Source: Thermodesulfomicrobium sp. WS
GTDB lineage: Bacteria > Desulfobacterota > Desulfovibrionia > Desulfovibrionales > Desulfomicrobiaceae
DNA length: 64,000 nt
Direction: 5' to 3'
Assembly: GCF_027925145.1 (NCBI RefSeq)
Contig: NZ_AP027130.1
Span: 2,237,001 to 2,301,000, forward strand
Each line of letters starts with the position of its first letter. The first letter of the stretch is position 1. Made by a program: the position numbers and the translations under genes. The notes beneath the pieces were generated by a model, which was not told the origin of the DNA, searched no databases, and saw nothing but the letters and a program-made list of their open reading frames with translations. Below, piece after piece: positions 1 through 64,000 of the stretch.

Positions 1-1038
1 CACCGCCTGGGAAACCCGCCCGAGGGAGAGCAAGAGTCGGCCCATCTCCCGCGCCGCCACCGGACGGATCTGTGGACACGCCATGGCCCGCGTCAGCCCA
101 GCTTCGGCCTCCGCCGTCTGGTGGAGTCTCGCCGAAGCCATGCCCAATCCCAGGGCAGCCTGGCACGGATCCCTCACCTCCTGGGAACGAAAGAGCGCTT
201 TGGCGCTCTCCGGTGGGGTAAACGCAGCGCGCACGAGAGTCTGCACCAATGCGAAACGCGATGCAGTGGCGCTCGGTTGCGGTTGCCGTTGGGCAGCAAT
301 TTCGCGGGCCCGAGCCTCCAAAGCAGTGGTGCGCTCCTCCAAGGCAGGATGGGTGGAAAGATACGACGGGGTATTGCCCCCGCCCCCCAGCCACTGCAAA
401 CGCCGCATGCGGGTAAAGGCCCGAGGCATGGCCATAGGGTCAAATCCGGCATCCACCAAGGTGGCAAAGCCCAATTGGTCGGCAGCGCGCTCGTTTTCGC
501 GCGAATACTTGAAGGCCAAGGAAGAGGCCCCGGCCACAGAGCCCAACATGAGCGCCTGACCACTTTCCGACTTGCCCCCGGCCCCCAGCAAGGCGCCGGC
601 GAGCATGCCGATGAGGGTGCCGACACTCAAATACTGGCTCCGCTCGATACCCTGGGCCACATGACGCTCGGAGACATGCGCCAATTCATGGGCGAGCACA
701 CTCGCCAGTTCGTCCTCCGATTCCAATTGGGCGATGAGGCCAGTGAACACCGTTACCCTGCCTGCAGGAGAGGCAAAGGCATTGAGGGCCGGATGCTCCA
801 CCACCGTCACCCGCACCGGAAACGGCTGCGGCGGCATGACCGCCAGCAGGCGGTCCACAAGCCCCTGCACATAGTCCAGCACCACGGTGTCCTGGACCGG
901 AGGGAAGCGTGTTTCGATGACAAGGTCAAACTTCCGGGCAAGTTCCGCCTCGTCGCTCAGGCTCAAGGATCCCCAGCCTGCGCCTGCCGGCGCGCTCCAG
1001 AGGGAAAAGATCAGGAGCCAAACAACGACGCGGGCCAT
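1..1038 (-). CDS. M48 family zinc metalloprotease (BepA/YfgC-like), 3' end outside window
   Basis: The gene reads leftward from an ATG at 1038 and has no stop before the window edge, so the C-terminus is missing. The protein starts with a signal peptide (MARVVVWLLIFSLWSAPAGA), pointing to export to the periplasm. The zinc site is visible: HELAH near residue 133 and the third-ligand motif ENERAAD about 55 residues later. A small-residue-rich segment lies between them. Periplasmic M48 proteases of this type clear misfolded outer-membrane proteins; whether the usual C-terminal TPR repeats follow cannot be seen. It begins 2 nt after the nadE stop and so belongs to the rho-nadE transcription unit. 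Family assignment is firm, substrate is inferred. Confidence 0.9.
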   Translation of the reverse strand, partial: MARVVVWLLIFSLWSAPAGAGWGSLSLSDEAELARKFDLVIETRFPPVQDTVVLDYVQGLVDRLLAVMPPQPFPVRVTVVEHPALNAFASPAGRVTVFTGLIAQLESEDELASVLAHELAHVSERHVAQGIERSQYLSVGTLIGMLAGALLGAGGKSESGQALMLGSVAGASSLAFKYSRENERAADQLGFATLVDAGFDPMAMPRAFTRMRRLQWLGGGGNTPSYLSTHPALEERTTALEARAREIAAQRQPQPSATASRFALVQTLVRAAFTPPESAKALFRSQEVRDPCQAALGLGMASARLHQTAEAEAGLTRAMACPQIRPVAAREMGRLLLSLGRVSQAV

Positions 1039-1040
1039 GG

Positions 1041-1925
1041 CTATCCCCGCGGATCCAACAAGGCCGGCCCCCGACGCTTATGGGCGGATGCCAGAAAGCG
1101 GCGCACCGGGCCTGTGGCCTCCAGTTCCTGAATCCGGGCGGTGCCGGAAGCATCGAGATCGCCGCGGGCCGCATCCCGGCGCAGGGTGAAGTACTCGCGA
1201 AACAGGCGCTCCACCTCGGCATACGAAGGCACCTCCAATTGCTCCAAATCCGAGGTGGAAATGCCCAGGCCATCGGTGGGCACCGCCGCTATGGCCGCCC
1301 GCAGCGGAGCAGGATCGTCGAGATACTGGCAGAGCATTTCCGCCAAACGGTATTCCACCGTCTTGGGGATCAATTGGATGGGGCTCACATCCCCCACATC
1401 GCCATGCAAGGTCCAAAACCCGGTCAAAAGCTCATCCATCTGATCGGTGGAGAGCACGCAGCCCCTGGAGAGTTGCGCCACGTGATAGAGGAAGAGCATG
1501 CGCAGCCGCGCCTTGAGATTGCCTTCCGCCACCGGCGTGGTGCGTCCCAGACGCTGGGCAAAGGCCGCGGACAGGGCACGGTACTGGTCAGAAAAATCCA
1601 CCACCATCGCTTCCAGGGGCCGCGGCGGCCACGCGTACGCCTGGGCCACGGCCTTCGCCCGCGCCATCTCCTCCGGAGCGTTGGTGACCAGCGGCAGGCA
1701 AAACCCCTGGTATGGGATGCGACGCCACCACAAGACTGCCGCCAGAAACGAAGAATCGATACCTCCGGAAAGTCCCACCACGTAGCACTGGAGACGATGC
1801 TCGCGCAGATACTCTTCCAAGAATCGGCCGATGCGCTCCAGAAGCGCTGTGGAAGGCTCAAGGGCCAACAGATCCAACCAGGCCTGAAAATCCGTATCCG
1901 CAGGACATACCGCCACGGGGAGCAT
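1041..1925 (-). CDS. nadE: NAD+ synthase, ammonia-dependent type
   Basis: Makes NAD+ from deamido-NAD+, ATP and a nitrogen donor, the last step of NAD synthesis. The protein (294 aa) carries the N-type ATP-pyrophosphatase P-loop GLSGGIDSS near residue 54, followed by the synthetase core with the STDQMDELLTGF segment. There is no N-terminal glutaminase (CN-hydrolase) domain, so it should use free ammonia. I chose the ATG at 1925 (MLPVAVCPAD) because TGGAGG sits about 6 nt upstream; an open frame continues further 5' but without a good start. The gene lies 14 nt downstream of rho and 2 nt upstream of the M48 protease, so the three are probably co-transcribed. Confidence 0.93.
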   Translation of the reverse strand: MLPVAVCPADTDFQAWLDLLALEPSTALLERIGRFLEEYLREHRLQCYVVGLSGGIDSSFLAAVLWWRRIPYQGFCLPLVTNAPEEMARAKAVAQAYAWPPRPLEAMVVDFSDQYRALSAAFAQRLGRTTPVAEGNLKARLRMLFLYHVAQLSRGCVLSTDQMDELLTGFWTLHGDVGDVSPIQLIPKTVEYRLAEMLCQYLDDPAPLRAAIAAVPTDGLGISTSDLEQLEVPSYAEVERLFREYFTLRRDAARGDLDASGTARIQELEATGPVRRFLASAHKRRGPALLDPRG

Positions 1926-1939
1926 AGGAACCTCCAGTG

Positions 1940-3187
1940 TTAGGAGTTCATGGCATCGAGAAATTCTTGGTTGCTCTTGGTGCCGCGCATCTTGTCGAGC
2001 AAAAAGGTCATGCTGTCCACCGAATTCATGGGGGCGAGCACCCGGCGCAGGATCCATACCTTGTTGAGCACATCCGGCGGCAAGAGCAAGTCTTCCTTGC
2101 GCGTCCCGGAACGGTTGAGATCAATGGCCGGAAAGATGCGTTTGTCCGCCAGGTGACGATCCAGGTAGATGTCGGCGTTGCCCGTGCCCTTGAACTCTTC
2201 AAAGATCACTTCGTCCATGCGCGACCCGGTATCGATGAGGGCCGTGGAAATGATGGTCAGGCTGCCGCCCTCCTCCAGGTTGCGGGCAGCACCGAAAAAG
2301 CGCTTGGGCCGCTGCAAGGCGTTGGCCTCGAGACCACCCGAGAGGACCCGGCCCGAAGACGGCGTGATGGTGTTGTAGGCGCGGCCCAGACGCGTGATGG
2401 AATCGAGCAGGATGACCACATCGAACTTGCGCTCCACCAGCCGCTTGGCCTTCTCGAGCACCATCTCCGCCACCTGGACGTGCCGCTGGGGCGGCTCGTC
2501 GAAGGTGGAGCTCACCACTTCGCCGCGCACGGTGCGCTCCATATCCGTGACCTCTTCCGGCCGTTCGTCGATGAGGAGCACGATGAGGTAGACTTCGGGG
2601 TGGTTGGCGCTGATGGCATTGGCAATGGCCTGCAAAAGCATCGTCTTGCCGGTACGCGGCGGGGCGACGATGAGGCCGCGCTGACCTTTGCCAATGGGAG
2701 TCATGAGATCGAGGATGCGCGTGGAGTAGTTTTTATCGCCGTTTTCCAGGCGAAACTGCTGGTTGGGATAGATGGGCTTGAGGTTGTCGAACAGGACGAC
2801 TTTTTTCGTCTCTTCCGGCGGCCGGAAGCAGATCTCCTTCACTTTGAGCAGCGCGAAATACTTTTCTCCGTCCTTGGGCTGGCGGATCTGCCCCGAGACC
2901 ACATCCCCGGTCCGCAAGCCAAGGCGCCGAATCTGCGAGGGAGAGACGTAGATATCGTCCGGACCAGGCATGTAACTGTACATGGGGGAGCGCAGGAATC
3001 CATATCCTTCTGGGAGGATCTCCAAGACGCCTTCACTGAAGATGGCGCCGTTTTGGGCGCAACATGCTTGGAGAATCGCAAAAATGAGCTCCTGCTTGCG
3101 CATTCCACCCATGTTGTCGATATTGTAACGGCGTGCAATGTCCGCCAACTCAGACATGGATTTGGTTTTGAGTTCCGAAAGATTCAT
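1940..3187 (-). CDS. rho: Transcription termination factor Rho
   Basis: Hexameric RNA-dependent ATPase that ends transcription at unstructured C-rich RNA. The 415-aa length matches the usual Rho (about 419). The N-terminal Rho_N helical domain ([19 protein letters not shown]) is followed by the OB-fold RNA-binding domain (EGYGFLRSP, about 60-125) and the RecA-like ATPase. Walker A is APPRTGKT and Walker B is [16 protein letters not shown]; the Q-loop/R-loop region and the ELDAMNS-like C-terminus are complete. I start it at the ATG at 3187, where the homologous N-terminus begins, although the ribosome binding site is weak. A GC hairpin 22 nt upstream of the start could affect expression. Upstream carD and downstream nadE lie on the same strand. 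Confidence 0.98.
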
Positions 3188-3208
3188 GCTGGCCTCATGC
3201 GCCACACG

Positions 3209-3226
3209 GCGCCCCCTACGGGGCGC
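3209..3226 (-). promoter_or_regulatory. GC hairpin in the rho leader
   Basis: A perfect 7-bp stem (GCGCCCC/GGGGCGC) with a 4-nt loop lies 22 nt upstream of the rho start. No T-run follows it, so it is not an intrinsic terminator. It could modulate translation or leader structure of rho mRNA, which is autoregulated in several bacteria; that role here is only a guess. Confidence 0.35.
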
Positions 3227-3308
3227 TGGGGCATCAGCGTCGGGTTGGAAAAAAGAGGAACACGACAAGGGGGAAAAATCGTGAAGCGATGCAAAAAACA
3301 GAACGGGG

Positions 3309-3848
3309 CTAATCCGCGGCTTCGTCGTCTTCGGCAGGATCGTCTTTGCCCGCCTGCAGGATGTCGGCAAACAGCTCCTCAATGGCCCGTTTGATTTCAA
3401 CCTGCTCTTTGCCCAGAGCAAAAGCCAGTTCCAACGATACGAGGTTCATGGCCTGCTCCAGGAGACGGCGCTCGCCAAAGGAGAGTTCCTTATCCTTGCT
3501 GATCAGGATCAGTTCCTTGAGCACGTAGGCCACGTCCTGCAGGACGCTACTCTTGAGCTTTTCCGAATACTCCCGATAGCGGCGGTTCCAATTCTGCCCC
3601 GTGTATCCGGTGAAGTCCGAACGGTCCCGCAAGAAGTCGAGGATGGCCTTGGCCTGCTCCGCAGAATATACTCCCCGCAACCCCACGTTGGCCGCATTTT
3701 TGACCGGCACCATGAGGGTGACGTTGTTACTCAAAATGCGCACAATGATGAGTTCGGTGGGAATGCCCCCGATCTCCTGGGTCTCAATGCGCTCCACCCG
3801 ACCCACACCCTGGGCGGGGTATACGACGAATTCACCAACGCCAAACAC
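3309..3848 (-). CDS. CarD/CdnL family transcriptional regulator
   Basis: RNA-polymerase-binding regulator of the CarD_CdnL_TRCF family, which contacts the beta subunit and stabilises open promoter complexes. The N-terminal Tudor-like RNAP-interaction domain is clear ([20 protein letters not shown] then a hydrophobic strand around VTLMVPV). A helical C-terminal domain (about 75-179) and an acidic tail [11 protein letters not shown] follow. I use the GTG at 3848: GGAGGT lies 5 nt upstream, and this gives the family-typical MF-VG-VVYPAQG start. A GTG at 3854 and a longer open frame exist but fit less well. It sits upstream of rho on the same strand, so the two may share a transcript. Likely 179 aa, full length. 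Confidence 0.93.
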
Positions 3849-3931
3849 AGGCACCTCCCCACGGGATGGCTTACCGGAAAACCAACGATGTAGGCTTTGA
3901 TATCCCAAAGATCACGCGGAGTCCACCGCCT

Positions 3932-4525
3932 TCAACGACTATGCAACCAGCGAGTTGCCGCCTCGAGGCCCTCGGCGCAATACCGCAAGACCGCGTCCCG
4001 AGCTACAACAACACTTTCCTGGAGCAATCCCCGCTCCCCCGGAGCAAAGGACTGCAGCACGTAGTCCGCCCCAGGCATCCCTGCAGGCGGTCGGCCGATG
4101 CCGATACGGAGTCGAACGAAATCCCGGCTGCCCAAGGTCTCCGCTACGGACTTGAGACCGTTATGCCCTGCCAGCCCTCCACCGGCCTTGAAACGCACCG
4201 TCCCCAACGGCAGGTCCAATTCGTCATGGATCACGAGGACCTGTTGCGGGGAGATGCCATGCTTGCGCACCGGGCGGGCAAGGGCCTGACCGCTCAAGTT
4301 CATATAGGTCAGAGGCTTGAGCACCAGCCATCGCCGAGCGCCATAATCCTCGCTCACGTCCCATGCCTGAGCGTTCTGACCGTCGCGGAACGAACACGCG
4401 ACCCCCGGGGCATGGAGCCAGTACGCCACCAGCGCGTCCACCACCAAGAAACCGCAGTTGTGACGCGTCGATGCATAGCGGACTCCGGGGTTCCCGAGGC
4501 CCGCTATGACGCCATCATAAGCCAT
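3932..4525 (-). CDS. pth: Peptidyl-tRNA hydrolase
   Basis: Recycles tRNA by cleaving the ester of peptidyl-tRNAs that fall off the ribosome. The 197-aa protein has the family signatures in order: GLGNPG near residue 9, the catalytic histidine in TRHNCGF, the KPLTYMNLSG segment, the catalytic Asp region HDELDLPLG, and KAGGGLAGHNGLKS. The ATG at 4525 gives a standard length. It lies 21 nt downstream of rplY and is part of the ispE-tRNA-prs-rplY-pth run; this order is widely conserved among proteobacteria. Confidence 0.97.
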   Translation of the reverse strand: MAYDGVIAGLGNPGVRYASTRHNCGFLVVDALVAYWLHAPGVACSFRDGQNAQAWDVSEDYGARRWLVLKPLTYMNLSGQALARPVRKHGISPQQVLVIHDELDLPLGTVRFKAGGGLAGHNGLKSVAETLGSRDFVRLRIGIGRPPAGMPGADYVLQSFAPGERGLLQESVVVARDAVLRYCAEGLEAATRWLHSR

Positions 4526-4546
4526 AACGGCAATGCGAAGGAAGGA

Positions 4547-5122
4547 TTACGCCGCCTCTTCCTTGGCCCCACGACCACCGGTGATGGCCAAGACGGCGAA
4601 AGAACGGTCAAAGAGCACCTGCACGCCTTCCGGCACAGGCAATTGGTCCACCATGAGTTTGTCACCGATATTCATTTCCGTGACATCCACCGTGATGACG
4701 TCCGGGATGAGATGGGGCAGGCAGCGCACCGTCACCTTCTCCCGGTACACGGCCAACTTGCCGCCCAATACCACACCCTTGGAACGACCGACCACGGCCA
4801 CCGGCACCGTCACGTCCACCGTTTTCTCGAGGTCGATGCCCCAAAAATCCACATGGACATAGGCACGCTTAAAGGGATGCGCCTTGAGCTCCTTGATGAG
4901 CACGGGCCGCTCGGTGCCGTCCTCCAAGGCCATGGCCAGCGGCTTGGAGTAGCGCACCGCTTCAAACGCCTTGGCCAAGGCCTTGGCATCGACCACAACG
5001 GGAATGTTCTCCCCAGAGGGAGAATAAAATACCCCAGGCACTGCCCCCTGAGCCCGCAGCCGGGCACACGCCCCCTTCCCCAGCTCGGCGCGGCGGGCAA
5101 CCTGCAAACGCGTAAGTTCCAT
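4547..5122 (-). CDS. rplY: Ribosomal protein bL25, CTC form
   Basis: Large-subunit protein that binds 5S rRNA. The 191-aa length shows the two-domain general-stress CTC form: an N-terminal L25 domain (about 1-90, with the conserved GAVPGVFYSP) and a C-terminal beta domain (DVTVPVAVVGRSKGVVLGG) that short E. coli L25 lacks. I chose the ATG at 5122 because AAGGAG lies about 8 nt upstream; an in-frame ATG at 5152 would overlap the prs end and has no such site. It is 32 nt downstream of prs and just upstream of pth, so translation genes are grouped here. Confidence 0.97.
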   Translation of the reverse strand: MELTRLQVARRAELGKGACARLRAQGAVPGVFYSPSGENIPVVVDAKALAKAFEAVRYSKPLAMALEDGTERPVLIKELKAHPFKRAYVHVDFWGIDLEKTVDVTVPVAVVGRSKGVVLGGKLAVYREKVTVRCLPHLIPDVITVDVTEMNIGDKLMVDQLPVPEGVQVLFDRSFAVLAITGGRGAKEEAA

Positions 5123-5154
5123 CGATATGCTCCTTGATTGGCCCTTCCCCAAGC

Positions 5155-6099
5155 TTACCGAAAAAGAACGCTCACCGACGATTCCGAGTGGATGTTGTGG
5201 ATCGCCTTGGCAAGCAGGCTCCCCACGGAAACCACGACGAACTTGTCGCTTTCAGCGGCTTTGGGGTTGAGCGGAATAGTATCCGTAACAATGACTTTGG
5301 AAAACGAAGACGCCAACAACCGGTCCACTGCCGGACCGGAGAGCACGGGATGCGTGGCGCACGCCACCACGTCTTCGGCCCCTTGCTCAGCCAAAAGATT
5401 GCCGGCCTCCGTCATGGTGCCGGCGGTATCGATCATATCATCCAGCACCACGGCGATCTTCCCTTTGACGTCGCCGATCACGTGCATGGCATGCGCTTGG
5501 TTGGGAGAGTCACGACGCTTGTCCACGATAGCCAGCCCCACGCCCAAGCGCTTGGCATAGGCCCGCGCGCGTTCGGTCCCCCCGGCATCCGGGGAAACGA
5601 TGACCAAGTTAGGCCCAAGGCCGCGAAGCGTATCGAGCAGCACCTGGGCAGCATACAGATTGTCCACCGGACAATCGAAAAACCCCTGGATCTGGCCGGA
5701 ATGCAGATCCACGGTGAGCACCCGGTGCACCCCGGCCACAGAAATGAAGTCCGCCACCATCTTGGCGCTGATGGGCACCCGAGGGACCACCTTGCGATCC
5801 TGACGGGCATAGCCGAAATAGGGGATCACCGCCGTCACCCGGCTCGCGCTGGCACGCTTTAAGGCATCCAGCATCAAGCAGAGCTCCATGAGATTGTGGT
5901 TCACCGGCGAGCAGGTGGGCTGCACCACATACACGTCGTCACCGCGGACGTTGTCGCTGATCTCCACCCGAATCTCGCCATCACTGAAGGTACTCACCAA
6001 TGCCGGCGTCAACTTGCATCCCAGATGGTCACAAATCTTTTCCGCCAAAGCCGGATTGGCCGTACCGGTGAGAATTTTGAGCTCGCCTCGATGCGGCAT
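5155..6099 (-). CDS. prs: Ribose-phosphate pyrophosphokinase
   Basis: Makes PRPP from ribose 5-phosphate and ATP, feeding purine, pyrimidine, histidine, tryptophan and NAD synthesis in the cytosol. The 314-aa length equals class I enzymes. Visible motifs are [10 protein letters not shown] (N-terminal), the catalytic flexible loop YARQDRK, and the PRPP-binding loop [12 protein letters not shown], all intact. The ATG at 6099 has AAGGAAAT a short distance upstream. The tRNA-Gln gene lies 58 nt upstream on the same strand, and I see no terminator between them, so prs may be transcribed through the tRNA. Confidence 0.97.
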
Positions 6100-6157
6100 G
6101 GGACATTTCCTTGAAAATATTGACTTATGACTGCACGCAGAAGGGCAGAAAAAAATT

Positions 6158-6233
6158 TGGCTGGGGCGGGAGGATTCGAACCTCCGAATGACGGAACCAA
6201 AACCCGTTGCCTTGCCAGCTTGGCGACACCCCA
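6158..6233 (-). tRNA. tRNA-Gln (TTG anticodon)
   Basis: The minus strand folds as a tRNA: acceptor 5' TGGGGTG pairs with CGCCCCA before the G discriminator, and CCA is encoded. The anticodon stem ACGGG/TCCGT encloses the loop TTTTGGT, giving anticodon TTG (glutamine). The T-arm is GGAGG-TTCGAATC-CTCC. It lies between ispE (4 nt away) and prs, all on the same strand, so it is probably processed from a polycistronic transcript. No T-rich hairpin follows it. Confidence 0.95.
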
Positions 6234-6237
6234 GCGC

Positions 6238-7092
6238 CTAGAGATACACCGGCTCCCCCTTGGCCACCTCATGCCAGCCCACCTGCCACTTGGCTACCGA
6301 GCGCCGCGCCACAGCGCTGGCCCTCGAAGAAGCGAACAGGGCGAAGAGGTTCGAGCCCGACCCGCTCATAACGCAGGCGCTTGCTCCAGATGCCAGCACC
6401 GCCGCCTTGATGCGGCCGATGACCGGGAAGCGCGCAAAAACCACCTCCTCGAAGTCATTCCACAAGACAGGTGGTTTCGCCAAGGCGGCCTCTTTATCGG
6501 GGGCGACTCTGGGTGTCAAGAGTGAAGCCGCCTCGTCCCAGCGGCGGTAGGCCCAGGCGGTATTGACCCGCACCCGGGGACTGATGATCACGCGCACGTA
6601 GTCGTCCAAATTCAGATCCACAGTCTCCATGCACTCCCCAATACCGCTGACCCACGCCGGCCGCCCCAAGAGAAAAAACGGCACGTCCGCGCCCACTTGG
6701 GCGGCGACACTGCGCAGCCGCTCCCAACCAAGGGCCTGGGTCTGCTGCTCGAGCCAGGAAAGCAGCGCCGCCGCGTTGCTGCTTCCCCCGCCCAGCCCCG
6801 CGCCCACGGGGATGCGCTTTTCCAGGCGCACCACAAGCCCCGGGGCCTCTCCCGCAGCAGCCACATAGGCATGGTACGCCTTGGCCAAAATGTTCTTGGG
6901 TCCCCGCAAGAAGGGAAGGCGGCAGGACACGCTGATGCCGGGTTCCTGCCGCACCTCCACCTGTAGCGTATCTGCGGGCACCGGCATGGGATAGAAGAGG
7001 CTCTCGATGGTGTGCATGCCATCCGGACGCCTCCCCGTAATCCGCAGATACAGATTGACCTTGCATCCGGTGCGCAGCGTTACTGCAGTCAT
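6238..7092 (-). CDS. ispE: 4-diphosphocytidyl-2-C-methyl-D-erythritol kinase
   Basis: GHMP kinase of the MEP (non-mevalonate) isoprenoid pathway; phosphorylates the 2-hydroxyl of CDP-methylerythritol. The ATP-binding signature PVGAGLGGGSSNAAALL lies near residue 95; the substrate lysine/aspartate N-terminal segment (CKVNLYLRITGRRPDG) and the C-terminal MSGSGSNLFALF loop are intact. Length 284 aa is normal. I chose the ATG at 7092, 5 nt after the degP stop; an in-frame TTG at 7101 overlaps that stop. No strong ribosome binding site is visible, suggesting coupling to degP translation. tRNA-Gln follows 4 nt downstream. Confidence 0.95.
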   Translation of the reverse strand: MTAVTLRTGCKVNLYLRITGRRPDGMHTIESLFYPMPVPADTLQVEVRQEPGISVSCRLPFLRGPKNILAKAYHAYVAAAGEAPGLVVRLEKRIPVGAGLGGGSSNAAALLSWLEQQTQALGWERLRSVAAQVGADVPFFLLGRPAWVSGIGECMETVDLNLDDYVRVIISPRVRVNTAWAYRRWDEAASLLTPRVAPDKEAALAKPPVLWNDFEEVVFARFPVIGRIKAAVLASGASACVMSGSGSNLFALFASSRASAVARRSVAKWQVGWHEVAKGEPVYL

Positions 7093-7097
7093 GAAGC

Positions 7098-8498
7098 TCA
7101 AGAGAGGGGAATGGTATGCAGGATCACGCGGCGACCGCGCTGCACCAAGAGCATCAGGGCCCCTTTGTCCTGACTTTGCGCGGCAATGACCTGGGCCAAA
7201 TCCTCCACCGAGTTAAGCGCCTGTCCGTTGGCCTCCAAGAGCACATCTCCAGGCCGGATCCCTGCCTGGGCCGCCAAGGATCTGCGGGCGACTTCCTCCA
7301 CCATGAGTCCGCCATCTCCTTGCAGGGCTCTCGCCTCCTGTCGGGTTACGGGGCGGACCTTCATGCCCAGGGTCTCTTCCACGTTTGCGCCGCTGCCGGC
7401 GGCCACGCGCCGGGAATTGCGCTCTTCCAAGGTCACGGTGACTTTCTCCACCTTGCCCTTGCGCCACAGCGAGACTTCCACCTTTTCGCCCGGGGCCATG
7501 GTTCCCACCCGCCGAGTAAGATCCGAAGAGCTGGCCACCGGCTCCCCGTTCAAGGCGATGATCACGTCGCCAGGATGGATCCCGGCCTTGTCCGCCGGAT
7601 CCCCGGGCGTCACCGACGCCACCAACGCGCCTGCGGCCTTGGAGAGCCCCAACGTGCGGGCGACCTTCTCGTCCACATCCTGGATGGACACCCCCAGCCA
7701 GCCGCGGCGCACGCTTTTGTACTGCCGCAGTTGATCAATGACCTGGCGCGCCCAATTGCTGGGGATGGCAAAGCCAATACCCTGGCCAGAGGCGATAATG
7801 GCCGTGTTGATGCCAATCACCTCGCCGTTTCCGTTGATGAGCGGACCGCCGCTATTGCCGGGATTGATGGAGGCGTCGGTCTGGATGAAGCTGTCATACG
7901 GCCCGGAACCGATATTCCGCCCCTTGGCGCTGACAATACCGGCCGTGACCGTATGGTCCAGCCCAAAGGGGTTGCCGATGGCCATCACCCATTCCCCCAC
8001 CCGCAGGCGGTCGGAATCGCCAAACTCAAGGACCGGCAACGGGCCCGTGACATTGATTTTGATAAGCGCCAGGTCCGTCTCGGGATCCGTTCCCACCACC
8101 TCGGCATCATAGCTCTCTTCCTTGCCTTCCCGGCGCTGGATGTTCACGGTGATGGAGTCCGCGCCCTCCACGACGTGATTATTGGTCACAATGTAACCGT
8201 CGGCGGAAATGATGAACCCCGATCCCAGGGAGCGCTGCTCCCGGTTGGGCATCTGATCGCCGAAAAACCGCTCAAACTGATCGAAAAAGTCCTGGAAAGG
8301 ATCGCCCTGTCCTCCCCGGGGAAGGCGGCGCAACAATTGCCCCATGGGATTTTCCACCACCTTGCGGGTGCTGATATTCACCACCGCAGGGCCAGCCTTC
8401 TCCGCCAAGCGCACAAAATCCGGCAGGTCCGCCGCAATGGCCGCCACAGCCCAGATCCAGCACACCAAAAAGCCCAGGCCGTATCTCCATGCACGCAT
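7098..8498 (-). CDS. degP: Periplasmic serine endoprotease, Do/DegP family
   Basis: Secreted protease/chaperone that degrades misfolded envelope proteins. The 466-aa protein opens with a signal sequence (MRAWRYGLGFLVCWIWAVAA, cleavage probably after AIA). The trypsin-like triad is complete: His in VTNNHVVEGAD, Asp in TDLALIKI, Ser in NPGNSGGPL. Two PDZ domains follow (about 270-360, with GWLGVSIQDV, and about 380-466). The ATG at 8498 has AAGGAGG about 8 nt upstream, so I ignore the longer open frame 5' of it. A 6-bp hairpin (8527-8542) lies in its leader. rimI is upstream on the same strand, ispE 5 nt downstream. Confidence 0.95.
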   Translation of the reverse strand: MRAWRYGLGFLVCWIWAVAAIAADLPDFVRLAEKAGPAVVNISTRKVVENPMGQLLRRLPRGGQGDPFQDFFDQFERFFGDQMPNREQRSLGSGFIISADGYIVTNNHVVEGADSITVNIQRREGKEESYDAEVVGTDPETDLALIKINVTGPLPVLEFGDSDRLRVGEWVMAIGNPFGLDHTVTAGIVSAKGRNIGSGPYDSFIQTDASINPGNSGGPLINGNGEVIGINTAIIASGQGIGFAIPSNWARQVIDQLRQYKSVRRGWLGVSIQDVDEKVARTLGLSKAAGALVASVTPGDPADKAGIHPGDVIIALNGEPVASSSDLTRRVGTMAPGEKVEVSLWRKGKVEKVTVTLEERNSRRVAAGSGANVEETLGMKVRPVTRQEARALQGDGGLMVEEVARRSLAAQAGIRPGDVLLEANGQALNSVEDLAQVIAAQSQDKGALMLLVQRGRRVILHTIPLS

Positions 8499-8608
8499 AT
8501 CCGTTCCTCCTTCGGTTGTTCGGTATGCCTCAACGATGAGGCCACCTCTAACCATTTCCCATTGTCTGGCAACCACAAACCGCATCGGTGTGCTGCAACC
8601 CTGCTCGC

Positions 8609-9055
8609 CTACTGCCGCACCAGCACGAGGGCGTCTTCCACAGGGTCGGTATAGTACCGAGGCCGGCGGCCGCACGGTACAAACCCGCAGCGCGCGTACA
8701 GCCGGAGCGCCGCGGCGTTGCCCTCCCGCACCTCGAGGATCACCCGCATCACCCCCAACTGCGCCCACGCTTGCAAGGCCGCCTGCACCAGGGCCCCACC
8801 GATGCCGCGACGCCGCCAGGAAGGATGCACTGCCAGATTGACGATTTCCGCCTCCTGTCCCAAAACCGTGCCCACCACGAAGCCCACCAACCCGCAGGCC
8901 ACTGCCCCAGCGGCCCAAGCGCTTGGCTGGATCAAGAACCGCCCGTAGGTATCCGCGCTCCAGGCCGAGGGGAACACCAACTGCTCCAATGCCGCCAGGT
9001 CTTCTGCCTCACTTTCCCCAAGCCGGACAATGCGCCAGGAATCCGTATGTCCCAT
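8609..9055 (-). CDS. rimI: Ribosomal-protein-alanine N-acetyltransferase (GNAT)
   Basis: GNAT-fold acetyltransferase; RimI acetylates the N-terminal alanine of ribosomal protein S18. The acetyl-CoA pyrophosphate-binding motif is present (VHPSWRRRGIGGALV), preceded by EAEIVNLAV. The RimI-like C-terminal block LEVREGNAAALRLYARCGF...GRRPRYY is clear. Length 148 aa is normal. The ATG at 9055 has GAGG 8 nt upstream. That start lies inside the first codons of the plus-strand gene at 9047-9496, so the two genes overlap by 9 bp head to head. degP follows 110 nt downstream. Confidence 0.88.
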   Translation of the reverse strand: MGHTDSWRIVRLGESEAEDLAALEQLVFPSAWSADTYGRFLIQPSAWAAGAVACGLVGFVVGTVLGQEAEIVNLAVHPSWRRRGIGGALVQAALQAWAQLGVMRVILEVREGNAAALRLYARCGFVPCGRRPRYYTDPVEDALVLVRQ

Positions 9056-9496
9056 AATCTTGTCCTCGTCGTGGACGCCAAGGACCGCCCCTTGGCCGCC
9101 ATGCCCGCCGATGCCGTGCTCGCCCAAGGGCTGCTCCACCGCCGGGTGCTCGCGGTCTCCATCCAGTCCGATGGCCGTCTGCTGTTGCGCCGGCATCAGG
9201 GCGTTTGGCTCCCTGCCGCAGCAGGAATGGTCGGGGCCATGGAAGGCGCAGAAGACGCCGTGGAGCGGCTTCTGCACGCCCCGGATGCGCCCATCCATCT
9301 GCTCACCATACTGCCCCCCACCGCAAGGCTACGCGCTTTTCTTTGGGTCTTTGTGGTCCACGAAGAAACCACCATGGCGGACGCCATGGCCGTGGATCAT
9401 GAAGAGATGACCGCTCTGGTGGACCGCTACCCGGATCAGGTGGCTCTAGAGCTCAAACACGCCTGGGAGGCGAGGGCCCTGCTCCTCAAGGCCTAA
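9047..9496 (+). CDS. Nudix-like protein with degenerate Nudix box
   Basis: The 149-aa protein resembles Nudix proteins of the isopentenyl-diphosphate-isomerase-like group: VVDAKDRPLAAM at the start, HRRVLAVSIQSDGRLLLRRH strands, then a small-residue stretch where the Nudix box should be. The canonical GX5EX7REUXEEXGU is not there. The equivalent GMVGAMEGAEDAVERLL lacks the REXXEE glutamates that bind metal, so hydrolase activity is doubtful. The ATG at 9047 has AGGA 7 nt upstream and overlaps the divergent rimI start. Function unknown; a real gene judging by codon pattern and start signals. Confidence 0.7.
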   Translation: MSHNLVLVVDAKDRPLAAMPADAVLAQGLLHRRVLAVSIQSDGRLLLRRHQGVWLPAAAGMVGAMEGAEDAVERLLHAPDAPIHLLTILPPTARLRAFLWVFVVHEETTMADAMAVDHEEMTALVDRYPDQVALELKHAWEARALLLKA

Positions 9497-9791
9497 TCGG
9501 CGCGCTTCGTCTCCTCCAGCTGATCGAAAAAAGATGCTCACGCGCTCCCCGTGAAGGACTCAAGCATATGGCCCACACACCATCGATCCCGCTGTGCCGC
9601 CCGGACTCAGATCGAGCAGCGCCGCCACCAAACCGGAATTGATGGACGGTACCTTCGACGTATTAGCAGCACAAAGTTACCGTACATCTTATCGATTCTT
9701 AACTATCGAAAGATTCATGGGTCAAGGACCCGGACAATAGAGATAACGCCGCGTATCCTCGTCGGGCAGCTCATCGCACGGACTTTTCCTT
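9497..9791. other. Intergenic region between convergent Nudix-like gene and mreB
   Basis: About 295 nt with base composition less GC-rich than the flanks. I find no convincing start with ribosome binding site, no tRNA-like fold, and no strong hairpin followed by a T-run for either converging gene. An 82-codon open frame on the plus strand (9551-9799) runs into mreB and has no supporting features. Confidence 0.5.
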
Positions 9792-10817
9792 CTAACTGAT
9801 AAACACCTGCCCGAACCGGGACATCGCTTCCAAGGCCCGGCCCGTGCCCCGCACCACGGTGGTGAGCGGGTCCTCGTCCACGTGCACGGCCAGGGCGCTT
9901 TGCTGGGAAATGAGGGTGGCAAGGCCCTTGAGGAGGGCGCCGCCGCCGGCCAAAAGGAGGCCATTGGTCGCGATATCCGCCACCAACTCCGGCGGGGTCT
10001 TTTCCAGGGCCCGGCGCACCGCGGCCACAATGGCCCCCACCGGCTCCCGGATGGCCTCCCGCACGTGGCTGTCCGTCAGCACTATGGACTTCGGCGTCCC
10101 ATCGACCATATTTTTTCCGGTTACCCGGTACTCCAGAGGCTCCGGCAGGGGCACGGCCGAGCCGATGGCGATCTTGGCGGCCTCGGCCATATTCTCACCG
10201 ATGAGGATCTGGAATTGGTCCTGCACGTAGCGCTGGATGGCATCATTGATCTCATCGCCGGCGATGCGCACACTCTCGGCGTAGGCCACGGCGCTCAACG
10301 AGATGACCGCCACCTCGGTGGTGCCGCCGCCGATGTCCACCACCATGTTGCCCCGAGGCTCCTCAATGGGCAGCCCTGCGCCGATGGCGGCAGCCATGGG
10401 CTCTTCAATGAGGAACACCTCCCGCACCCCGGCCTGGACGGCGGACTCCACCACCGCCCGTTTCTCCACCTGGGTGATGCCTGCAGGCACGCAAATGGCC
10501 ATACGGGGCTTCCTGAGCCGCATGCCCGTGGTCACTTTGCGGATGAAGTAGGCGATCATGGCGCGGGTGACCTCAAAATCGGCGATGACGCCGTCTTTGA
10601 GGGGACGCACTGCCCGGATGCGCTCCGGGGTGCGGCCGAGATACTCCTTGGCCTCGCGCCCTACGGCCAGGATGGCGTCGGTGCGGACATCGAGGGCAAC
10701 CACCGAAGGCTCGTTGAGGACGATGCCTTGCCGCGGCGAGTAGAGCAGGGTGTTGGCCGTCCCCAAATCCATGGCCAACTCGCTTCCTCGAAACAGGGAA
10801 AATAGTGCAGAAAACAC
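9792..10817 (-). CDS. mreB: Rod-shape-determining protein MreB
   Basis: Actin-like cytoskeletal protein that directs lateral cell-wall synthesis under the inner membrane, implying a rod-shaped or curved cell. The 341-aa protein has the phosphate-1 loop DLGTANTLLY near residue 16, phosphate-2 VVDIGGGTTEVAVISL near 160, and the adenosine motif LLLAGGGALLKGL near 285. The start is a GTG at 10817 (VFSALFSLFRGSELAMDLG) with AAGGAG about 7 nt upstream. The amphipathic N-terminus (FSALFSLF) would bind membrane. mreC/mreD are not adjacent; instead a double-GAF protein lies 11 nt upstream on the same strand. Confidence 0.96.
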   Translation of the reverse strand: MFSALFSLFRGSELAMDLGTANTLLYSPRQGIVLNEPSVVALDVRTDAILAVGREAKEYLGRTPERIRAVRPLKDGVIADFEVTRAMIAYFIRKVTTGMRLRKPRMAICVPAGITQVEKRAVVESAVQAGVREVFLIEEPMAAAIGAGLPIEEPRGNMVVDIGGGTTEVAVISLSAVAYAESVRIAGDEINDAIQRYVQDQFQILIGENMAEAAKIAIGSAVPLPEPLEYRVTGKNMVDGTPKSIVLTDSHVREAIREPVGAIVAAVRRALEKTPPELVADIATNGLLLAGGGALLKGLATLISQQSALAVHVDEDPLTTVVRGTGRALEAMSRFGQVFIS

Positions 10818-10828
10818 AATCCTCTCCT

Positions 10829-11818
10829 TTAGAGAGACGTTGATGGCGCACCCGAGTGCGCCTTGCGGGCGTTCATACGGTTGCGCAGGTAGAGATTTTC
10901 CAAGAGCAAGGCCAAATAGTCCGCTGCAGCACGCATGAATCCATGCTGCGCCAGGCGCACCGCACAGCTCTCCAGGTGGCCGGCGGCGAGGACGCCACGG
11001 CACCGACGATGCACCTTGAGGGGAAAGGCCATGAGGGTCCGGAGCTCCACCGCTGGGGTTTGCCGACCAAAAAGCGGCATGCCTGCCATTTCCCCGCACT
11101 CCTGGCCGAACACCACGGGCTGGTTCTTCTTGAACACCCAGCCGAGGATGCCACTGCCCGCCTCAAAGACCTTGCCTTCCCACACGGGATTACGAAACAG
11201 CGGGGCGGTGGATGCCTCCAGGAGGTATCCCTTGCCCCACTCGTCGCTCACCACCAAAAAGGCATGGGTGGCCTCCAGCCCTTGGGCCAAATCCCGCAAG
11301 AAACACCCCAGAAACTCCGACCACCGAGGGTGCTGCTCCCGCAAGGCGCAGAGCCGCTGCAAACACACCGCCAAGCGGGCCTCGTCATCCACGCTGCGGC
11401 TGGCTGCAGTCTCCTGATCCATGGCCGCAAGGGTGCGGGCAAAAAGCTCAAGGATTTTTTGGTCCTTGACGCTCAAGGCGTAGGTTTTCTTGCTCGTCAC
11501 ACAGAGCGCCCCACGGCCGCCGGGCACCGGGCAGCTGTAAAAAGCCTTGGCGCCTTGCGGCGCAGGGCCATAGCCCAAGTGGGAGGCCGTGCGATCCAAA
11601 TGGTCGACCAGCAACGGCGTCTCGTTTTTGAGCACCCAGCCCGCAAGCCCCTGCCCGACGCAGACCGGAACACCGCGCGGCACCTCCCCCGCCAAGCAAA
11701 AACCCGCACGCACGGCGAACCCCCCGACGCTTGGTCCCACCCACACGACTTCATAGGCGTCCAGCACCGAGGCCACAGCTTCCAGAAGACGTTCTATCGC
11801 GAAAGAAGGTTCGGACAT
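10829..11818 (-). CDS. Double GAF-domain protein
   Basis: A 329-aa soluble protein that looks like two tandem GAF-type sensor domains. The first is about 1-140 (VGQGLAGWVLKNETPLLVDHLDR is the typical GAF core); the second is about 150-310 (EAGSGILGWVFKKNQPVVFG, then LMAFPLKVHRRCRGVLAAG). No kinase, cyclase or HTH output domain is present. I chose the ATG at 11818, with AAGG about 6 nt upstream; an ATG at 11824 sits too close to it. It ends 11 nt before mreB, so the two are likely co-transcribed. A role in adjusting MreB or cell shape is speculation from position only. Confidence 0.75.
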   Translation of the reverse strand: MSEPSFAIERLLEAVASVLDAYEVVWVGPSVGGFAVRAGFCLAGEVPRGVPVCVGQGLAGWVLKNETPLLVDHLDRTASHLGYGPAPQGAKAFYSCPVPGGRGALCVTSKKTYALSVKDQKILELFARTLAAMDQETAASRSVDDEARLAVCLQRLCALREQHPRWSEFLGCFLRDLAQGLEATHAFLVVSDEWGKGYLLEASTAPLFRNPVWEGKVFEAGSGILGWVFKKNQPVVFGQECGEMAGMPLFGRQTPAVELRTLMAFPLKVHRRCRGVLAAGHLESCAVRLAQHGFMRAAADYLALLLENLYLRNRMNARKAHSGAPSTSL

Positions 11819-11907
11819 CCACATCCTTCCCTGGCATCCGCCTTTACGCCAAGGCAAAAACATGCCATTTTTCTTTTCCAGCGACCGCGACGGATATTCG
11901 AGGCCCC

Positions 11908-13623
11908 ATGCATTGGCAATCGCTTTTTTCCCACGCGCCCGAGGTGCGCTGCCTGGAAGACGGCACGCTGGCACCGGCCCACCCACTCTGCACCCTGACG
12001 GAGCTTGCCCGCTTCATCGAGCTGGTGCACATGAAGTATTGCCTGGCCAAACCCTACGCCGAGACCCCGGACTATCCCCTGGTGGACCCCCGCGAGCTGC
12101 TTCCTTCCTTCGAGCCCAGTCTCTTCGAATACGCAGCCCTGCCCGGGTTCTCCATGGTCATCTTTGACCGCCCCTTAAGCCCGCTGGACGAGGTCTTCCA
12201 ATACGATATCCTCCGTACCTGCCACGACCCCGATGCCGCACCCGCAGGAGATTTTTGCCTCCTGGAGGAAAACATCCACCGCCACAACCAAGAGGCCTTT
12301 GAACGCCACCTGCCCAAACACCAACGGGAAGCCTTCCGCGAGGCCACGTCCGCACTCAGCATCGCTGACCCTGCAGCCTACTCCACCCTCATCCAATTCT
12401 TGGGACACATGGACCGGGCGCACGTCTTCTCCCGCGATAGCCGCGGGGAATTCTACCTCTCGGGAATCTATGCCTCATTTCCTTCAGACCTGGACACGGA
12501 GCTCAAGCGCTTCGGCCTCAAGATCAAAAAATTCCAGCCCGGCAACAACCGCCTCTACGTGGCCAACCGGGAATTCGTGTACCAATTTCTCATGGAACTC
12601 TACGGCTATCCCATCTCTTCGGAGCGCAAGACCTCGGCCGCCATCTTCGCCCGCCGCCTCCACAAGATGGGCGAGCGTTTCTGCATCAAGGTCCTCGGGC
12701 AGTCGGACCGCACCATCACCACCCTCATGAGCGCCGAGCCCGGCCGTCCCTACCCCCAAGTCACCAAGACTTGCCTCGTCCGCCTCGAGAGCCGCAGCGC
12801 CGAAGCCCTCAACCCCCTGGAGCAGGGCGGATATTTCCTCGACCCCCAACGCCGGGTGCTCTTGGTGCGCATCACCTACCGCCAGCACAAATACGACCCC
12901 AACAACGTGCGCCAAGAGCGCGCCATCTCGGTCTTGCGCCAGGAGATCATCCATCCGCACACCGGCCAAGCCCTCACGGGGATCAACCTGATCAAGGACT
13001 CCTACACCATGGTCCTCAAGCTCAACGACATCGTGCGCGGAGAGTTCATGGGCCGAGTTCTCTATAAAGGCCGGGAGGTAGTGGAAAACACCGAAACCCA
13101 CGAGAAGCGGCTCAAATTCCTCCATGCCTGGCTCACCAAGCATCAGCGCCGCATGGTGGGCTATTCCGACGAGTTCTATGCCTCCATCACCAAGGTGCTC
13201 GACTCCTACCTCTTCAACAAGGACTACCTCGATATTTTTTCTGCACAACTCCATGACGTCTACCAAGAAGTCTGGAAACTCTATAGCTTCATCCAGCAAG
13301 CGCGGCGCGTCAAACAACTCCAAGACCTCAAAGGCAGGCTCTACCGAGGCAAAAAGATTTCCTACAACGAGATGATCACCTTGACCGTCAAAATCATCAC
13401 GGAGTTCAAATTCGAAGCAGTCAACTACTTCCCAGAACTCATGGATAAGGCCATCCATTTTGCGGAACAGATTCTCTCGGACCGCTACCTGGTCAAGAAA
13501 TATGTTTCTCGCAAAGACGAAGATTTGACCCCAAGCGGCCTGCATATCAAAAAATATTACGGCAGGTTGGTTGGCCTCGTGGACGAACTCAACGCCATCC
13601 GCCGCATCCGCACCACTACATAA
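11908..13623 (+). CDS. Conserved hypothetical protein, 571 aa
   Basis: I do not recognise this family. The 571-aa product has no signal peptide or evident membrane helices and is fairly basic toward the C-terminus. Noticeable features are a central block rich in Arg/Lys (RLHKMGERFCIKVLGQSDRT) and a helical C-terminal half (about 380-560) rich in Tyr, Lys and Phe. The ATG at 11908 follows GAGG by about 5 nt. It is transcribed divergently from the GAF/mreB pair with an 89-nt gap, and gcvT begins 11 nt after its stop, so it probably heads the gcvT-rsmE-ferredoxin-aor operon. Codon use matches its neighbours, so it is a genuine resident gene. Confidence 0.8.
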   Translation: MHWQSLFSHAPEVRCLEDGTLAPAHPLCTLTELARFIELVHMKYCLAKPYAETPDYPLVDPRELLPSFEPSLFEYAALPGFSMVIFDRPLSPLDEVFQYDILRTCHDPDAAPAGDFCLLEENIHRHNQEAFERHLPKHQREAFREATSALSIADPAAYSTLIQFLGHMDRAHVFSRDSRGEFYLSGIYASFPSDLDTELKRFGLKIKKFQPGNNRLYVANREFVYQFLMELYGYPISSERKTSAAIFARRLHKMGERFCIKVLGQSDRTITTLMSAEPGRPYPQVTKTCLVRLESRSAEALNPLEQGGYFLDPQRRVLLVRITYRQHKYDPNNVRQERAISVLRQEIIHPHTGQALTGINLIKDSYTMVLKLNDIVRGEFMGRVLYKGREVVENTETHEKRLKFLHAWLTKHQRRMVGYSDEFYASITKVLDSYLFNKDYLDIFSAQLHDVYQEVWKLYSFIQQARRVKQLQDLKGRLYRGKKISYNEMITLTVKIITEFKFEAVNYFPELMDKAIHFAEQILSDRYLVKKYVSRKDEDLTPSGLHIKKYYGRLVGLVDELNAIRRIRTTT

Positions 13624-13634
13624 AGGAGATTTTT

Positions 13635-14717
13635 ATGGCTGATCTGCATACCTCGCCACTGACTTCCTGGCACCGCGCCCACGGCGCCCGCATGGCGCCT
13701 TTTGCCGACTGGGACATGCCCATCCAATACACCGGCATCCTGGAAGAACATCAGCACACCCGCACCCAGGCCAGTGTCTTCGACATCTGCCACATGGGGG
13801 AATTCTTCCTCTCCGGCCCCGGGGCCACGGAGGCCCTGGCGCGCATCGTCACCCACAACCTGGAGACCTTGAAACCCGGGCGCTGCCGCTACGGCTTCAT
13901 GCTCAACGACAACGGCGGGGTGCTCGACGACCTCATCGTCTACCGCTTGGCTGCCGACGACTATATGCTCGTGGTCAACGCCGCCACCACGGCCTCGGAT
14001 TTGGCGTGGATCCGCGAGCATCTGCCCCGCGGGCTCACACTGGAAGACCGCAGCAGCCTCACGGCCAAGATCGACCTCCAGGGTCCCCAGTCCTTTGCCG
14101 TGCTCGCGCAGGTCATCCCCGGCACCTGGACGGATCTTGCCTACTTCGCCTTCCGTCCGGTCACCTGGCGCGGGATGGAGCTTTTGGTGAGCCGCACTGG
14201 CTACACCGGCGAGTTGGGCGTCGAGCTCTACGTCCCCTGGAGCCGCGCCCTGGAAATTTGGGAAGCGCTCCTCGAGCACCCCGTGGTGAAGCCCGCAGGG
14301 CTCGGGGCCCGGGACACCTTGCGCCTGGAGATGGGCCTTCCCCTCTACGGCCAGGACCTGGACACCACCCACACCCCGGTGGAGGCGGGCTACGGCGCGC
14401 TCCTCACCTCGCCGGCGGAATTCATCGGCAAAAGCGCCCTGCCCTTGGTGCGTGAGCGCCTTGTCGGCCTGGCCCTGGAAGGCCGGCGCAGCGCCCGGCA
14501 CGGCGACAGCGTGCTGGTGGGTGACCGGGTCGTCGGCCAGGTGACGAGCGGTTCCTTTGCCCCGAGCTTGGGGTACGCCATCGCCTTGGCCTACGTGGCG
14601 GTCGAGGCCGCCGACGCCGATACCTTTGCCATCCAGGCCGCCAAGACGCTGCTTGCTGCCCGCAGGGTGGAGCTCCCCTTCTATACCCAAGGGACCGCGC
14701 GGACCAAACTGGCATGA
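13635..14717 (+). CDS. gcvT: Glycine cleavage T protein (aminomethyltransferase)
   Basis: Folate-dependent aminomethyltransferase of the glycine cleavage system: takes the aminomethyl group from H-protein and gives methylene-THF plus ammonia. The 360-aa protein starts TSPLTSWHRAHGARMAPFADWDMPIQY (PF01571 N-terminus), has the folate-site VFDICHMGE segment, and the GARDTLRLEMGLPLYGQD block and barrel C-terminus (about 275-350). The ATG at 13635 follows AAAGGAG by 6 nt. No gcvH or gcvP is in the window, so the rest of the system must lie elsewhere. It overlaps rsmE by 4 nt (ATGA). Confidence 0.93.
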   Translation: MADLHTSPLTSWHRAHGARMAPFADWDMPIQYTGILEEHQHTRTQASVFDICHMGEFFLSGPGATEALARIVTHNLETLKPGRCRYGFMLNDNGGVLDDLIVYRLAADDYMLVVNAATTASDLAWIREHLPRGLTLEDRSSLTAKIDLQGPQSFAVLAQVIPGTWTDLAYFAFRPVTWRGMELLVSRTGYTGELGVELYVPWSRALEIWEALLEHPVVKPAGLGARDTLRLEMGLPLYGQDLDTTHTPVEAGYGALLTSPAEFIGKSALPLVRERLVGLALEGRRSARHGDSVLVGDRVVGQVTSGSFAPSLGYAIALAYVAVEAADADTFAIQAAKTLLAARRVELPFYTQGTARTKLA

Positions 14718-15463
14718 GCCGCACCCCCTGGGTCTACGCCCCAGCCCACGCCTGGGCCGACACGGTGGAGCTTTGCCCGGACGAAGCCCGGCATCTGGTG
14801 ACGGTATTGCGCCTGCGGCCCGGGGCGATGGTGACGCTCTTTGACGGCGCAGGAAGGAGCGGCCCCTTTGTGCTTGCCCAAACCACCAAAAAGCGCGTCC
14901 TGCTTCGTGCGCACGCCGCGCCGACCCTGCACCCGCGGCCCCAGGGGCTCATCTTGGCCGCGGCCTGGACCAAAGGCGGCCGCCGGGGTTTTCTCGTGGA
15001 AAAGGCTGTGGAATTGGGAATCCAGGACATCTGGTTGTGGCAGGCCCGTTTCTCCCAAGGGAACATCCCGGAAGACGGGCCCGCTGTCTGGCTGCGCCAG
15101 GCCGTGGCCGCAGCCAAGCAGTGCAGGTCCCCGTGGCTGCCGGGGCTGCGCGCTTTTGCCTCTCTTGCGGCCTTGCTGGCCGCCGCGGCGGCCACTGCCC
15201 GGCGTTTCGTGCTGTGGGAAAAGGCCCCGGCCTCGGCGGGGATCCGCCTTGCGGATCTCGCCGCACCGTGCGTGGTGGCCGTAGGCCCCGAAGGCGGGCT
15301 CGACGACGAGGAGGTGGCGGCCTTCATCCAACACGGGTGGCACCCCCGCTCCCTCGGCAGCCGAATTCTGCGCGCCGAAACCGCAGGTGTATACGTCGCG
15401 GCCCTTGCGCACTATCAGACGGAACAATCTCCCCCGTCCCAAGACGCCCAGGAGGAATCATGA
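14714..15463 (+). CDS. rsmE: 16S rRNA m3U1498 methyltransferase
   Basis: SPOUT-class methyltransferase that methylates N3 of U1498 in 16S rRNA. The 249-aa protein has the N-terminal PUA-like domain (HLVTVLRLRPGAMVTLFDG) and the C-terminal trefoil-knot SAM site: AVGPEGGLDDEEVAAF near residue 190, then SLGSRILRAETA, both diagnostic. The start overlaps the gcvT stop (ATGA) and its stop overlaps the next start (ATGA), so expression is translationally coupled in this operon. Confidence 0.94.
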   Translation: MSRTPWVYAPAHAWADTVELCPDEARHLVTVLRLRPGAMVTLFDGAGRSGPFVLAQTTKKRVLLRAHAAPTLHPRPQGLILAAAWTKGGRRGFLVEKAVELGIQDIWLWQARFSQGNIPEDGPAVWLRQAVAAAKQCRSPWLPGLRAFASLAALLAAAAATARRFVLWEKAPASAGIRLADLAAPCVVAVGPEGGLDDEEVAAFIQHGWHPRSLGSRILRAETAGVYVAALAHYQTEQSPPSQDAQEES

Positions 15464-15864
15464 AACGTCTCGTCGCCGCCCGCATGGATCGATGTATCGG
15501 CTGCCATAGCTGCTCGCTGGCCTGCGCCCGTTTGGTCCACAAGATCCTTTCCTGGGAGCACGCCGGCATCCGCATTTCCTCTTCCGGAGGGCTCACCACG
15601 GGCTTCCAGGCGGAAGTCTGTCTGGCCTGCGACCCGCCGCCGTGTGCCGCGGCCTGCCCCACCGGCAGTCTCAAGGCCCGGCCGGGCGGTGGGGTTGTGC
15701 GCAACAAAAGCCTGTGCATCCAATGCGGTCAATGCGTGCCTGCGTGTCCTGTAGGGGCCATCGCCCAGGACCGCGCGGGTGATATTTACGTGTGCATTCA
15801 CTGCGGCCAATGCGTGCCGTTCTGTCCGCACGACTGCTTGGAGCTTGTGGAGGTGGGGTCATGA
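15460..15864 (+). CDS. Four-cluster [4Fe-4S] polyferredoxin, AOR partner
   Basis: A 134-aa soluble electron carrier with sixteen cysteines in four groups: CIGCHSCSLAC, CLACDPPPCAAACP, CIQCGQCVPACP and CIHCGQCVPFCP. This is the arrangement of iron-sulfur subunits of the HycB/DmsB-like class, which hold four [4Fe-4S] clusters. The ATG at 15460 has GGAGG 5 nt upstream and overlaps the rsmE stop. The stop overlaps the aor start by 4 nt, so it is almost certainly the redox partner or subunit of the aldehyde oxidoreductase. No membrane anchor is visible, so the pair should be cytoplasmic. Confidence 0.9.
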   Translation: MKRLVAARMDRCIGCHSCSLACARLVHKILSWEHAGIRISSSGGLTTGFQAEVCLACDPPPCAAACPTGSLKARPGGGVVRNKSLCIQCGQCVPACPVGAIAQDRAGDIYVCIHCGQCVPFCPHDCLELVEVGS

Positions 15865-17609
15865 ATCCTGTGGTCATCCTCGAAGTACACCTGGACACCG
15901 GCACGGCGCGGCTGCGCCGACTGCCTGAGGCCCGCGCCGCCCTCGGCGGATCCGGACTCGCCGCCACCTTGTTCTCCCAGTACGCCCGGCCCACCGAAGC
16001 CTGGGACCACCCGGATCAACCCATCATCTTCGCCATCGGCCCGCTCACCGGCTATTTCCCGCTCATGAGCAAGACCGTGTGCGCCTTCGTCTCTCCGCGC
16101 CACGGCGGCTACGCCGAGTCCCATGCCGGCGGCCGCTCGGCCCTGGCGCTGCGTTTTGCCGGCCTGGATGCCCTGGTGCTCGTGGGCCGCGCCCCGCGCC
16201 CCAGCGTGGTGCACGTGGGGGCGCACCACGTCAGCGTCCAGGACGCCGGCTATCTCTGGGGCATGGACGCCCTCTCCTGCGCCAAACTCATCCGCCGCCA
16301 GATCTCCGGCTCCGGACACCGCAGCATCTGGCGCATCGGCGTGGCCGGCGAACGTCGCTCCCCCATGGCCTGCATCAATGTGGATACCTTCCGCCACTTC
16401 GGCCGGCTGGGATGCGGCGCGGCCCTGGGGGCCAAAAACATCAAGGCGGTGGCCGTCACCGGCGAAGAGCACCAAACGCTTCCCACAGGCAAAGGGTACG
16501 CCGCGCTCTACGCCGACATCTTCCGCGACCTCACGGACACGGAGATGATGCACAAGTACCACAACCTCGGCACGCCGGAGAATCTGGAGCCCCTGGACGC
16601 CCTGCAGGCCCTGCCCTGGCGTAACCTCCAGGCCACCTCCAAGCCCGAGGCCATCGGTTCCATGAGCGGCCAGCACTTCGCGGACACGGCCTTGCTGCGC
16701 AACGCCGCCTGCGCCGGATGCCCGGTGGGCTGCGTGCACATCGGTTTCGTGCGGGAAAAATTCCTGCCCCAAGACAACCGCTACCTCTACCGCCAGGTGT
16801 CCTACGACTACGAACCCATCTTCGCCCTGGGCACCATGCTTGATCTGCGCGCCCCTACCGAGGTGCTGGCGCTCCTCGACGACGTGGAAAAGGCCGGTCT
16901 TGACGCCATGAGCGCCGGCGTGGCCCTGGCCTGGGCCACGGAGGCCATGGAACGCGGCATCATCACCGAGGCGCACACCGGCCTGCGCCTGGCCTTCGGC
17001 GCAACCCACGTCTACCGGGAAGCCATCACCCGCATGGCCGAAGCGCGCCAAGAATTTTGGGCCCACCTGGCCCAAGGTGCCGACGCCGCCGCCCAGGTGT
17101 ACGGCGGCGCGGACTTCGCCTGCGTACTCGGCCAAGAGATGGCGGGCTACGCCACTGGAGAGACCTTCTTCGTGAGCCAGGCGCTGGGCCTGCGCCACTC
17201 GCATCTGGATACCGGCGCCTATAGCTACGATCAGGCCAATCCTCCCCAGGACACCGCAGCTGCCGTGCGTTTCCTCGTGGGAGACGAAGCCGAACGGGTA
17301 CTGCTCACTTCCATGGTGGCTTGCCTCTTTGCCCGCAAGGTATATAGCCGCGAACGCCTGGCCCAATGCCTTACCGCCATCGGCATGGGGGACCTGGCCA
17401 GCGACCTTGCCGCCACGGCCCGCATCCTGCAGGCGCGCCGCTGGCAGCAACGCCTCGCCTTTGGGTTTAATCCCACGGCCATCCCCATCCCGCGGCGCTT
17501 CACCGAAGTGGTCACCTGGCGCGGCCCCGTGGATGCCCACTATCTGGCAGAGCTTCAAAAGGCCTATGCCCAGGCCATCAAAGCGCTGGCTGCGGAGGTG
17601 CCGGCATGA
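15861..17609 (+). CDS. aor: Aldehyde:ferredoxin oxidoreductase family protein 1
   Basis: Tungsto/molybdopterin enzyme that oxidises aldehydes to acids, reducing ferredoxin. The 582-aa length is normal. The N-terminal pterin domain is visible (GPLTGYFPLMSKTVCAFVSP, then YAESHAGGRSALALRFAG) and the [4Fe-4S] motif CAGCPVGC lies near residue 290, with a later Cys (SMVACLFARK) as probable fourth ligand. The ATG at 15861 follows AGGTGGGG and overlaps the ferredoxin gene. It differs from the second AOR at 32345-34066 in sequence, cysteine spacing and neighbours, so substrate probably differs. The aldehyde used cannot be read from sequence. crcB overlaps its 3' end by 4 nt. Confidence 0.9.
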   Translation: MNPVVILEVHLDTGTARLRRLPEARAALGGSGLAATLFSQYARPTEAWDHPDQPIIFAIGPLTGYFPLMSKTVCAFVSPRHGGYAESHAGGRSALALRFAGLDALVLVGRAPRPSVVHVGAHHVSVQDAGYLWGMDALSCAKLIRRQISGSGHRSIWRIGVAGERRSPMACINVDTFRHFGRLGCGAALGAKNIKAVAVTGEEHQTLPTGKGYAALYADIFRDLTDTEMMHKYHNLGTPENLEPLDALQALPWRNLQATSKPEAIGSMSGQHFADTALLRNAACAGCPVGCVHIGFVREKFLPQDNRYLYRQVSYDYEPIFALGTMLDLRAPTEVLALLDDVEKAGLDAMSAGVALAWATEAMERGIITEAHTGLRLAFGATHVYREAITRMAEARQEFWAHLAQGADAAAQVYGGADFACVLGQEMAGYATGETFFVSQALGLRHSHLDTGAYSYDQANPPQDTAAAVRFLVGDEAERVLLTSMVACLFARKVYSRERLAQCLTAIGMGDLASDLAATARILQARRWQQRLAFGFNPTAIPIPRRFTEVVTWRGPVDAHYLAELQKAYAQAIKALAAEVPA

Positions 17610-17977
17610 AGTACCTCATCCTCGCCGTGGCCGGGGCTCTGGGGGCGCTCAGCCGTTGGGCCCTGGCTGGAGTGGTGCAAACGCGCTGGCCGGGCTCGTT
17701 TCCCATGGGCACTGCGGTGGTGAATGTGGTGGGCTGTTTTCTCTTCGGACTTATTGCCACATTGCTCGACGAACGTATGGCGCTTCCCCCGGAAACCCGC
17801 CTTGCGCTGCTCACTGGCTTTCTTGGCGCCTTCACCACGTTCTCCACCTTCACTTTCGAAACCATGGCCTTGATGCGAAGCGGCGCGGTAGGGCTCGCCG
17901 TCCTCAACGCCGCCGGGCAGGTGGCCGTAGGCTTTTTCGCCCTTTATCTGGGCATGGTGCTGGCGCGCCTCCTGTAG
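17606..17977 (+). CDS. crcB: Fluoride exporter, CrcB/Fluc family
   Basis: Small membrane protein forming dual-topology dimeric fluoride channels. The 123-aa product has four hydrophobic helices and both family signatures: NVVGCFLFG (GNxxGCxxxG-like) near residue 40 and GFLGAFTTFSTF near residue 72. Start overlaps the aor stop by 4 nt (ATGA). I see no fluoride riboswitch, because the gene is embedded in the operon. The DUF190 protein that often accompanies crcB follows after 28 nt. Confidence 0.93.
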   Translation: MKYLILAVAGALGALSRWALAGVVQTRWPGSFPMGTAVVNVVGCFLFGLIATLLDERMALPPETRLALLTGFLGAFTTFSTFTFETMALMRSGAVGLAVLNAAGQVAVGFFALYLGMVLARLL

Positions 17978-18005
17978 CGCGCCCTCCGCCCCCTGGAGGT
18001 CCAGT

Positions 18006-18335
18006 ATGCGCGGTCAACGTATCCGCATCTATTTCAGTGAAACCGATCGATTCGAGGGAAAACGGCTCTCGGACACGCTGATTCATCGCGCTATGGAGCA
18101 TAGGCTCAAAGGTGCCACACTCTTTCGCGGGCTCATGGGCTTCGGCTCCCGCGGCATGCGCAACGCCTCCATTCTGCGGCTCTCGGAGAGTCTGCCCGTG
18201 GTGCTGGAAATCGTGGATGCCATCGAGCCCTCGGAGGCCTTTCTCAAGGACATCATCCAGTTGGCGCCCCACGTGCTTATCACACGGGAGGAAGTAGAGA
18301 TCCTGGACTTACGCGCCTTGGTGCCGCAAACCTAG
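18006..18335 (+). CDS. DUF190 family protein
   Basis: A 109-aa PII-like small protein (DUF190, PF02641): RIYFSETDRFEGKRLSDTL at the start, the core GATLFRGLMGFGSRG, and a VEILDL ending. Members form trimers resembling PII signalling proteins and are often found next to crcB, as here. GGAGG lies 5-6 nt before the ATG. Biochemical role is not established; co-function with the fluoride channel is inferred from neighbourhood. Confidence 0.88.
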   Translation: MRGQRIRIYFSETDRFEGKRLSDTLIHRAMEHRLKGATLFRGLMGFGSRGMRNASILRLSESLPVVLEIVDAIEPSEAFLKDIIQLAPHVLITREEVEILDLRALVPQT

Positions 18336-18374
18336 GGCGCGTCCCGTTTCTTCTCCACCATCCGGAGGTCTGTG

Positions 18375-18707
18375 ATGATCCTTACCACCACACCCACTGT
18401 GGAAGGCTCCACCATCACCACGTATCACGGCATCGTCACCGGCGAGGCCGTTTTGGGGGCCAACATCTTTCGCGATCTCTTTGCCAGCATCCGCGATATC
18501 GTCGGCGGCCGGGCAGCATCTTACGAAAAAGAATTGGAAAAAGCGCGCCGCATCGCCCTGGAAGAACTGCACCAAAAAGCCCACCAACTGGGGGCCAACG
18601 CCGTGGTGGGCATCGATATCGACTACGAAACTGTGGGCGCCAAAGGCAGCATGCTCATGGTAAGCGTCAGCGGCACGGCGGTCACCATCCAGGCCAGGGA
18701 GCCCTGA
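18375..18707 (+). CDS. YbjQ/UPF0145 family protein
   Basis: A 110-aa member of the YbjQ (putative heavy-metal-binding) family: [20 protein letters not shown], then an amphipathic helix with [19 protein letters not shown] and the strand MVSVSGTAV. The family forms pentameric rings; function unknown. CGGAGGT at 18363-18369 favours the ATG at 18375 (spacing 5) over the adjacent GTG at 18372. It is the last gene of the plus-strand run beginning at 11908. Confidence 0.87.
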
Positions 18708-18813
18708 CGGGTTTGGCGACCCGACCCGCAAAGGATGAGGGAAATCCGTATCTTGGACGAGAATGCCCCCTGCCTCAAAACCAACGCATGCCGCCCAATC
18801 CGGGCGACATGCC

Positions 18814-18851
18814 ACCAAAAGCAAAGGGCCCTGCCCAGCGGCAAGGCCCTT
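18814..18851 (-). terminator. Intrinsic terminator after tRNA-fMet
   Basis: On the minus strand a 7-bp AAGGGCC/GGCCCTT stem with an inner TGCC/GGCA stem is followed by TTTGCTTTT. It begins about 10 nt past the 3' end of tRNA-fMet and is oriented to end that transcript. The plus-strand side has no good T-run, so it serves YbjQ less well. Confidence 0.75.
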
Positions 18852-18860
18852 GTGATTTCT

Positions 18861-18937
<77 letters not shown>

Positions 18938-18949
18938 TCACGAAGAAGA

Positions 18950-18978
18950 TATTTAAACATGTTTACAGCGGATGTCAA
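18950..18978 (-). promoter_or_regulatory. Sigma-70 promoter of tRNA-fMet
   Basis: Minus strand: TTGACA (18978-18973), 17-nt spacer, TAAATA (18955-18950). The expected start point is a few bases before the mature tRNA 5' end at 18937. The -35 is a perfect consensus, as expected for a stable RNA gene. Confidence 0.8.
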
Positions 18979-18999
18979 ACCCTTTAGACAGATTTTTCT

Positions 19000-19743
19000 A
19001 TGCACACCGACATTCACACTATTTCTCTTGTGATTCCAGTCTACAACGAGGAAGAAAACCTCCCGGAGCTCTACCGGCAATGCCGGGAAGCCCTGGAGGA
19101 TCTCCCGTATGCGTGGGAAATCCTCTTGGTGGACGACGGGAGCACCGACACCAGTCTTGCCTGCATCAAGGCCCTGGCCGCAGCAGACTCCAGGGTGCGC
19201 TACCTGGCCTTCGACCGCAACCACGGCCAGTCTGCGGCCTTTGCCGCAGGCTTTGCCCATGCTGGAGGCGAGGTCATCGTCACCTTGGATGCAGACCTAC
19301 AAAACGACCCGGCAGACATCCCCCGGCTTCTGGCGCGCTACGCCGAGGGTGACGTGGATATGGTCATCGGCTGGCGGGAAAAACGGCAGGACACCTGGGT
19401 GCGGCGGGGCGCCTCGAGGCTTGCCAACGCCATCCGCAACGCCCTCACGGGAGAGACCGTGCGCGATACGGGCTGCTCCCTCAAAGTGCTGCGCACGGAC
19501 TTGGCGCGGCGTCTGCCGGTCTTTACCGGGATGCACCGATTTCTGCCCACACTCATGAAGATGCACGGCGCCCGGGTGGCGGAAATGCCGGTCCACCACC
19601 GGCCACGCACCCGCGGAGTTTCCAAGTATGGCATCTTGGATCGGGCTTGGACCGCTTGGTGGGACCTCTTGGCCGTGCGCTGGATGCAGCACCGCCACGT
19701 GTCCTGGCGTGTCCGTGAAACCAACCTTCCACCGACGCCCTGA
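19000..19743 (+). CDS. GT2 family glycosyltransferase (DPM1/ArnC-like)
   Basis: A 247-aa GT-A fold transferase: SLVIPVYNEEENLPELY at the N-terminus, nucleotide-binding VDDGSTD, the metal-binding DADLQNDP, and DTGCSLKVLR followed by MHRFLPTLM, typical of polyprenyl-phosphate sugar transferases. No C-terminal transmembrane pair is present, unlike ArnC/GtrB, so it may be membrane-associated through a partner. The ATG at 19000 has no strong ribosome binding site. A LABN membrane protein starts 6 nt after its stop; the pairing suggests modification of a lipid-linked sugar or lipid A. Substrate unknown. Confidence 0.88.
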   Translation: MHTDIHTISLVIPVYNEEENLPELYRQCREALEDLPYAWEILLVDDGSTDTSLACIKALAAADSRVRYLAFDRNHGQSAAFAAGFAHAGGEVIVTLDADLQNDPADIPRLLARYAEGDVDMVIGWREKRQDTWVRRGASRLANAIRNALTGETVRDTGCSLKVLRTDLARRLPVFTGMHRFLPTLMKMHGARVAEMPVHHRPRTRGVSKYGILDRAWTAWWDLLAVRWMQHRHVSWRVRETNLPPTP

Positions 19744-19749
19744 TATCCT

Positions 19750-20031
19750 ATGAACTTCTCCACCGAATGGTGGCTTTTGGCCATCGGCTTCACCGGGCAG
19801 GCGTGCTTTTTTCTGCGTTTTTTCTGGCAATGGCTGGCGTCCGAACGCCAGAAAAAAAGCATCATCCCGCTGGAATTCTGGTATCTTTCCCTCTTGGGCA
19901 GCCTTTTTCTCTTGATCTACGCCGTGCTCCGCCACGACATCGTCTTCATCGTCGGCCAGTCCACGGGGTTCATCATTTATATCCGCAACCTCATTCTCAT
20001 CCGCCGGGAGAAGCGGCTCCACGCGACCTAA
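19750..20031 (+). CDS. LABN domain membrane protein
   Basis: A 93-aa protein matching the lipid-A-biosynthesis N-terminal (LABN, PF07578) family. Three hydrophobic helices are visible (about 5-26, 40-60, 66-84) with the conserved FFLRFFWQWLASERQKKS and IPLEFWYLSLLGS blocks. In other bacteria this domain stands alone or is fused to glycosyltransferases. Here it follows a GT2 gene by 6 nt. Its 3' end overlaps the convergent PAP2 gene by 35 nt. Confidence 0.88.
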   Translation: MNFSTEWWLLAIGFTGQACFFLRFFWQWLASERQKKSIIPLEFWYLSLLGSLFLLIYAVLRHDIVFIVGQSTGFIIYIRNLILIRREKRLHAT

Positions 20032-20578
20032 AAGACTGCACGAGGACCGAAATCACCAGGCCCACGGCCAGGCCTACGGCAAACCCCGCCAGCACGTCCG
20101 TCGGATAGTGCTTGCCGAGGTAGATGCGCGAATAGCCTACAATCCCAGACAGCCACAAAACACGCCGCCGCCAGCCTCCCACGGTCAGCAGCACCACCGT
20201 CGCGGCCATGGCGTTGGCCGCATGGGCGGAAGGAAACGACGATTTGCCCCCCCCAGGCGGATCTTCCCAGTGCTGCCAGCCCGCATCGCCATGGGCCCAA
20301 ACCCCGTGCTCCACAGCGAGCGGACGCGGACGATGGGCGATCTTTTTCACCACCCCGCAGGTCAAGTCACTCACGCCCACGACCGCGGCCAGGGCGAGGG
20401 CCACGATCCCGGCCTGGCGCAGGCCGCTTTGCCGAAGCGTCCACACCACCGCGGCCACGGCCAAACCCAAGAGCACCACCGTGCTTGAGGCAAGCGGCAT
20501 GACCCAGTCCAAAAGCACCCACCGGGCGCCATTGATCGCCGCGAAAAGGGATTGATCCCAAGGGGCAGAAGCAAACAT
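19997..20578 (-). CDS. PAP2 superfamily membrane phosphatase
   Basis: A 193-aa lipid phosphatase-like membrane protein. The three PAP2 signature blocks are present: KKIAHRPRP (KX6RP), PSAHAAN (PSGH-type) and SRIYLGKHYPTD (SRX5HX3D), with about five membrane helices. Likely substrates are undecaprenyl pyrophosphate, phosphatidylglycerol phosphate or lipid A phosphates; which one is undetermined. The ATG at 20578 has AAGGAG about 7 nt upstream. That start region is duplicated 70 nt upstream (20568-20599 and 20638-20669). It converges with the GT2/LABN pair. Confidence 0.88.
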   Translation of the reverse strand: MFASAPWDQSLFAAINGARWVLLDWVMPLASSTVVLLGLAVAAVVWTLRQSGLRQAGIVALALAAVVGVSDLTCGVVKKIAHRPRPLAVEHGVWAHGDAGWQHWEDPPGGGKSSFPSAHAANAMAATVVLLTVGGWRRRVLWLSGIVGYSRIYLGKHYPTDVLAGFAVGLAVGLVISVLVQSFRSRGAASPGG

Positions 20579-20669
20579 CCAGACTCCTTCGGTTCCCATT
20601 CTCGGCGGATTGCCGACAATTCGGGATGGCGAGTTGCGAAGCAACCATCCAGACTCCTTCGATTCCCAT
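20568..20669. repeat. Direct repeat duplicating the PAP2 translation start
   Basis: Two 32-nt copies, 20568-20599 and 20638-20669, differ at 2 positions and are 70 nt apart. On the minus strand each contains an AAGGAG ribosome binding site, correct spacing, an ATG and the next few codons. The downstream copy is the start of the PAP2 gene; the upstream copy opens a frame out of register with it. Confidence 0.85.
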
Positions 20670-20770
20670 ACTCCCCGCAAAATCCGTCTAAAAAAAAATC
20701 CGCCACCTGGCCAGCAGCGCAAACCAGCCCCGCTGCCTCCCCCTGGCTCCAACGACGCTGCACACCTTTC

Positions 20771-20799
20771 TTGACGCATCCGTATTTTGCGGCTAATTT
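20771..20799 (+). promoter_or_regulatory. Sigma-70 promoter of the rpmH cluster
   Basis: TTGACG (20771-20776), 17-nt spacer, TAATTT (20794-20799). The expected start of transcription near 20806 leaves a short leader before AAAGGAGAACTGCA and the rpmH ATG. Confidence 0.75.
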
Positions 20800-20831
20800 T
20801 CCCGTTTACTTTTTTGCAAAGGAGAACTGCA

Positions 20832-20966
20832 ATGAAAAGAACATACCAGCCGAGCACCACTCGCCGGAAACGGACGCATGGCTTTCTCGTGCGCATGCGC
20901 ACCAAAAACGGACGCGCTGTCATCAACCGCCGCCGGGCCAAGGGCCGCAAACGTTTGGCGGTTTGA
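20832..20966 (+). CDS. rpmH: Ribosomal protein bL34
   Basis: A 44-aa very basic protein with the invariant bL34 sequence pattern: MKRTYQPS, then [11 protein letters not shown], then [11 protein letters not shown]. It is a structural protein of the 50S subunit. AAAGGAG lies about 7 nt before the ATG. Its TGA stop overlaps the likely rnpA TTG start (TTGA), so the two are coupled, as is common. Confidence 0.98.
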
Positions 20967-21382
20967 GTCTTCCGGCCCGTTTCCGCCTCAAGCGGCGGCC
21001 GGATTTTCACCGGTGCTACGCCCATGGCCGCCGCTTCGTCACGTCACAATGGGTACTGGTCGTGGTGGTACGGGATGACGCCGGCCCGTGGCGTTTGGGA
21101 CTCTCCATCAGCCGCAAGCATGGGAGCGCTGTGCTGCGCAACCGCGCCAAACGCGTGCTGCGGGAGCTTTTTCGTCTGCACGCCGACGCCATCCCTCGGG
21201 GACTCGATATCGTGGTCATTGCTCGGCGTGGCGTGTCACTGCGCCAGGTGAGCCTGGCGGAAGTACGCCAGGAGATCCTGCCAGCACTTCTCCGTATCCA
21301 TCGTTTCGTCAACCAACAGGACGTATCCGTATGCACCTCGGCCGCGCAGCCGCGCGTATCCTCACCGCGTACCAACGCCTGA
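20963..21382 (+). CDS. rnpA: Ribonuclease P protein component
   Basis: Protein cofactor of RNase P that helps mature tRNA 5' ends. The 139-aa product has the N-terminal [18 protein letters not shown], the core [21 protein letters not shown] with the signature RNRXKR, and the [10 protein letters not shown] strand. The best start is the TTG at 20963 overlapping the rpmH stop; no in-frame ATG lies between it and the conserved N-terminus. yidD begins inside its last 52 nt. Confidence 0.93.
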
Positions 21383-21564
21383 TCTCTCCCTGGTACGCCC
21401 CGTGCTGCCGCTTCGTCCCTTCATGCTCCCAATACGCCAAAGAAGCTCTGGAAATCCACGGCCTTGGGCGCGGCAGCCTGCTTGCCATCTGGCGGCTTTT
21501 GCGATGCCATCCCTTGTGCGCCGGAGGAATCGATCCGGTGCCGTCACCTCAAAAGAGAGTGTAA
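21331..21564 (+). CDS. yidD: Membrane protein insertion efficiency factor YidD
   Basis: A 77-aa Yid[14 protein letters not shown], then [20 protein letters not shown] and [16 protein letters not shown] with the conserved cysteines. It acts with YidC in membrane insertion. It overlaps rnpA by 52 nt in another frame and ends 3 nt before yidC, the usual arrangement in the rpmH-mnmE cluster. Confidence 0.93.
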
Positions 21565-21567
21565 ATC

Positions 21568-23178
21568 ATGGACACCCCTCGCGTCATTCTGGCTATTGTC
21601 CTCTCTCTGGCAGTCCTCGTGGGCTGGAATTTCCTGTTTCCTCCCGCACCGCGCACCCCCGTCGCGCCCGAAAACCAAACCGCCGCGCAACCGCCGCAAT
21701 CCTCTCCGGAAGCTTCTGCGCTGCAGGCGCCTGCCGCGTCGTCCGCTCTCCAGCCGGCCTTCACCGCCGCGGGCAAACGCCTCACCGTGGAGACGCCGCG
21801 CTACCGGGCGGTAATCAATACCGCAGGCGGCATTCTGGAAAGCTTTACCCTCAAACACTACACCACCACCATCGCGCCCGACGCCCCTCCCATCGACCTC
21901 ATCTCGCAGACCTCGCTGGCCAAAGCGCCCCTCGGTCTCCTTTGGGACTTGACTCCCACCTGGACGGGCGCGTGGCAGGTGCAGGGGGGGGACCTCACCC
22001 TGGATACCACCCAATCGGGCAGCATCCAGCTCTCCACGCGTCTCGGGGACCTGGAGGTCGTGCGCATCTTGCGCTTTCAAGGCGACTCCTACGCCATCCA
22101 GGAAGAAGTGCGCCTCACCAATCAAGGCAAAGCCCAAGCCAAAGGCCAGCTCTCGACGACCCTGGCCAGTACAGGCCTCAGCGCCCCGGACGACAAATAC
22201 AACCGCACCCAGATCGCGTACCTCGCCAATGCCTTGACACAGGAAGGCGATCCCAAGGATTTACAGGCGGGCATTACCTCGGAACAGCCCGTGCGCTGGG
22301 GCGGCATTGAAAGCAATTACTTCCTCATGGCCGCAGTGCCCACCAGCGGCGACATGCTGTTGCGGGCCAAGCTGGAAGACGGGATATACCGCGTGGCCTT
22401 GGCCGATGCCCTGATTGTGGACCCTGGAGTCAGTCAGGTACGAACCCTCACCTACTACCTCGGCCCCAAGACCGAGGCGGATCTGGCCGCCATGCCCGGG
22501 GGGCTTTCCCAGGCCATCCACTACGGATTTTTCGATGTCATCGCCAAACCCCTCAAGCGCTTCCTGGTCTTTCTTGCGGCCCACACCGGCGGCAACTACG
22601 GGGTGGCCATCATCATCCTCACGGTGATCATCAAGATCCTCTTCTGGCCGCTGTCGCACAAGAGCTATAAGTCCATGGATCAGATGCGCCGCATCCAGCC
22701 CCTCATGGCCAAGATCCGGGAAAAGTACGCCGATGACCGCGAAAAGATGAACGCCGAGATCATGCAGCTCTACAAGACCTACAAGGTCAATCCCGCGGGC
22801 GGATGTCTGCCCATGCTGCTCCAGATCCCGGTATTCTTTGCCCTGTATCAGGCGCTTTTGGGCGCCATCGAACTGCGGCACGCGCCCTTCATCCCCCATC
22901 TGCCGGGCACCGACATCGTGTGGCTGGCGGACCTCTCGGCCAAGGACCCGCTCTACATCACGCCGCTGGTCATGGGCGCCACCATGTTCCTCCAGCAGCG
23001 CATGACGCCTTCGGCCGCAGACCCCACCCAGGCCAAGATCATGATGGCCATGCCCGTGATCTTCACCTTCCTCTTCTTGAGCTTCCCCTCGGGGCTCGTG
23101 GTCTACTGGCTGGTGAACAACGTGCTCTCCATCTTCCAGCAATGGCTGCTCACCCGTTCCGCCAAACCAGCCAACTAA
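21568..23178 (+). CDS. yidC: Membrane protein insertase YidC
   Basis: Inner-membrane insertase for proteins such as ATP synthase subunits, working with or without SecYEG. The 536-aa length and layout are Gram-negative: an N-terminal helix (about 5-23), a Pro/Ala-rich linker (30-65), the large periplasmic beta domain (about 70-320), then the conserved core with five helices (about 345-530) starting GGNYGVAIIILTVIIK. The conserved NPAGGCLPMLLQIPVFFALYQ-type block and the core arginine region are present. jag follows after 9 nt. Confidence 0.97.
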   Translation: MDTPRVILAIVLSLAVLVGWNFLFPPAPRTPVAPENQTAAQPPQSSPEASALQAPAASSALQPAFTAAGKRLTVETPRYRAVINTAGGILESFTLKHYTTTIAPDAPPIDLISQTSLAKAPLGLLWDLTPTWTGAWQVQGGDLTLDTTQSGSIQLSTRLGDLEVVRILRFQGDSYAIQEEVRLTNQGKAQAKGQLSTTLASTGLSAPDDKYNRTQIAYLANALTQEGDPKDLQAGITSEQPVRWGGIESNYFLMAAVPTSGDMLLRAKLEDGIYRVALADALIVDPGVSQVRTLTYYLGPKTEADLAAMPGGLSQAIHYGFFDVIAKPLKRFLVFLAAHTGGNYGVAIIILTVIIKILFWPLSHKSYKSMDQMRRIQPLMAKIREKYADDREKMNAEIMQLYKTYKVNPAGGCLPMLLQIPVFFALYQALLGAIELRHAPFIPHLPGTDIVWLADLSAKDPLYITPLVMGATMFLQQRMTPSAADPTQAKIMMAMPVIFTFLFLSFPSGLVVYWLVNNVLSIFQQWLLTRSAKPAN

Positions 23179-23187
23179 GGAGCCGCC

Positions 23188-24003
23188 ATGCACCCCTTTC
23201 GCGAGTTTCGAGGCAAAAACGTGGATGAGGCCATCCTCCTGGCCTGCCAGGCCTTGGGGGTGGAGCGGGAAGATCTGGAAATCGATATTGTCAGCATGGG
23301 GTCCCCTGGCATCTTCGGCCTGGGGGCCAAAAAGGCCGTCGTCCTCGCCCGCCGGCGGCCGCCCGCGGTGCTCGAGTCGCTCCACGACGACGGCGAAGAT
23401 ACGCCGCGTCTTGAGGATCCCACGCGCCTGCACGATGCCGCTTCCGACGCGCCGGAAGGAGACGCCTCCGAAAGCGAAGACGACGAGGACGACGAGATGC
23501 CTCCCCAAGGCCGGGCGCACTCCCCCGAAGAGATGGAGCGGCTCACGAAGGAAGTGCTCCGGCTGCTCACGCCGCTGCTTGTCCCCATCTGCGGCAAGGA
23601 GCCTGCCATCAGCGTGCGTCAGGACGACGACGGTATCATCGTGCGCGTAGACGACGAGGAGCACAACGGTCTCATCATCGGCCGCGAAGGCCAGACCATC
23701 CTGGCCCTGCAATACCTCCTCAACCGCATGCTCACCAAGGCATGGCGCGAGGCCCCTCGGGTGCAGCTCGACGCAGGGGACTTCCGCGCCCGGCAGATCC
23801 AGCGGCTGCGCTCCCTGGCCCAGAGCCTGGCGGCGCGGGCCAAACGTTCCGGCCGCATCCAGAGCACCGGTCCGCTGTCCTCCTTCCACCGCCGCATGGT
23901 GCACCTCGCCCTGCGCGACGACACCGAAGTGCGCACCGTGAGCAAAGGCAGCGGGCCCTTGAAGCGCGTGCTGGTATGTCCCAACCGACGCCGCACCCCC
24001 TAG
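23188..24003 (+). CDS. jag: Jag/KhpB-like RNA-binding protein
   Basis: The 271-aa protein has three parts: an N-terminal Jag_N domain (FRGKNVDEAILLACQALGV, with IDIVSMGSPGIFGLGAKKA), an acidic linker (about 90-110, ESEDDEDDE), and a KH domain (GLIIGREGQTILALQYL) plus R3H domain (FHRRMVHLALRDD with RTVSKG). Homologues bind RNA and influence cell division and envelope synthesis. AGGAGCC precedes the ATG. mnmE starts inside its last 28 nt in another frame. Confidence 0.93.
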   Translation: MHPFREFRGKNVDEAILLACQALGVEREDLEIDIVSMGSPGIFGLGAKKAVVLARRRPPAVLESLHDDGEDTPRLEDPTRLHDAASDAPEGDASESEDDEDDEMPPQGRAHSPEEMERLTKEVLRLLTPLLVPICGKEPAISVRQDDDGIIVRVDDEEHNGLIIGREGQTILALQYLLNRMLTKAWREAPRVQLDAGDFRARQIQRLRSLAQSLAARAKRSGRIQSTGPLSSFHRRMVHLALRDDTEVRTVSKGSGPLKRVLVCPNRRRTP

Positions 24004-25361
24004 GCACCGTGGCGGCCATCGCCACTGCGCCGGGTCCGGGGGCCATCGGCATCGTGCGCCTCTCCGGACCCAAGGCGCACGCCATCGGCCGCGCCCTGTT
24101 CGAGCCCCAAAGCCGCACCTTCACCGACTTCCAATCGGCGCGCCTCCACCTCGGGCGCATCCGCGACCCGCACACCCACGCCGTTCTCGATCAGGCCCTG
24201 GTGGTGCTCTTCCGGGCCCCCCATTCCTTTACCGGCGAGGACGTGCTCGAAATCCACGCCCATGGCGGGCCCTTGGTGCTGCGCCACATCCTTGGCGCCT
24301 GTCTGGCCCTGGGGGCCGAGCCCGCAGGCCCGGGGGAATTCTCCCGGCGGGCCTTTCTCCATGGCAAGCTGGATCTCGCCCAGGCCGAGGCCATTCAGGA
24401 GACCATCGCCGCCACCTCGCCCCTGGCCCTGGCCCAGGCGGAAGACCGCCTCCACGGGCACCTCTCCCAGGCGGTGGACGCCCTGCGGGAGGCGGTCCTC
24501 TCCCTGCGGGCGCAGTTCTTGGTGGCGGTGGACTTTCCCGAAGAAGACCTGCCGGAGCTGGAGCCGGAGCATATCCGCAAGCGCGTCCAGGCCATCCTCA
24601 CCCCCATCGACCAGCTTTTGGCCGGGGCCCGGCGCGGGGCCCTGGCCCGAAACGGCGCCCTGGTGGTGCTCGCCGGCCGGGTCAACGCCGGCAAATCGAG
24701 CCTCATGAACGCCCTCCTCGGCCGGGAGCGGGCCATTGTCAGCGCCCTGCCCGGCACCACCCGGGACGTCTTGGAAGAACCCCTCCTGGTGGCCGGCTTT
24801 CCCGTGCGCCTTACCGACACCGCAGGCCTGCGGACCCACCCCCAGGACCCCATCGAGCACGAAGGCATCCGCCGCACCCAAGACATGCTGCGCGCCGCAG
24901 ACGTCGTGCTCGTGGTGCTGGACGCCACCTCCACCCCGGACGCCGAAGACCTGCGCCTCATGGACCTGGACAAGCCCAAGCTCGTGGTGGTGACCAAAAT
25001 GGACCTCGTCCCCCACGTTCCCGCCTGGGTCCAGGATCCCCCCTGGAACAGCGCCCCGCAGGTCATGGTCTGCGCCCACACCGGGGCAGGGCTGGATACC
25101 CTGGAAGCGGCTCTTGGCCAAATCCTGGAAGCCGAGGCCCCGGAAGGCACAGGGCTCACCCCCAACGAACGCCAGGCCCAGCTGCTGCACGCCGCGAGGG
25201 ACGAACTCACCGAACTCTGCGCCGCTGCAAACGCCCTGCCCGCGGACCTCCTTGCCGTGCACCTGGACGCCGCCGCCGCCCACCTGGCGGCCATCACCGG
25301 GAAAGTCACCACGGACGAAGTACTAGACGCGGTGTTTGCGCGCTTCTGCATCGGCAAATAG
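23976..25361 (+). CDS. mnmE: tRNA uridine-5-carboxymethylaminomethyl GTPase MnmE
   Basis: Works with MnmG to modify U34 of tRNAs using methylene-THF. The 461-aa protein has the folate-binding N-terminal domain (TVAAIATAPGPGAIGIVRLSG), a helical domain, the inserted G domain (G1 GRVNAGKSSLMN, G3 DTAGLR, G4 TKMD) and the invariant C-terminal CIGK ending whose Cys is essential. The ATG at 23976 gives the standard N-terminus; a longer open frame is unsupported. It closes the rpmH-rnpA-yidD-yidC-jag-mnmE cluster. Confidence 0.97.
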   Translation: MSQPTPHPLGTVAAIATAPGPGAIGIVRLSGPKAHAIGRALFEPQSRTFTDFQSARLHLGRIRDPHTHAVLDQALVVLFRAPHSFTGEDVLEIHAHGGPLVLRHILGACLALGAEPAGPGEFSRRAFLHGKLDLAQAEAIQETIAATSPLALAQAEDRLHGHLSQAVDALREAVLSLRAQFLVAVDFPEEDLPELEPEHIRKRVQAILTPIDQLLAGARRGALARNGALVVLAGRVNAGKSSLMNALLGRERAIVSALPGTTRDVLEEPLLVAGFPVRLTDTAGLRTHPQDPIEHEGIRRTQDMLRAADVVLVVLDATSTPDAEDLRLMDLDKPKLVVVTKMDLVPHVPAWVQDPPWNSAPQVMVCAHTGAGLDTLEAALGQILEAEAPEGTGLTPNERQAQLLHAARDELTELCAAANALPADLLAVHLDAAAAHLAAITGKVTTDEVLDAVFARFCIGK

Positions 25362-25482
25362 TGCAGATACAGGTACAGCTGCCAGGGACCACGAGCTGCC
25401 GCAGCCGCGGATGCAAAGCCCCTGGGCTTCCCAAAAGCACGCACCTCCAAGCCGTCCGAGCTCAGCGGCCATAGGCAGGCAC

Positions 25483-25508
25483 AAAAAAAAGCCGGGCAGA
25501 GCCCGGCT
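25483..25508 (-). terminator. Intrinsic terminator of the pilin gene
   Basis: On the minus strand an AGCCGGGC/GCCCGGCT hairpin with a 3-nt loop is followed by eight T residues. It lies 28 nt beyond the pilin stop and is a textbook rho-independent terminator. Confidence 0.92.
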
Positions 25509-25535
25509 ATAGACCGATCGCCAGCAGAAAAGTTT

Positions 25536-25934
25536 TTAGAGGCCAGTCACATTACAGAAAGCACTGCCGTTGACAATGCTCGCAGTGACACCAGTAATAC
25601 CACTATACACACCGTCAGGGGTAACAGAAACGTTAGACGACAACGCATAAGTATTACTCAAAGACACAGTTCCATTCTGTGCAACATATACCACTGCACT
25701 CAACTTGTTCCCAGGCAGTGTTGTACAGTTTGTCTGGTTAGTGCCATTGGCAGAAAAAACAGCCGTCGCTTCCGACATACAGTTGCGCAGATCCGATTCA
25801 CACGCGCTCTTGGCCGCATTTCTTTTGTACTTGGTGAACTGCGGGATGGCGATGGCCGCCAGGATGCCGATAATGGCCACGACGATGAGCAATTCCACCA
25901 GCGTAAAACCCTTTTCGCCTCGACGAATCTTCAT
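25536..25934 (-). CDS. pilA: Type IV pilin (PilA-like major pilin)
   Basis: A 132-aa prepilin with a short basic leader (MKIRRGEKG) and the prepilin peptidase site G/FTLVE, Glu at mature position 5. The hydrophobic helix LLIVVAIIGILAAIAIPQF follows, then a globular part with four cysteines, two likely forming the C-terminal loop. The ATG at 25934 has GGAGG upstream. Composition is clearly poorer in G+C, especially in the globular part, which is Asn/Thr/Ser/Val-rich unlike the neighbours. It has its own terminator and a sigma-54-like upstream element. No assembly genes are adjacent; a GspE/PilB-like ATPase lies at 55963-58257. Confidence 0.93.
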   Translation of the reverse strand: MKIRRGEKGFTLVELLIVVAIIGILAAIAIPQFTKYKRNAAKSACESDLRNCMSEATAVFSANGTNQTNCTTLPGNKLSAVVYVAQNGTVSLSNTYALSSNVSVTPDGVYSGITGVTASIVNGSAFCNVTGL

Positions 25935-26001
25935 AGGTCAATACCTCCTCGAAAAAAATGGTGTATCTGGACGCAGGGGGCGCCGCTTGGGCCACTTTCC
26001 T

Positions 26002-26017
26002 ATCCAGAATCGTGCCA
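26002..26017 (-). promoter_or_regulatory. Sigma-54-like promoter element upstream of the pilin
   Basis: The minus strand reads TGGCACGATTCTGGAT. The -24 part TGGCACG is perfect, while the -12 part has TGGAT instead of TTGCT, so the usually invariant C is missing. The distance to the pilin ATG is about 70 nt. Pilin genes are often sigma-54 dependent, but the -12 mismatch keeps confidence moderate. Confidence 0.45.
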
Positions 26018-26094
26018 CAAGCAAAACCCGTTGTTTTTTGAAGCCCATGGACGCGCGGCCCGGTGGCGGACGCGCTCGCGCCCTGGCGGCATCC

Positions 26095-26126
26095 GCCCAT
26101 TTTGGGCAGACAAGTGCCCATTTTGG
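26095..26126. repeat. Tandem GCCCATTTTGG repeat, 21-nt period
   Basis: Two exact 11-nt copies (26095-26105 and 26116-26126) are spaced by 21 nt, two helical turns. Each is part of a small dyad (GCCCA-TTT-TGGGC in the first). They lie about 80-110 nt upstream of the pilin -24 element and 21-52 nt upstream of the BI-1 -35, fitting activator binding sites for either gene. Confidence 0.6.
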
Positions 26127-26146
26127 TCCATCCATCCCCCCATCCC

Positions 26147-26174
26147 TTGACTTCCCCGGTCCATGCTCTACAAC
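26147..26174 (+). promoter_or_regulatory. Sigma-70 promoter of the BI-1/lpxK/rnr unit
   Basis: TTGACT (26147-26152), 16-nt spacer, TACAAC (26169-26174). It lies about 50 nt before the ATG of the BI-1 gene, which has AAAAGGAG upstream. Confidence 0.55.
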
Positions 26175-26227
26175 GGGGCACCATCGGGACTGACTTTCGC
26201 AACCCCTACTCCAAAAGGAGACCTTCC

Positions 26228-26929
26228 ATGGCCTACCGTACCATGAGTTCCGCACCCAGCGTGGCCGCCACCAACGCCTTTTTGCGTGGCGTGTATCATT
26301 GGATGACCGCAGGCCTGCTCGTGACCGCCTTGGTGGCCTACGGTGTTGTCACCAGTGCGGCCATCGCCGGCATCATCTTTGGCTCGCCCCTGGTGTTCTG
26401 GGGCCTGGTGCTCGGCGAATTGGGCCTGGTCTTGGCCATTTCCGGTGCAGTGCACCGCATGAGCGCCGGCACGGCCACCGGACTCTTTCTCCTCTACAGC
26501 GCCCTCAACGGCGCCACCTTGTCCGCCGTGCTGCTTGCCTATTCCGGGGCCGCGGTGTTCAAGGCCTTTCTCGTCACTGCCGGCACCTTCGGGGTCATGA
26601 GCATCTACGGCGCCACCACCCAGCGCGACCTCTCCGGCATGGGGAGCTTTCTCTTCATGGGGCTTGTGGGCATCATCCTGGCCTCGGTGGTGAATATCTT
26701 CCTGGCCAGCCCTGCGGTGGACTTCGTCATCAGCGCGGTGGGGGTGCTCGTATTCACGGGCCTGACGGCCTACGACACCCAGATGCTGCGCCAGATGGGC
26801 GAGACCGCGCCCATGGACGACGCCCTGGCCATCCGCCGCGGCACCATCCTCGGCGCCCTGCGGCTCTATTTGGATTTCATCAACCTCTTCCTCATGCTGC
26901 TGCGCTTCTTTGGCGGTTCGCGCGACTGA
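26228..26929 (+). CDS. Bax inhibitor-1/YccA family membrane protein
   Basis: A 233-aa protein with about seven hydrophobic helices and the BI-1 family pattern: FLRGVYHWMTAGLLVTALVA at the start, the GATTQRDLSGMGSF loop, and LTAYDTQMLR near residue 180. Members are inner-membrane pH-sensitive calcium-leak or FtsH-associated proteins; the exact role is not established. AAAAGGAGA lies upstream of the ATG. lpxK starts on its last base, so the two are co-translated. Confidence 0.92.
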   Translation: MAYRTMSSAPSVAATNAFLRGVYHWMTAGLLVTALVAYGVVTSAAIAGIIFGSPLVFWGLVLGELGLVLAISGAVHRMSAGTATGLFLLYSALNGATLSAVLLAYSGAAVFKAFLVTAGTFGVMSIYGATTQRDLSGMGSFLFMGLVGIILASVVNIFLASPAVDFVISAVGVLVFTGLTAYDTQMLRQMGETAPMDDALAIRRGTILGALRLYLDFINLFLMLLRFFGGSRD

Positions 26930-27981
26930 TGTCCCGCTGGCAGCAGGTCTTCTTGGCGCTGGCGCGCCCCGCAAGCCAGGCGTACGGCGCTGCCCTGCGT
27001 ATCCGGGCCCAGGCATACCGCCGGGGCCTTCTTCGTTCCTGGCGGCCGCCGGTGCCCTGCATCAGCGTGGGCAATATCCGCCTGGGCGGCACCGGCAAGA
27101 CGCCGATGGTGGCCTGGCTGCTCACCTGGGCCAAGGAGCGCGGCCTGACGCCATTGGTGCTCACCCGCGGCTACCGCTCCCGGCCGCCGTTTCTCCCCTA
27201 CCCTGTCACCCCTGCCAGCCCGGTGGACGAGGCCGGCGACGAGCCCCTGCTCCTTGCCCAGCACGCGCCCTGGGCGCGCATCATGGTGGACCCCGACCGG
27301 GTACGGGCCGGGCGCAAGGCCCTGGCGGAAAAACCCTTCGATCTCGTCATCCTCGATGACGGGTTCCAGCACCTGCGCGTCCAGCGCGACGTCGACCTGT
27401 GCCTTCTCGCCCCCGACGATCTGGATGCAGATTGGAACCGGGTGCTGCCTGCCGGCCCCTGGCGGGAAGACGCTTCGGCCCTCGCCCGGGCCCACGCCTT
27501 TCTCGTGGGCTGCGAGGCCATGGATGAAGAGATGCTCGACGTGCTCTCCCGCCTGCGTCTGGGGACCCAACGCCCCATCTATCGCATGGAGTTCCGCATC
27601 CCTGCCGCCCGCCAGATGCACGGTACGGAAAAACGCACCCGCCTCCACAACGCCCGCGCCCTCCTGGTCACCGGCGTGGCCCGGCCCGGAAGGGTGTGGC
27701 GCCTCTTGCAGCGGGACCTGGGCGTCCACCCTCTGGGGCACCTCACTTTCCCGGACCACCACCCCTTTTCGGCCTCGGACTGGCACTCTATCCACGAAAC
27801 CGCCACCCGCCTGCACGCGGACATCATCCTCGCCACCGGTAAAGACGCCGTGAAGCTGGCGCCCCTTGCGGACGAGCGGCTCTGGATCTTGGACCTGACT
27901 GTAGATTTTTCCCCCATTACCGCGCACCCGCCCTTTTCCCAATGGATTTCCGAGCGCTGGGGTGCGCAGGAGCATCTGTGA
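26929..27981 (+). CDS. lpxK: Tetraacyldisaccharide 4'-kinase
   Basis: Phosphorylates the 4' position of the lipid A disaccharide precursor at the inner membrane. The 350-aa protein has the P-loop SVGNIRLGGTGKTP near residue 43, then VLTRGYRSR, DDGFQHLRVQRDVDL and PAGPWRE, all diagnostic. It shows that the organism makes LPS. The start overlaps the BI-1 stop by 1 nt and rnr overlaps its end by 4 nt. Confidence 0.95.
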   Translation: MSRWQQVFLALARPASQAYGAALRIRAQAYRRGLLRSWRPPVPCISVGNIRLGGTGKTPMVAWLLTWAKERGLTPLVLTRGYRSRPPFLPYPVTPASPVDEAGDEPLLLAQHAPWARIMVDPDRVRAGRKALAEKPFDLVILDDGFQHLRVQRDVDLCLLAPDDLDADWNRVLPAGPWREDASALARAHAFLVGCEAMDEEMLDVLSRLRLGTQRPIYRMEFRIPAARQMHGTEKRTRLHNARALLVTGVARPGRVWRLLQRDLGVHPLGHLTFPDHHPFSASDWHSIHETATRLHADIILATGKDAVKLAPLADERLWILDLTVDFSPITAHPPFSQWISERWGAQEHL

Positions 27982-30155
27982 CCTTGAAACTGACCAAAAC
28001 GACGCTTCTTGCCTGGATCAAAGAACAAAAAACACCGGTACGGCGCCGCCACATGGCGGAATTCTTCACCGCCGGCCTGACCGGCAAGGCCGCAGCCGCG
28101 CGCAAGGACCTTTTGCGCACCCTGCTTGCCCAGTTGACCGAAGAAGGATTGGTGGTGCCTGTGGGCCGAAGCTTCATGGCTGCCGAAACCTTGCCGAGCT
28201 TTGCGGCGGTCCTGGAGATCCGCCGCAGCGGCCACGGCGTGGTCCGCCACCCCGAAGAAGGGACCATCCCCATCATGCCTGAAGACTTGGGCGACGCCTG
28301 GCCCGGGGACCTGGTGGAGGTGATCCTGCTTGCCGAGCGCCGGGAGCTGCGCGGCCGGGTGCGCCGGGTCATGGAGCGGCGGCAAACCCAGGTCCCCCTG
28401 GTGCTGGAGCGGGAGATCTCCCCCGGCCTGTGGCTTGCCCGGCCCACCGACCCGCGCATGCCCTTGGTGGCCCATGTGCGCACCGCGCAACTGTCCGCCG
28501 CTGCCGGCGACATGGTCCTGGGCGAGGATCCCACCCCTTTGGGCCCGCGGCTGTGGCGCTTTGACGCCGCCAGCGTGCTCGGCGCCGAAGCGCGGCTTTC
28601 CACCCAAGAGGCCATGGTGAAGCTCGTGCACGCCATCCCGCAGTCCTGGCCCGAAGCAGTCCTCACCGAGGCCGCGGCCTTGCCCGAAGACCCCAGCGAC
28701 TGGGAGGGCCGCACCGATCTGCGCGGGCTTTCCCTGGTCACCATCGACGACGAGCGCGCCCGGGATTTCGATGACGCCATCTTCGTGGAAGAAACCGCAA
28801 ACGGCTTCCGTCTGGTGGTGGCCATCGCCGACGTGGCCCACTGCGTGCGCCCCGGCTCCGCCCTGGACACCGAGGCGCAAGAGCGCGGCAATTCCTACTA
28901 TTTTCCCCTGTCCGTGGAACCCATGCTGCCCGAGCGCCTCTCTAACGGGTTGTGCTCCTTGCGGCCAGGAGTGCAGCGTCTGGCCATGGCCGTGGACCTC
29001 ACCATCAGTCGCGACGGCGAACTCATCGCCGCGCACCCGCTGGAGGCAGTCATCCAGAGTGCAGCCCGACTCACGTACACGGCGGTGCAGCGCTTCGTGG
29101 ACGGCGAGGAAGGCGCCGTGCCACCCCAGCTCCACACCATGCTCTCCGCAGCCGCCCGCCTCACCCAGGCCCTCTGGCACCAGCGCCTCTCCCGCGGCAC
29201 CCTGGACCTGGACATCCCGGAGGCGGTCATCCGCGAAGCCGAGGACGGCACCGTCACCGTGGCCAGCCGGCCCCGGCTCTTTGCCCACCGCATCGTGGAA
29301 GAGTGCATGATCGCCGCCAACGAGGCCGTGGCCCGCATGCTCGAAGACCACCACCGCGTCTTTCCCTACCGCATCCACCCCGCCCCGGACCCGGCCAAGC
29401 TGGAGGCCCTCTTCACCCACCTGGTGGGAAGCGGCATCATTGCCGAGGTCCCGCGCACCCTCGACCTGCGCGCCCTGCAAAATCTCCTCGCCGCCGTGCG
29501 CGACACCCCGCACGAAGACCTGGTACACCGACTGGTCTTGCGTTCCCTCATGCAGGCCGCCTACGCTCCCACCAACGAAGGCCACTTCGGCCTGGCCTCG
29601 GTCGCCTATTGCCACTTCACCTCCCCCATCCGCCGCTACGCCGACCTCTTGACCCACCGCGCTCTCAAGGCCCTCATCCACAATAGACCCGACCCCTTTG
29701 CCGTGGAGAGTCTGGCGCGCCAATGCGAGGCCCTGGGCGGATGTGAGCGCCGCGCCACCGAGGCAGAGCGGGACATGGCTAAGCGCGCCGCCATCTTGGC
29801 CTTGCAGGGGCGCGAAGGCGAAGTCTTCGATGCCGTGGTCTCCGGTGTGGCCGAATTCGGCTTTTGGGTAGAGCTGGCGGGCATCCCTGTGGACGGCATG
29901 GTGCGCCTGGCAACCCTCTCGGAATTCTGGAGCTTCGATGCAACGCGCCACGAGCTCCTCGGCACCCGCTCGGGCCGACGCATCGGGCTGGGAGAGCGCG
30001 TTCAGGTGGCCTTGGTGGAGGCAAACCTCGCCCGGGCAGAGCTCAACTTCACCCTGGCCCACGAAGGGTCTCGCGCGGCGTCCTCGCGCCCAAGGCCCCA
30101 AAGCCCCAAGGCCCCGCTCCCGAAACGCAAAACTCTCCGACGCCGCCGGCGCTAA
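27978..30155 (+). CDS. rnr: Ribonuclease R (RNase II/R family 3'-5' exoribonuclease)
   Basis: Processive 3'-5' exoribonuclease for structured RNA. The 725-aa protein has an N-terminal helical region (about 1-70), cold-shock domains (HGVVRHPEEGTIPIM and onward), the RNB catalytic domain with the metal-binding aspartates in TIDDERARDFDDAI, the YCHFTSPIRRYADLL block, and a C-terminal S1 domain ending in a basic tail (KRKTLRRRRR). I use the GTG at 27978: AGGAG lies 5 nt upstream and it overlaps the lpxK stop; an ATG at 27942 lies inside lpxK and lacks support. Confidence 0.94.
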   Translation: MTLKLTKTTLLAWIKEQKTPVRRRHMAEFFTAGLTGKAAAARKDLLRTLLAQLTEEGLVVPVGRSFMAAETLPSFAAVLEIRRSGHGVVRHPEEGTIPIMPEDLGDAWPGDLVEVILLAERRELRGRVRRVMERRQTQVPLVLEREISPGLWLARPTDPRMPLVAHVRTAQLSAAAGDMVLGEDPTPLGPRLWRFDAASVLGAEARLSTQEAMVKLVHAIPQSWPEAVLTEAAALPEDPSDWEGRTDLRGLSLVTIDDERARDFDDAIFVEETANGFRLVVAIADVAHCVRPGSALDTEAQERGNSYYFPLSVEPMLPERLSNGLCSLRPGVQRLAMAVDLTISRDGELIAAHPLEAVIQSAARLTYTAVQRFVDGEEGAVPPQLHTMLSAAARLTQALWHQRLSRGTLDLDIPEAVIREAEDGTVTVASRPRLFAHRIVEECMIAANEAVARMLEDHHRVFPYRIHPAPDPAKLEALFTHLVGSGIIAEVPRTLDLRALQNLLAAVRDTPHEDLVHRLVLRSLMQAAYAPTNEGHFGLASVAYCHFTSPIRRYADLLTHRALKALIHNRPDPFAVESLARQCEALGGCERRATEAERDMAKRAAILALQGREGEVFDAVVSGVAEFGFWVELAGIPVDGMVRLATLSEFWSFDATRHELLGTRSGRRIGLGERVQVALVEANLARAELNFTLAHEGSRAASSRPRPQSPKAPLPKRKTLRRRRR

Positions 30156-30173
30156 TCTCAACTGGAGTGGCAC

Positions 30174-31376
30174 ATGCCGTCTCTTGCTGTCTCTTTCGTC
30201 TCTTCCTTGTGGGACTTTGCCGTCAGCCCCGGCATGGGCTTTGACGGTGTCGTGTATGTGCACGCCCAAGGCTTTGCCGGCACCGGGACGCTTTTGCCGG
30301 ACGGCCGCCACGTACTCACCGCCGCCCACGTGGTCGAGGAAAACGGGACCATCCTCTGGCCACTCAACGTCGAGGTCGACGGCCCGTGGGGCAGCACCAC
30401 GATCGCGGTCCACAGGGTGGCCGTACATCCGCTCTTCGATCTCTTCAACGAAAACCACGACCTGGCCATCCTGGAGCTCACTAGCCCCGCGCCGGTGACG
30501 GCTGAGCGCTACCCCATCTACCGGGAGGAGGACGAACTGGGCCGGACCTTCACCCTGGTGGGGTACGGCGAACCCGGCACAGGGCTGCAGGGGACCGCAG
30601 TAGGTGGCCCCACGAAAATCTGGGGGCAGAACCGGTTCGACGCGGACATGGCCGCTTTGAACGCCAAGGGTCTCTTGGCCTGGACACCCAAGCCTGGGGT
30701 GCAGCTCGCCGCGGACATGGATAGCGGAAGTGTTCTGCGCGACGCCTTAGGAAAACTGCTCGGCGTCTCGCATCTGGGCCTAGGGGCCTCGGAAGCCATC
30801 ATCACCCCAGGAGACAGCGGCGGACCGGCCTTCGTGGACGGGAAGATCGCCGGCGTTGCCAGCTACGGGGCAAGTCTTTGGACAAGCTCGGCGCACCCGG
30901 ACATCGACGATACGGTCAACGGCTCCTTTGGGGAGGTGGCGGGCTGGCAGCGGGTCTCCGTCCACCAGCAATGGATCGACCAAACGCTGCGCGCCGCGTA
31001 CCACGACGCCCCCACCCGGCCGGCAGAGGTGGTCCCAAGCGTTGCCGAGGGCGACCATGGCACGACGCTCGTGTATTTTCTCGTCCAGTTCTTGGGCGAG
31101 CGCCAAGATCCGCAAAGCTGGGTCAGCGTGGATTTCGCCACGCGGGACGGCTCGGCCACGGCCTTCGAGGATTACCTGCCCGTGTCCGGACGTTTGGTGC
31201 TCTACCCGGACGAGGACCACGCCGTGATCCCGGTGGAAGTCATCGGCGATACGCTCCCCGAAGGCCCGGAAAACTTCTTTCTCGACGTCTTCAATCCCCA
31301 AGGGGGCAGCTTCGGTCCCGGAGTGGTGCAACTCACGGCCATGCGCACCATCCTCGACGACGACGCTTGGGTCTAA
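30174..31376 (+). CDS. Trypsin-like serine protease with C-terminal Calx-beta domain
   Basis: The 400-aa protein has the complete chymotrypsin-fold triad: His in LTAAHVVEENG (about 46), Asp in NHDLAILEL (about 95) and Ser in PGDSGGPAFVDG (about 213). A Calx-beta domain follows (about 285-398): DFATRDGSATAFEDYLPVSG, then YPDEDHAVIPVEVIGD. I see no signal peptide, although extracellular action is expected for both domains; type I secretion or a wrongly placed start could explain this. The ATG at 30174 is near TGGAGTGG. It lies 18 nt after rnr and ends 3 nt from the convergent YitT gene. Confidence 0.85.
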   Translation: MPSLAVSFVSSLWDFAVSPGMGFDGVVYVHAQGFAGTGTLLPDGRHVLTAAHVVEENGTILWPLNVEVDGPWGSTTIAVHRVAVHPLFDLFNENHDLAILELTSPAPVTAERYPIYREEDELGRTFTLVGYGEPGTGLQGTAVGGPTKIWGQNRFDADMAALNAKGLLAWTPKPGVQLAADMDSGSVLRDALGKLLGVSHLGLGASEAIITPGDSGGPAFVDGKIAGVASYGASLWTSSAHPDIDDTVNGSFGEVAGWQRVSVHQQWIDQTLRAAYHDAPTRPAEVVPSVAEGDHGTTLVYFLVQFLGERQDPQSWVSVDFATRDGSATAFEDYLPVSGRLVLYPDEDHAVIPVEVIGDTLPEGPENFFLDVFNPQGGSFGPGVVQLTAMRTILDDDAWV

Positions 31377-31379
31377 CCC

Positions 31380-32240
31380 CTAGTACACCTTGCGCTGGGA
31401 AAACCCGCGGCCGAGCACGTTCAAGGTGTTCTCCACGATGACAAAGGCATTGGGATCCAGGGAAAAGATGATCTCTTCCAGGCGCTTTTGCTGCACGGTG
31501 TTCACCACCGTCAAAATGACCTGCTTGGGGGCCCCGGTATACCCACCATGCCCTTGGAGCAGGGTAACTCCGCGATGGATGTCTTGAAGAATGGCGCGCG
31601 TGATGGCCTCGTGGTGGTCAGAGATGACTATGACCAATTTCCGTTGGTTGAACATGCCCACCACCGTGTCCACGCATTGCGCGCTCACGAACACCATGAC
31701 CAACGAATAGAGGATGCGGTCGAGATCGCCCAAAAACCACCATCCCAAGGCGAACACGGCAAGATTGCACGCGAAACCCACCTGCCCCATGCGCAGGCCA
31801 AAGCGCTGGTGCAGGATCACGGCAATGACATCCACCCCGCCCGAAGACCCCAAGGAACGCAGACAGAGCCCGACCCCGCCCCCTAAAAACACCCCGCCGG
31901 CGATGGCCGCCAGCATAGGGTCCTGAATGGGAAAGGGCTGGTGGAACACCTCGAGAAGCACCGTGGTGGCCAGCATGCCATACATGGTGTAGAGGATAAA
32001 GCGGCGGCTCACCCAGAACCACCCGGCCAGGGCAATGGGGATGTTGAGGAGAAACAGCCACTTCCCCGGGGACACGCCCGGAAAAAGATAAAAGCAAATC
32101 AAACTGAGGCCGGAAATCCCCCCAGTAATGAGCCGATGGGGCACGGCCACGCCTTGGACCGCCAGTGCAATGCCCAGCGCCCCCAAGGTGAGCAGCATCA
32201 GATTCCACCAGACCGAATACGTAACGTGGCGCAGTTGCAT
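31380..32240 (-). CDS. YitT family membrane protein
   Basis: A 286-aa protein with five to six hydrophobic helices in the N-terminal two thirds (the YitT/DUF161 region: LITGGISGLSLICFYLFPG, then SLGSSGGVDVIAVIL) and a cytoplasmic DUF2179 domain (about 200-286: VIVISDHHEAITRAIL with VILTVVNTVQQKRLE). DUF2179 resembles small-ligand-sensing ferredoxin-fold domains. Function unknown. I chose the ATG at 32240 because an N-terminal helix starts right after it. Confidence 0.9.
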   Translation of the reverse strand: MQLRHVTYSVWWNLMLLTLGALGIALAVQGVAVPHRLITGGISGLSLICFYLFPGVSPGKWLFLLNIPIALAGWFWVSRRFILYTMYGMLATTVLLEVFHQPFPIQDPMLAAIAGGVFLGGGVGLCLRSLGSSGGVDVIAVILHQRFGLRMGQVGFACNLAVFALGWWFLGDLDRILYSLVMVFVSAQCVDTVVGMFNQRKLVIVISDHHEAITRAILQDIHRGVTLLQGHGGYTGAPKQVILTVVNTVQQKRLEEIIFSLDPNAFVIVENTLNVLGRGFSQRKVY

Positions 32241-32284
32241 CCTTCGTATCTCCCCGTGCCGCCGACAACAGTCCAAGTGCCCGG

Positions 32285-32319
32285 AAAAACGGATACCCCA
32301 GGACATGCCCGGGGTATCC
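32285..32319 (-). terminator. Intrinsic terminator after aor2
   Basis: A perfect 9-bp inverted repeat (GGATACCCC 32291-32299, GGGGTATCC 32311-32319) with an 11-nt loop is followed on the minus strand by GTTTTTCC. It lies 26 nt past the aor2 stop. Confidence 0.85.
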
Positions 32320-32344
32320 AGTAAGTCCAGGGGGGGTGCGTTCG

Positions 32345-34066
32345 TTAGACCTTGGCGCCCTGGAGCTCTTCTACCGTATAGCCCCAGCCCACGTTATGGG
32401 GCGGCAGGGTTTCGGTCTGGAAGAAGCGCGGCAGCTGATCGTCCTCGGGGGTGAAACCGGCCCGACGGTTGAAGTCCAGCTCGTCCTTGAGGCAGTTGGC
32501 GCCCAAAGCGATGAGGTCGTCCACGGAGAAGGGTTTGCCCGTAAAGGTCTCCACCATCTTGGCCATGCAGGGCACGCCGCGGGCGTCGTCGAGCACGGCA
32601 AAGGCCACGAACAGGCACAGGCCCAAGGAATCGATGGCGGCAGTGGCCACCTGAAGGTTCTTGGAGACCTCCACGTTACCTTCCTTCTGGTGGCCGTCCA
32701 CGTCGCCGCCCACCTTCAGGACGTTCTGCGCCACGCCATAGCCGGCGGTGTGATCCGCGCCCATGGGACTCGTGGCATAGGTGACGCCAACGGCCTTGAC
32801 CGCCCGTGGGTCATAGGCCGGCAGGGCCTGATTCTTCACCACCGGCACCCGGTCCACACCAAAGGCCTTGGCGGTATAGGCCGTACCGTTGCCGTAGATG
32901 CGGCCCAAGGGGTCGTCCGTGCCGACTTTATTGAGCTCGCGGATCACGGCCTTGCCATCGCCCCAATTGATGATGCCCGCCTCCATGGCCATGGCCATGG
33001 TGTTGGCCATCTCGATGGTGTCCATGCCCACTTCGTCGCAGGTCCGGTCCATCATGGCGATATCGTCGAGATCGTCCACCATGAGGTCCGCGCCAAAGCC
33101 CCAGATGGTCTCGTACTCGAAACCGGTGGTGAGGTATTTGCCGTCCTTGTCATGATAGACCTGGGAGCACTGGATCATGCACCCCGAATGGCACCCATGC
33201 TTGGTCTTGCCGCCGCGCTTGGTGATGGTCTCGGCCAAGGTCTCGCCGGAGATCTTCTCCGCACCATCGAAATGCCCGGAGCGGAAGTTCTTGGTGGGCA
33301 GGGCGCCAGCGGCGTTGATGACGTTCACCAGCACCGCCGTGCCAAAGCCCGGCAAGCCCTGGCTGGTCACCGGGTGGTTGCGCATGATGTCCACCCACTC
33401 CTTGCGCGCCGCCTTGAAGCCTTCCTCATCGGCATACGTCACCTTCCCAGTGGCGGTGCTGTCCAAAAGGATGGCCTTGACCCGCTTGGAGCCCATGACG
33501 GCGCCCATGCCCCCGCGCCCTGCGGACCGCGACGGCAGACCATCGGGATCCGAGAACTGCACCGTAGCCGCCGAGAGGCATTGCTCGCCCGCCGGGCCCA
33601 CCATGGCGGTGACCATGTCTTTGCCATAGGTGGCCAGCAGCTTTTCCTGGGCCGCGTAGGTACGCATGCCGGCGGCGACGCTGTCGTGGAACTCCACACG
33701 ATCAGGCCGCACGACGATGTCCATCATCGGCGCCCCGGCCTCGGGCTTGTCCTCCAGGACAATGGCCAACAGCCCCAGCTTGGGCAGGGTATTGGCAAAC
33801 TGGCCGCCGGAATTGCTCTCCTTGATGCCGCCGGTAAGCGGGGACTTGGCGCCCACGGACATCCGCCCCGAGTTGGCCGCCGTGGTCGGCGCGAGGATGC
33901 CCGCCGCAAGGATGAGCTTGTTTTCCGCCGAAAGCGGATGGCAGTCCGCCGGCACCTCGCGGTTCACGATACGCGAGGTGAGCGCCCGACCGCCCAGGCC
34001 GGCATACTCGCCCAGATCCTCGAAACGGTAGGTACGGGTACGGGTGTTGATGCGTAGAATCTTCAT
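32345..34066 (-). CDS. aor: Aldehyde:ferredoxin oxidoreductase 2
   Basis: Tungsten-pterin aldehyde oxidase of 573 aa, cytoplasmic, passing electrons to ferredoxin. N-terminal pterin motifs are visible: GLGGRALTSRIV near residue 25, GRMSVGAKSPLTGGIKESNSGG near 70, and SRSAGRGGMGAVMGSK. The cluster motif is CHSGCMIQC, that is CX3CX3C rather than the usual CX2CX3C, with a further Cys in GANCLKDEL that may be the fourth ligand. The ATG at 34066 has GGAGGAA 6 nt upstream. Iron alcohol dehydrogenase adh1 is upstream in the same direction, so AOR2 probably removes the aldehyde that Adh makes. Confidence 0.93.
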   Translation of the reverse strand: MKILRINTRTRTYRFEDLGEYAGLGGRALTSRIVNREVPADCHPLSAENKLILAAGILAPTTAANSGRMSVGAKSPLTGGIKESNSGGQFANTLPKLGLLAIVLEDKPEAGAPMMDIVVRPDRVEFHDSVAAGMRTYAAQEKLLATYGKDMVTAMVGPAGEQCLSAATVQFSDPDGLPSRSAGRGGMGAVMGSKRVKAILLDSTATGKVTYADEEGFKAARKEWVDIMRNHPVTSQGLPGFGTAVLVNVINAAGALPTKNFRSGHFDGAEKISGETLAETITKRGGKTKHGCHSGCMIQCSQVYHDKDGKYLTTGFEYETIWGFGADLMVDDLDDIAMMDRTCDEVGMDTIEMANTMAMAMEAGIINWGDGKAVIRELNKVGTDDPLGRIYGNGTAYTAKAFGVDRVPVVKNQALPAYDPRAVKAVGVTYATSPMGADHTAGYGVAQNVLKVGGDVDGHQKEGNVEVSKNLQVATAAIDSLGLCLFVAFAVLDDARGVPCMAKMVETFTGKPFSVDDLIALGANCLKDELDFNRRAGFTPEDDQLPRFFQTETLPPHNVGWGYTVEELQGAKV

Positions 34067-34116
34067 CAGTTCCTCCATGGCTATACTGTCCATTTGAGCA
34101 TAATCGCCTCAAAACA

Positions 34117-34147
34117 CCAACAGGGCCGGCAGAACCGACCCTGTTGG
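34117..34147 (-). promoter_or_regulatory. Strong hairpin between the small ORF and aor2
   Basis: A 9-bp perfect stem CCAACAGGG/CCCTGTTGG, with a further 3-bp CGG/CCG stem inside, lies 50 nt before the aor2 start. On the minus strand it is followed by TGTTTTGAGG, so it could be a partial terminator (attenuator) or an mRNA-stability hairpin setting the adh1:aor2 ratio. Confidence 0.55.
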
Positions 34148-34171
34148 GATACGTTCATCGTAGTGCAGGAC

Positions 34172-34288
34172 CTAGCATGCGCCATCCCCCGCCATATCCT
34201 CCGCAACCCCGGCAAGCACCTCCTCGGCGTAGAGGGTAGCGCCAGCATCGACTGTGATCAGGGCAATGTCCGCATCATCGTCCCACAT
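34172..34288 (-). CDS. Small ORF of 38 codons between adh1 and aor2
   Basis: ATG at 34288 with AGGGGAGGACGT directly upstream, a strong ribosome binding site at good spacing that begins at the adh1 stop 10 nt away. The product is very acidic (begins MWDDDADIALITVDAGATLY, ends in Cys) with no membrane helix. Codon third positions look like those of neighbours. I recognise no family. Position suggests a small protein serving the Adh/AOR pair, for example an assembly or redox helper, but this is inference. It may also be a leader peptide for the hairpin downstream. Confidence 0.6.
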   Translation of the reverse strand: MWDDDADIALITVDAGATLYAEEVLAGVAEDMAGDGAC

Positions 34289-34298
34289 ACGTCCTCCC

Positions 34299-35480
34299 CT
34301 AGAAGGCGGCCTCGTAAATGGCGGCCACGTCGGCGTCCTTGAGGCAACGGGGGTTGGTAAGACCGCAGGCGTCCTTCTGGGCGTTGGCGGTCATGATGGC
34401 GATATCCTTGCGGTCCACCTGCTTGCCGTAGCGTTTGGCCAGCTCGGTGATGGTGGGCGGGATGCCCACGTCGGTGGACAGCTGCTGGATCGCTGCGATG
34501 GCCTTTTCCGCTGCAGCGCGCAGGGACAAGCCGTCCACGACTTCGCCCATGAAGCGGGCGATGTCAACAAAGCGCTCCAATTTGGCGTTCATGTTGGCGC
34601 GGGAAACATGCGGCAGGAGGATGGCGTTGCACTCGCCGTGCGGCAGATCGTAGAACCCGCCCAGCTGATGCGCCATGGCATGGACGTGGCCGAGGCTTGC
34701 GTTGTTGAAGGCCATACCCGCCAGGTACTGGGCAAAACACATGCCTTCGCGGGCCTCCAAGTCCTTGCCGTTGGCCACGGCCTTGCGCAGATACTTGGCG
34801 ATGAGTTCGATGGCCTTCTGGGCGCAGGCATCGGTCATGGGCGTGGCGATGGTGGAGACGTACGCTTCCACCGCGTGCGTCAGGGCGTCCATGCCGGTGG
34901 CCGCAGTGAGCGCCGGCGGCATGCCCACCATGAGCATGGGGTCGTCGATGGCCATGCCCGGGGTCACCCGCCAGTCCACGATGGCCATCTTCACCTTGCG
35001 GCTGGTGTCGGTGATGATGCAAAACCGGGTCATTTCCGAGGCCGTGCCCGCGGTGGTGTTCACGGCGAGGTACGGCGGCAGGGGCTTGGAGGATTTGTCA
35101 ATGCCTTCGTAGTCATGGATCTTGCCGCCATTGGAGACCACCAGGCCGATGCCCTTGCCGCAGTCATGGGACGAACCACCGCCCAGGGAGATGAGGGAAT
35201 CGCAACCCTTGCTCTTGAAGACCTCCACCCCCTGATGGACGTTATGATCGGTGGGGTTGGGTACGGTCTCGTCATACACCGCGTACTCCATGCCCGCAGC
35301 GTCGAGAAGATCCGTGATCTGCTTGGTGAGCCCGCAGGCCGTAATCCCCTTGTCGGTCACCACGAGCGGTTTCTTTCCGCCCAAGGCCTTGATCTTCTCG
35401 GGGATGTACTTGGAAGCGCCGATGCCGATGAGGGTCACGCTGGGGATGAAAAAGCCATACACCATTTCCTGAACTGCCAT
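34299..35480 (-). CDS. adh: Iron-containing alcohol dehydrogenase 1
   Basis: Group III (Fe-type) NAD-dependent alcohol dehydrogenase, 393 aa. The NAD-binding GGGSSHD motif lies near residue 99. The metal site is intact: Asp/His in GMDALTHAVEAY and the two His of HVHAMAHQLGGFYDLPHG. The ATG at 35480 opens MAVQEMVYGFFIPS, like other Desulfovibrio-type Adh proteins. A sigma-54 promoter lies about 90-100 nt upstream. It probably oxidises ethanol or other short alcohols, with AOR2 next in the pathway. The protein is a paralogue of adh2 (35914-37056) transcribed divergently. Confidence 0.95.
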   Translation of the reverse strand: MAVQEMVYGFFIPSVTLIGIGASKYIPEKIKALGGKKPLVVTDKGITACGLTKQITDLLDAAGMEYAVYDETVPNPTDHNVHQGVEVFKSKGCDSLISLGGGSSHDCGKGIGLVVSNGGKIHDYEGIDKSSKPLPPYLAVNTTAGTASEMTRFCIITDTSRKVKMAIVDWRVTPGMAIDDPMLMVGMPPALTAATGMDALTHAVEAYVSTIATPMTDACAQKAIELIAKYLRKAVANGKDLEAREGMCFAQYLAGMAFNNASLGHVHAMAHQLGGFYDLPHGECNAILLPHVSRANMNAKLERFVDIARFMGEVVDGLSLRAAAEKAIAAIQQLSTDVGIPPTITELAKRYGKQVDRKDIAIMTANAQKDACGLTNPRCLKDADVAAIYEAAF

Positions 35481-35566
35481 GAGAACACCTCGCTCTGGTT
35501 GCGCCGCCCCAAGACCATTGCTTGAGACAGCTGGTTACACACAAAGGTCTCGATGTCCTCCCCTTG

Positions 35567-35582
35567 AGCAAACCTCGGACCA
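35567..35582 (-). promoter_or_regulatory. Sigma-54 promoter of adh1
   Basis: The minus strand reads TGGTCCGAGGTTTGCT: -24 GG and -12 TTGCT at exact spacing, 13 of the 16 positions fitting the TGGCACG-N4-TTGCW consensus loosely. The transcript would have a leader of roughly 75 nt before the adh1 ATG. Confidence 0.75.
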
Positions 35583-35700
35583 GCCTTTCCTGATTTCGGC
35601 CAAGGCAGAAAAAAACCAAACAACCCCATGAAATTGGAGAACTCTTTTTGCGCGCCCCACTACCCGCCGCTGCGGTCCCCCATGACCTGCTGCCCGCATC

Positions 35701-35717
35701 TGGGTCATAACGATACA
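35701..35717 (-). promoter_or_regulatory. Probable activator site 1 (TGTATC-N5-GACCCA)
   Basis: Read on the minus strand: TGTATCGTTATGACCCA. It matches site 2 at 14 of 17 positions in the opposite orientation, 102 nt away centre to centre. It lies about 130 nt upstream of the adh1 -24 element, the usual distance for an NtrC-type enhancer site. Confidence 0.55.
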
Positions 35718-35802
35718 AAAACTCCCCGCGGGATGTCCCCGTTGGGCGCACCTCCCAAACACCGCGCCATGCCATGGCATGCCGTTGCCCACAACATCCA
35801 TT

Positions 35803-35819
35803 TGTATCATAATGACTCA
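35803..35819 (+). promoter_or_regulatory. Probable activator site 2 (TGTATC-N5-GACTCA)
   Basis: TGTATCATAATGACTCA, an inverted copy of site 1. It is about 50 nt upstream of the adh2 -24 element. A related, fully palindromic site occurs at 50814-50830. Confidence 0.55.
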
Positions 35820-35862
35820 AACGCATCGGCCCTCCACCCCAATCCCCGGCCACACTCCTCAC

Positions 35863-35878
35863 GGGCATGCTCCTTGCT
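35863..35878 (+). promoter_or_regulatory. Sigma-54 promoter of adh2 and the two-component genes
   Basis: GGGCATGCTCCTTGCT: GGGCATG at -24 and TTGCT at -12 with exact spacing. The expected start near 35890 leaves a leader of about 25 nt before the adh2 ATG, with GGTGAGG as ribosome binding site. Confidence 0.75.
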
Positions 35879-35913
35879 AAAACGGTCTCCACGCAACCAG
35901 GGGTGAGGCACAC

Positions 35914-37056
35914 ATGGACATCCGCAAATTTTCTCTCCCAGAAATCATCTTCGGCCATGGCAGTATCCGCTACGCCGGGTCCTATGCCCTGCAACTGGGC
36001 GGTAAACGGGTATTTCTCGTGAGCGACCAGGGGCTCGAGCGCAGCGGCTGGGTGGACCGCCTGCTCGCGGTACTCGAAGCGGCAGGGCTCGAGACCATCT
36101 ACTTCGACCAAGTCTATTCCAACCCGCGGGACATCCATATCGAAGCCGGGGCGGAGCTCTACCGGGAAAGCCAGGCCGATGTCATCCTCGCCCTGGGCGG
36201 CGGCAGTCCCATGGACACGGCCAAAGGCATCGCCGCACTCGCGGGCTGCGGCGGCCGCATCCACGACTACGAAGGCGCCAACCGCATCTCCCGGCCCCTA
36301 CCGCCCCTCATCCTGCTTCCGTCCACCGCCGGCAGCGGCTCGGATGTCTCGCAATTTGCCATCATCACCGACACCGCCCGCCGGGTGAAGATGTCCATCA
36401 TCAGCCGCTCCCTCACCCCCAACGTCTCTATCATCGACCCGGACCTGCTCGATACCGTGGATGACCATCTCCTCATCACCTCCGCGGTGGACGCCCTGGC
36501 CCACGCCGTCGAGTCCTACCTCTCGCCCTTGGCCCACGCCCTCACGGAAACCCAGGCGCTGACCGCCATCCGCCTCATCACCCGGCATTTACCCCGGGCG
36601 TTGCGCTCCCGCGATCCCGACGACATGGAGCAGCTCTCCCTGGCCAGCACCGCCGCAGGCATCAGCTTCAGCAACGCCAGCCTCGGCGCCTGCCATGCCA
36701 TCGCCCACTCCTTGGGCGGGTTTTTCGACACCCCGCATGGAGAGGTGCATCCTGTGGTCCTGCCCCACGTCATGCGCTTCAACCTCCCGGCCTGCACTGC
36801 CCGCATGGCGGACATCGGCGAGGTCATCCTCGGCGGCCGCCTCGCCACGGACGCAGCGACCGCCACGGCGGGTATTGCCTGGCTGGAAGAGTTTTTCGCC
36901 AACCTCGGCGCTGCCTCGCGGCTCTCCCACATCATCCCCCACACCGACGACTTTGCCCAAATCTGCCACATGGCGGCCCAAGACGCATGCCTGCTCACCA
37001 ACCCCCGACCCGCCACGGCAGCGGACCTCTTGGCCATCTGCACGGAGGCCTGGTGA
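35914..37056 (+). CDS. adh: Iron-containing alcohol dehydrogenase 2
   Basis: A 380-aa Fe-type alcohol dehydrogenase. The NAD motif GGGSPMDTAKG lies near residue 96; metal ligands are in SAVDALAHAVESY and ACHAIAHSLGGFFDTPHGE. It shares the overall pattern of adh1 but differs in many positions (SPMD instead of SSHD), so substrate or cofactor preference may differ. The ATG at 35914 is preceded by GGTGAGG. The kinase gene starts on its last base, an unusual coupling of an enzyme with its likely regulators; the enzyme and the two-component system should therefore be co-induced. Confidence 0.94.
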   Translation: MDIRKFSLPEIIFGHGSIRYAGSYALQLGGKRVFLVSDQGLERSGWVDRLLAVLEAAGLETIYFDQVYSNPRDIHIEAGAELYRESQADVILALGGGSPMDTAKGIAALAGCGGRIHDYEGANRISRPLPPLILLPSTAGSGSDVSQFAIITDTARRVKMSIISRSLTPNVSIIDPDLLDTVDDHLLITSAVDALAHAVESYLSPLAHALTETQALTAIRLITRHLPRALRSRDPDDMEQLSLASTAAGISFSNASLGACHAIAHSLGGFFDTPHGEVHPVVLPHVMRFNLPACTARMADIGEVILGGRLATDAATATAGIAWLEEFFANLGAASRLSHIIPHTDDFAQICHMAAQDACLLTNPRPATAADLLAICTEAW

Positions 37057-38264
37057 TGACCCCTTCGCTCATGGACATCGTTGGTCCGGAATACACCAAG
37101 CTCGGCTTCTTCCGGGACGTGCAGGACAAAATGGCGCAACTGCACGCCTACACCGAAGAACTGGAGCGCAAGAAGCAGGAAATCCAAAGCATTCTCGATG
37201 GAATCGTGGACGTGCTTGCGGTCATCACCCCGGACCTTTGCATCCAATATGTCAATCCGGTGTTCTTTCGGTATTTCGACGATCCGAACCCCGGAGGCAA
37301 ACGCTGCCACGAAGTCTTTCGGGGCAGCGCCGAGCCGTGCGCCGGGTGCCCAGTACAAACCACGCTCGCCACGGGCCGACCGGACCGCCTCACCTATCTG
37401 GACCGGCGCGGGGAGCGCACCATCCACTTCGAGTTGGTAAGCGCCCCCATCCGCGACGAGCACGGAAACACCCGCGCCGTGCTCCTCACCAAGCGCGACA
37501 TCACCCTCGAAAAGGAATATCAAGCCAAGTACTATCAGGCGGAAAAGATGGCCACCATCGGCCTGCTCGCCGCCGGCGTGGCCCACGAAATCAACAATCC
37601 TCTGGCCTCCATCAGCGGCTTTGCCGAGGCCCTGCGCCGCAGACTCCCGCAGCTGCGCCAGCGCCTCGGAGAAACCGATCCCCTGGTGCAGGACTTCAAC
37701 GAATATATCGGCATCATCTCCGAGGAATGCGCCCGTTGCCGGGATATCGTCCTCGGGCTGCTCTCCTTCAGCCGCCAGCGCGCCTATGCCGGCCAGCGCC
37801 TGGACCTCGTCCAATTGGTGCGCGACACCCTCAAGATCCTCGCGCACAAGATCAAAGAGGCCCCAGGGGTCCAGCTCATCCAAGACCTCTCCCCCACGGC
37901 GGTGCCCGTCTGCGGCGACCCCAGCGAACTCAAGCAGGTCCTGGTGAACCTCGTGCTCAACGCCATGGACGCGGTGCTCCCCCAAGGCACCATCACGGTG
38001 CGCGCCCATGCCCACGGGAAAGACGCCTTTTTGATCGTGGAGGACACCGGCCACGGCATTGCCCCGGAACACATGGACAAGCTCTTTTTGCCCTTCTTTT
38101 CCACCAAGACGCAGGGGCATAGTATCGGCATCGGTCTTTCCATCTGCTACGGCATCATCCAGCAGCATGGCGGAGAGATCACCGTGTGCAGCGAGCCTGG
38201 ACAGGGCGCCACCTTCCGCGTGCGTCTGCCCCTCGAACACCCCACATCCGGCGAGAACCTATGA
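37056..38264 (+). CDS. PAS-domain histidine kinase, NtrB-like
   Basis: A 402-aa soluble sensor kinase. A short coiled coil (about 20-45) precedes a PAS domain (about 45-165) that carries a CAGCP motif, a possible metal, heme or redox-sensing site. HisKA has the phospho-acceptor His in AAGVAHEINNPLA near residue 177. HATPase_c has the N-box VLNAMDAVLPQ, DTGHGI and IGIGLSICYGI. No membrane helix, so it senses a cytoplasmic signal, perhaps an aldehyde, redox state or flux. The ATG at 37056 has GGAGG 8 nt upstream. It overlaps the response regulator by 4 nt. Confidence 0.92.
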   Translation: MTPSLMDIVGPEYTKLGFFRDVQDKMAQLHAYTEELERKKQEIQSILDGIVDVLAVITPDLCIQYVNPVFFRYFDDPNPGGKRCHEVFRGSAEPCAGCPVQTTLATGRPDRLTYLDRRGERTIHFELVSAPIRDEHGNTRAVLLTKRDITLEKEYQAKYYQAEKMATIGLLAAGVAHEINNPLASISGFAEALRRRLPQLRQRLGETDPLVQDFNEYIGIISEECARCRDIVLGLLSFSRQRAYAGQRLDLVQLVRDTLKILAHKIKEAPGVQLIQDLSPTAVPVCGDPSELKQVLVNLVLNAMDAVLPQGTITVRAHAHGKDAFLIVEDTGHGIAPEHMDKLFLPFFSTKTQGHSIGIGLSICYGIIQQHGGEITVCSEPGQGATFRVRLPLEHPTSGENL

Positions 38265-39667
38265 GCATCTTCAATTCCATCGAAATCCTCGTGGTGGATG
38301 ACGAACCCAACATCCAAAAACTCTTCGTGCGCGAACTGGCCAACCCTGGGCGCACCATCCACGCCGCCGGCACAGCGGCGCAGGCACGAGAAATCCTCCG
38401 CTCCACCCCCATCGATGTGGCGATCCTCGACATCCGCCTGCCCGATGCCAGCGGCCTTACCCTCATGGAGCATATTCAGGAGGCCCATCCGCACACCGCC
38501 ATTGTGCTCATCACCGGCTACGCCGACGTAGACACCGCCGTGGAGGCCATGAAGGCCGGGGCCTACGACTACATCACCAAGCCGTTTTCTTTGGAGCGCA
38601 TCGAACAGGTCATCGAGCGGGCCTACCAGCGGGTGCGGCTCACCCGGGAGAACGAACTGTTGCGCCACGGGGCAGGTAGTGGCACTCCCACCCCCAAATT
38701 CATCGGCCACAGCCCTGCGGTGCAGCGGGTGCGCTACCTCATCGAACGCGTGGCGCCCACGGACACCCCGGTGCTTTTGACCGGCGAGTCCGGCACCGGC
38801 AAGAACGTGGCCGCCGCCGCCATCCATGCCCAGAGCCTGCGCGCCGATCAGCCCTTCATCGTCACCAATTGCGCCAACTTCGACAAGGAACTGCTCCGCA
38901 GCGAGCTCTTTGGCTACTGCAAAGGGGCCTTTACCGGTGCGGAACGCAGCCACGAAGGCCTGCTCCCCCTGGCCCACAAAGGAACCCTTTTTTTCGACGA
39001 AGTGGGCGAGCTCTCCCTGGAACTCCAGGCGGCGCTCTTGCGGGTACTGGAAACCCAGCGCTTCCGCCGTGTGGGCGACAAGGAAGAACGCCACGTGGAT
39101 GTGCGGTTCATCTTCGCCACCAACCGCAACCTCGCCCGGGAGGTGGAGCTCGGCCGCTTCCACGACGCCTTCTACCACCGCATCAACGTCTTCACCATCG
39201 AGCTGCCGCCATTGCGGGAGCGGCGCGAGGATATCCCGGCCCTGGTGGAATACTTCCTCCACACCCTGGCCAAGAACGGCCAAACCTACCACATCTCTCC
39301 TGCGGCCATGCAGCAGCTCATGACCAACCCTTGGCCAGGTAACGTGCGGGAACTGCGCAACGTCATCGAGCGCGGCATGATCCTTGCCGAAGGAGGCATC
39401 ATCGGCGTCAATGCCCTGCCCTTCTGCCAGAAGACCTGCCGCACCCCACGCGAAAGCGGCTTTGCCACCCTGGAGGAACTGGAGCGGGCGCACATCATCC
39501 TGGCGCTGCACGCCGCAGGTGGCAACAAGTCCAAGGCCGCCCAACTCTTGGGTATCGGCCGCAAAACCCTGTACCGAAAACTTGCCGATTACGGCCTGAT
39601 CGACGCCCCCTCCGCCACAGCGCCCTTCTTGGAAGGGGCCGAAAAAGACGACGAAAGCGCGGCATAA
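38261..39667 (+). CDS. Sigma-54-dependent response regulator, NtrC family
   Basis: The 468-aa protein has a receiver domain (VVDDEPN; phospho-Asp in AILDIRLPDASG near residue 54; Lys in YDYITKPF), an AAA+ domain (about 145-370) and a Fis-type HTH (NKSKAAQLLGIGRKTLYRKL, about 430-450). The sigma-54 contact loop GAFTGA is intact. Walker A reads GESGTGKN; most relatives have GKE. It forms an ATGA-coupled pair with the upstream kinase and probably activates the two sigma-54 promoters of the adh divergon through the inverted sites at 35701 and 35803. Confidence 0.94.
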   Translation: MSIFNSIEILVVDDEPNIQKLFVRELANPGRTIHAAGTAAQAREILRSTPIDVAILDIRLPDASGLTLMEHIQEAHPHTAIVLITGYADVDTAVEAMKAGAYDYITKPFSLERIEQVIERAYQRVRLTRENELLRHGAGSGTPTPKFIGHSPAVQRVRYLIERVAPTDTPVLLTGESGTGKNVAAAAIHAQSLRADQPFIVTNCANFDKELLRSELFGYCKGAFTGAERSHEGLLPLAHKGTLFFDEVGELSLELQAALLRVLETQRFRRVGDKEERHVDVRFIFATNRNLAREVELGRFHDAFYHRINVFTIELPPLRERREDIPALVEYFLHTLAKNGQTYHISPAAMQQLMTNPWPGNVRELRNVIERGMILAEGGIIGVNALPFCQKTCRTPRESGFATLEELERAHIILALHAAGGNKSKAAQLLGIGRKTLYRKLADYGLIDAPSATAPFLEGAEKDDESAA

Positions 39668-39694
39668 AAAAAGACCGGCTCATCGCCGGTCTTT
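39664..39694. terminator. Bidirectional hairpin terminator between the response regulator and hsp20
   Basis: AAAGACCGGC/GCCGGTCTTT stem with a 5-nt loop. On the minus strand it ends in a run of seven T and terminates hsp20 well. On the plus strand the T-run is only three, weaker for the regulator gene. Confidence 0.85.
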
Positions 39695-39720
39695 GGTGGG
39701 AGCCGCCGCTCCTTGGGGGC

Positions 39721-40158
39721 TCATTCCACATGGATGTCGATGGCCTTGGGTTTGGCCTTCTCGGTCTTGGGCAGATGCAGGGTCAGGATGCCATCCTTGA
39801 ACACCGCCCGGATGCCCGCCGTATCCACATTGTCCGGCAAGGTGAACTGGCGGGTGAACACACCGGTGAACCGCTCCACCCGGTGGAACTTCTTGCCCTT
39901 CTCTTCCACCTCGCGCTTGCGCTCGCCCTTCAAGGTGAGCACACCGTTTTCCACGGTCACATGGACATTGTCCTTGTCCACGCCCGGGATGTCCGCCTGG
40001 ATGCGGAACTCGTCCTCCAGTTCTACAATATCCACGCGAGGCGACCAATCACCTGCAGTCAGGGCTTCCTGTCCACCACGGGGAAGTCCCATTGCCCGAG
40101 TATAGCGATCAAAGAGCTCTTCCATCTCCCGCCAAGGATCCCATTTCACGAGTGCCAT
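39721..40158 (-). CDS. Hsp20/alpha-crystallin small heat shock protein
   Basis: A 145-aa ATP-independent chaperone. The alpha-crystallin domain (about 40-135) is clear: FRIQADIPGVDKDNVHVTV, then GVLTLKGER, FTLPDNVDTAGIRAVFKDG and LTLHLPK. The N-terminus MALVKWDPWREMEELFDR is typical of class A bacterial Hsp20. The ATG at 40158 has AAGGAGGT upstream. It has its own promoter (40239-40266) and terminator, so it is monocistronic; an inverted repeat overlaps the -35 region. Confidence 0.95.
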   Translation of the reverse strand: MALVKWDPWREMEELFDRYTRAMGLPRGGQEALTAGDWSPRVDIVELEDEFRIQADIPGVDKDNVHVTVENGVLTLKGERKREVEEKGKKFHRVERFTGVFTRQFTLPDNVDTAGIRAVFKDGILTLHLPKTEKAKPKAIDIHVE

Positions 40159-40238
40159 AGATAACACCTCCTTCCCTATGCAACAGTCGTATTGCATCCG
40201 TGGAGCATTATCCTGACTTCCACGTTTTTCGTGATCAT

Positions 40239-40266
40239 AAATTAAATCAACAAAAGAACCTGTCAA
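40239..40266 (-). promoter_or_regulatory. Promoter of hsp20
   Basis: Minus strand: TTGACA (40266-40261), 16-nt spacer, TAATTT (40244-40239), in an A+T-rich stretch. The preceding CCC before TTGACA also gives partial resemblance to a heat-shock sigma -35 (CTTGA). Confidence 0.65.
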
Positions 40267-40296
40267 GGGCATACTCCAGAAAAAAGATGCCCTTGA
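40262..40296. repeat. Inverted repeat overlapping the hsp20 -35
   Basis: TCAAGGGCAT (40262-40271) and ATGCCCTTGA (40287-40296) form a perfect 10-bp dyad with a 15-nt spacer. It covers the -35 hexamer. It may be an operator, or a hairpin with T-rich loop at the end of the ptb transcript. It is not a CIRCE element (TTAGCACTC-N9-GAGTGCTAA). Confidence 0.6.
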
Positions 40297-40335
40297 TCGT
40301 CTGTGCGGGGCACCCCGCAGGCGTCCACCGAGATT

Positions 40336-41286
40336 TCAGGGGGTTGCGCGAAAGGTCGCCGCGGCGGCCGTGGACCACTGTCCCGCCAAATAGGCGGCGA
40401 GGGCCAAGGCGTAGAGTTTGGATCGATCCGCGTCCGCCCGGGAAGACACCACCAGCGGTCTCGCCGCGCCCACCACCACTCCGGCGACGAAGCGGCCCAT
40501 GAAGGTAGTCAGCGCCTTGTAGAGGATGTTGCCGGCCTCGATATCCGGGGCGCACAAGATGTCTGCATCTCCGGCCACACCCCCTTCCACGCCTTTATGT
40601 CGGGCCTTGTCCCGCGACACGGCGATGTCCAGGGCAAACGGCCCGCCCACCAGGGCGTCACCGAACACGCCCATGCGGCAGAGCTTGGCCAGCACATCGG
40701 CGTCTTTGGTGGACGGCATGGCCTGATAGGCGATGCGCTCGGTGGCCGAGAGCACCGCCACTTTCGGGGTGCTGATCCCCAGGGCCTTGGCCACGGCCAC
40801 GGCATTGGCGATGATGTCGATCTTGCGGTGCAGGCTCGGGGCCACATTGACCGCGGCGTCGGTGAGGAGCAAAAGGCGCGGCTCCAAAGGGTGGTCCGTC
40901 ACCGCCACGTGGCTGAGGAGCCCCCGCACCCCCAAGTCCTCTTTGCGGTCCAGAACCGCCCGCAAGAGCACGTCGGTCTTGACCGCGCCCTTCATGAGGA
41001 AGTCCGCCTCCCCACGCACCACCATGTCCAGGCTTCGGGCCACCGCCCGCGCAGCATCGGGTTCGTGGATGACGGCGGTCCCCTCCAGCTCGGGCCGCTG
41101 CGCCAAGGCGTCCCGCAGCGCCGCAGCATCCCCCACCAGCACCGGCTCCGCCACGCCCAAACGCCGGGCCTCCATCACGGCGGCCAGGGCAGGGGCGTCA
41201 GCAGCAGCGGCCACCACGACGCGCACGGGCACCCCGCGCCGGGCCACCGCTGCGGGGAGATCGTCAAGGGACCGGAGAGCGGCCAT
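40336..41286 (-). CDS. ptb: Phosphate butyryl/acetyltransferase (Ptb family)
   Basis: The 316-aa enzyme belongs to the Pta/Ptb family (PF01515) and interconverts acyl-CoA and acyl-phosphate. Motifs seen: EADFLMKGAVKTDVLLRAVL, the LTDAAVNVAPSLHRKIDII block and the C-terminal ARPLVVSSRADADRSKL. It looks more like Ptb than Pta in length and in the LMKG-T-LLRAV segment. No acyl kinase gene (buk/ackA) is adjacent, so a partner must lie elsewhere. The start overlaps the ilvN stop by 1 nt. Confidence 0.88.
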   Translation of the reverse strand: MAALRSLDDLPAAVARRGVPVRVVVAAAADAPALAAVMEARRLGVAEPVLVGDAAALRDALAQRPELEGTAVIHEPDAARAVARSLDMVVRGEADFLMKGAVKTDVLLRAVLDRKEDLGVRGLLSHVAVTDHPLEPRLLLLTDAAVNVAPSLHRKIDIIANAVAVAKALGISTPKVAVLSATERIAYQAMPSTKDADVLAKLCRMGVFGDALVGGPFALDIAVSRDKARHKGVEGGVAGDADILCAPDIEAGNILYKALTTFMGRFVAGVVVGAARPLVVSSRADADRSKLYALALAAYLAGQWSTAAAATFRATP

Positions 41287-41765
41287 CACTCGTCTCCCCG
41301 CTTGATGGCGATGACCCCGGTGCGGCTCACCGAAACGATGCCATGGGGGATGAGGGCGCGCAGAAATCCGGCCACCTTGCCGGGGGTGGCGGCCAGCTCC
41401 GCCACCAGGGTGGTGTTGCCCATGTCCACCACATTGGCCCGAAAGACCTCGATGATCTGGAGGAGCTGGCTTACGGTGTCTTTGGCGACCCGCACCTTGA
41501 TGAGCAGCAGCTCCCGGTCGATGAGTTCGTGGGAGGCGAGGTCTTCCAGCCCCAGCACGAAGGGCAGCCCGGCCAACTGTGCGGTCGCCGCGGCCACGCG
41601 CCCACTGTCGTGGTCCACGCAAATGACGATGCGCGATACATCGGCCCGCTCCGTCTCTCCTGCGGAAATGGAAAAGATATTGAGCCCATGCTGCTGGAAC
41701 ACCGCAGCCATGGACGCCAGGACTCCGGGCTGATTGTGGACCAAGGCAGAGATGGTGTGGCGCAT
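41286..41765 (-). CDS. ilvN: Acetolactate synthase small (regulatory) subunit
   Basis: The 159-aa protein aligns with IlvN/IlvH over its length: an N-terminal ACT domain (MRHTISALVHNQPGVLASMAAVF), the LGLEDLASHELIDRELLLIKV junction, and the C-terminal IEVFRANVVDMG to GVIAIKRGDE. Small subunits give valine feedback inhibition to the catalytic IlvB. No ilvB is adjacent or in the window. AGGAGGT precedes the ATG at 41765. It forms a pair with ptb (1-nt overlap). Confidence 0.85.
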   Translation of the reverse strand: MRHTISALVHNQPGVLASMAAVFQQHGLNIFSISAGETERADVSRIVICVDHDSGRVAAATAQLAGLPFVLGLEDLASHELIDRELLLIKVRVAKDTVSQLLQIIEVFRANVVDMGNTTLVAELAATPGKVAGFLRALIPHGIVSVSRTGVIAIKRGDE

Positions 41766-41855
41766 GAAGACCTCCTCTGGGTGTTCCCGTATCCGGTGTC
41801 CGTGAGGCAGGCAAGGCATCCGCCGCCCTTTCCAGAATCCCCGACGGGCTTGGGC

Positions 41856-42890
41856 CTAGATGCGCTCCGTCCGCACCTGCAGATGGACGCAGGCCGCCGT
41901 CACCCGGCTGATGCCCGTATAGATCAGGCTCACGGCAAACACCCCCGCCAGGGCAGCCAAGGTCCCGGGATGCGCCAGGGCAGCCAAAGCGGCCGCGCCA
42001 TCGAAAGTGAGCGTCGCCTTGGGGGCAAGCCCAAGGATCCCCCCGATCCAGACCATGCCCACCACGGCCATCCACTGATAGGCGGAAAACCGGGCATTGC
42101 CGCGAAAATCCGCCCGCAAGAACTCCGAGACCACCCGCCAGGCCAAGGGTACCATCCCCGCCCATGCCAGGGCCAAATCCACGTCACCTGCCACCAAGGC
42201 TTCCGCTCCCATCCAGGCGGCCACCCCATGCACCACGGTGGCCATGCCCTGCACCGGGACCAAGGCCGCGCCTTCCCATCCGCTGGCGTAGGCCGCCTTC
42301 TTGGTGGGACCCCAGAACCGCACCGCCAGCGGCGTAGCGAGCCGTCGCCACGGGGCAGGCAACTCCTCCACCCTCCGGCCATAGCAGCAGCCAAAACTGC
42401 AGCACGCCAGCCGCCCCACACCCTCGCCCAGGGCGTAGGCCACGGCGGAGGCCGCCAGCACCTGGGGCCACGGGGGAAGGCCACCCCAGTACTGCCGCAC
42501 CCCCCAAGCCACCACCGGAACCAGCCACAAGGCGACGAACACGGCCCCGCCCACGGTGAGGGTGGCGCTTTTGCCCTCCACCCAGGCCGCCACCAGGCGG
42601 GAGGCCGGCATGCACACCGCGAGCACCACCGCCACCATGGCCAGCAGGGAACCCAGCGCCGCCCCGAGGCCAGCCCCCAAGAAAACCAGCGCCGCCACCG
42701 CCAGGCTATAGGCCACGGCGCTCACAATACCGTACCACGTAAGATTCACCGCCTGCCACGATCCATCGGCATTGAGACGCACCGGGATGCACGCCGCCAC
42801 CTGCCAGCGGGCCAAAGCCAGCACCCGCGAAAGCCACCACATGGCCGCCAAGGCCGTCACGGCCACGCCCCGCAGCACCCAGATAGTCAT
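41856..42890 (-). CDS. Lgt-like multi-pass membrane protein
   Basis: A 344-aa membrane protein with about eight hydrophobic helices. A central RLACCSFGCCYGRRVEE resembles the active-site arginine/glycine region of prolipoprotein diacylglyceryl transferase (Lgt) relatives, in a form rich in Cys (GCCYGR), and an H in VVHGVAAW follows. It is too divergent to be called the housekeeping Lgt, and the N-terminal helix pair is different. The start overlaps the psd stop by 4 nt, so its job is probably tied to phospholipid chemistry. Assignment to the Lgt superfamily is tentative. Confidence 0.6.
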   Translation of the reverse strand: MTIWVLRGVAVTALAAMWWLSRVLALARWQVAACIPVRLNADGSWQAVNLTWYGIVSAVAYSLAVAALVFLGAGLGAALGSLLAMVAVVLAVCMPASRLVAAWVEGKSATLTVGGAVFVALWLVPVVAWGVRQYWGGLPPWPQVLAASAVAYALGEGVGRLACCSFGCCYGRRVEELPAPWRRLATPLAVRFWGPTKKAAYASGWEGAALVPVQGMATVVHGVAAWMGAEALVAGDVDLALAWAGMVPLAWRVVSEFLRADFRGNARFSAYQWMAVVGMVWIGGILGLAPKATLTFDGAAALAALAHPGTLAALAGVFAVSLIYTGISRVTAACVHLQVRTERI

Positions 42891-43984
42891 GATCCCTCCT
42901 TCAGCATGCACCGCCGGCGTGCACCCTTGTGGGCGCGGGCGATGGTGGAGCGCACGCGCACATCCACCTCCACCCAGGGGCTGCCCAGCCAGGCGGAGAA
43001 GCGGCTGCGCACATCGGCGCGCAATTGATGGCGCAACAACTCCTCGGCAAAGGTCACGCGTCCCGGCTCGAACACCAGCACGTCCACCGAGCTTCCCGGT
43101 AAAAACAGGCTCTTGGGCTGGCCCCGGCGCAGCCAGAGATCCAGGGCCATGGGCTGGTGGGGCCGGTAGCCGCGGGGCGCGTAGCGCTGTTCGATGCGAC
43201 CGATCATGAGCGCCGCCACTTCCACCATGGCCACCATGCCGCAGCAGCTGCCGCCGGGCACGTCGGTATCGATGATGGTCACGGCGCGGCGGTTTTGCGA
43301 ATACGGCGTGGCCATGGCCACCACCGCCGCAGGATTGCAGGAATGAAACGTCCCTTCCAACTCGTAGAAGTCCACCACCACCCCTTCCACCGGCACGTGG
43401 TTGTAGTGGTATTTTTCCGGGGTCAGCCGGAAGATGGCAAATTGGCCGCCGGTAAAGCGCCGCGCCCAGGCAGACCCCACAAGCTGCGATAGCGAGAAGA
43501 ACTTGTCCTTGACCCACAGGTGCGAGGCTGCATCGAGAGAGCCCACCAGCACCCGGGCATCGGCGGGAGACACCACCACCGTGGCATCGGGGTCCATGGG
43601 CCGGCACGTTTCGTAGCGGATCTGGCGCTCAAAGATGCGGCGAGCCGTGGTGTAAAACTCCGGCGGCTCCACGCATTCCCCAAGCTCGATGCCGAGGCGC
43701 TCCACCAAGCGCCGGGCCCCCGAGAGCCGCGCCCCCAAGGGCAGGTCGTAGTTGAAGAACCCCAAAAGCCGGGTCATGCGGCCCGAAGCCAAGGCGCGCA
43801 CCACGCTTGGGGCATGCTCCCGCACCCGGTCGTAGAGATAGGTGATGACCCGGTCGCAAAAGAGTTCTTCGGCCTGCACCCGGCCTGTATCCCTGCAGAC
43901 GAACTCATGGGGCTGCGGCCGCAAAGACGACGACTCCATCCGCAACGCCCCCGCAGTGGGCAACATCTCCGGTTCACGCAGCAT
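42887..43984 (-). CDS. psd: Phosphatidylserine decarboxylase homologue
   Basis: Pyruvoyl enzyme family that turns phosphatidylserine into phosphatidylethanolamine. The 365-aa protein has the Asp of the processing triad in VSPADARVLVG (about 145), the His in YHYNHVPVEGVV (about 200) and the self-cleavage site PGSSVDVLVF (about 300, GSS in place of the usual GST). AAGGAG lies 8 nt before the ATG at 43984. It overlaps the unknown gene upstream by 11 nt and the Lgt-like gene downstream by 4 nt. A longer N-terminal region (about 1-100) precedes the catalytic core. Whether this is the housekeeping Psd or a specialised one is open. Confidence 0.85.
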   Translation of the reverse strand: MLREPEMLPTAGALRMESSSLRPQPHEFVCRDTGRVQAEELFCDRVITYLYDRVREHAPSVVRALASGRMTRLLGFFNYDLPLGARLSGARRLVERLGIELGECVEPPEFYTTARRIFERQIRYETCRPMDPDATVVVSPADARVLVGSLDAASHLWVKDKFFSLSQLVGSAWARRFTGGQFAIFRLTPEKYHYNHVPVEGVVVDFYELEGTFHSCNPAAVVAMATPYSQNRRAVTIIDTDVPGGSCCGMVAMVEVAALMIGRIEQRYAPRGYRPHQPMALDLWLRRGQPKSLFLPGSSVDVLVFEPGRVTFAEELLRHQLRADVRSRFSAWLGSPWVEVDVRVRSTIARAHKGARRRCMLKEGS

Positions 43985-46268
43985 GCCGGCACTCCTTGGC
44001 AGCGGGCTCCCACACCGTCACCGCCACCAGCACGGGCAAAAGCTGGCGGCAGACCTCCTGCGGGATACGGCCGTGCTGGCGTAAGGCCTCCCGCGCCTGT
44101 TTCACCACCCAGTCCACGGACCGGCCATCGCACAGGCCAAGCCCCATGCGCCGGCAAGTGACTTCCAGAAAATCCAGCGCTTCCACTAAGTGCTCCACGC
44201 GGAGCTCTTCCCGGTAGCACGCCTCCGCCGCGCGGTTGAAGGTCTCGGCGTCCACCTCCAAGGGCGAGCGCGCCCCCAGCCGCGCCAGCACCCGATCCGT
44301 CAAGCGCGAGGCGGCCCGCGCCTCGGGATGTTCCAAGCGCCGGCGCAAATCCGCCAACACCGGTTGCGCACCCATGGCCTCCACCACACAGGCGGCCTCG
44401 GTTTCGAGAAAATCCACCAGCGCCGCCCGCAGCTCCGGCAGGCGCACGCGGGCATGTCCCGGATAGCGCCGGCTGGGGCGCACACGCGCTACGCGGCCCA
44501 CCAGTTCGATCAGCAAACGGTTGGGGCTGTCGTGGCGCACGAACACCGTGGGCACCTCCAAGGCCATGGCGAAAAACGCCTGGCGCCGCTCGCTCTCCCA
44601 GGTGGGCGCATCCGGGATGGCGCCGTGGTCCACCCGCCGAGAAAGCACCATCCACCACGCCACGGCAGTCAGCAAAAGCTGCAGGTCCACGGCCCGTGCC
44701 ATGTCCTGGCCATACGAAGGAAATAGGCTGAAAAAACGGCCCTCGAATCCACTAAAACCCATACGGGCAAAGATGCGCGGCTTGTAGAGGAGATAGGTGG
44801 ACATGGCGGCGTGAAAGACCCCGTGCGCCGCCAGTTCGGCCTTGAGGCGCTCGTCGCTGCCCAGGCTTCCGTCCAAACAAGAAGCCTCGTGGGTGCTCAT
44901 GAGACACGTCATGTAGTCCACCAGGCGGAAGTCGGGCACGTGGTCGCCGCGCAGGCCAAAGATCCGCGCCAGGGCGCGGTCCAAGGCCGGAGGTCCAAAC
45001 GGGGTGATGGGACGCCCCAAGATCTTGAGCTTGGCCTTCTTCTTCCAGCGCCGCCACAGCATGCGCAGATGGGTGAAATCCAACTCGTGGGGCAAAAATC
45101 CCAAGGCGGTCTCGGGATGAAAATCCGCAAACCCCAAACGGTACGGGGCGGCGCTATACACCCCCACGAAAAGCGGCAGAAAATGCTCCACTATCTTGAC
45201 CACCAGGTCCGCGGCCCATTTTTCCTCCGCCGGGCCAAGACCGCCGCTGGCAAGAAGGGCGCTCAAACGACGACTGCCCAAGGAAACGTGGATGCCGTTA
45301 TTGGCCAAGCAGGTGCTCGAGGTATTGGGCAGCACCACCAGGTTGCGGTTCAAAAGCCCCGCCTCCCGCAGCTTGCCCAAGGCATTGAGCTGACTGCGGG
45401 AAAGGGTCTCGTGGCACAGGTGCATGTAGGCCTTCTTTTCCTCGCCCCGCTCCCAGCCGCTCAAGCACGGATTGATGAAAAGCTCGCGGTAGAAGGCATC
45501 GGGCACCAAGGCGTTGAGGGCCTTCTGCCGCCACGGCGGCAGGGGCGAGGCGTAGACCACCACCCGCTGGCCGCTGGCCTCCAGCCCCAAGGCATGGTTG
45601 GCCCACTCCACCAGGACTTCGCACAAGAGCTGGCGCATGCAGGTCTCCCGCGCCACGGCCAGGCCGCCTTCATGACAGGGCAGGGGCGCGAAGGACACCG
45701 TCTCCGGCGAAGTGTTGTCATTGGAAAAGAGGGGAAAAAGCCTGCGCGCCACATGGGCGTCGCCGCGCAGGGGGCCGTCCATGGCCTGGGCGAGGGAAAG
45801 CTTCAAGAGATAGCTCACCGGGATGCGCAGCCACGTCTCTCCGGCCTCCTGCACGAAAAAGTCGGCGCTGTCGCTGCGCCGCGGGCCATTGGGCGCCGAC
45901 TTGTCCGCCGCCAGGTCCGCATCCAGCACCGCGCGGGCAACGGCCGAAAGCCGCGCCATGGGCACCCGCACCCAACTGTTCTCCCACACCTCTCCCGGGC
46001 CTGGCTCGAGCACCGCCTCCACGGCCTCCAACATCCGGGCCGGATACTCCCCCGCGGCCGCCCGGCGCCTGAGCCCCTGCACGTAGCGCGAGGCCATCAC
46101 CGTGCGCGGCAGATCCACCCGCTCCCGCGGTCCGATGACCGCGGTTTGAAGCTCCGTCTCCGAGCCGGCGGTGGCATCTGCCGCAAGAAAGGGCAAATCC
46201 CCGATGCCGCCATAGCCCAGCGCCGCCTGCAGCCGCGCCGCCATGTCTTCGCTCGCCGTCGATCCCAT
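43974..46268 (-). CDS. Large uncharacterised protein of the psd cassette, 764 aa
   Basis: I do not recognise this family. The 764-aa product has no signal peptide and no clear membrane helices except one moderately hydrophobic stretch near 540 (LLLTAVAWWMVLS). It has several conserved-looking blocks: LPNTSSTCLANNGIHVSLGSR, FHPETALGFLPHELDFTH followed by RRWKKKAKLK, and LVDYMTCLMSTHEASC. The C-terminal 170 residues are helical and Arg/Leu/Glu rich. The ATG at 46268 has GGAGGG 6 nt upstream. Its stop overlaps psd by 11 nt, giving strong coupling. Function may be in lipid modification or a polymer linked to phosphatidylserine, by context only. Confidence 0.75.
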   Translation of the reverse strand: MGSTASEDMAARLQAALGYGGIGDLPFLAADATAGSETELQTAVIGPRERVDLPRTVMASRYVQGLRRRAAAGEYPARMLEAVEAVLEPGPGEVWENSWVRVPMARLSAVARAVLDADLAADKSAPNGPRRSDSADFFVQEAGETWLRIPVSYLLKLSLAQAMDGPLRGDAHVARRLFPLFSNDNTSPETVSFAPLPCHEGGLAVARETCMRQLLCEVLVEWANHALGLEASGQRVVVYASPLPPWRQKALNALVPDAFYRELFINPCLSGWERGEEKKAYMHLCHETLSRSQLNALGKLREAGLLNRNLVVLPNTSSTCLANNGIHVSLGSRRLSALLASGGLGPAEEKWAADLVVKIVEHFLPLFVGVYSAAPYRLGFADFHPETALGFLPHELDFTHLRMLWRRWKKKAKLKILGRPITPFGPPALDRALARIFGLRGDHVPDFRLVDYMTCLMSTHEASCLDGSLGSDERLKAELAAHGVFHAAMSTYLLYKPRIFARMGFSGFEGRFFSLFPSYGQDMARAVDLQLLLTAVAWWMVLSRRVDHGAIPDAPTWESERRQAFFAMALEVPTVFVRHDSPNRLLIELVGRVARVRPSRRYPGHARVRLPELRAALVDFLETEAACVVEAMGAQPVLADLRRRLEHPEARAASRLTDRVLARLGARSPLEVDAETFNRAAEACYREELRVEHLVEALDFLEVTCRRMGLGLCDGRSVDWVVKQAREALRQHGRIPQEVCRQLLPVLVAVTVWEPAAKECRHAA

Positions 46269-46425
46269 GCACCCTCCATAACGCTCGTCTTTCGGAGGAT
46301 CATGTCTGGGAAAAACGGCAACACGGTGCCGCATGGGTCACAAGGCAGTGACAACGCAGACCCCTCGGGGCGGATGCCCTGGGACATTGGAAAAAGAATC
46401 GGCAACTGCGAACGCTAAGCGGAGT

Positions 46426-46800
46426 TCAGGCAGCGGCATCCGCGGCGCAGCGCAGACGGCGGGCAAGGAGTTCCATGAGGCCCGGGTCATCATGCAGACC
46501 CGACTCCAAGCGCACTTCCACCGCAGGCCAGCGCTGGGCAAGCTCCGCCACCAAGGCAGGGATATCGCGGCGCAGATGCACGCCGTCCAAAAGAAAGAGC
46601 GGCAAGATGTGGATCTGCCGCACACCAGCGGTAGCCAAGGCCGCCACCTGGGTGGGCAGATCCGGCTCACCAAGAGAAAAATATGCAGGAACGACCCTGA
46701 CCTCCGGATCCATCGCCTGCAGCCGGGCCACGAGCTGCGCAAACGACTCACGCGCCCGGGGCTCGCGGCTGCCATGGGCCAAGACAATCCATGCTCGCAC
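46426..46800 (-). CDS. cbiX: Small CbiX-type sirohydrochlorin chelatase
   Basis: A 124-aa short-form (CbiX-S) protein inserting cobalt or iron into sirohydrochlorin for B12 or siroheme. The N-terminal metal-ligand His is in VLAHGSREPRA and a second in LPLFLLDGVHLRRDIP, as in the family. The short form works as a homodimer. The start is a GTG at 46800 with GGAGG 6 nt upstream. It lies 15 nt downstream of a hybrid kinase, an odd operon partner. The metal cannot be deduced. Confidence 0.88.
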   Translation of the reverse strand: MRAWIVLAHGSREPRARESFAQLVARLQAMDPEVRVVPAYFSLGEPDLPTQVAALATAGVRQIHILPLFLLDGVHLRRDIPALVAELAQRWPAVEVRLESGLHDDPGLMELLARRLRCAADAAA

Positions 46801-46815
46801 GCGCGCCTCCTGCAG

Positions 46816-49155
46816 TTATTCCCGCCCCAGGACCCGGGCTAAAGTGGTTGCCAAGGTCTGGAAATCCACAGGTTTGGCCAGATAAGCATCCATGCCTGCG
46901 GTCACGAAACGCTCGCTATCCCCAGGCATGGCAAAGGCCGTAAGGGCCACCACGCGCGGCCCTCCATCAGCGTGGCGGGCGCGGATACGGCGAACCACTT
47001 CCACACCATCTATGTCCGGCAGTTGGATGTCTAAAAGCACCACGTCCACGGACTCAGCGGCCTCCACCGCCACGCCATCGGCGCCTGTGGCGGCAGTAAG
47101 CACCTCATACCCTAAGCGGGACAAAAGCTGGGTCGCCGCCATACGGTTGATGGGGTCGTCTTCCACCACGAGCACCCGGCCTGAGGCGCAGCACGGCAAC
47201 GGCGGAACGGCATCGACATCCACCGCACGCTCCACCGGCCGCAGTGGGAGCACGAAATGCACGGTCGTCCCCTCGCCAGGCTCGCTCTCCACACTGAGGA
47301 CTCCCTGCATGCGGCGGATAAGTTCTTTGACGATAGCAAGCCCGAGCCCTGCCCCCTGAAAGCGCCGGGTCATGGATCCATCGGCCTGGGAAAAGGGAGC
47401 AAAGAGCCGCGGCAGCACCTCGGGTGCAATGCCGACCCCTGTGTCCTGCACCGAAAAATAAACGCGCTCCGCATCCCCCAAAGGCACCGGCAAGCGTCGC
47501 ACCTCCACCCGGACCTCACCGTGAGGGGTGAATTTGACCGCATTGCCCACCAAATTCGAGAGGATCTGCTGGAGCCGTACGCCGTCACCTTCTACGTGGC
47601 GGGGCACAGCCGAATCCACATGCCAGTGCAGGGTGATGCCCTTCATGCGGGCGCTAAACGCAAAGAGTCGGCAAACGTCGTCCACGGCCTGATGCAGATC
47701 GAAGGGCGCGCGGTGCAAAGAAAAACCACCGGCCTCCATGCGCGAGAGATCAAGGATGTCGGAGAGGAGTTGGGTAAGACGCTGGCAGGACTCCATACCC
47801 GTGCGCACATATTCGGCCTGTTCGTCGGAAAGATCGGTCATGAGCAGGAGCTGGAGCATGCCCATCATGCCGTTGAGGGGGGTGCGGATCTCATGGCTCA
47901 TGTTGGCAAGAAACTCGCTCTTGACACGATTGGCGGCCTCGGCAGCGTCGCGGGCCTCCAGAAGGGCGCGGCGCGCCTGCATACGCTCGGTCATATCCGT
48001 ATGCGTGCCCACAGCGCGCACAGGCCGGCCGTCGTCAAACTCTACTACTCGGCCACGGCCTTCGATCCACTTCCACTGCCCGTCCTTGGTACGGCAGCGG
48101 AACTCCACCCGAAAACCTTGGCCTGCGGCAATGGCGGTCTCGATGCGGTGCTGGGTGGGCGCCAAGTCTTCTGGGTGCAGCAATCGCTTCCAGGTATCGT
48201 AGGTGGCGGGAAACTCTCCCGGCTGATAGCCGAGCATGGTGTAGTAGCGAGGGCTGAAATAGGCCTCGTTGGTTACTAAGTTCCAGTCCCACAGGCCATC
48301 TTCCACGGCATCCAACGCCAAGGCGAGACGCTCTTCGCTCTGCAAGAACTCTTGCTGTATGCGAACCCGAGCGCTGACATCCTGACGGATGAGGATACCG
48401 CCCTCCGTGCGCCCCCCACGCACGAATGGCACAGCCCACATGCTCTGGTAACCGGAGCGGCCGGAAGCGAACCGCGGCACCCGCACATCCAGAAGCTCCA
48501 CCGCCTGGCCGGAGAGGACCTGCAAGATCTTTCCCCCCACCCCTGCGGATCGGATACCTTCGAGCTCGTCGATACGCCGGCCCAGAAAGTGGGACGCCGG
48601 CAGCCCACCGGCAAAGCGGGTCAGATGCCAGCGGTTGACAAAACGCACCACACCCTGGGCATCGAACTGCATCACGGAAAGGGGCATGGATTCCACCAGG
48701 GTGCGGAAACGGCCCTCCATCTGGGCAAGCTGTTCCCGCATCCGGCAGGGACGGGTGCACTCAAGGCAATCGCCAGGCTGATGGCAGTCCTCGCCCATGC
48801 TTCCTGCGCGCGGGATCTCCCGCAACACCTCCACCACCAGGGTGCGGCCATCGGCATCGATGACGGGGATCGCCTCGCAATGGAAATGCCGCCCCAAGAC
48901 CGGCTCGAAGCGCGTGAGGCGCACGGGCTCTTCAGAGGCAAGCGCCGCCTCCACCGGACAATCGGCGCACGGGGTGCTGTTGCCAATGAGTTCAAAGCAG
49001 CGCCGACCCAAAACCCGAGACGGGTCCGACTCCCCAAGCAGGCGCATGCCCGCGGCGTTGTAAAAAAGAATACGGTGGTCACCGTCCACGACCCCGATCA
49101 CATACGGCAAGCTATCGAGAGCCAGGCGCAAGAGCTGGCAGGAATCGGCACTCAT
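46816..49155 (-). CDS. Soluble PAS hybrid histidine kinase
   Basis: A 779-aa cytosolic hybrid kinase. PAS1 (about 8-115) carries a CADCP motif, the linker holds a four-cysteine cluster (CHQPGDCLECTRPC, about 125-138), and PAS2 (about 145-265) and PAS3/PAC (about 280-395) follow. HisKA has His in LANMSHEIRTPLNG near residue 420, then HATPase_c (DTGVGI, GAGLGLAIVK) and a C-terminal receiver (VVEDDPIN; phospho-Asp in VVLLDIQLPDIDG near 706; Lys in YLAKPVD). The cysteines suggest a metal- or redox-sensing site. It lies downstream of an HD-GYP response regulator, which may be its output. Confidence 0.93.
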   Translation of the reverse strand: MSADSCQLLRLALDSLPYVIGVVDGDHRILFYNAAGMRLLGESDPSRVLGRRCFELIGNSTPCADCPVEAALASEEPVRLTRFEPVLGRHFHCEAIPVIDADGRTLVVEVLREIPRAGSMGEDCHQPGDCLECTRPCRMREQLAQMEGRFRTLVESMPLSVMQFDAQGVVRFVNRWHLTRFAGGLPASHFLGRRIDELEGIRSAGVGGKILQVLSGQAVELLDVRVPRFASGRSGYQSMWAVPFVRGGRTEGGILIRQDVSARVRIQQEFLQSEERLALALDAVEDGLWDWNLVTNEAYFSPRYYTMLGYQPGEFPATYDTWKRLLHPEDLAPTQHRIETAIAAGQGFRVEFRCRTKDGQWKWIEGRGRVVEFDDGRPVRAVGTHTDMTERMQARRALLEARDAAEAANRVKSEFLANMSHEIRTPLNGMMGMLQLLLMTDLSDEQAEYVRTGMESCQRLTQLLSDILDLSRMEAGGFSLHRAPFDLHQAVDDVCRLFAFSARMKGITLHWHVDSAVPRHVEGDGVRLQQILSNLVGNAVKFTPHGEVRVEVRRLPVPLGDAERVYFSVQDTGVGIAPEVLPRLFAPFSQADGSMTRRFQGAGLGLAIVKELIRRMQGVLSVESEPGEGTTVHFVLPLRPVERAVDVDAVPPLPCCASGRVLVVEDDPINRMAATQLLSRLGYEVLTAATGADGVAVEAAESVDVVLLDIQLPDIDGVEVVRRIRARHADGGPRVVALTAFAMPGDSERFVTAGMDAYLAKPVDFQTLATTLARVLGRE

Positions 49156-49285
49156 GAGGGCCTCCCGGAAGATATTGCCTCGCGTGTACCCAAAGCGCCT
49201 GGGTCACGCAAGAAGCAATGGCCGCAGGGCAGCGCAGCCCCGGTCCGCGGCAAAAAGGCCCTCTTTTTCGCAGCAAGTTGGCTGG

Positions 49286-50782
49286 TTACAGACCATCCTG
49301 AAGACGCGCGCGCAGGGCGCAAAACGCCGGCACATCGTCCAAAAGCAGGTCCACCAGATACGGATCGAACTGGCGGCCGCGCTGCTCGGCGAAATACTCC
49401 AACGTCTGCGCCAATGACCAGGCGGGTTTGTACATCCGCGGACTGAGCAAGGCGTCGAAAACATCGGCCAGGGCCGTGAGCCGACCGAAGATGTGGATGG
49501 ACTCTCCCGCCAGACCCTGCGGATAGCCCTTACCATCCCAGCGTTCGTGGTGCTCCAAGGCGATGATGGATGCCGCGCGCAAAAGGCGGCGTGACGACTT
49601 GGCCAAAATGGCATGACCGATGGTGGTATGGCCTTGGATGACGGCAAACTCCTCCGGCGACAGCCGGCCGGGTTTGAGCAGGATGGCATCGGGGATGCCG
49701 ATCTTGCCCACGTCATGGAGCGGGGCTGCCCGGCGCACCAGCTCCACCACTTCCTCGCCAAGACCGGCCTTGGCCGCCAAAAGCGCCGCGCATTCCGCCA
49801 CCGAGCGCACATGATAGGCAGTCTCCTTGGAGCGGGTCTCCACGACCTCCCCCAAGGTGGCGATGATTTCCCCCTGGGTCTCGGTGACTTCACGGTGCAA
49901 CAACACGTTGTCCAAGGCCAGGGCAAGCTGCAGGGCAAGGGTATCCAAAACCTGACCCACCACCGGGGAGACCGCGGCGGAAAACTCCGCCACCACGGCC
50001 ATGTTCGCCTCCCCAAACCGGGCCACGAACCACGCACCGTCCACGGCAAAGGAACCAGAGCACGCAGCGAGGCGGACGTTCGCCTGCTCCAGCCATGTCT
50101 GCGTTACTCCTTCGCTCGTCGCGATCGGCTCCACTCCCCATGCCCCAACGTGCCCCACCACCGTACACGCCCGACAGGCCGCGGCCTCGGCCACGCTCTG
50201 CACCGTATCCAAGGCTGCAGCGGCAAATTGCGCCTCGGTACGCAGGGCAAGCATACGGCTCGTGCCCAGGGCTAAGGCAGCCATGCCATCCCGAGCCAAT
50301 GCCAGGGTCTGCATCTGCTCATAGGCGCGCAAGGCCGCAGTGAGTGAGGTCATGAGTTTGAGCTCACTGAGCTCCGCTTTGTGCTTGTAGTCGTTGATAT
50401 CGTAGTCGAGGACCACGGCGCGCTCCGGGGCTCGACCAGGCTGACCGGTGCGCAGGATGATGCGCACCCGGGAATTGCCCAGCTCGTCGCGCACGTAGCG
50501 CACAAGATCAAGCCCGGCTTGCTCGGTCTCCATGACCACGTCCAAAAAAATGACCGCAATGTCCGGATGCTGCGAAAGCAGGCCCCGGGCTGCGGCCGCG
50601 CTTTGGGCGTGCAGAAATACCAGTCCCCGTCCTTGAAACCGGTATCCATGCAAGGCAAGCTCAGTAATGCGATGCACAAATTCGTCGTCGTCCACCACCA
50701 AGACCTTCCACGGCGGACCCAGGGGGCCCTCATCCCCTGGCCCTTCGGCAGCGAACACTAGTGGTTCTTCATCGGCATGCAT
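49286..50782 (-). CDS. HD-GYP response regulator with DUF3369 domain
   Basis: The 498-aa protein has a receiver domain (VVDDDEFV; phospho-Asp in AVIFLDVVME, near 87), a middle DUF3369/GAF-like domain (about 165-320), and a C-terminal HD-GYP domain (about 325-498) with HDVGKIGIPD and HHERWDGKGYPQGL. HD-GYP enzymes hydrolyse cyclic-di-GMP, so this should lower c-di-GMP when the receiver is engaged. I chose the ATG at 50782 (MHADEEP) because GGAG lies 7 nt upstream; ATGs at 50794 and 50821 have no such site. A perfect palindrome (50813-50831) lies in its probable promoter. Confidence 0.92.
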   Translation of the reverse strand: MHADEEPLVFAAEGPGDEGPLGPPWKVLVVDDDEFVHRITELALHGYRFQGRGLVFLHAQSAAAARGLLSQHPDIAVIFLDVVMETEQAGLDLVRYVRDELGNSRVRIILRTGQPGRAPERAVVLDYDINDYKHKAELSELKLMTSLTAALRAYEQMQTLALARDGMAALALGTSRMLALRTEAQFAAAALDTVQSVAEAAACRACTVVGHVGAWGVEPIATSEGVTQTWLEQANVRLAACSGSFAVDGAWFVARFGEANMAVVAEFSAAVSPVVGQVLDTLALQLALALDNVLLHREVTETQGEIIATLGEVVETRSKETAYHVRSVAECAALLAAKAGLGEEVVELVRRAAPLHDVGKIGIPDAILLKPGRLSPEEFAVIQGHTTIGHAILAKSSRRLLRAASIIALEHHERWDGKGYPQGLAGESIHIFGRLTALADVFDALLSPRMYKPAWSLAQTLEYFAEQRGRQFDPYLVDLLLDDVPAFCALRARLQDGL

Positions 50783-50812
50783 GACCGGCTCCATTCCGTA
50801 GTGCCCAACCGT

Positions 50813-50831
50813 GTGTATCATAGCGATACAC
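50813..50831. promoter_or_regulatory. Palindromic operator candidate GTGTATC-N5-GATACAC
   Basis: A perfect 7-bp dyad with a 5-nt centre lies 31 nt upstream of the HD-GYP start in the 78-nt gap after the M16 gene. It contains TATGAT on the minus strand, a possible -10. It resembles the two sites of the adh divergon (TGTATC-N5-GA-CA). Confidence 0.6.
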
Positions 50832-50860
50832 TGAAACCCCCGCCTCTGTCCAGGAGCACA

Positions 50861-53755
50861 TCACGCCAAACGTTCCACGTGATCAAAGACCACCCCTTGC
50901 GCCTTCGCTCCGTTGACGCTGTCTTGGCTTCCCAAGACGCACACACACCCCTCGGCCTGCTCCATGGCGGCAGCCAAGGACGCCAACGACTCGGACGAAA
51001 CCGCCAAGACCTCGTCTCGGACCTGTTGGAGAATGGCCGTGGTCGTCCCGGAGAGGTGGCGCGAAAAGGCGGCAAAACCCTGGGCATCGGGCAGCAGACA
51101 CGGATCGAGATCGCCGCTCACTCCGATGGCGGCCTGCTCCAAGGAAGCAGGATCCGCACGCCGCAAGGCCGGAGCCGCAGCGGCAAAGGCCTCAAGGGTG
51201 GAGAGGATATTGGGATCCCGATACGAGCCGAAATGGAGAAGCCCCGTCTGCCTCCCCAAGGAACAAAACGCCCCATAGGCCCCGCCCACAACCCGGACCC
51301 GCTCCCAGAGCCAGCCGGTGCGCAAGAGCTTGCAGCCCACCAGGCCCGACCCGTGAAAGCGGTAGCCCGCCTGCGCCACAGCCAGGATTTTGCCCACATG
51401 GTTCACCTGGGCCGGCAGAAGAAAGGCCTCGCTGCGCGGGGCGTGCGGGAGAGGCCACACAGCGGCCGAAGAGGCGCCTGGCGCAAAGCGCTCCGGCAAA
51501 CGCAGCACGGCGGACTCCACACGCGCCAGCAGGCCGCCGTCTGCAGTGAGATTGAGCGTCGCCCCGCCCTGACGCACCACTACCTGGCGGATACGCATCA
51601 AGGCAGCATGAATCTCCTCCCAATCCGTATCCAGACGCGCCACGAGACGACGTACAAAACCGAGGTACGCAATGCCGCCCATGTGCTCCTGCAGGGCCTC
51701 GGCCGGGTGGTAGAAACTCCGCAGGCGCGTAGCCACGAAACGGTGCCCTGCAGGCACCAAGGCGTGCTCCAAAGCGGCCTTTTCCTCCAAGAGGATCTGC
51801 CGGAAGCGCTCCCGGTCATCCAGGCGGGCATCGAGAAGGGCTTCGGCGACGATGTCGAGCATCTCCGGCACGCCGCTGGCGAGGGCTTTGGCGCGCACCA
51901 GCATGCAGAGCACCGCATGGCCGTCTTCATGGAGGAAGACCGAAGGCCGCACGACGACCCCGCCTGTATACCGATGGATGCGGGTGGCAAAAGCGGCATA
52001 GTCCTGCCGGCTGGTGCCTGCCTCGGTGGCCAGGCGCGCCCACAAGGGCAGATACGGCACCAAGTCCCACGGCACGCCTGCAGCATCCAGGGCAATGTCC
52101 AAATAGAACACGCCGGAGGTCGGGAGCTCATGGATCAAGGCAGGGGCCGCCGCAAGCTCTCGGGTGGGGATTTCTCGCACCGCCCGCTCCACGTCCGCCA
52201 GCGTCAGCCGCGGGATGCGCGCCAAGTCCTCGGGGGCGTCCGGGGCTTCCTGGCGCTGCCGCAGGGCCTGGGTGCGGGCGGCAAGCTCGGCGTCGGAAAG
52301 GGGGCAGGCCGCACGCAGGCGGGCGATGCGCTCCTTTTCCTCGGCCGCCAGCTGGGCGGCATGGCCGCTGCGCGGCACCAAACGCACGTCCGAGCCATGG
52401 GCATTGGCCACCAGGGCGCGCTCCACCAGCGAGGAAAACACCGGCTCGCCTGCGGCCAGGCGCTCCTTCAGGCGGGCAAGAGGGGCTTCAAAGGCCACGT
52501 TCTCCAGGGGATCGCGGTCGTAGAGCCAAGAAGTGAGCGCCCGGAGCATGGTGATGAGCCCCTGGGGGTACGCGCCGGTATTGCGCTCCCGCAGATCGAA
52601 CTCCACCGAATGCACCGCCGCTTCCAGCACATCGGGGGCAAAGCCTGCATGGGCCAAGCGGCGTAGGGTTGCTTCCACCAACTCCACCACGGCGTCCAAA
52701 CGCTCTTCCGCCACTCCTTTGAGCCCCACGCTGAAATAGGGCTGCGCCAGCTCCAGTTCCATGCCGCAGCCAAGCACGTCCTCGCCCAGACCCGACTCCA
52801 CCAGGGCCCGGCGCAAGGGCGAAGCGTCCATGCCCAAGAGGGCTTGATCCAGGATACGCAAGGCAAGGCGTGCTTCTGCCATAGACGAAAAACCCAAATC
52901 ATCCGGAATAAGCCAGCTGCGCAGTACCATAGCCCGCCCCGTACCATCGGCCTCGAAGGAAAAGACCTGGCGCACTAGCCCCGGGCGCAGCGGCTGCAGC
53001 GGGATGCGGGAATCGATCGCAAGCGGCGCAAAGGCCTCGAGGTACGGAGCCAGCAGCCGCAGGCGGGCCGCGGGGTCGTCGTCGCCGGAGAAAAAGATCC
53101 AGCTATTGGCCGGATGGTAGTAGCGGCGATGAAAATCCGCGAATGCCTCGAAAGTGAGATTGGGGATCACCGCCGGATCGCCGCCGGAGTCAAAGGCATA
53201 CAGGGTATCAAGGAAGATGGAATGCTGGGCCCGCTCCATGATGAAGGACTCCGGCGACGAGTAGGCCCCCTTCATCTCGTTGTACACCACGCCCTTGATG
53301 GTGAGCTCATCCCCCGGGGCCGCAAGGTCCAAATGCCAGCCTTCTTGCTCGAGTACCTCAGGACAGAGGCGCGGAAAGAAGACCGCGTCCAGATAGACAT
53401 CCACCAGGTTATAGAAATCTTTGAGGTTTTGACTTGCCACCGGATAGCAGGTCTTGTCCGGATAGGTCATGGCGTTGAGAAAGGTCTGCAGCGACCCCTT
53501 GAGGAGTTCCACAAACGGCTCTTTGACGGGATATTTCCGCGATCCGCAGAGCACGGAATGTTCCAAGATATGGGCAACGCCCGTGGAATCCGTAGGCGGG
53601 GTACGAAAGGTAATGCCAAAAACCTTATTGGGATCGGCATTGCGCAGCGAGAGGATGCGCGCCCCCGTGGCGTCGTGGCGGATGAGATCCACATGGGAGG
53701 CGATCTCCGGGACAACGGTCGAATACACCAGAGTAAATCCAGGGATAAGGGTCAT
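50861..53755 (-). CDS. M16C family zinc metalloprotease (PreP/presequence protease-like)
   Basis: A 964-aa pitrilysin-type protease. The inverted zinc motif HILEH is near residue 74 (in GVAHILEHSVLCGSRKYPVKEP), with the third ligand Glu in YNEMKGAYSSPE near 170. The C-terminal half is the inactive M16 pair. Length and the MTYPDKTCYPVAS block match the M16C/PreP group, which degrades small unfolded peptides. No signal peptide, so it is cytoplasmic. The ATG at 53755 has AAGGAG 6-7 nt upstream. It is divergent from galE with a 118-nt gap. Confidence 0.94.
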   Translation of the reverse strand: MTLIPGFTLVYSTVVPEIASHVDLIRHDATGARILSLRNADPNKVFGITFRTPPTDSTGVAHILEHSVLCGSRKYPVKEPFVELLKGSLQTFLNAMTYPDKTCYPVASQNLKDFYNLVDVYLDAVFFPRLCPEVLEQEGWHLDLAAPGDELTIKGVVYNEMKGAYSSPESFIMERAQHSIFLDTLYAFDSGGDPAVIPNLTFEAFADFHRRYYHPANSWIFFSGDDDPAARLRLLAPYLEAFAPLAIDSRIPLQPLRPGLVRQVFSFEADGTGRAMVLRSWLIPDDLGFSSMAEARLALRILDQALLGMDASPLRRALVESGLGEDVLGCGMELELAQPYFSVGLKGVAEERLDAVVELVEATLRRLAHAGFAPDVLEAAVHSVEFDLRERNTGAYPQGLITMLRALTSWLYDRDPLENVAFEAPLARLKERLAAGEPVFSSLVERALVANAHGSDVRLVPRSGHAAQLAAEEKERIARLRAACPLSDAELAARTQALRQRQEAPDAPEDLARIPRLTLADVERAVREIPTRELAAAPALIHELPTSGVFYLDIALDAAGVPWDLVPYLPLWARLATEAGTSRQDYAAFATRIHRYTGGVVVRPSVFLHEDGHAVLCMLVRAKALASGVPEMLDIVAEALLDARLDDRERFRQILLEEKAALEHALVPAGHRFVATRLRSFYHPAEALQEHMGGIAYLGFVRRLVARLDTDWEEIHAALMRIRQVVVRQGGATLNLTADGGLLARVESAVLRLPERFAPGASSAAVWPLPHAPRSEAFLLPAQVNHVGKILAVAQAGYRFHGSGLVGCKLLRTGWLWERVRVVGGAYGAFCSLGRQTGLLHFGSYRDPNILSTLEAFAAAAPALRRADPASLEQAAIGVSGDLDPCLLPDAQGFAAFSRHLSGTTTAILQQVRDEVLAVSSESLASLAAAMEQAEGCVCVLGSQDSVNGAKAQGVVFDHVERLA

Positions 53756-53873
53756 GGAGTCTCCTTGAAGCACAAAAGTCCGGGCCCGCCAGGGGCCATA
53801 GGGCCGCTTTCCTTTGCAAGGCCGGCGCCTTCCTGTAAAGCCCTGGCACACATCCTACATCGAGGAGGACCCC

Positions 53874-54851
53874 ATGCCTACCGTGCTGGTCACCGGCGGC
53901 GCCGGATATATCGGCTCCCACACCACCCTGGCCCTCACCCAAGCCGGCTACGACGTCATCGTGTACGACAACCTCTCCACCGGCCGCGCCGAGGCCGTGC
54001 TGCCGCCAGCACGCCTGGTGGTAGGGGATTTGGCCGAAACCGCCAAACTCGCCACACTCATGGCAGAATCCCGCTTCACGGCGGTGCTCCACTTCGCCGG
54101 CTCCATCATCGTGCCCGAGTCCGTGGAAAATCCCATCAAATACTACAAAAACAACACCACCAACACCACGGCCCTGGTGGAGCTCGCCCTGCGCCACCGC
54201 ATCCCCCACTTCATCTTTTCTTCCACCGCTGCGGTGTACGGCATCCCAAAGACCGTCCCCGTCACCGAAGACGCCCCCACCGCGCCCATCAACCCCTACG
54301 GCCGCAGCAAGCTCATGAGCGAATGGACCATCTTCGATGCCGCCGCAGCCCACCCGCACTTTCGCCCCGTGGTCCTGCGCTACTTCAACGTGGCCGGCGC
54401 AGACCCAGGGGGACGGCTTGGCCAATGCACCCCGCAGGCGACCCACCTCATCAAGGTGGCAGCACAGACCGCCCTGGGCCGGCGCGAGGCGCTGTCCATC
54501 TTCGGCACCGACTATCCCACGCCCGACGGCACCTGCATCCGGGACTACATCCACGTCACCGATCTGGCCGAGGCCCACGTACGCGCCCTGCGGCACCTGG
54601 AGGGCGGCGGCGCTCCGGGGGTCTTCAATTGTGGCTACGGTCACGGCTATTCGGTGCGCGAGATCATCGCCGCCATGCAGGCCGCCATCGGGCACACCTT
54701 TGCGGTGCGCACCGCACCACGCCGCGCCGGCGATCCTCCGGTGCTCGTGGCGGACAGCACGCGCATCCAGCGCGTCATGGGCTGGCAGCCCAAACATGAC
54801 TGTATCGAGGAGATTGTGAAGAGCGCCTATCTCTGGGAGCAGCGCCTCTAG
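53874..54851 (+). CDS. galE: UDP-glucose 4-epimerase
   Basis: Interconverts UDP-glucose and UDP-galactose for LPS or exopolysaccharide. The 325-aa SDR protein has the NAD motif TGGAGYIGSH, the catalytic Ser in FSSTAAVYG and Tyr-Lys in NPYGRSKLM, followed by the LRYFNVAGADPGG block. The ATG at 53874 follows GAGGAGGA. The 3' end overlaps the convergent alr gene by 4 nt. It is the only plus-strand gene in the 39.7-64 kb region. Confidence 0.95.
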   Translation: MPTVLVTGGAGYIGSHTTLALTQAGYDVIVYDNLSTGRAEAVLPPARLVVGDLAETAKLATLMAESRFTAVLHFAGSIIVPESVENPIKYYKNNTTNTTALVELALRHRIPHFIFSSTAAVYGIPKTVPVTEDAPTAPINPYGRSKLMSEWTIFDAAAAHPHFRPVVLRYFNVAGADPGGRLGQCTPQATHLIKVAAQTALGRREALSIFGTDYPTPDGTCIRDYIHVTDLAEAHVRALRHLEGGGAPGVFNCGYGHGYSVREIIAAMQAAIGHTFAVRTAPRRAGDPPVLVADSTRIQRVMGWQPKHDCIEEIVKSAYLWEQRL

Positions 54852-55966
54852 ACCAGAGTGCGGGGATTCATCCCCAGCAGGCAAAAGACCTCATATGGGA
54901 TGGTCCCCCACCAGGCGGCAAGTTCGTCTGCCGTAATGGCCGCCTCCCCCGGACCACCCAAGAGGTACGCCCGGTCTCCAGGCCGCACCGACGGGCAATG
55001 GGTGACGTCCACGGCGGTCATCTGCATGCACACCCGCCCGAGTACCGGGGCGCGCACGCCGCCCACCACCATGGCCGCCTTTGCGGAAAGCCCCCGCGAA
55101 TAGGCGTCGGCATACCCTGCGGCCACAATGGCGATGCGCATGGGCCGGGAGGCGCGGAAGGTACGGCCATAGCTCACCGAAACACCCGGAGCGATATCAC
55201 GCACCTGCAGGATGGGGGCGGTCACCGTCATGGCCGAAATGAGCGGCGGACAGCGGTCTTCCCAGGCCGTGCCGGCCAAGGGATTGGCGCCGTAGAGGGC
55301 GATGCCGGGCCGCTGCCACTGAAAATGGGCCGCGGGATGGGCCACCAGGGCTGCAGAGTTGGCCAGACTTGCAGGCAGGGAAAATCCCACAGCCGCCAGC
55401 GCCGCCTGGATGGCGGTAAGGCGCATTGTCTGCTCGGCCACGAAATCCGCGGCTTCGGGGTCGTCGGCAGTAGCCAAATGCGAGAAAACGGCCACCGGGC
55501 GCAGCATGGGGGCCGCGCGCAGGGCCTCCACCACATGCGCCACCGCCTCCCAAGCAAATCCGAGACGAGCCATGCCGGTATCGAACTTGAGGATGACTGC
55601 CAAAGGCCTAGCCGCCGCAGCCGCCGCCCGGCGCACAAGCGGCCATTGCCCGGCATGGGTCACCAGGGGCACGATCCCATAGTCCCGGCAGGCAACAGCA
55701 TCCGAAACGTCCTGAATCCCCAGCAAGGCGATAATCTGCGCTCCGGGCAAGGCCTCGCGCAGCATCACGCCCTCGGCCACCGTGCCCACGGCAAAGCGCC
55801 GCGCCCCTACCCGCGCCAGAGCCTGAGCCACGGGAATCAAGCCATGGCCGTAGGCGTCCGCCTTGACCACCGCCACCATCTCGGTGCCCTTGTGCTGCAG
55901 GCGCAGCCAATTGCCCGCCACGGCCTGGGGGGCAACGAAAACCTGTACTGCGTTGTACCCAATCAT
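54848..55966 (-). CDS. alr: Alanine racemase
   Basis: PLP enzyme making D-alanine for peptidoglycan. The 372-aa protein has the PLP lysine in VVKADAYGHG near residue 35, the PLP-binding LKFDTGMARLGF block, and the second catalytic residue Tyr in AAGYADAYSRG (about 260), followed by GRVCMQMTAVD. Its start overlaps the GspE-like gene stop by 4 nt, so a cell-wall enzyme is expressed together with a signalling/secretion operon. Confidence 0.95.
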   Translation of the reverse strand: MIGYNAVQVFVAPQAVAGNWLRLQHKGTEMVAVVKADAYGHGLIPVAQALARVGARRFAVGTVAEGVMLREALPGAQIIALLGIQDVSDAVACRDYGIVPLVTHAGQWPLVRRAAAAAARPLAVILKFDTGMARLGFAWEAVAHVVEALRAAPMLRPVAVFSHLATADDPEAADFVAEQTMRLTAIQAALAAVGFSLPASLANSAALVAHPAAHFQWQRPGIALYGANPLAGTAWEDRCPPLISAMTVTAPILQVRDIAPGVSVSYGRTFRASRPMRIAIVAAGYADAYSRGLSAKAAMVVGGVRAPVLGRVCMQMTAVDVTHCPSVRPGDRAYLLGGPGEAAITADELAAWWGTIPYEVFCLLGMNPRTLV

Positions 55967-58257
55967 GGCGAGTCGCTGGCGGTGACTTTCTGCAGCTGCA
56001 AGATATCGAGATCACCCCGGAAGATCTTTGCGATCCCGTCCTGAAACAGGGTCCGCATGCCCGAGGCCAAGGCCATCTGCTTGATCTCGTCCGTTGGGAC
56101 ACGACGGGCGATGGCCCTGCGGATCTCCGGGGTCGGCACCAGGAGTTCGTGGATGCCGGTACGGCCTTTATATCCCGTGTTGTCACACCGCGGGCACCCC
56201 ACCGCCCGGTAGAGCTGCGCGGTCTGGCGATCCACGCCGAGCTCCAAAAACAGCTCCGCCCCGTACTGCTCCACCAGAAACTCCCATTCTTCGTCGCTGG
56301 GCGCATACGGCGCCTTGCACGCCGAACACAGCGTTTTCACCAGGCGCTGGGCGAGCACTCCCTGCAAGGCCTCGGAAAAGTTGAGCGGTTCGATGCCCAT
56401 CTCCAGCAAACGGGTCAACGTCTCGGGGGCCGAGTTGGTGTGCAAGGTGGAAAACACGAAATGCCCGGTCAGGGAGGCCTCCACGCCGATCTGGGCGGTT
56501 TCCAGATCGCGCATCTCACCGACCAGGATCACATCCGGGTCGGCGCGCAAAAAGGCCCGCATGATGCGCGCAAACGTGAGCCCAATGGAGGTATCCACCT
56601 GCACCTGCTGCAACCCCGGCTGGGTGATTTCCACCGGGTCCTCCACGGTCCAGATCTTTTTGTCCGGGGTATTGATGCGCCCCAAGATGGCGTGCAAGGT
56701 CGTGGTTTTGCCCGAACCCGTGGGCCCCACCACCAGGAAGATCCCATGGGGTTTCTTCATGATGGCTTCGATGCGCCGGGCGTTGTCCGCGCTCAAATTG
56801 AGCTTTTCAAAAGGCATGGCCTGACCGGCGGCAAGCATGCGCAGCACCACGCTCTCACCGTACACGGTGGGCAAGGTGGCCACGCGCATCTCGATCTCCT
56901 TGCCTTTGAAGCGCACTTTAGCCTTGCCGTCCTGAGGCAGACGACGCTCGGCGATGTTGAGCCCGGAGATGATCTTGATGCGGGACACCACCGAAGGCAG
57001 CAAATCGCCGGGTATCCCCAAGACCTTGGCGCAGGATCCGTCAACCCGCATGCGCACCGCCCCGGGTGTCCCCGGCTTCCCCGGCTCGATATGGATGTCC
57101 GAGGCGCCGATGGTATGGGCATGGATGATCATCTTGTTGACGAAGCTCACCGCCTGCTGGCGGCTCTCCGCCGAGATATCTTCTTCGGCCTGGTCGGCTT
57201 TCGCAATATCCACGGACTCGCCGCCAGCGGCCTCCATGAATTCCGCGAGCCCAGCAACAGCGGCTTTGGCCTCCGCCTGGGAAGCATCGGCACTCGCATA
57301 TGCGGTCGCCGTGGCCGCAGCCTCGGGAAGCAGGGAAAAATCCCCCAAAAATGCCAAGATCTCTTCCGGGAGCCCCACACGAAATTCGTAGCTCGTGCCC
57401 CCCAAGGCGTGCCGGATATCTTCCATGAGGTTGAGATCCGCCGGGTTGTGCACCAGGACCACACACCGCCCCTCTTCCCGCTCAAGCGGCACCCAGAGGT
57501 TCTTTTTCAGGTAGGCCCGATTCATGCCTTGCAAGGCATCATCCCCGAAGAATTTCCCCTCGAAGGGCACAAACGGCACCTGGTAATAGCGCTCCAGCGA
57601 TGCCCCGATCTCCATGGGGGCGATGCCATAGTCCCGCCGCAGGATGACGGACACGGGCAGACCGCGCTGGCGGGCCGCGGCCTTTGCCGCCTCCAAGGCC
57701 TCCGCGTCCACAAAGCCCCCATGCACCAGCGCATCAAAAGGCCCCTTGGGGATCTGCAGTTCCTCGTGCATCTTGCGGGCCAGCAAATCCGCGAGGAGCC
57801 GGGCAACGGCTTCATCTTCCCGCTGAAAGGTGCCCTCCTTTTTGTTCACCAGCTGCAAAACCCCCAAAAAGGCATCCCCATGGGTCAGCGGCAAGGAAAT
57901 GAGATTGCGGGTCACCACATTGGTAGCGGCGTCGTAGCGGGAGTCAAAACGCAGTTCCGAATGGATGAGCGTAAATTCCGCTCGGCTCATACTCTTGAGC
58001 AGGATAGGAATACGCACCAGGGCCGTATACCCGGCGATACTCGAAGTCGCAAACGGCAGCGCAATCATCTCCTGCGTTCCGTTTTTGCCGGCCACCCGAG
58101 CAATGACTTCGGATTTGGAAGGATGCTTCCGGTACAAACGGACCTGCTCACAACCAAAGACCGTTGGCACTTCGATGACCAATTTTTTCCATGCATCATC
58201 GAACGAAGCGGCATGCAGGAGGATTTTATTGAGAGAAAGGATGACCTGGGGGTGCAT
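55963..58257 (-). CDS. GAF-fused GspE/PilB-type secretion ATPase
   Basis: A 764-aa hexameric ATPase of the type II secretion/type IV pilus class. It has an N-terminal GAF domain (about 1-165), an MshEN/T2SSE_N-like domain (about 175-310) and an AAA ATPase (about 380-760). Walker A is GPTGSGKTT; the Asp-box (DPVEITQPGLQQVQVD), Walker B (RADPDVILVGEMRD) and the HIS box are intact. The tetracysteine zinc site is CSACK/CPRCDNTGYKGRTG. The ATG at 58257 starts 10 nt after the response regulator; a longer frame would overlap it. The GAF fusion suggests ligand control of pilus extension or secretion. No other pilus or T2S gene is adjacent. Confidence 0.92.
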   Translation of the reverse strand: MHPQVILSLNKILLHAASFDDAWKKLVIEVPTVFGCEQVRLYRKHPSKSEVIARVAGKNGTQEMIALPFATSSIAGYTALVRIPILLKSMSRAEFTLIHSELRFDSRYDAATNVVTRNLISLPLTHGDAFLGVLQLVNKKEGTFQREDEAVARLLADLLARKMHEELQIPKGPFDALVHGGFVDAEALEAAKAAARQRGLPVSVILRRDYGIAPMEIGASLERYYQVPFVPFEGKFFGDDALQGMNRAYLKKNLWVPLEREEGRCVVLVHNPADLNLMEDIRHALGGTSYEFRVGLPEEILAFLGDFSLLPEAAATATAYASADASQAEAKAAVAGLAEFMEAAGGESVDIAKADQAEEDISAESRQQAVSFVNKMIIHAHTIGASDIHIEPGKPGTPGAVRMRVDGSCAKVLGIPGDLLPSVVSRIKIISGLNIAERRLPQDGKAKVRFKGKEIEMRVATLPTVYGESVVLRMLAAGQAMPFEKLNLSADNARRIEAIMKKPHGIFLVVGPTGSGKTTTLHAILGRINTPDKKIWTVEDPVEITQPGLQQVQVDTSIGLTFARIMRAFLRADPDVILVGEMRDLETAQIGVEASLTGHFVFSTLHTNSAPETLTRLLEMGIEPLNFSEALQGVLAQRLVKTLCSACKAPYAPSDEEWEFLVEQYGAELFLELGVDRQTAQLYRAVGCPRCDNTGYKGRTGIHELLVPTPEIRRAIARRVPTDEIKQMALASGMRTLFQDGIAKIFRGDLDILQLQKVTASDSP

Positions 58258-58267
58258 ACGTACGCTC

Positions 58268-58750
58268 TCATGCTCCGTGAGAAACAGCAGCCAGCGGTTC
58301 TTCCTGGTGCAAGCGCTCCAGGAGCGCATCTCGTTGCCTGCGGAAGATATAGCGCTCGGAATGGCAGCGAATGCGGGCGATGAGTTCCAGCTTGTCCGGG
58401 ACCTTGATCATGTAATCGTCGGCACCGAGGTCAAAGGCCTTTTTCTTGAGTTCCGGCTCCTCCCGGGCGGACAGCACGATGAGCGGGACCTCCCTAAAGT
58501 CCTCGCTGGTCTTGAAGAATTTCACCATGGTCAGACCATTGACCCCGGGCATGACCAAATCCAAGAGGATCACCGTAGGCTGCACGGAAAGCGCCACTTC
58601 CAAGGCCCGGTCGGGCTCCCGGCAATAGTGGAAGGTGATGTCGCGCTGGCTGGCGAGTTTGATGCGCATGGCCTCGCCGATGAGAAACTCGTCGTCCACC
58701 AAAAGCACGGTTATGGGTATCTGGGGAAAGAGTTCGCGCTGCCGCATCAT
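58268..58750 (-). CDS. Stand-alone response regulator
   Basis: A 160-aa single-domain receiver: LLVDDEFLIG, phospho-Asp in VILLDLVMPGVNG near residue 66, Lys in DDYMIKVPD, and a C-terminal helix with no DNA-binding domain. The lysine-containing loop lacks the usual following Pro (IKVPD in place of TKPF). The ATG at 58750 follows GGAGGG by 7 nt, 3 nt after the big kinase. It may be the output or a phosphate relay for the three-Hpt kinase, acting on the GspE-like ATPase encoded next. Confidence 0.9.
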   Translation of the reverse strand: MMRQRELFPQIPITVLLVDDEFLIGEAMRIKLASQRDITFHYCREPDRALEVALSVQPTVILLDLVMPGVNGLTMVKFFKTSEDFREVPLIVLSAREEPELKKKAFDLGADDYMIKVPDKLELIARIRCHSERYIFRRQRDALLERLHQEEPLAAVSHGA

Positions 58751-58753
58751 TGA

Positions 58754-62512
<3,759 letters not shown>

Positions 62513-62555
62513 GACCTCGTCCTCTTTCGCTGCTGCCGGTTGTCCGGAGAATGCC

Positions 62556-62930
62556 CTAGGGCAGGGCCAACACTTCCGCCACCGCTTCGACCAACTCTTC
62601 GCGCTTGATGGGCTTGCTCAGACAGCGCTTGGCCCCCATCAGTTTGGCCCACTTGAGATAATCCGTGGCCCCGCCCCGACCACCGCCCGACATGGCGATG
62701 ATGCGGATCTTGGGATCCAATTTCCGCAGCTCCCGAATGATCTGAATCCCCTCCTTATCCGGCATGATCATATCCGTGACCACGACATCAAAGGGATTTT
62801 GGCGGTAGAGACGCAACCCCTCATCTCCATCGCCAGCCTGCTCCACGGCATAGCCTTCCGCCACAAGCATCTTGGCCAGCGCCAAGCACATCAACTGGTC
62901 ATCATCAATCACCAAGACTCGCTTCTGCAT
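62556..62930 (-). CDS. CheY-like response regulator
   Basis: A 124-aa single receiver: VLVIDDDQLM, phospho-Asp in DVVVTDMIMPDKEG near residue 52, Thr/Ser region IRIIAMSGGGRGG, and Lys in CLSKPIKREEL. It has no output domain. I use the ATG at 62930 (GGGAG 8 nt upstream) over the in-frame ATG at 62945. It lies 43 nt upstream of the three-Hpt kinase and 21 nt downstream of the binding-protein gene, so it is probably part of the same relay. Confidence 0.92.
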   Translation of the reverse strand: MQKRVLVIDDDQLMCLALAKMLVAEGYAVEQAGDGDEGLRLYRQNPFDVVVTDMIMPDKEGIQIIRELRKLDPKIRIIAMSGGGRGGATDYLKWAKLMGAKRCLSKPIKREELVEAVAEVLALP

Positions 62931-62951
62931 GCCACTTGCTCCCATGCACCA

Positions 62952-64000
62952 TCAATTCGGTGGTAACAGAAAACCAAAACGCTCCAGAATGCGTTTCCCT
63001 TCACTGGAAAATATGGCCTGCAACAGTTCCGACGGGGGGGCTTCTTTGCGCCAGACCACAAAGAGCGACCGCACCAAAGGATACGATCCATCCCGGACCG
63101 AGGCACCAGAAGGCACCACCGGAGTTTGCCCCGGTTCCGTGCGAAGCGCCACCAATGCCGCCTGTTTCGAAAGCGGCAGGCTCGTATACCCAATGGCGCC
63201 GGGGGTAGACGCCACCAGCGCGTCCACCGCTGCTGGCGTAGGCGCCTTGCGGGCCGCGCCCGTCAAGGGCAGGTCCCCCAGCACCATCTCCTGGAAAAGC
63301 CGGTGAGTGCCAAAATTGGGCTCCAGGGCAACGACAACGATGGGGATATCTGGGCCACCCACCTCGCTCCAGCGCTGGATGCGGCCGCTGAAGATCCCCC
63401 GCAGCGTCTCCATGTCCACAATGCGCACAGGATTGTCGGGGGCGACCAGCACCGCCAAGGCATCCTGGCCCACCATACGGGACTGCAAACCCTCTGAAGA
63501 TTCCTGCGCCGCAGTGAGCGGTCGGGAACTTATGGCCATCGCACACGCTCGGCTCATCAAGGCCGTAAGCCCCGCCTCCGTGCCCACAGCGCGCACCTCA
63601 ATGGATCGACGAACCTTCTCCGCAAAAAAAGCCCCTTCCACTTCCGTGGATTCCGGGACCAGTCCCGGCAAGCGCCGCACTTCGCCGGCGCCGGAGCGCA
63701 CCAAAGCCAGGCGCGCCCACTCTACCGCCGCATCCGCCAAGACCACCGAACCGGCCACCTTGAGGGGAGGCTCGCGGGTAAACGGCGCCGGCTGGTAGGT
63801 GCCGCGCACTTCCACGCCGCGCTCTCCCTGAGCGATGAGCACTGGTGCCGGGGCTTCCCAATCGGGTACGGGCTTGAACTCCACGGCCCACAAGGGTTCG
63901 TCGCGGTCCTGTTTGCCCGGGGCGCGCCACTGGCCCGTCAACCGCCACGCCGCTCCGGCCTGGGCCGCGGCAGGCGGAAAGATGTACACCGAGCGGACAA
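62952..64000 (-). CDS. PstS-like periplasmic binding-type protein, 5' end outside window
   Basis: The frame runs past 64000, so the N-terminus is missing; a GTG at 63989 is not necessarily the start. About 80 N-terminal residues of unknown type precede a phosphate-binding-protein fold (PBP-like 2): FFAEKVRRSIEVRAVG, SSRPLTAAQ, IVDMETLRGIFSGRIQRWSEVGG and RDGSYPLVRSLFVVWR. In PstS the SGRI-W-VGG segment is diagnostic. In its position upstream of kinase genes it may be the extracytoplasmic sensor partner of the kinase, not a transporter subunit; no ABC permease genes are present downstream. Confidence 0.85.
   Translation of the reverse strand, partial: VRSVYIFPPAAAQAGAAWRLTGQWRAPGKQDRDEPLWAVEFKPVPDWEAPAPVLIAQGERGVEVRGTYQPAPFTREPPLKVAGSVVLADAAVEWARLALVRSGAGEVRRLPGLVPESTEVEGAFFAEKVRRSIEVRAVGTEAGLTALMSRACAMAISSRPLTAAQESSEGLQSRMVGQDALAVLVAPDNPVRIVDMETLRGIFSGRIQRWSEVGGPDIPIVVVALEPNFGTHRLFQEMVLGDLPLTGAARKAPTPAAVDALVASTPGAIGYTSLPLSKQAALVALRTEPGQTPVVPSGASVRDGSYPLVRSLFVVWRKEAPPSELLQAIFSSEGKRILERFGFLLPPN

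Follow-up and report, generated by a model that had tools for sequence, protein, structure and literature searches.

The window analysed here, a stretch of 64,000 nucleotides from Thermodesulfomicrobium sp. WS, contains a cassette of three genes. These encode a large protein, called U below, a homologue of phosphatidylserine decarboxylase (Psd), and a homologue of Lgt. Their linkage is real and goes beyond chance. There is about an even chance that the cassette is a dedicated accessory pathway, located at the cytoplasmic membrane, whose product is an amide-modified (conjugated) lipid.

Architecture of the cassette

All three reading frames were found on the minus strand, where the preliminary description of this DNA had placed them:

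43974..46268, minus strand: U, 764 aa; predicted GS / gamma-glutamylcysteine-synthetase fold, predicted ATP-dependent carboxylate-amine ligase
42887..43984, minus strand: proenzyme of a Psd-like pyruvoyl-dependent decarboxylase, 365 aa; dedicated subfamily; PF02666
41856..42890, minus strand: 344 aa; integral membrane protein resembling Lgt, with the Lgt fold plus an additional helix at the N-terminus and an extension at the C-terminus

Compared with a 95%-identical relative, substitutions in the three frames fall mainly at third positions, with dN/dS values of 0.13, 0.20 and 0.28. The frames are therefore truly coding. An in-frame ATG at 46334 offers an alternative start that lengthens U to 786 aa; in a close relative, a stop codon permits solely the 764-aa start.

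The U and Psd-like frames share 11 nt, and the Psd-like and Lgt-like frames share 4 nt (ATGA), the same values as reported before. It had been argued from these overlaps that the products probably work in a fixed ratio. The U-Psd overlap is indeed kept in 22 of 25 loci, but the Psd-Lgt overlap is found in only 5 of 25, and the argument is only suggestive.

Distribution and linkage

Each cassette gene is present in 44 of 395 Desulfobacterota genomes (U, cassette-type Psd and cassette-type Lgt alike), and 43 of the 395 have all three. Cassette-type members score above 970 bits for U, 465 for Psd and 370 for Lgt; the best scores below these levels were 140 bits for Psd and 43 bits for Lgt. In the two discordant genomes (G175 and G382), the cassette is split by contig ends. 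It was also found in Nitrospinota genomes and in other MAGs. Some sulfate reducers and bacteria related to them are thereby carriers. Co-occurrence of the three genes, which the preliminary description had singled out as worth checking, is almost perfect and extends over several phyla. In the genomes examined, cassette-type Psd and cassette-type Lgt were seen only alongside U.

Gene order (U-Psd-Lgt) and strand are identical in all 25 closely examined loci. At loci L047-L049, L054, L057 and L062, cassette genes that seem absent sit slightly farther off. The loci compared have no fourth conserved neighbour. The evolutionary distances of the cassette proteins also co-vary (Mantel r 0.67, 0.74 and 0.45; 0/2000 permutations). 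No description of the cassette was found in the literature, of which subscription journals were thinly covered.

At a few loci, small lineage-specific genes lie between Psd and Lgt.

The preliminary description had raised the question of whether the genome has a second psd and a canonical lgt. It has another psd, which adjoins a pssA-like gene, and two further lgt genes. Among the other Desulfobacterota carriers tested, a psd apart from the cassette is found in 42 of 42, and a separate canonical lgt in nearly all. Because of these copies, the psd and lgt genes of the cassette are not the housekeeping ones.

The large protein U

U was compared with Pfam, NCBIfam, PADLOC and the sequences in PDB without a usable hit, so that its earlier characterisation as a protein of no recognised family is right at the level of sequence (Pfam, NCBIfam, PDB). 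The glutamate-cysteine ligase profiles PF04262 and PF04107 matched 0 of 21 U members, and a profile-profile comparison (hhalign) of U with two GCS2 groups found no significant similarity. The genomes sampled from the phylum yielded no PF04262 (Glu_cys_ligase) reference.

The AF2 model of U has a pTM of 0.81 and a pLDDT of 72.7, with a shallow alignment and a core that is only partly confident. The first structure prediction took in relatives L033 and L034, and the second was made without such loci. The pLDDT is below 50 at residues 287-324 and 379-461, regions that hold many invariant residues. Each of the top 14 structural matches is a member of the GS-fold ligase superfamily, in which we count Dop, a related hydrolase. 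The scores are Z 15.4 for 3ln7, 15.0 for 1v4g, 14.1 for 1tt4, 13.1 for PafA and 13.0 for Dop, with the next unrelated match at 2.5; by name, gamma-glutamylcysteine synthetase stands at 15, YbdK at 14 and PafA at 13. The alignment covers 323 of 354 residues in 1tt4 and 393 of 505 in 1v4g. The outcome of both profile and structure searches is a protein without a sequence family that has the predicted fold of a divergent carboxylate-amine ligase. This agrees with, rather than counts against, the earlier idea that the genes add a headgroup or a lipid. From the model, we infer that U is an unrecognised, divergent ATP-dependent carboxylate-amine ligase, and a new family.

The carboxylate-amine ligase superfamily is characterised by GhExE (or Ex[EH]) on strand 1, [HD]x[NH] on strand 4 and Ex[RK]x2D on strand 6 (PMC2588565). 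The motifs of U are these:

46152..46166, minus strand: G35-x-E37-x-E39, at a beta-strand start; putative GhExE-type metal/ATP site; in 19/19 members reaching this far
45282..45302, minus strand: N323-N-G-x-H327-x-S329, on a strand; invariant; proposed [HD]x[NH] position, core strand 4
45024..45071, minus strand: H400-LRM-x-WRRWKKKA-x-LK415, a basic/Trp stretch; invariant; in a low-pLDDT part of the model
44727..44750, minus strand: G507-F-E509-x-R511-xx-S514, on a strand; proposed Ex[RK]x2D position, core strand 6

In the first motif, the h position of GhExE is S, T, V or G. In H327-x-S329 the His is kept and the second position is Ser; its placement on strand 4 comes from the motif and the predicted strand only. 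The invariant E509-x-R511-x2-S514 keeps the Glu and Arg, and Ser replaces Asp. The basic/Trp stretch is a possible contact with the membrane or with anionic lipid.

U is like gamma-glutamylcysteine synthetase, GCS2 and YbdK in its predicted fold (Z 14-15) and the strand-1 GxExE, and probably in the His and the ExR proposed for strands 4 and 6. It is unlike them in lacking detectable sequence or profile similarity, in being about 250-400 residues longer, in its HxS and ExRx2S variants, and in being always coupled to Psd and Lgt homologues. With PafA and Dop it shares the fold (Z 13) and GxExE, and membrane-anchored PafA variants have been described (PMC2588565). Unlike those systems, however, the cassette has neither a conserved Pup-like ORF nearby nor conserved neighbours of another kind, for example proteasome genes.

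The Psd and Lgt homologues

The second protein had been described as a phosphatidylserine decarboxylase homologue, and it matches PF02666 with E 3.7e-37 and 128.4 bits, the cut-off being 22. Against solved bacterial Psd chains it reaches 4e-17. The following residues are each invariant in 20/20 members:

43559-43561, minus strand: D142
43397..43408, minus strand: H193-Y-N-H196, putative active-site histidines
43088..43096, minus strand: G297-S298-S299, putative self-cleavage/pyruvoyl site

We take the catalytic roles of D142, H193, H196 and G297-S298-S299 from general knowledge of Psd. The homologue has the Asp, the two His and the self-cleaving Gly-Ser-Ser in common with Psd (PF02666). It differs in forming a separate subfamily, never found apart from U and the Lgt homologue, whereas the host psd adjoins the pssA-like gene.

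The fold of the third protein matches 5azb at Z 13.5 (231/284 aligned, rmsd 3.6), and the next match is at 5.1. PF01790 is matched by 14 of 15 members of its family at a lenient threshold (E up to 10), the best at 3e-10; the homologue in the window itself has no Pfam match. Its earlier naming as an Lgt-like membrane protein holds on these grounds. Two features stand out:

42378..42416, minus strand: G159-R160-LACCSFGCCYG171, signature that replaces GRLGNFINGELWG; Arg143 equivalent kept; positions of Asn146 and Glu151 taken by Cys
42108..42137, minus strand: R252-xxx-E256-xx-R259-x-D261, proposed equivalents of E. coli Lgt Arg239/Glu243/Arg246

By motif alignment, R160 and R252 (the equivalents of Arg143 and Arg239, at the phosphatidylglycerol site) are invariant in the family, as are the equivalents of Tyr26, Glu243 and Arg246. 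The homologue is like Lgt (PF01790) in these donor-side residues and in its fold. It is unlike Lgt in its GCCYG signature, the change of Asn146 and Glu151 to Cys, and the N- and C-terminal additions; the canonical lgt is also separate. Several residues that are essential in E. coli Lgt are missing. These include His103 of the HGGL motif (PMC4728403), whose equivalent is absent from 15/15 members, with Val, Ile or Thr in its place. It is therefore named an Lgt-fold homologue here, and not classed as a functional prolipoprotein transferase.

A possible lipid pathway and its alternatives

A ligase encoded with relatives of two lipid enzymes suggests that the cassette probably builds a modified membrane lipid, or attaches lipid to something. 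The preliminary description had proposed a modified phospholipid, or a lipid headgroup added to a protein or polymer. The fold, the co-occurrence and the separate psd and lgt genes support this proposal, with the product itself a presumed one.

U would be tied to lipid chemistry by its genomic association, and the activities of all three proteins are predicted ones. The substrates and the order of steps that follow are a guess. The Psd-like enzyme would decarboxylate an amino-acid-type headgroup, for instance that of phosphatidylserine or a similar compound, so that the lipid ends up with a free primary amine. U would activate a carboxylate as an acyl phosphate and then join it to an amine, the simplest candidate being the product of its overlapping-gene partner, the Psd-like enzyme. 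The order may also be the reverse, with U making a gamma-glutamyl-type lipid that the Psd-like enzyme then decarboxylates. The Lgt-like protein may bind phosphatidylglycerol via its conserved donor-side residues, and move the diacylglyceryl group onto some acceptor that is not a lipobox cysteine, giving the finished product.

Some findings count against this pathway. The similarity of U to GCS2 profiles is not significant, its model is poor at the two regions noted above, and it deviates in two superfamily motifs (HxS in place of Hx[NH], and ExRx2S in place of ExRx2D). In addition, Desulfatibacillum alkenivorans carries the cassette (L009), and its published lipidome has PE, PG and cardiolipins as main phospholipids, with no new headgroup class (PMC11150832). 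The product would then have to be minor, conditional, or no bulk phospholipid at all.

That lipidome would also suit protein or peptide lipidation, which is unlikely but deserves weighing. Here a PafA-like U would link a protein or peptide carboxylate to the amine on phosphatidylethanolamine that the Psd homologue provides; the isopeptide bond would fix the target in the membrane, and the Lgt homologue would add a second anchor. PafA and Dop are among the best fold matches of U (Z 13), U exceeds the matched small-molecule ligases in size, and a lipid-using partner always accompanies it. However, GshA and YbdK score at least as high as PafA against U, and products of the superfamily are mostly small molecules (PMC2588565). 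A Pup-like tag next to U was rejected: the surroundings of the cassette, compared out to 2 kb in 25 loci, hold no conserved ORF of 35-110 aa. It is similarly improbable that this GS-fold system uses ATP to form an amide bond between the amine of a membrane lipid and a protein or peptide, which would make it a bacterial counterpart of phosphatidylethanolamine conjugation, or that it produces doubly lipidated molecules of a wholly new class.

Rather less probable still is a small thiol or peptide cofactor with a lipid anchor. U would make a gamma-glutamyl dipeptide-like compound, which the Lgt homologue diacylglycerylates and the Psd homologue decarboxylates at its amino-acid end. Gamma-glutamylcysteine synthetase is the best match of U, PF04107 and PF04262 genes are absent from the window genome, and the gene order U-Psd-Lgt fits. 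A gamma-glutamyl group would also offer the free alpha-amino-carboxylate that pyruvoyl decarboxylases require. Yet one carrier genome (G146) does have a GCS2 gene, and His103, which is proposed to activate the acceptor thiol as a base, is missing from the Lgt homologue.

U could conceivably be a GS-fold hydrolase or regulator, in a cassette that removes or senses a lipid conjugate, but this is quite improbable. Dop, itself a hydrolase, matches U at Z 13.0, and two catalytic motifs of U are each changed at one position. Dop, however, opposes a ligase that is its partner; the cassette has no second ligase linked to it.

It is highly improbable that the cassette serves PE synthesis and lipoprotein maturation, as housekeeping or as a backup, and shares an operon with an unrelated gene by chance. 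This reading was rejected in view of the separate psd and lgt copies in carriers: the Psd homologue has intact catalytic residues and the Lgt homologue an Lgt fold, but the cassette types occur only with U, and the Lgt homologue has no equivalents of His103 and Asn146, both essential.

Significance

The cassette is a three-enzyme module, nearly perfectly conserved in several bacterial phyla, the large member of which has no family name. We know of no earlier glutathione-synthesis-fold ligase in lipid chemistry, and U would be the first if the proposed amide-lipid pathway is true. The proposal is directly testable, because carriers have been cultured and the product can be searched for by mass spectrometry. 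If true, it would mean that anaerobes make a new class of lipid, or that molecules can be anchored in membranes in a new way.

Results

The cassette in the window

The window comes from a genome of 2.36 Mb on one contig. Its closest named relatives, among those found in public contigs, are Desulfomicrobiaceae MAGs. The three-gene cassette claimed in the preliminary description is indeed there: three frames on the minus strand, of which the first two overlap by 11 nt and the last two by 4 nt.

Cassette and neighbouring genes
46816-49155, large hybrid histidine kinase, precedes the chelatase
46426-46800, minus, CbiX-type chelatase, upstream of U
46268-43974, minus, U, 764 aa
43984-42887, minus, Psd homologue (PF02666), 365 aa
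42890-41856, minus, Lgt homologue, 344 aa
41286-41819, minus, acetolactate-synthase-small-subunit-like ACT protein, directly downstream of the cassette
40336-41262, minus, phosphate acetyl/butyryltransferase, likewise downstream

Measured against a 95%-identical relative, dN/dS is 0.13 for U, 0.20 for the Psd homologue and 0.28 for the Lgt homologue, which shows that all three genes are under purifying selection. A gap of about 36 nt precedes the ACT-protein gene. The arrangement of cassette, ACT protein and transferase is kept only among close relatives.

Distribution and gene order

Searching public contigs turned up 22 with a relative of U, which belong to Desulfobacterota, Nitrospinae, Nitrospirae and one Victivallales MAG. 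Relatives occur in 12 of 21 other genomes searched within the family, and in none of 39 from the same order but outside the family. Wherever the sequence extends far enough, a Psd and then an Lgt homologue follow.

The three genes also keep company across genomes, as the earlier reading of a coupled cassette implies. A sample of 395 Desulfobacterota genomes has 44 with U, 44 with the cassette-type Psd and 44 with the cassette-type Lgt; 43 have all three (hypergeometric estimate 4e-56, phylogeny ignored). Cassette-type proteins score far above other family members (Psd 465 vs 140 bits, Lgt 370 vs 43 bits). Two genomes are discordant because of contig edges. In G382 contigs break within U and within the Lgt homologue; in G175 the contig ends just upstream of Psd, in an open frame similar to the variable U C-terminus but with no BLAST match. 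Of 77 genomes from the phylum to which a Nitrospina MAG belongs, 5 carry U, with both partners adjoining in 4 of 4 inspected.

All 25 loci looked at closely have the order U-Psd-Lgt on one strand. U overlaps Psd in 22 of these (median 23 nt; the relatives' start codons were picked by rule, making overlap lengths approximate). The Psd-Lgt junction is looser, with a median gap of 41 nt and more than 100 nt in 7 of 25, and a few loci have extra genes between the cassette genes. Tree distances of the three proteins correlate beyond all permutations. Comparing neighbourhoods revealed neither a fourth conserved gene nor a small tag-like ORF kept nearby.

Individual loci differ. In L025, L073, L074 and L075 the Psd and Lgt homologues are separated by a DksA/TraR-like zinc-finger protein of ~134 aa. 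A gene resembling low-molecular-weight phosphatases/arsenate reductases occurs within or close to the cassette at L018 1097-1516, L076 5103-5537 and L082 12820-13242. L017, L018, L072 and L079 have a large protein nearby, with a PHP-like domain at its start in at least two, possibly a linked pathway. At L080 8923-10209 (G398) a transposase-like fragment separates Psd from an interrupted Lgt frame; this cassette is apparently decaying. The split of U into two overlapping frames in one same-family genome (L038/L040, G016 C11:110347-112472) is a frameshift or sequencing error.

Separate psd and lgt genes

Separate psd and lgt genes in carriers argue strongly against these being simply the housekeeping genes. 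Besides the cassette, the window genome carries another psd, adjoining a pssA-like gene, and two PF01790 (Lgt family) genes, one downstream of an lspA-like gene. This lspA-linked homologue (L004 1450-2262) has a Cys-containing GRIGCLFAGCGFG signature and lacks the canonical one; the more canonical Lgt is elsewhere, at L003. Each of the 42 other carriers tested from Desulfobacterota, and 3 of 4 carriers from other phyla, has at least two PF02666 genes. A strong PF01790 gene apart from the cassette is present in nearly all of the 42; exceptions are G216 and G330, both incomplete genomes, and G281, whose sole gene found is the separate copy. Patchy distribution marks the cassette function as accessory.

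Predicted fold and motifs of U

U, earlier described as of no familiar family, is recognised by none of the sequence libraries searched. An AlphaFold2 model from an alignment of 21 relatives has pTM 0.81 and mean pLDDT 72.7, and is weak at 287-324 and 379-461. The best Foldseek matches are YbdK (1tt4) and gamma-glutamylcysteine synthetase, with weak E-values. In structural alignment against 416 chains, the top 14 all belong to the glutamine-synthetase-fold superfamily (Z: GshF 15.4, GshA 15.0, YbdK 14.1, PafA 13.1, Dop 13.0, yeast GCL 7.8), and no chain outside it exceeds 2.5.

Independently of the model, U carries three invariant motifs in superfamily order: G-x-E-x-E, where an early strand begins, then N-G-x-H-x-S, then F-E-x-R. 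Compared with the motifs that define the carboxylate-amine ligases (PMC2588565), the last two each differ at one position (Ser for Asn/His; Ser for Asp). Given the model's fold matches and these motifs, we place U in that superfamily as a putative new family by fold, outside all known ones. An invariant WRRWKKKA stretch suggests contact with membrane or phosphate.

Residues of the partners

The Asp, two His and Gly-Ser-Ser of pyruvoyl-forming Psd are kept in 20 of 20 homologues, so the enzyme should be an active decarboxylase. The Lgt homologue gives a confident model (pLDDT 90.6; Z 13.5 to E. coli Lgt). By motif alignment, the equivalents of the phosphatidylglycerol-site residues Arg143, Arg239, Glu243, Arg246 and Tyr26 are invariant. 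His103 of E. coli Lgt is essential, and is the proposed activator of the lipobox cysteine (PMC4728403, PMC8689077). In the same alignment it is replaced by Val, Ile or Thr in 15 of 15 cassette homologues, and Cys stands in place of Asn146 and Glu151. The donor side seems to be preserved and the acceptor side to have changed, which suggests use of phosphatidylglycerol with another acceptor.

Discussion

Pyruvoyl decarboxylase chemistry requires a free amine beside the carboxylate. In the simplest pathway, the Psd homologue would decarboxylate an amino-acid-type lipid to an amine, U would form an amide on an amine, driven by ATP, and the Lgt homologue would transfer a diacylglyceryl group; the order of steps is itself a proposal.

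The cassette is present in the type-strain record of Desulfatibacillum alkenivorans (L009). DSM 16219 is its strain PF2803T. A published lipidome of this species lists phosphatidylethanolamine, phosphatidylglycerol and cardiolipins as its three main phospholipid classes (PMC11150832), which makes an abundant new headgroup unlikely under that growth condition. It is compatible with conjugation to a protein or peptide, or with a minor lipid.

The main reading of the preliminary description, a modified phospholipid or a lipid headgroup added to a protein or polymer, is supported. The chief addition to it is that U is predicted to be a ligase with the glutathione-synthesis fold.
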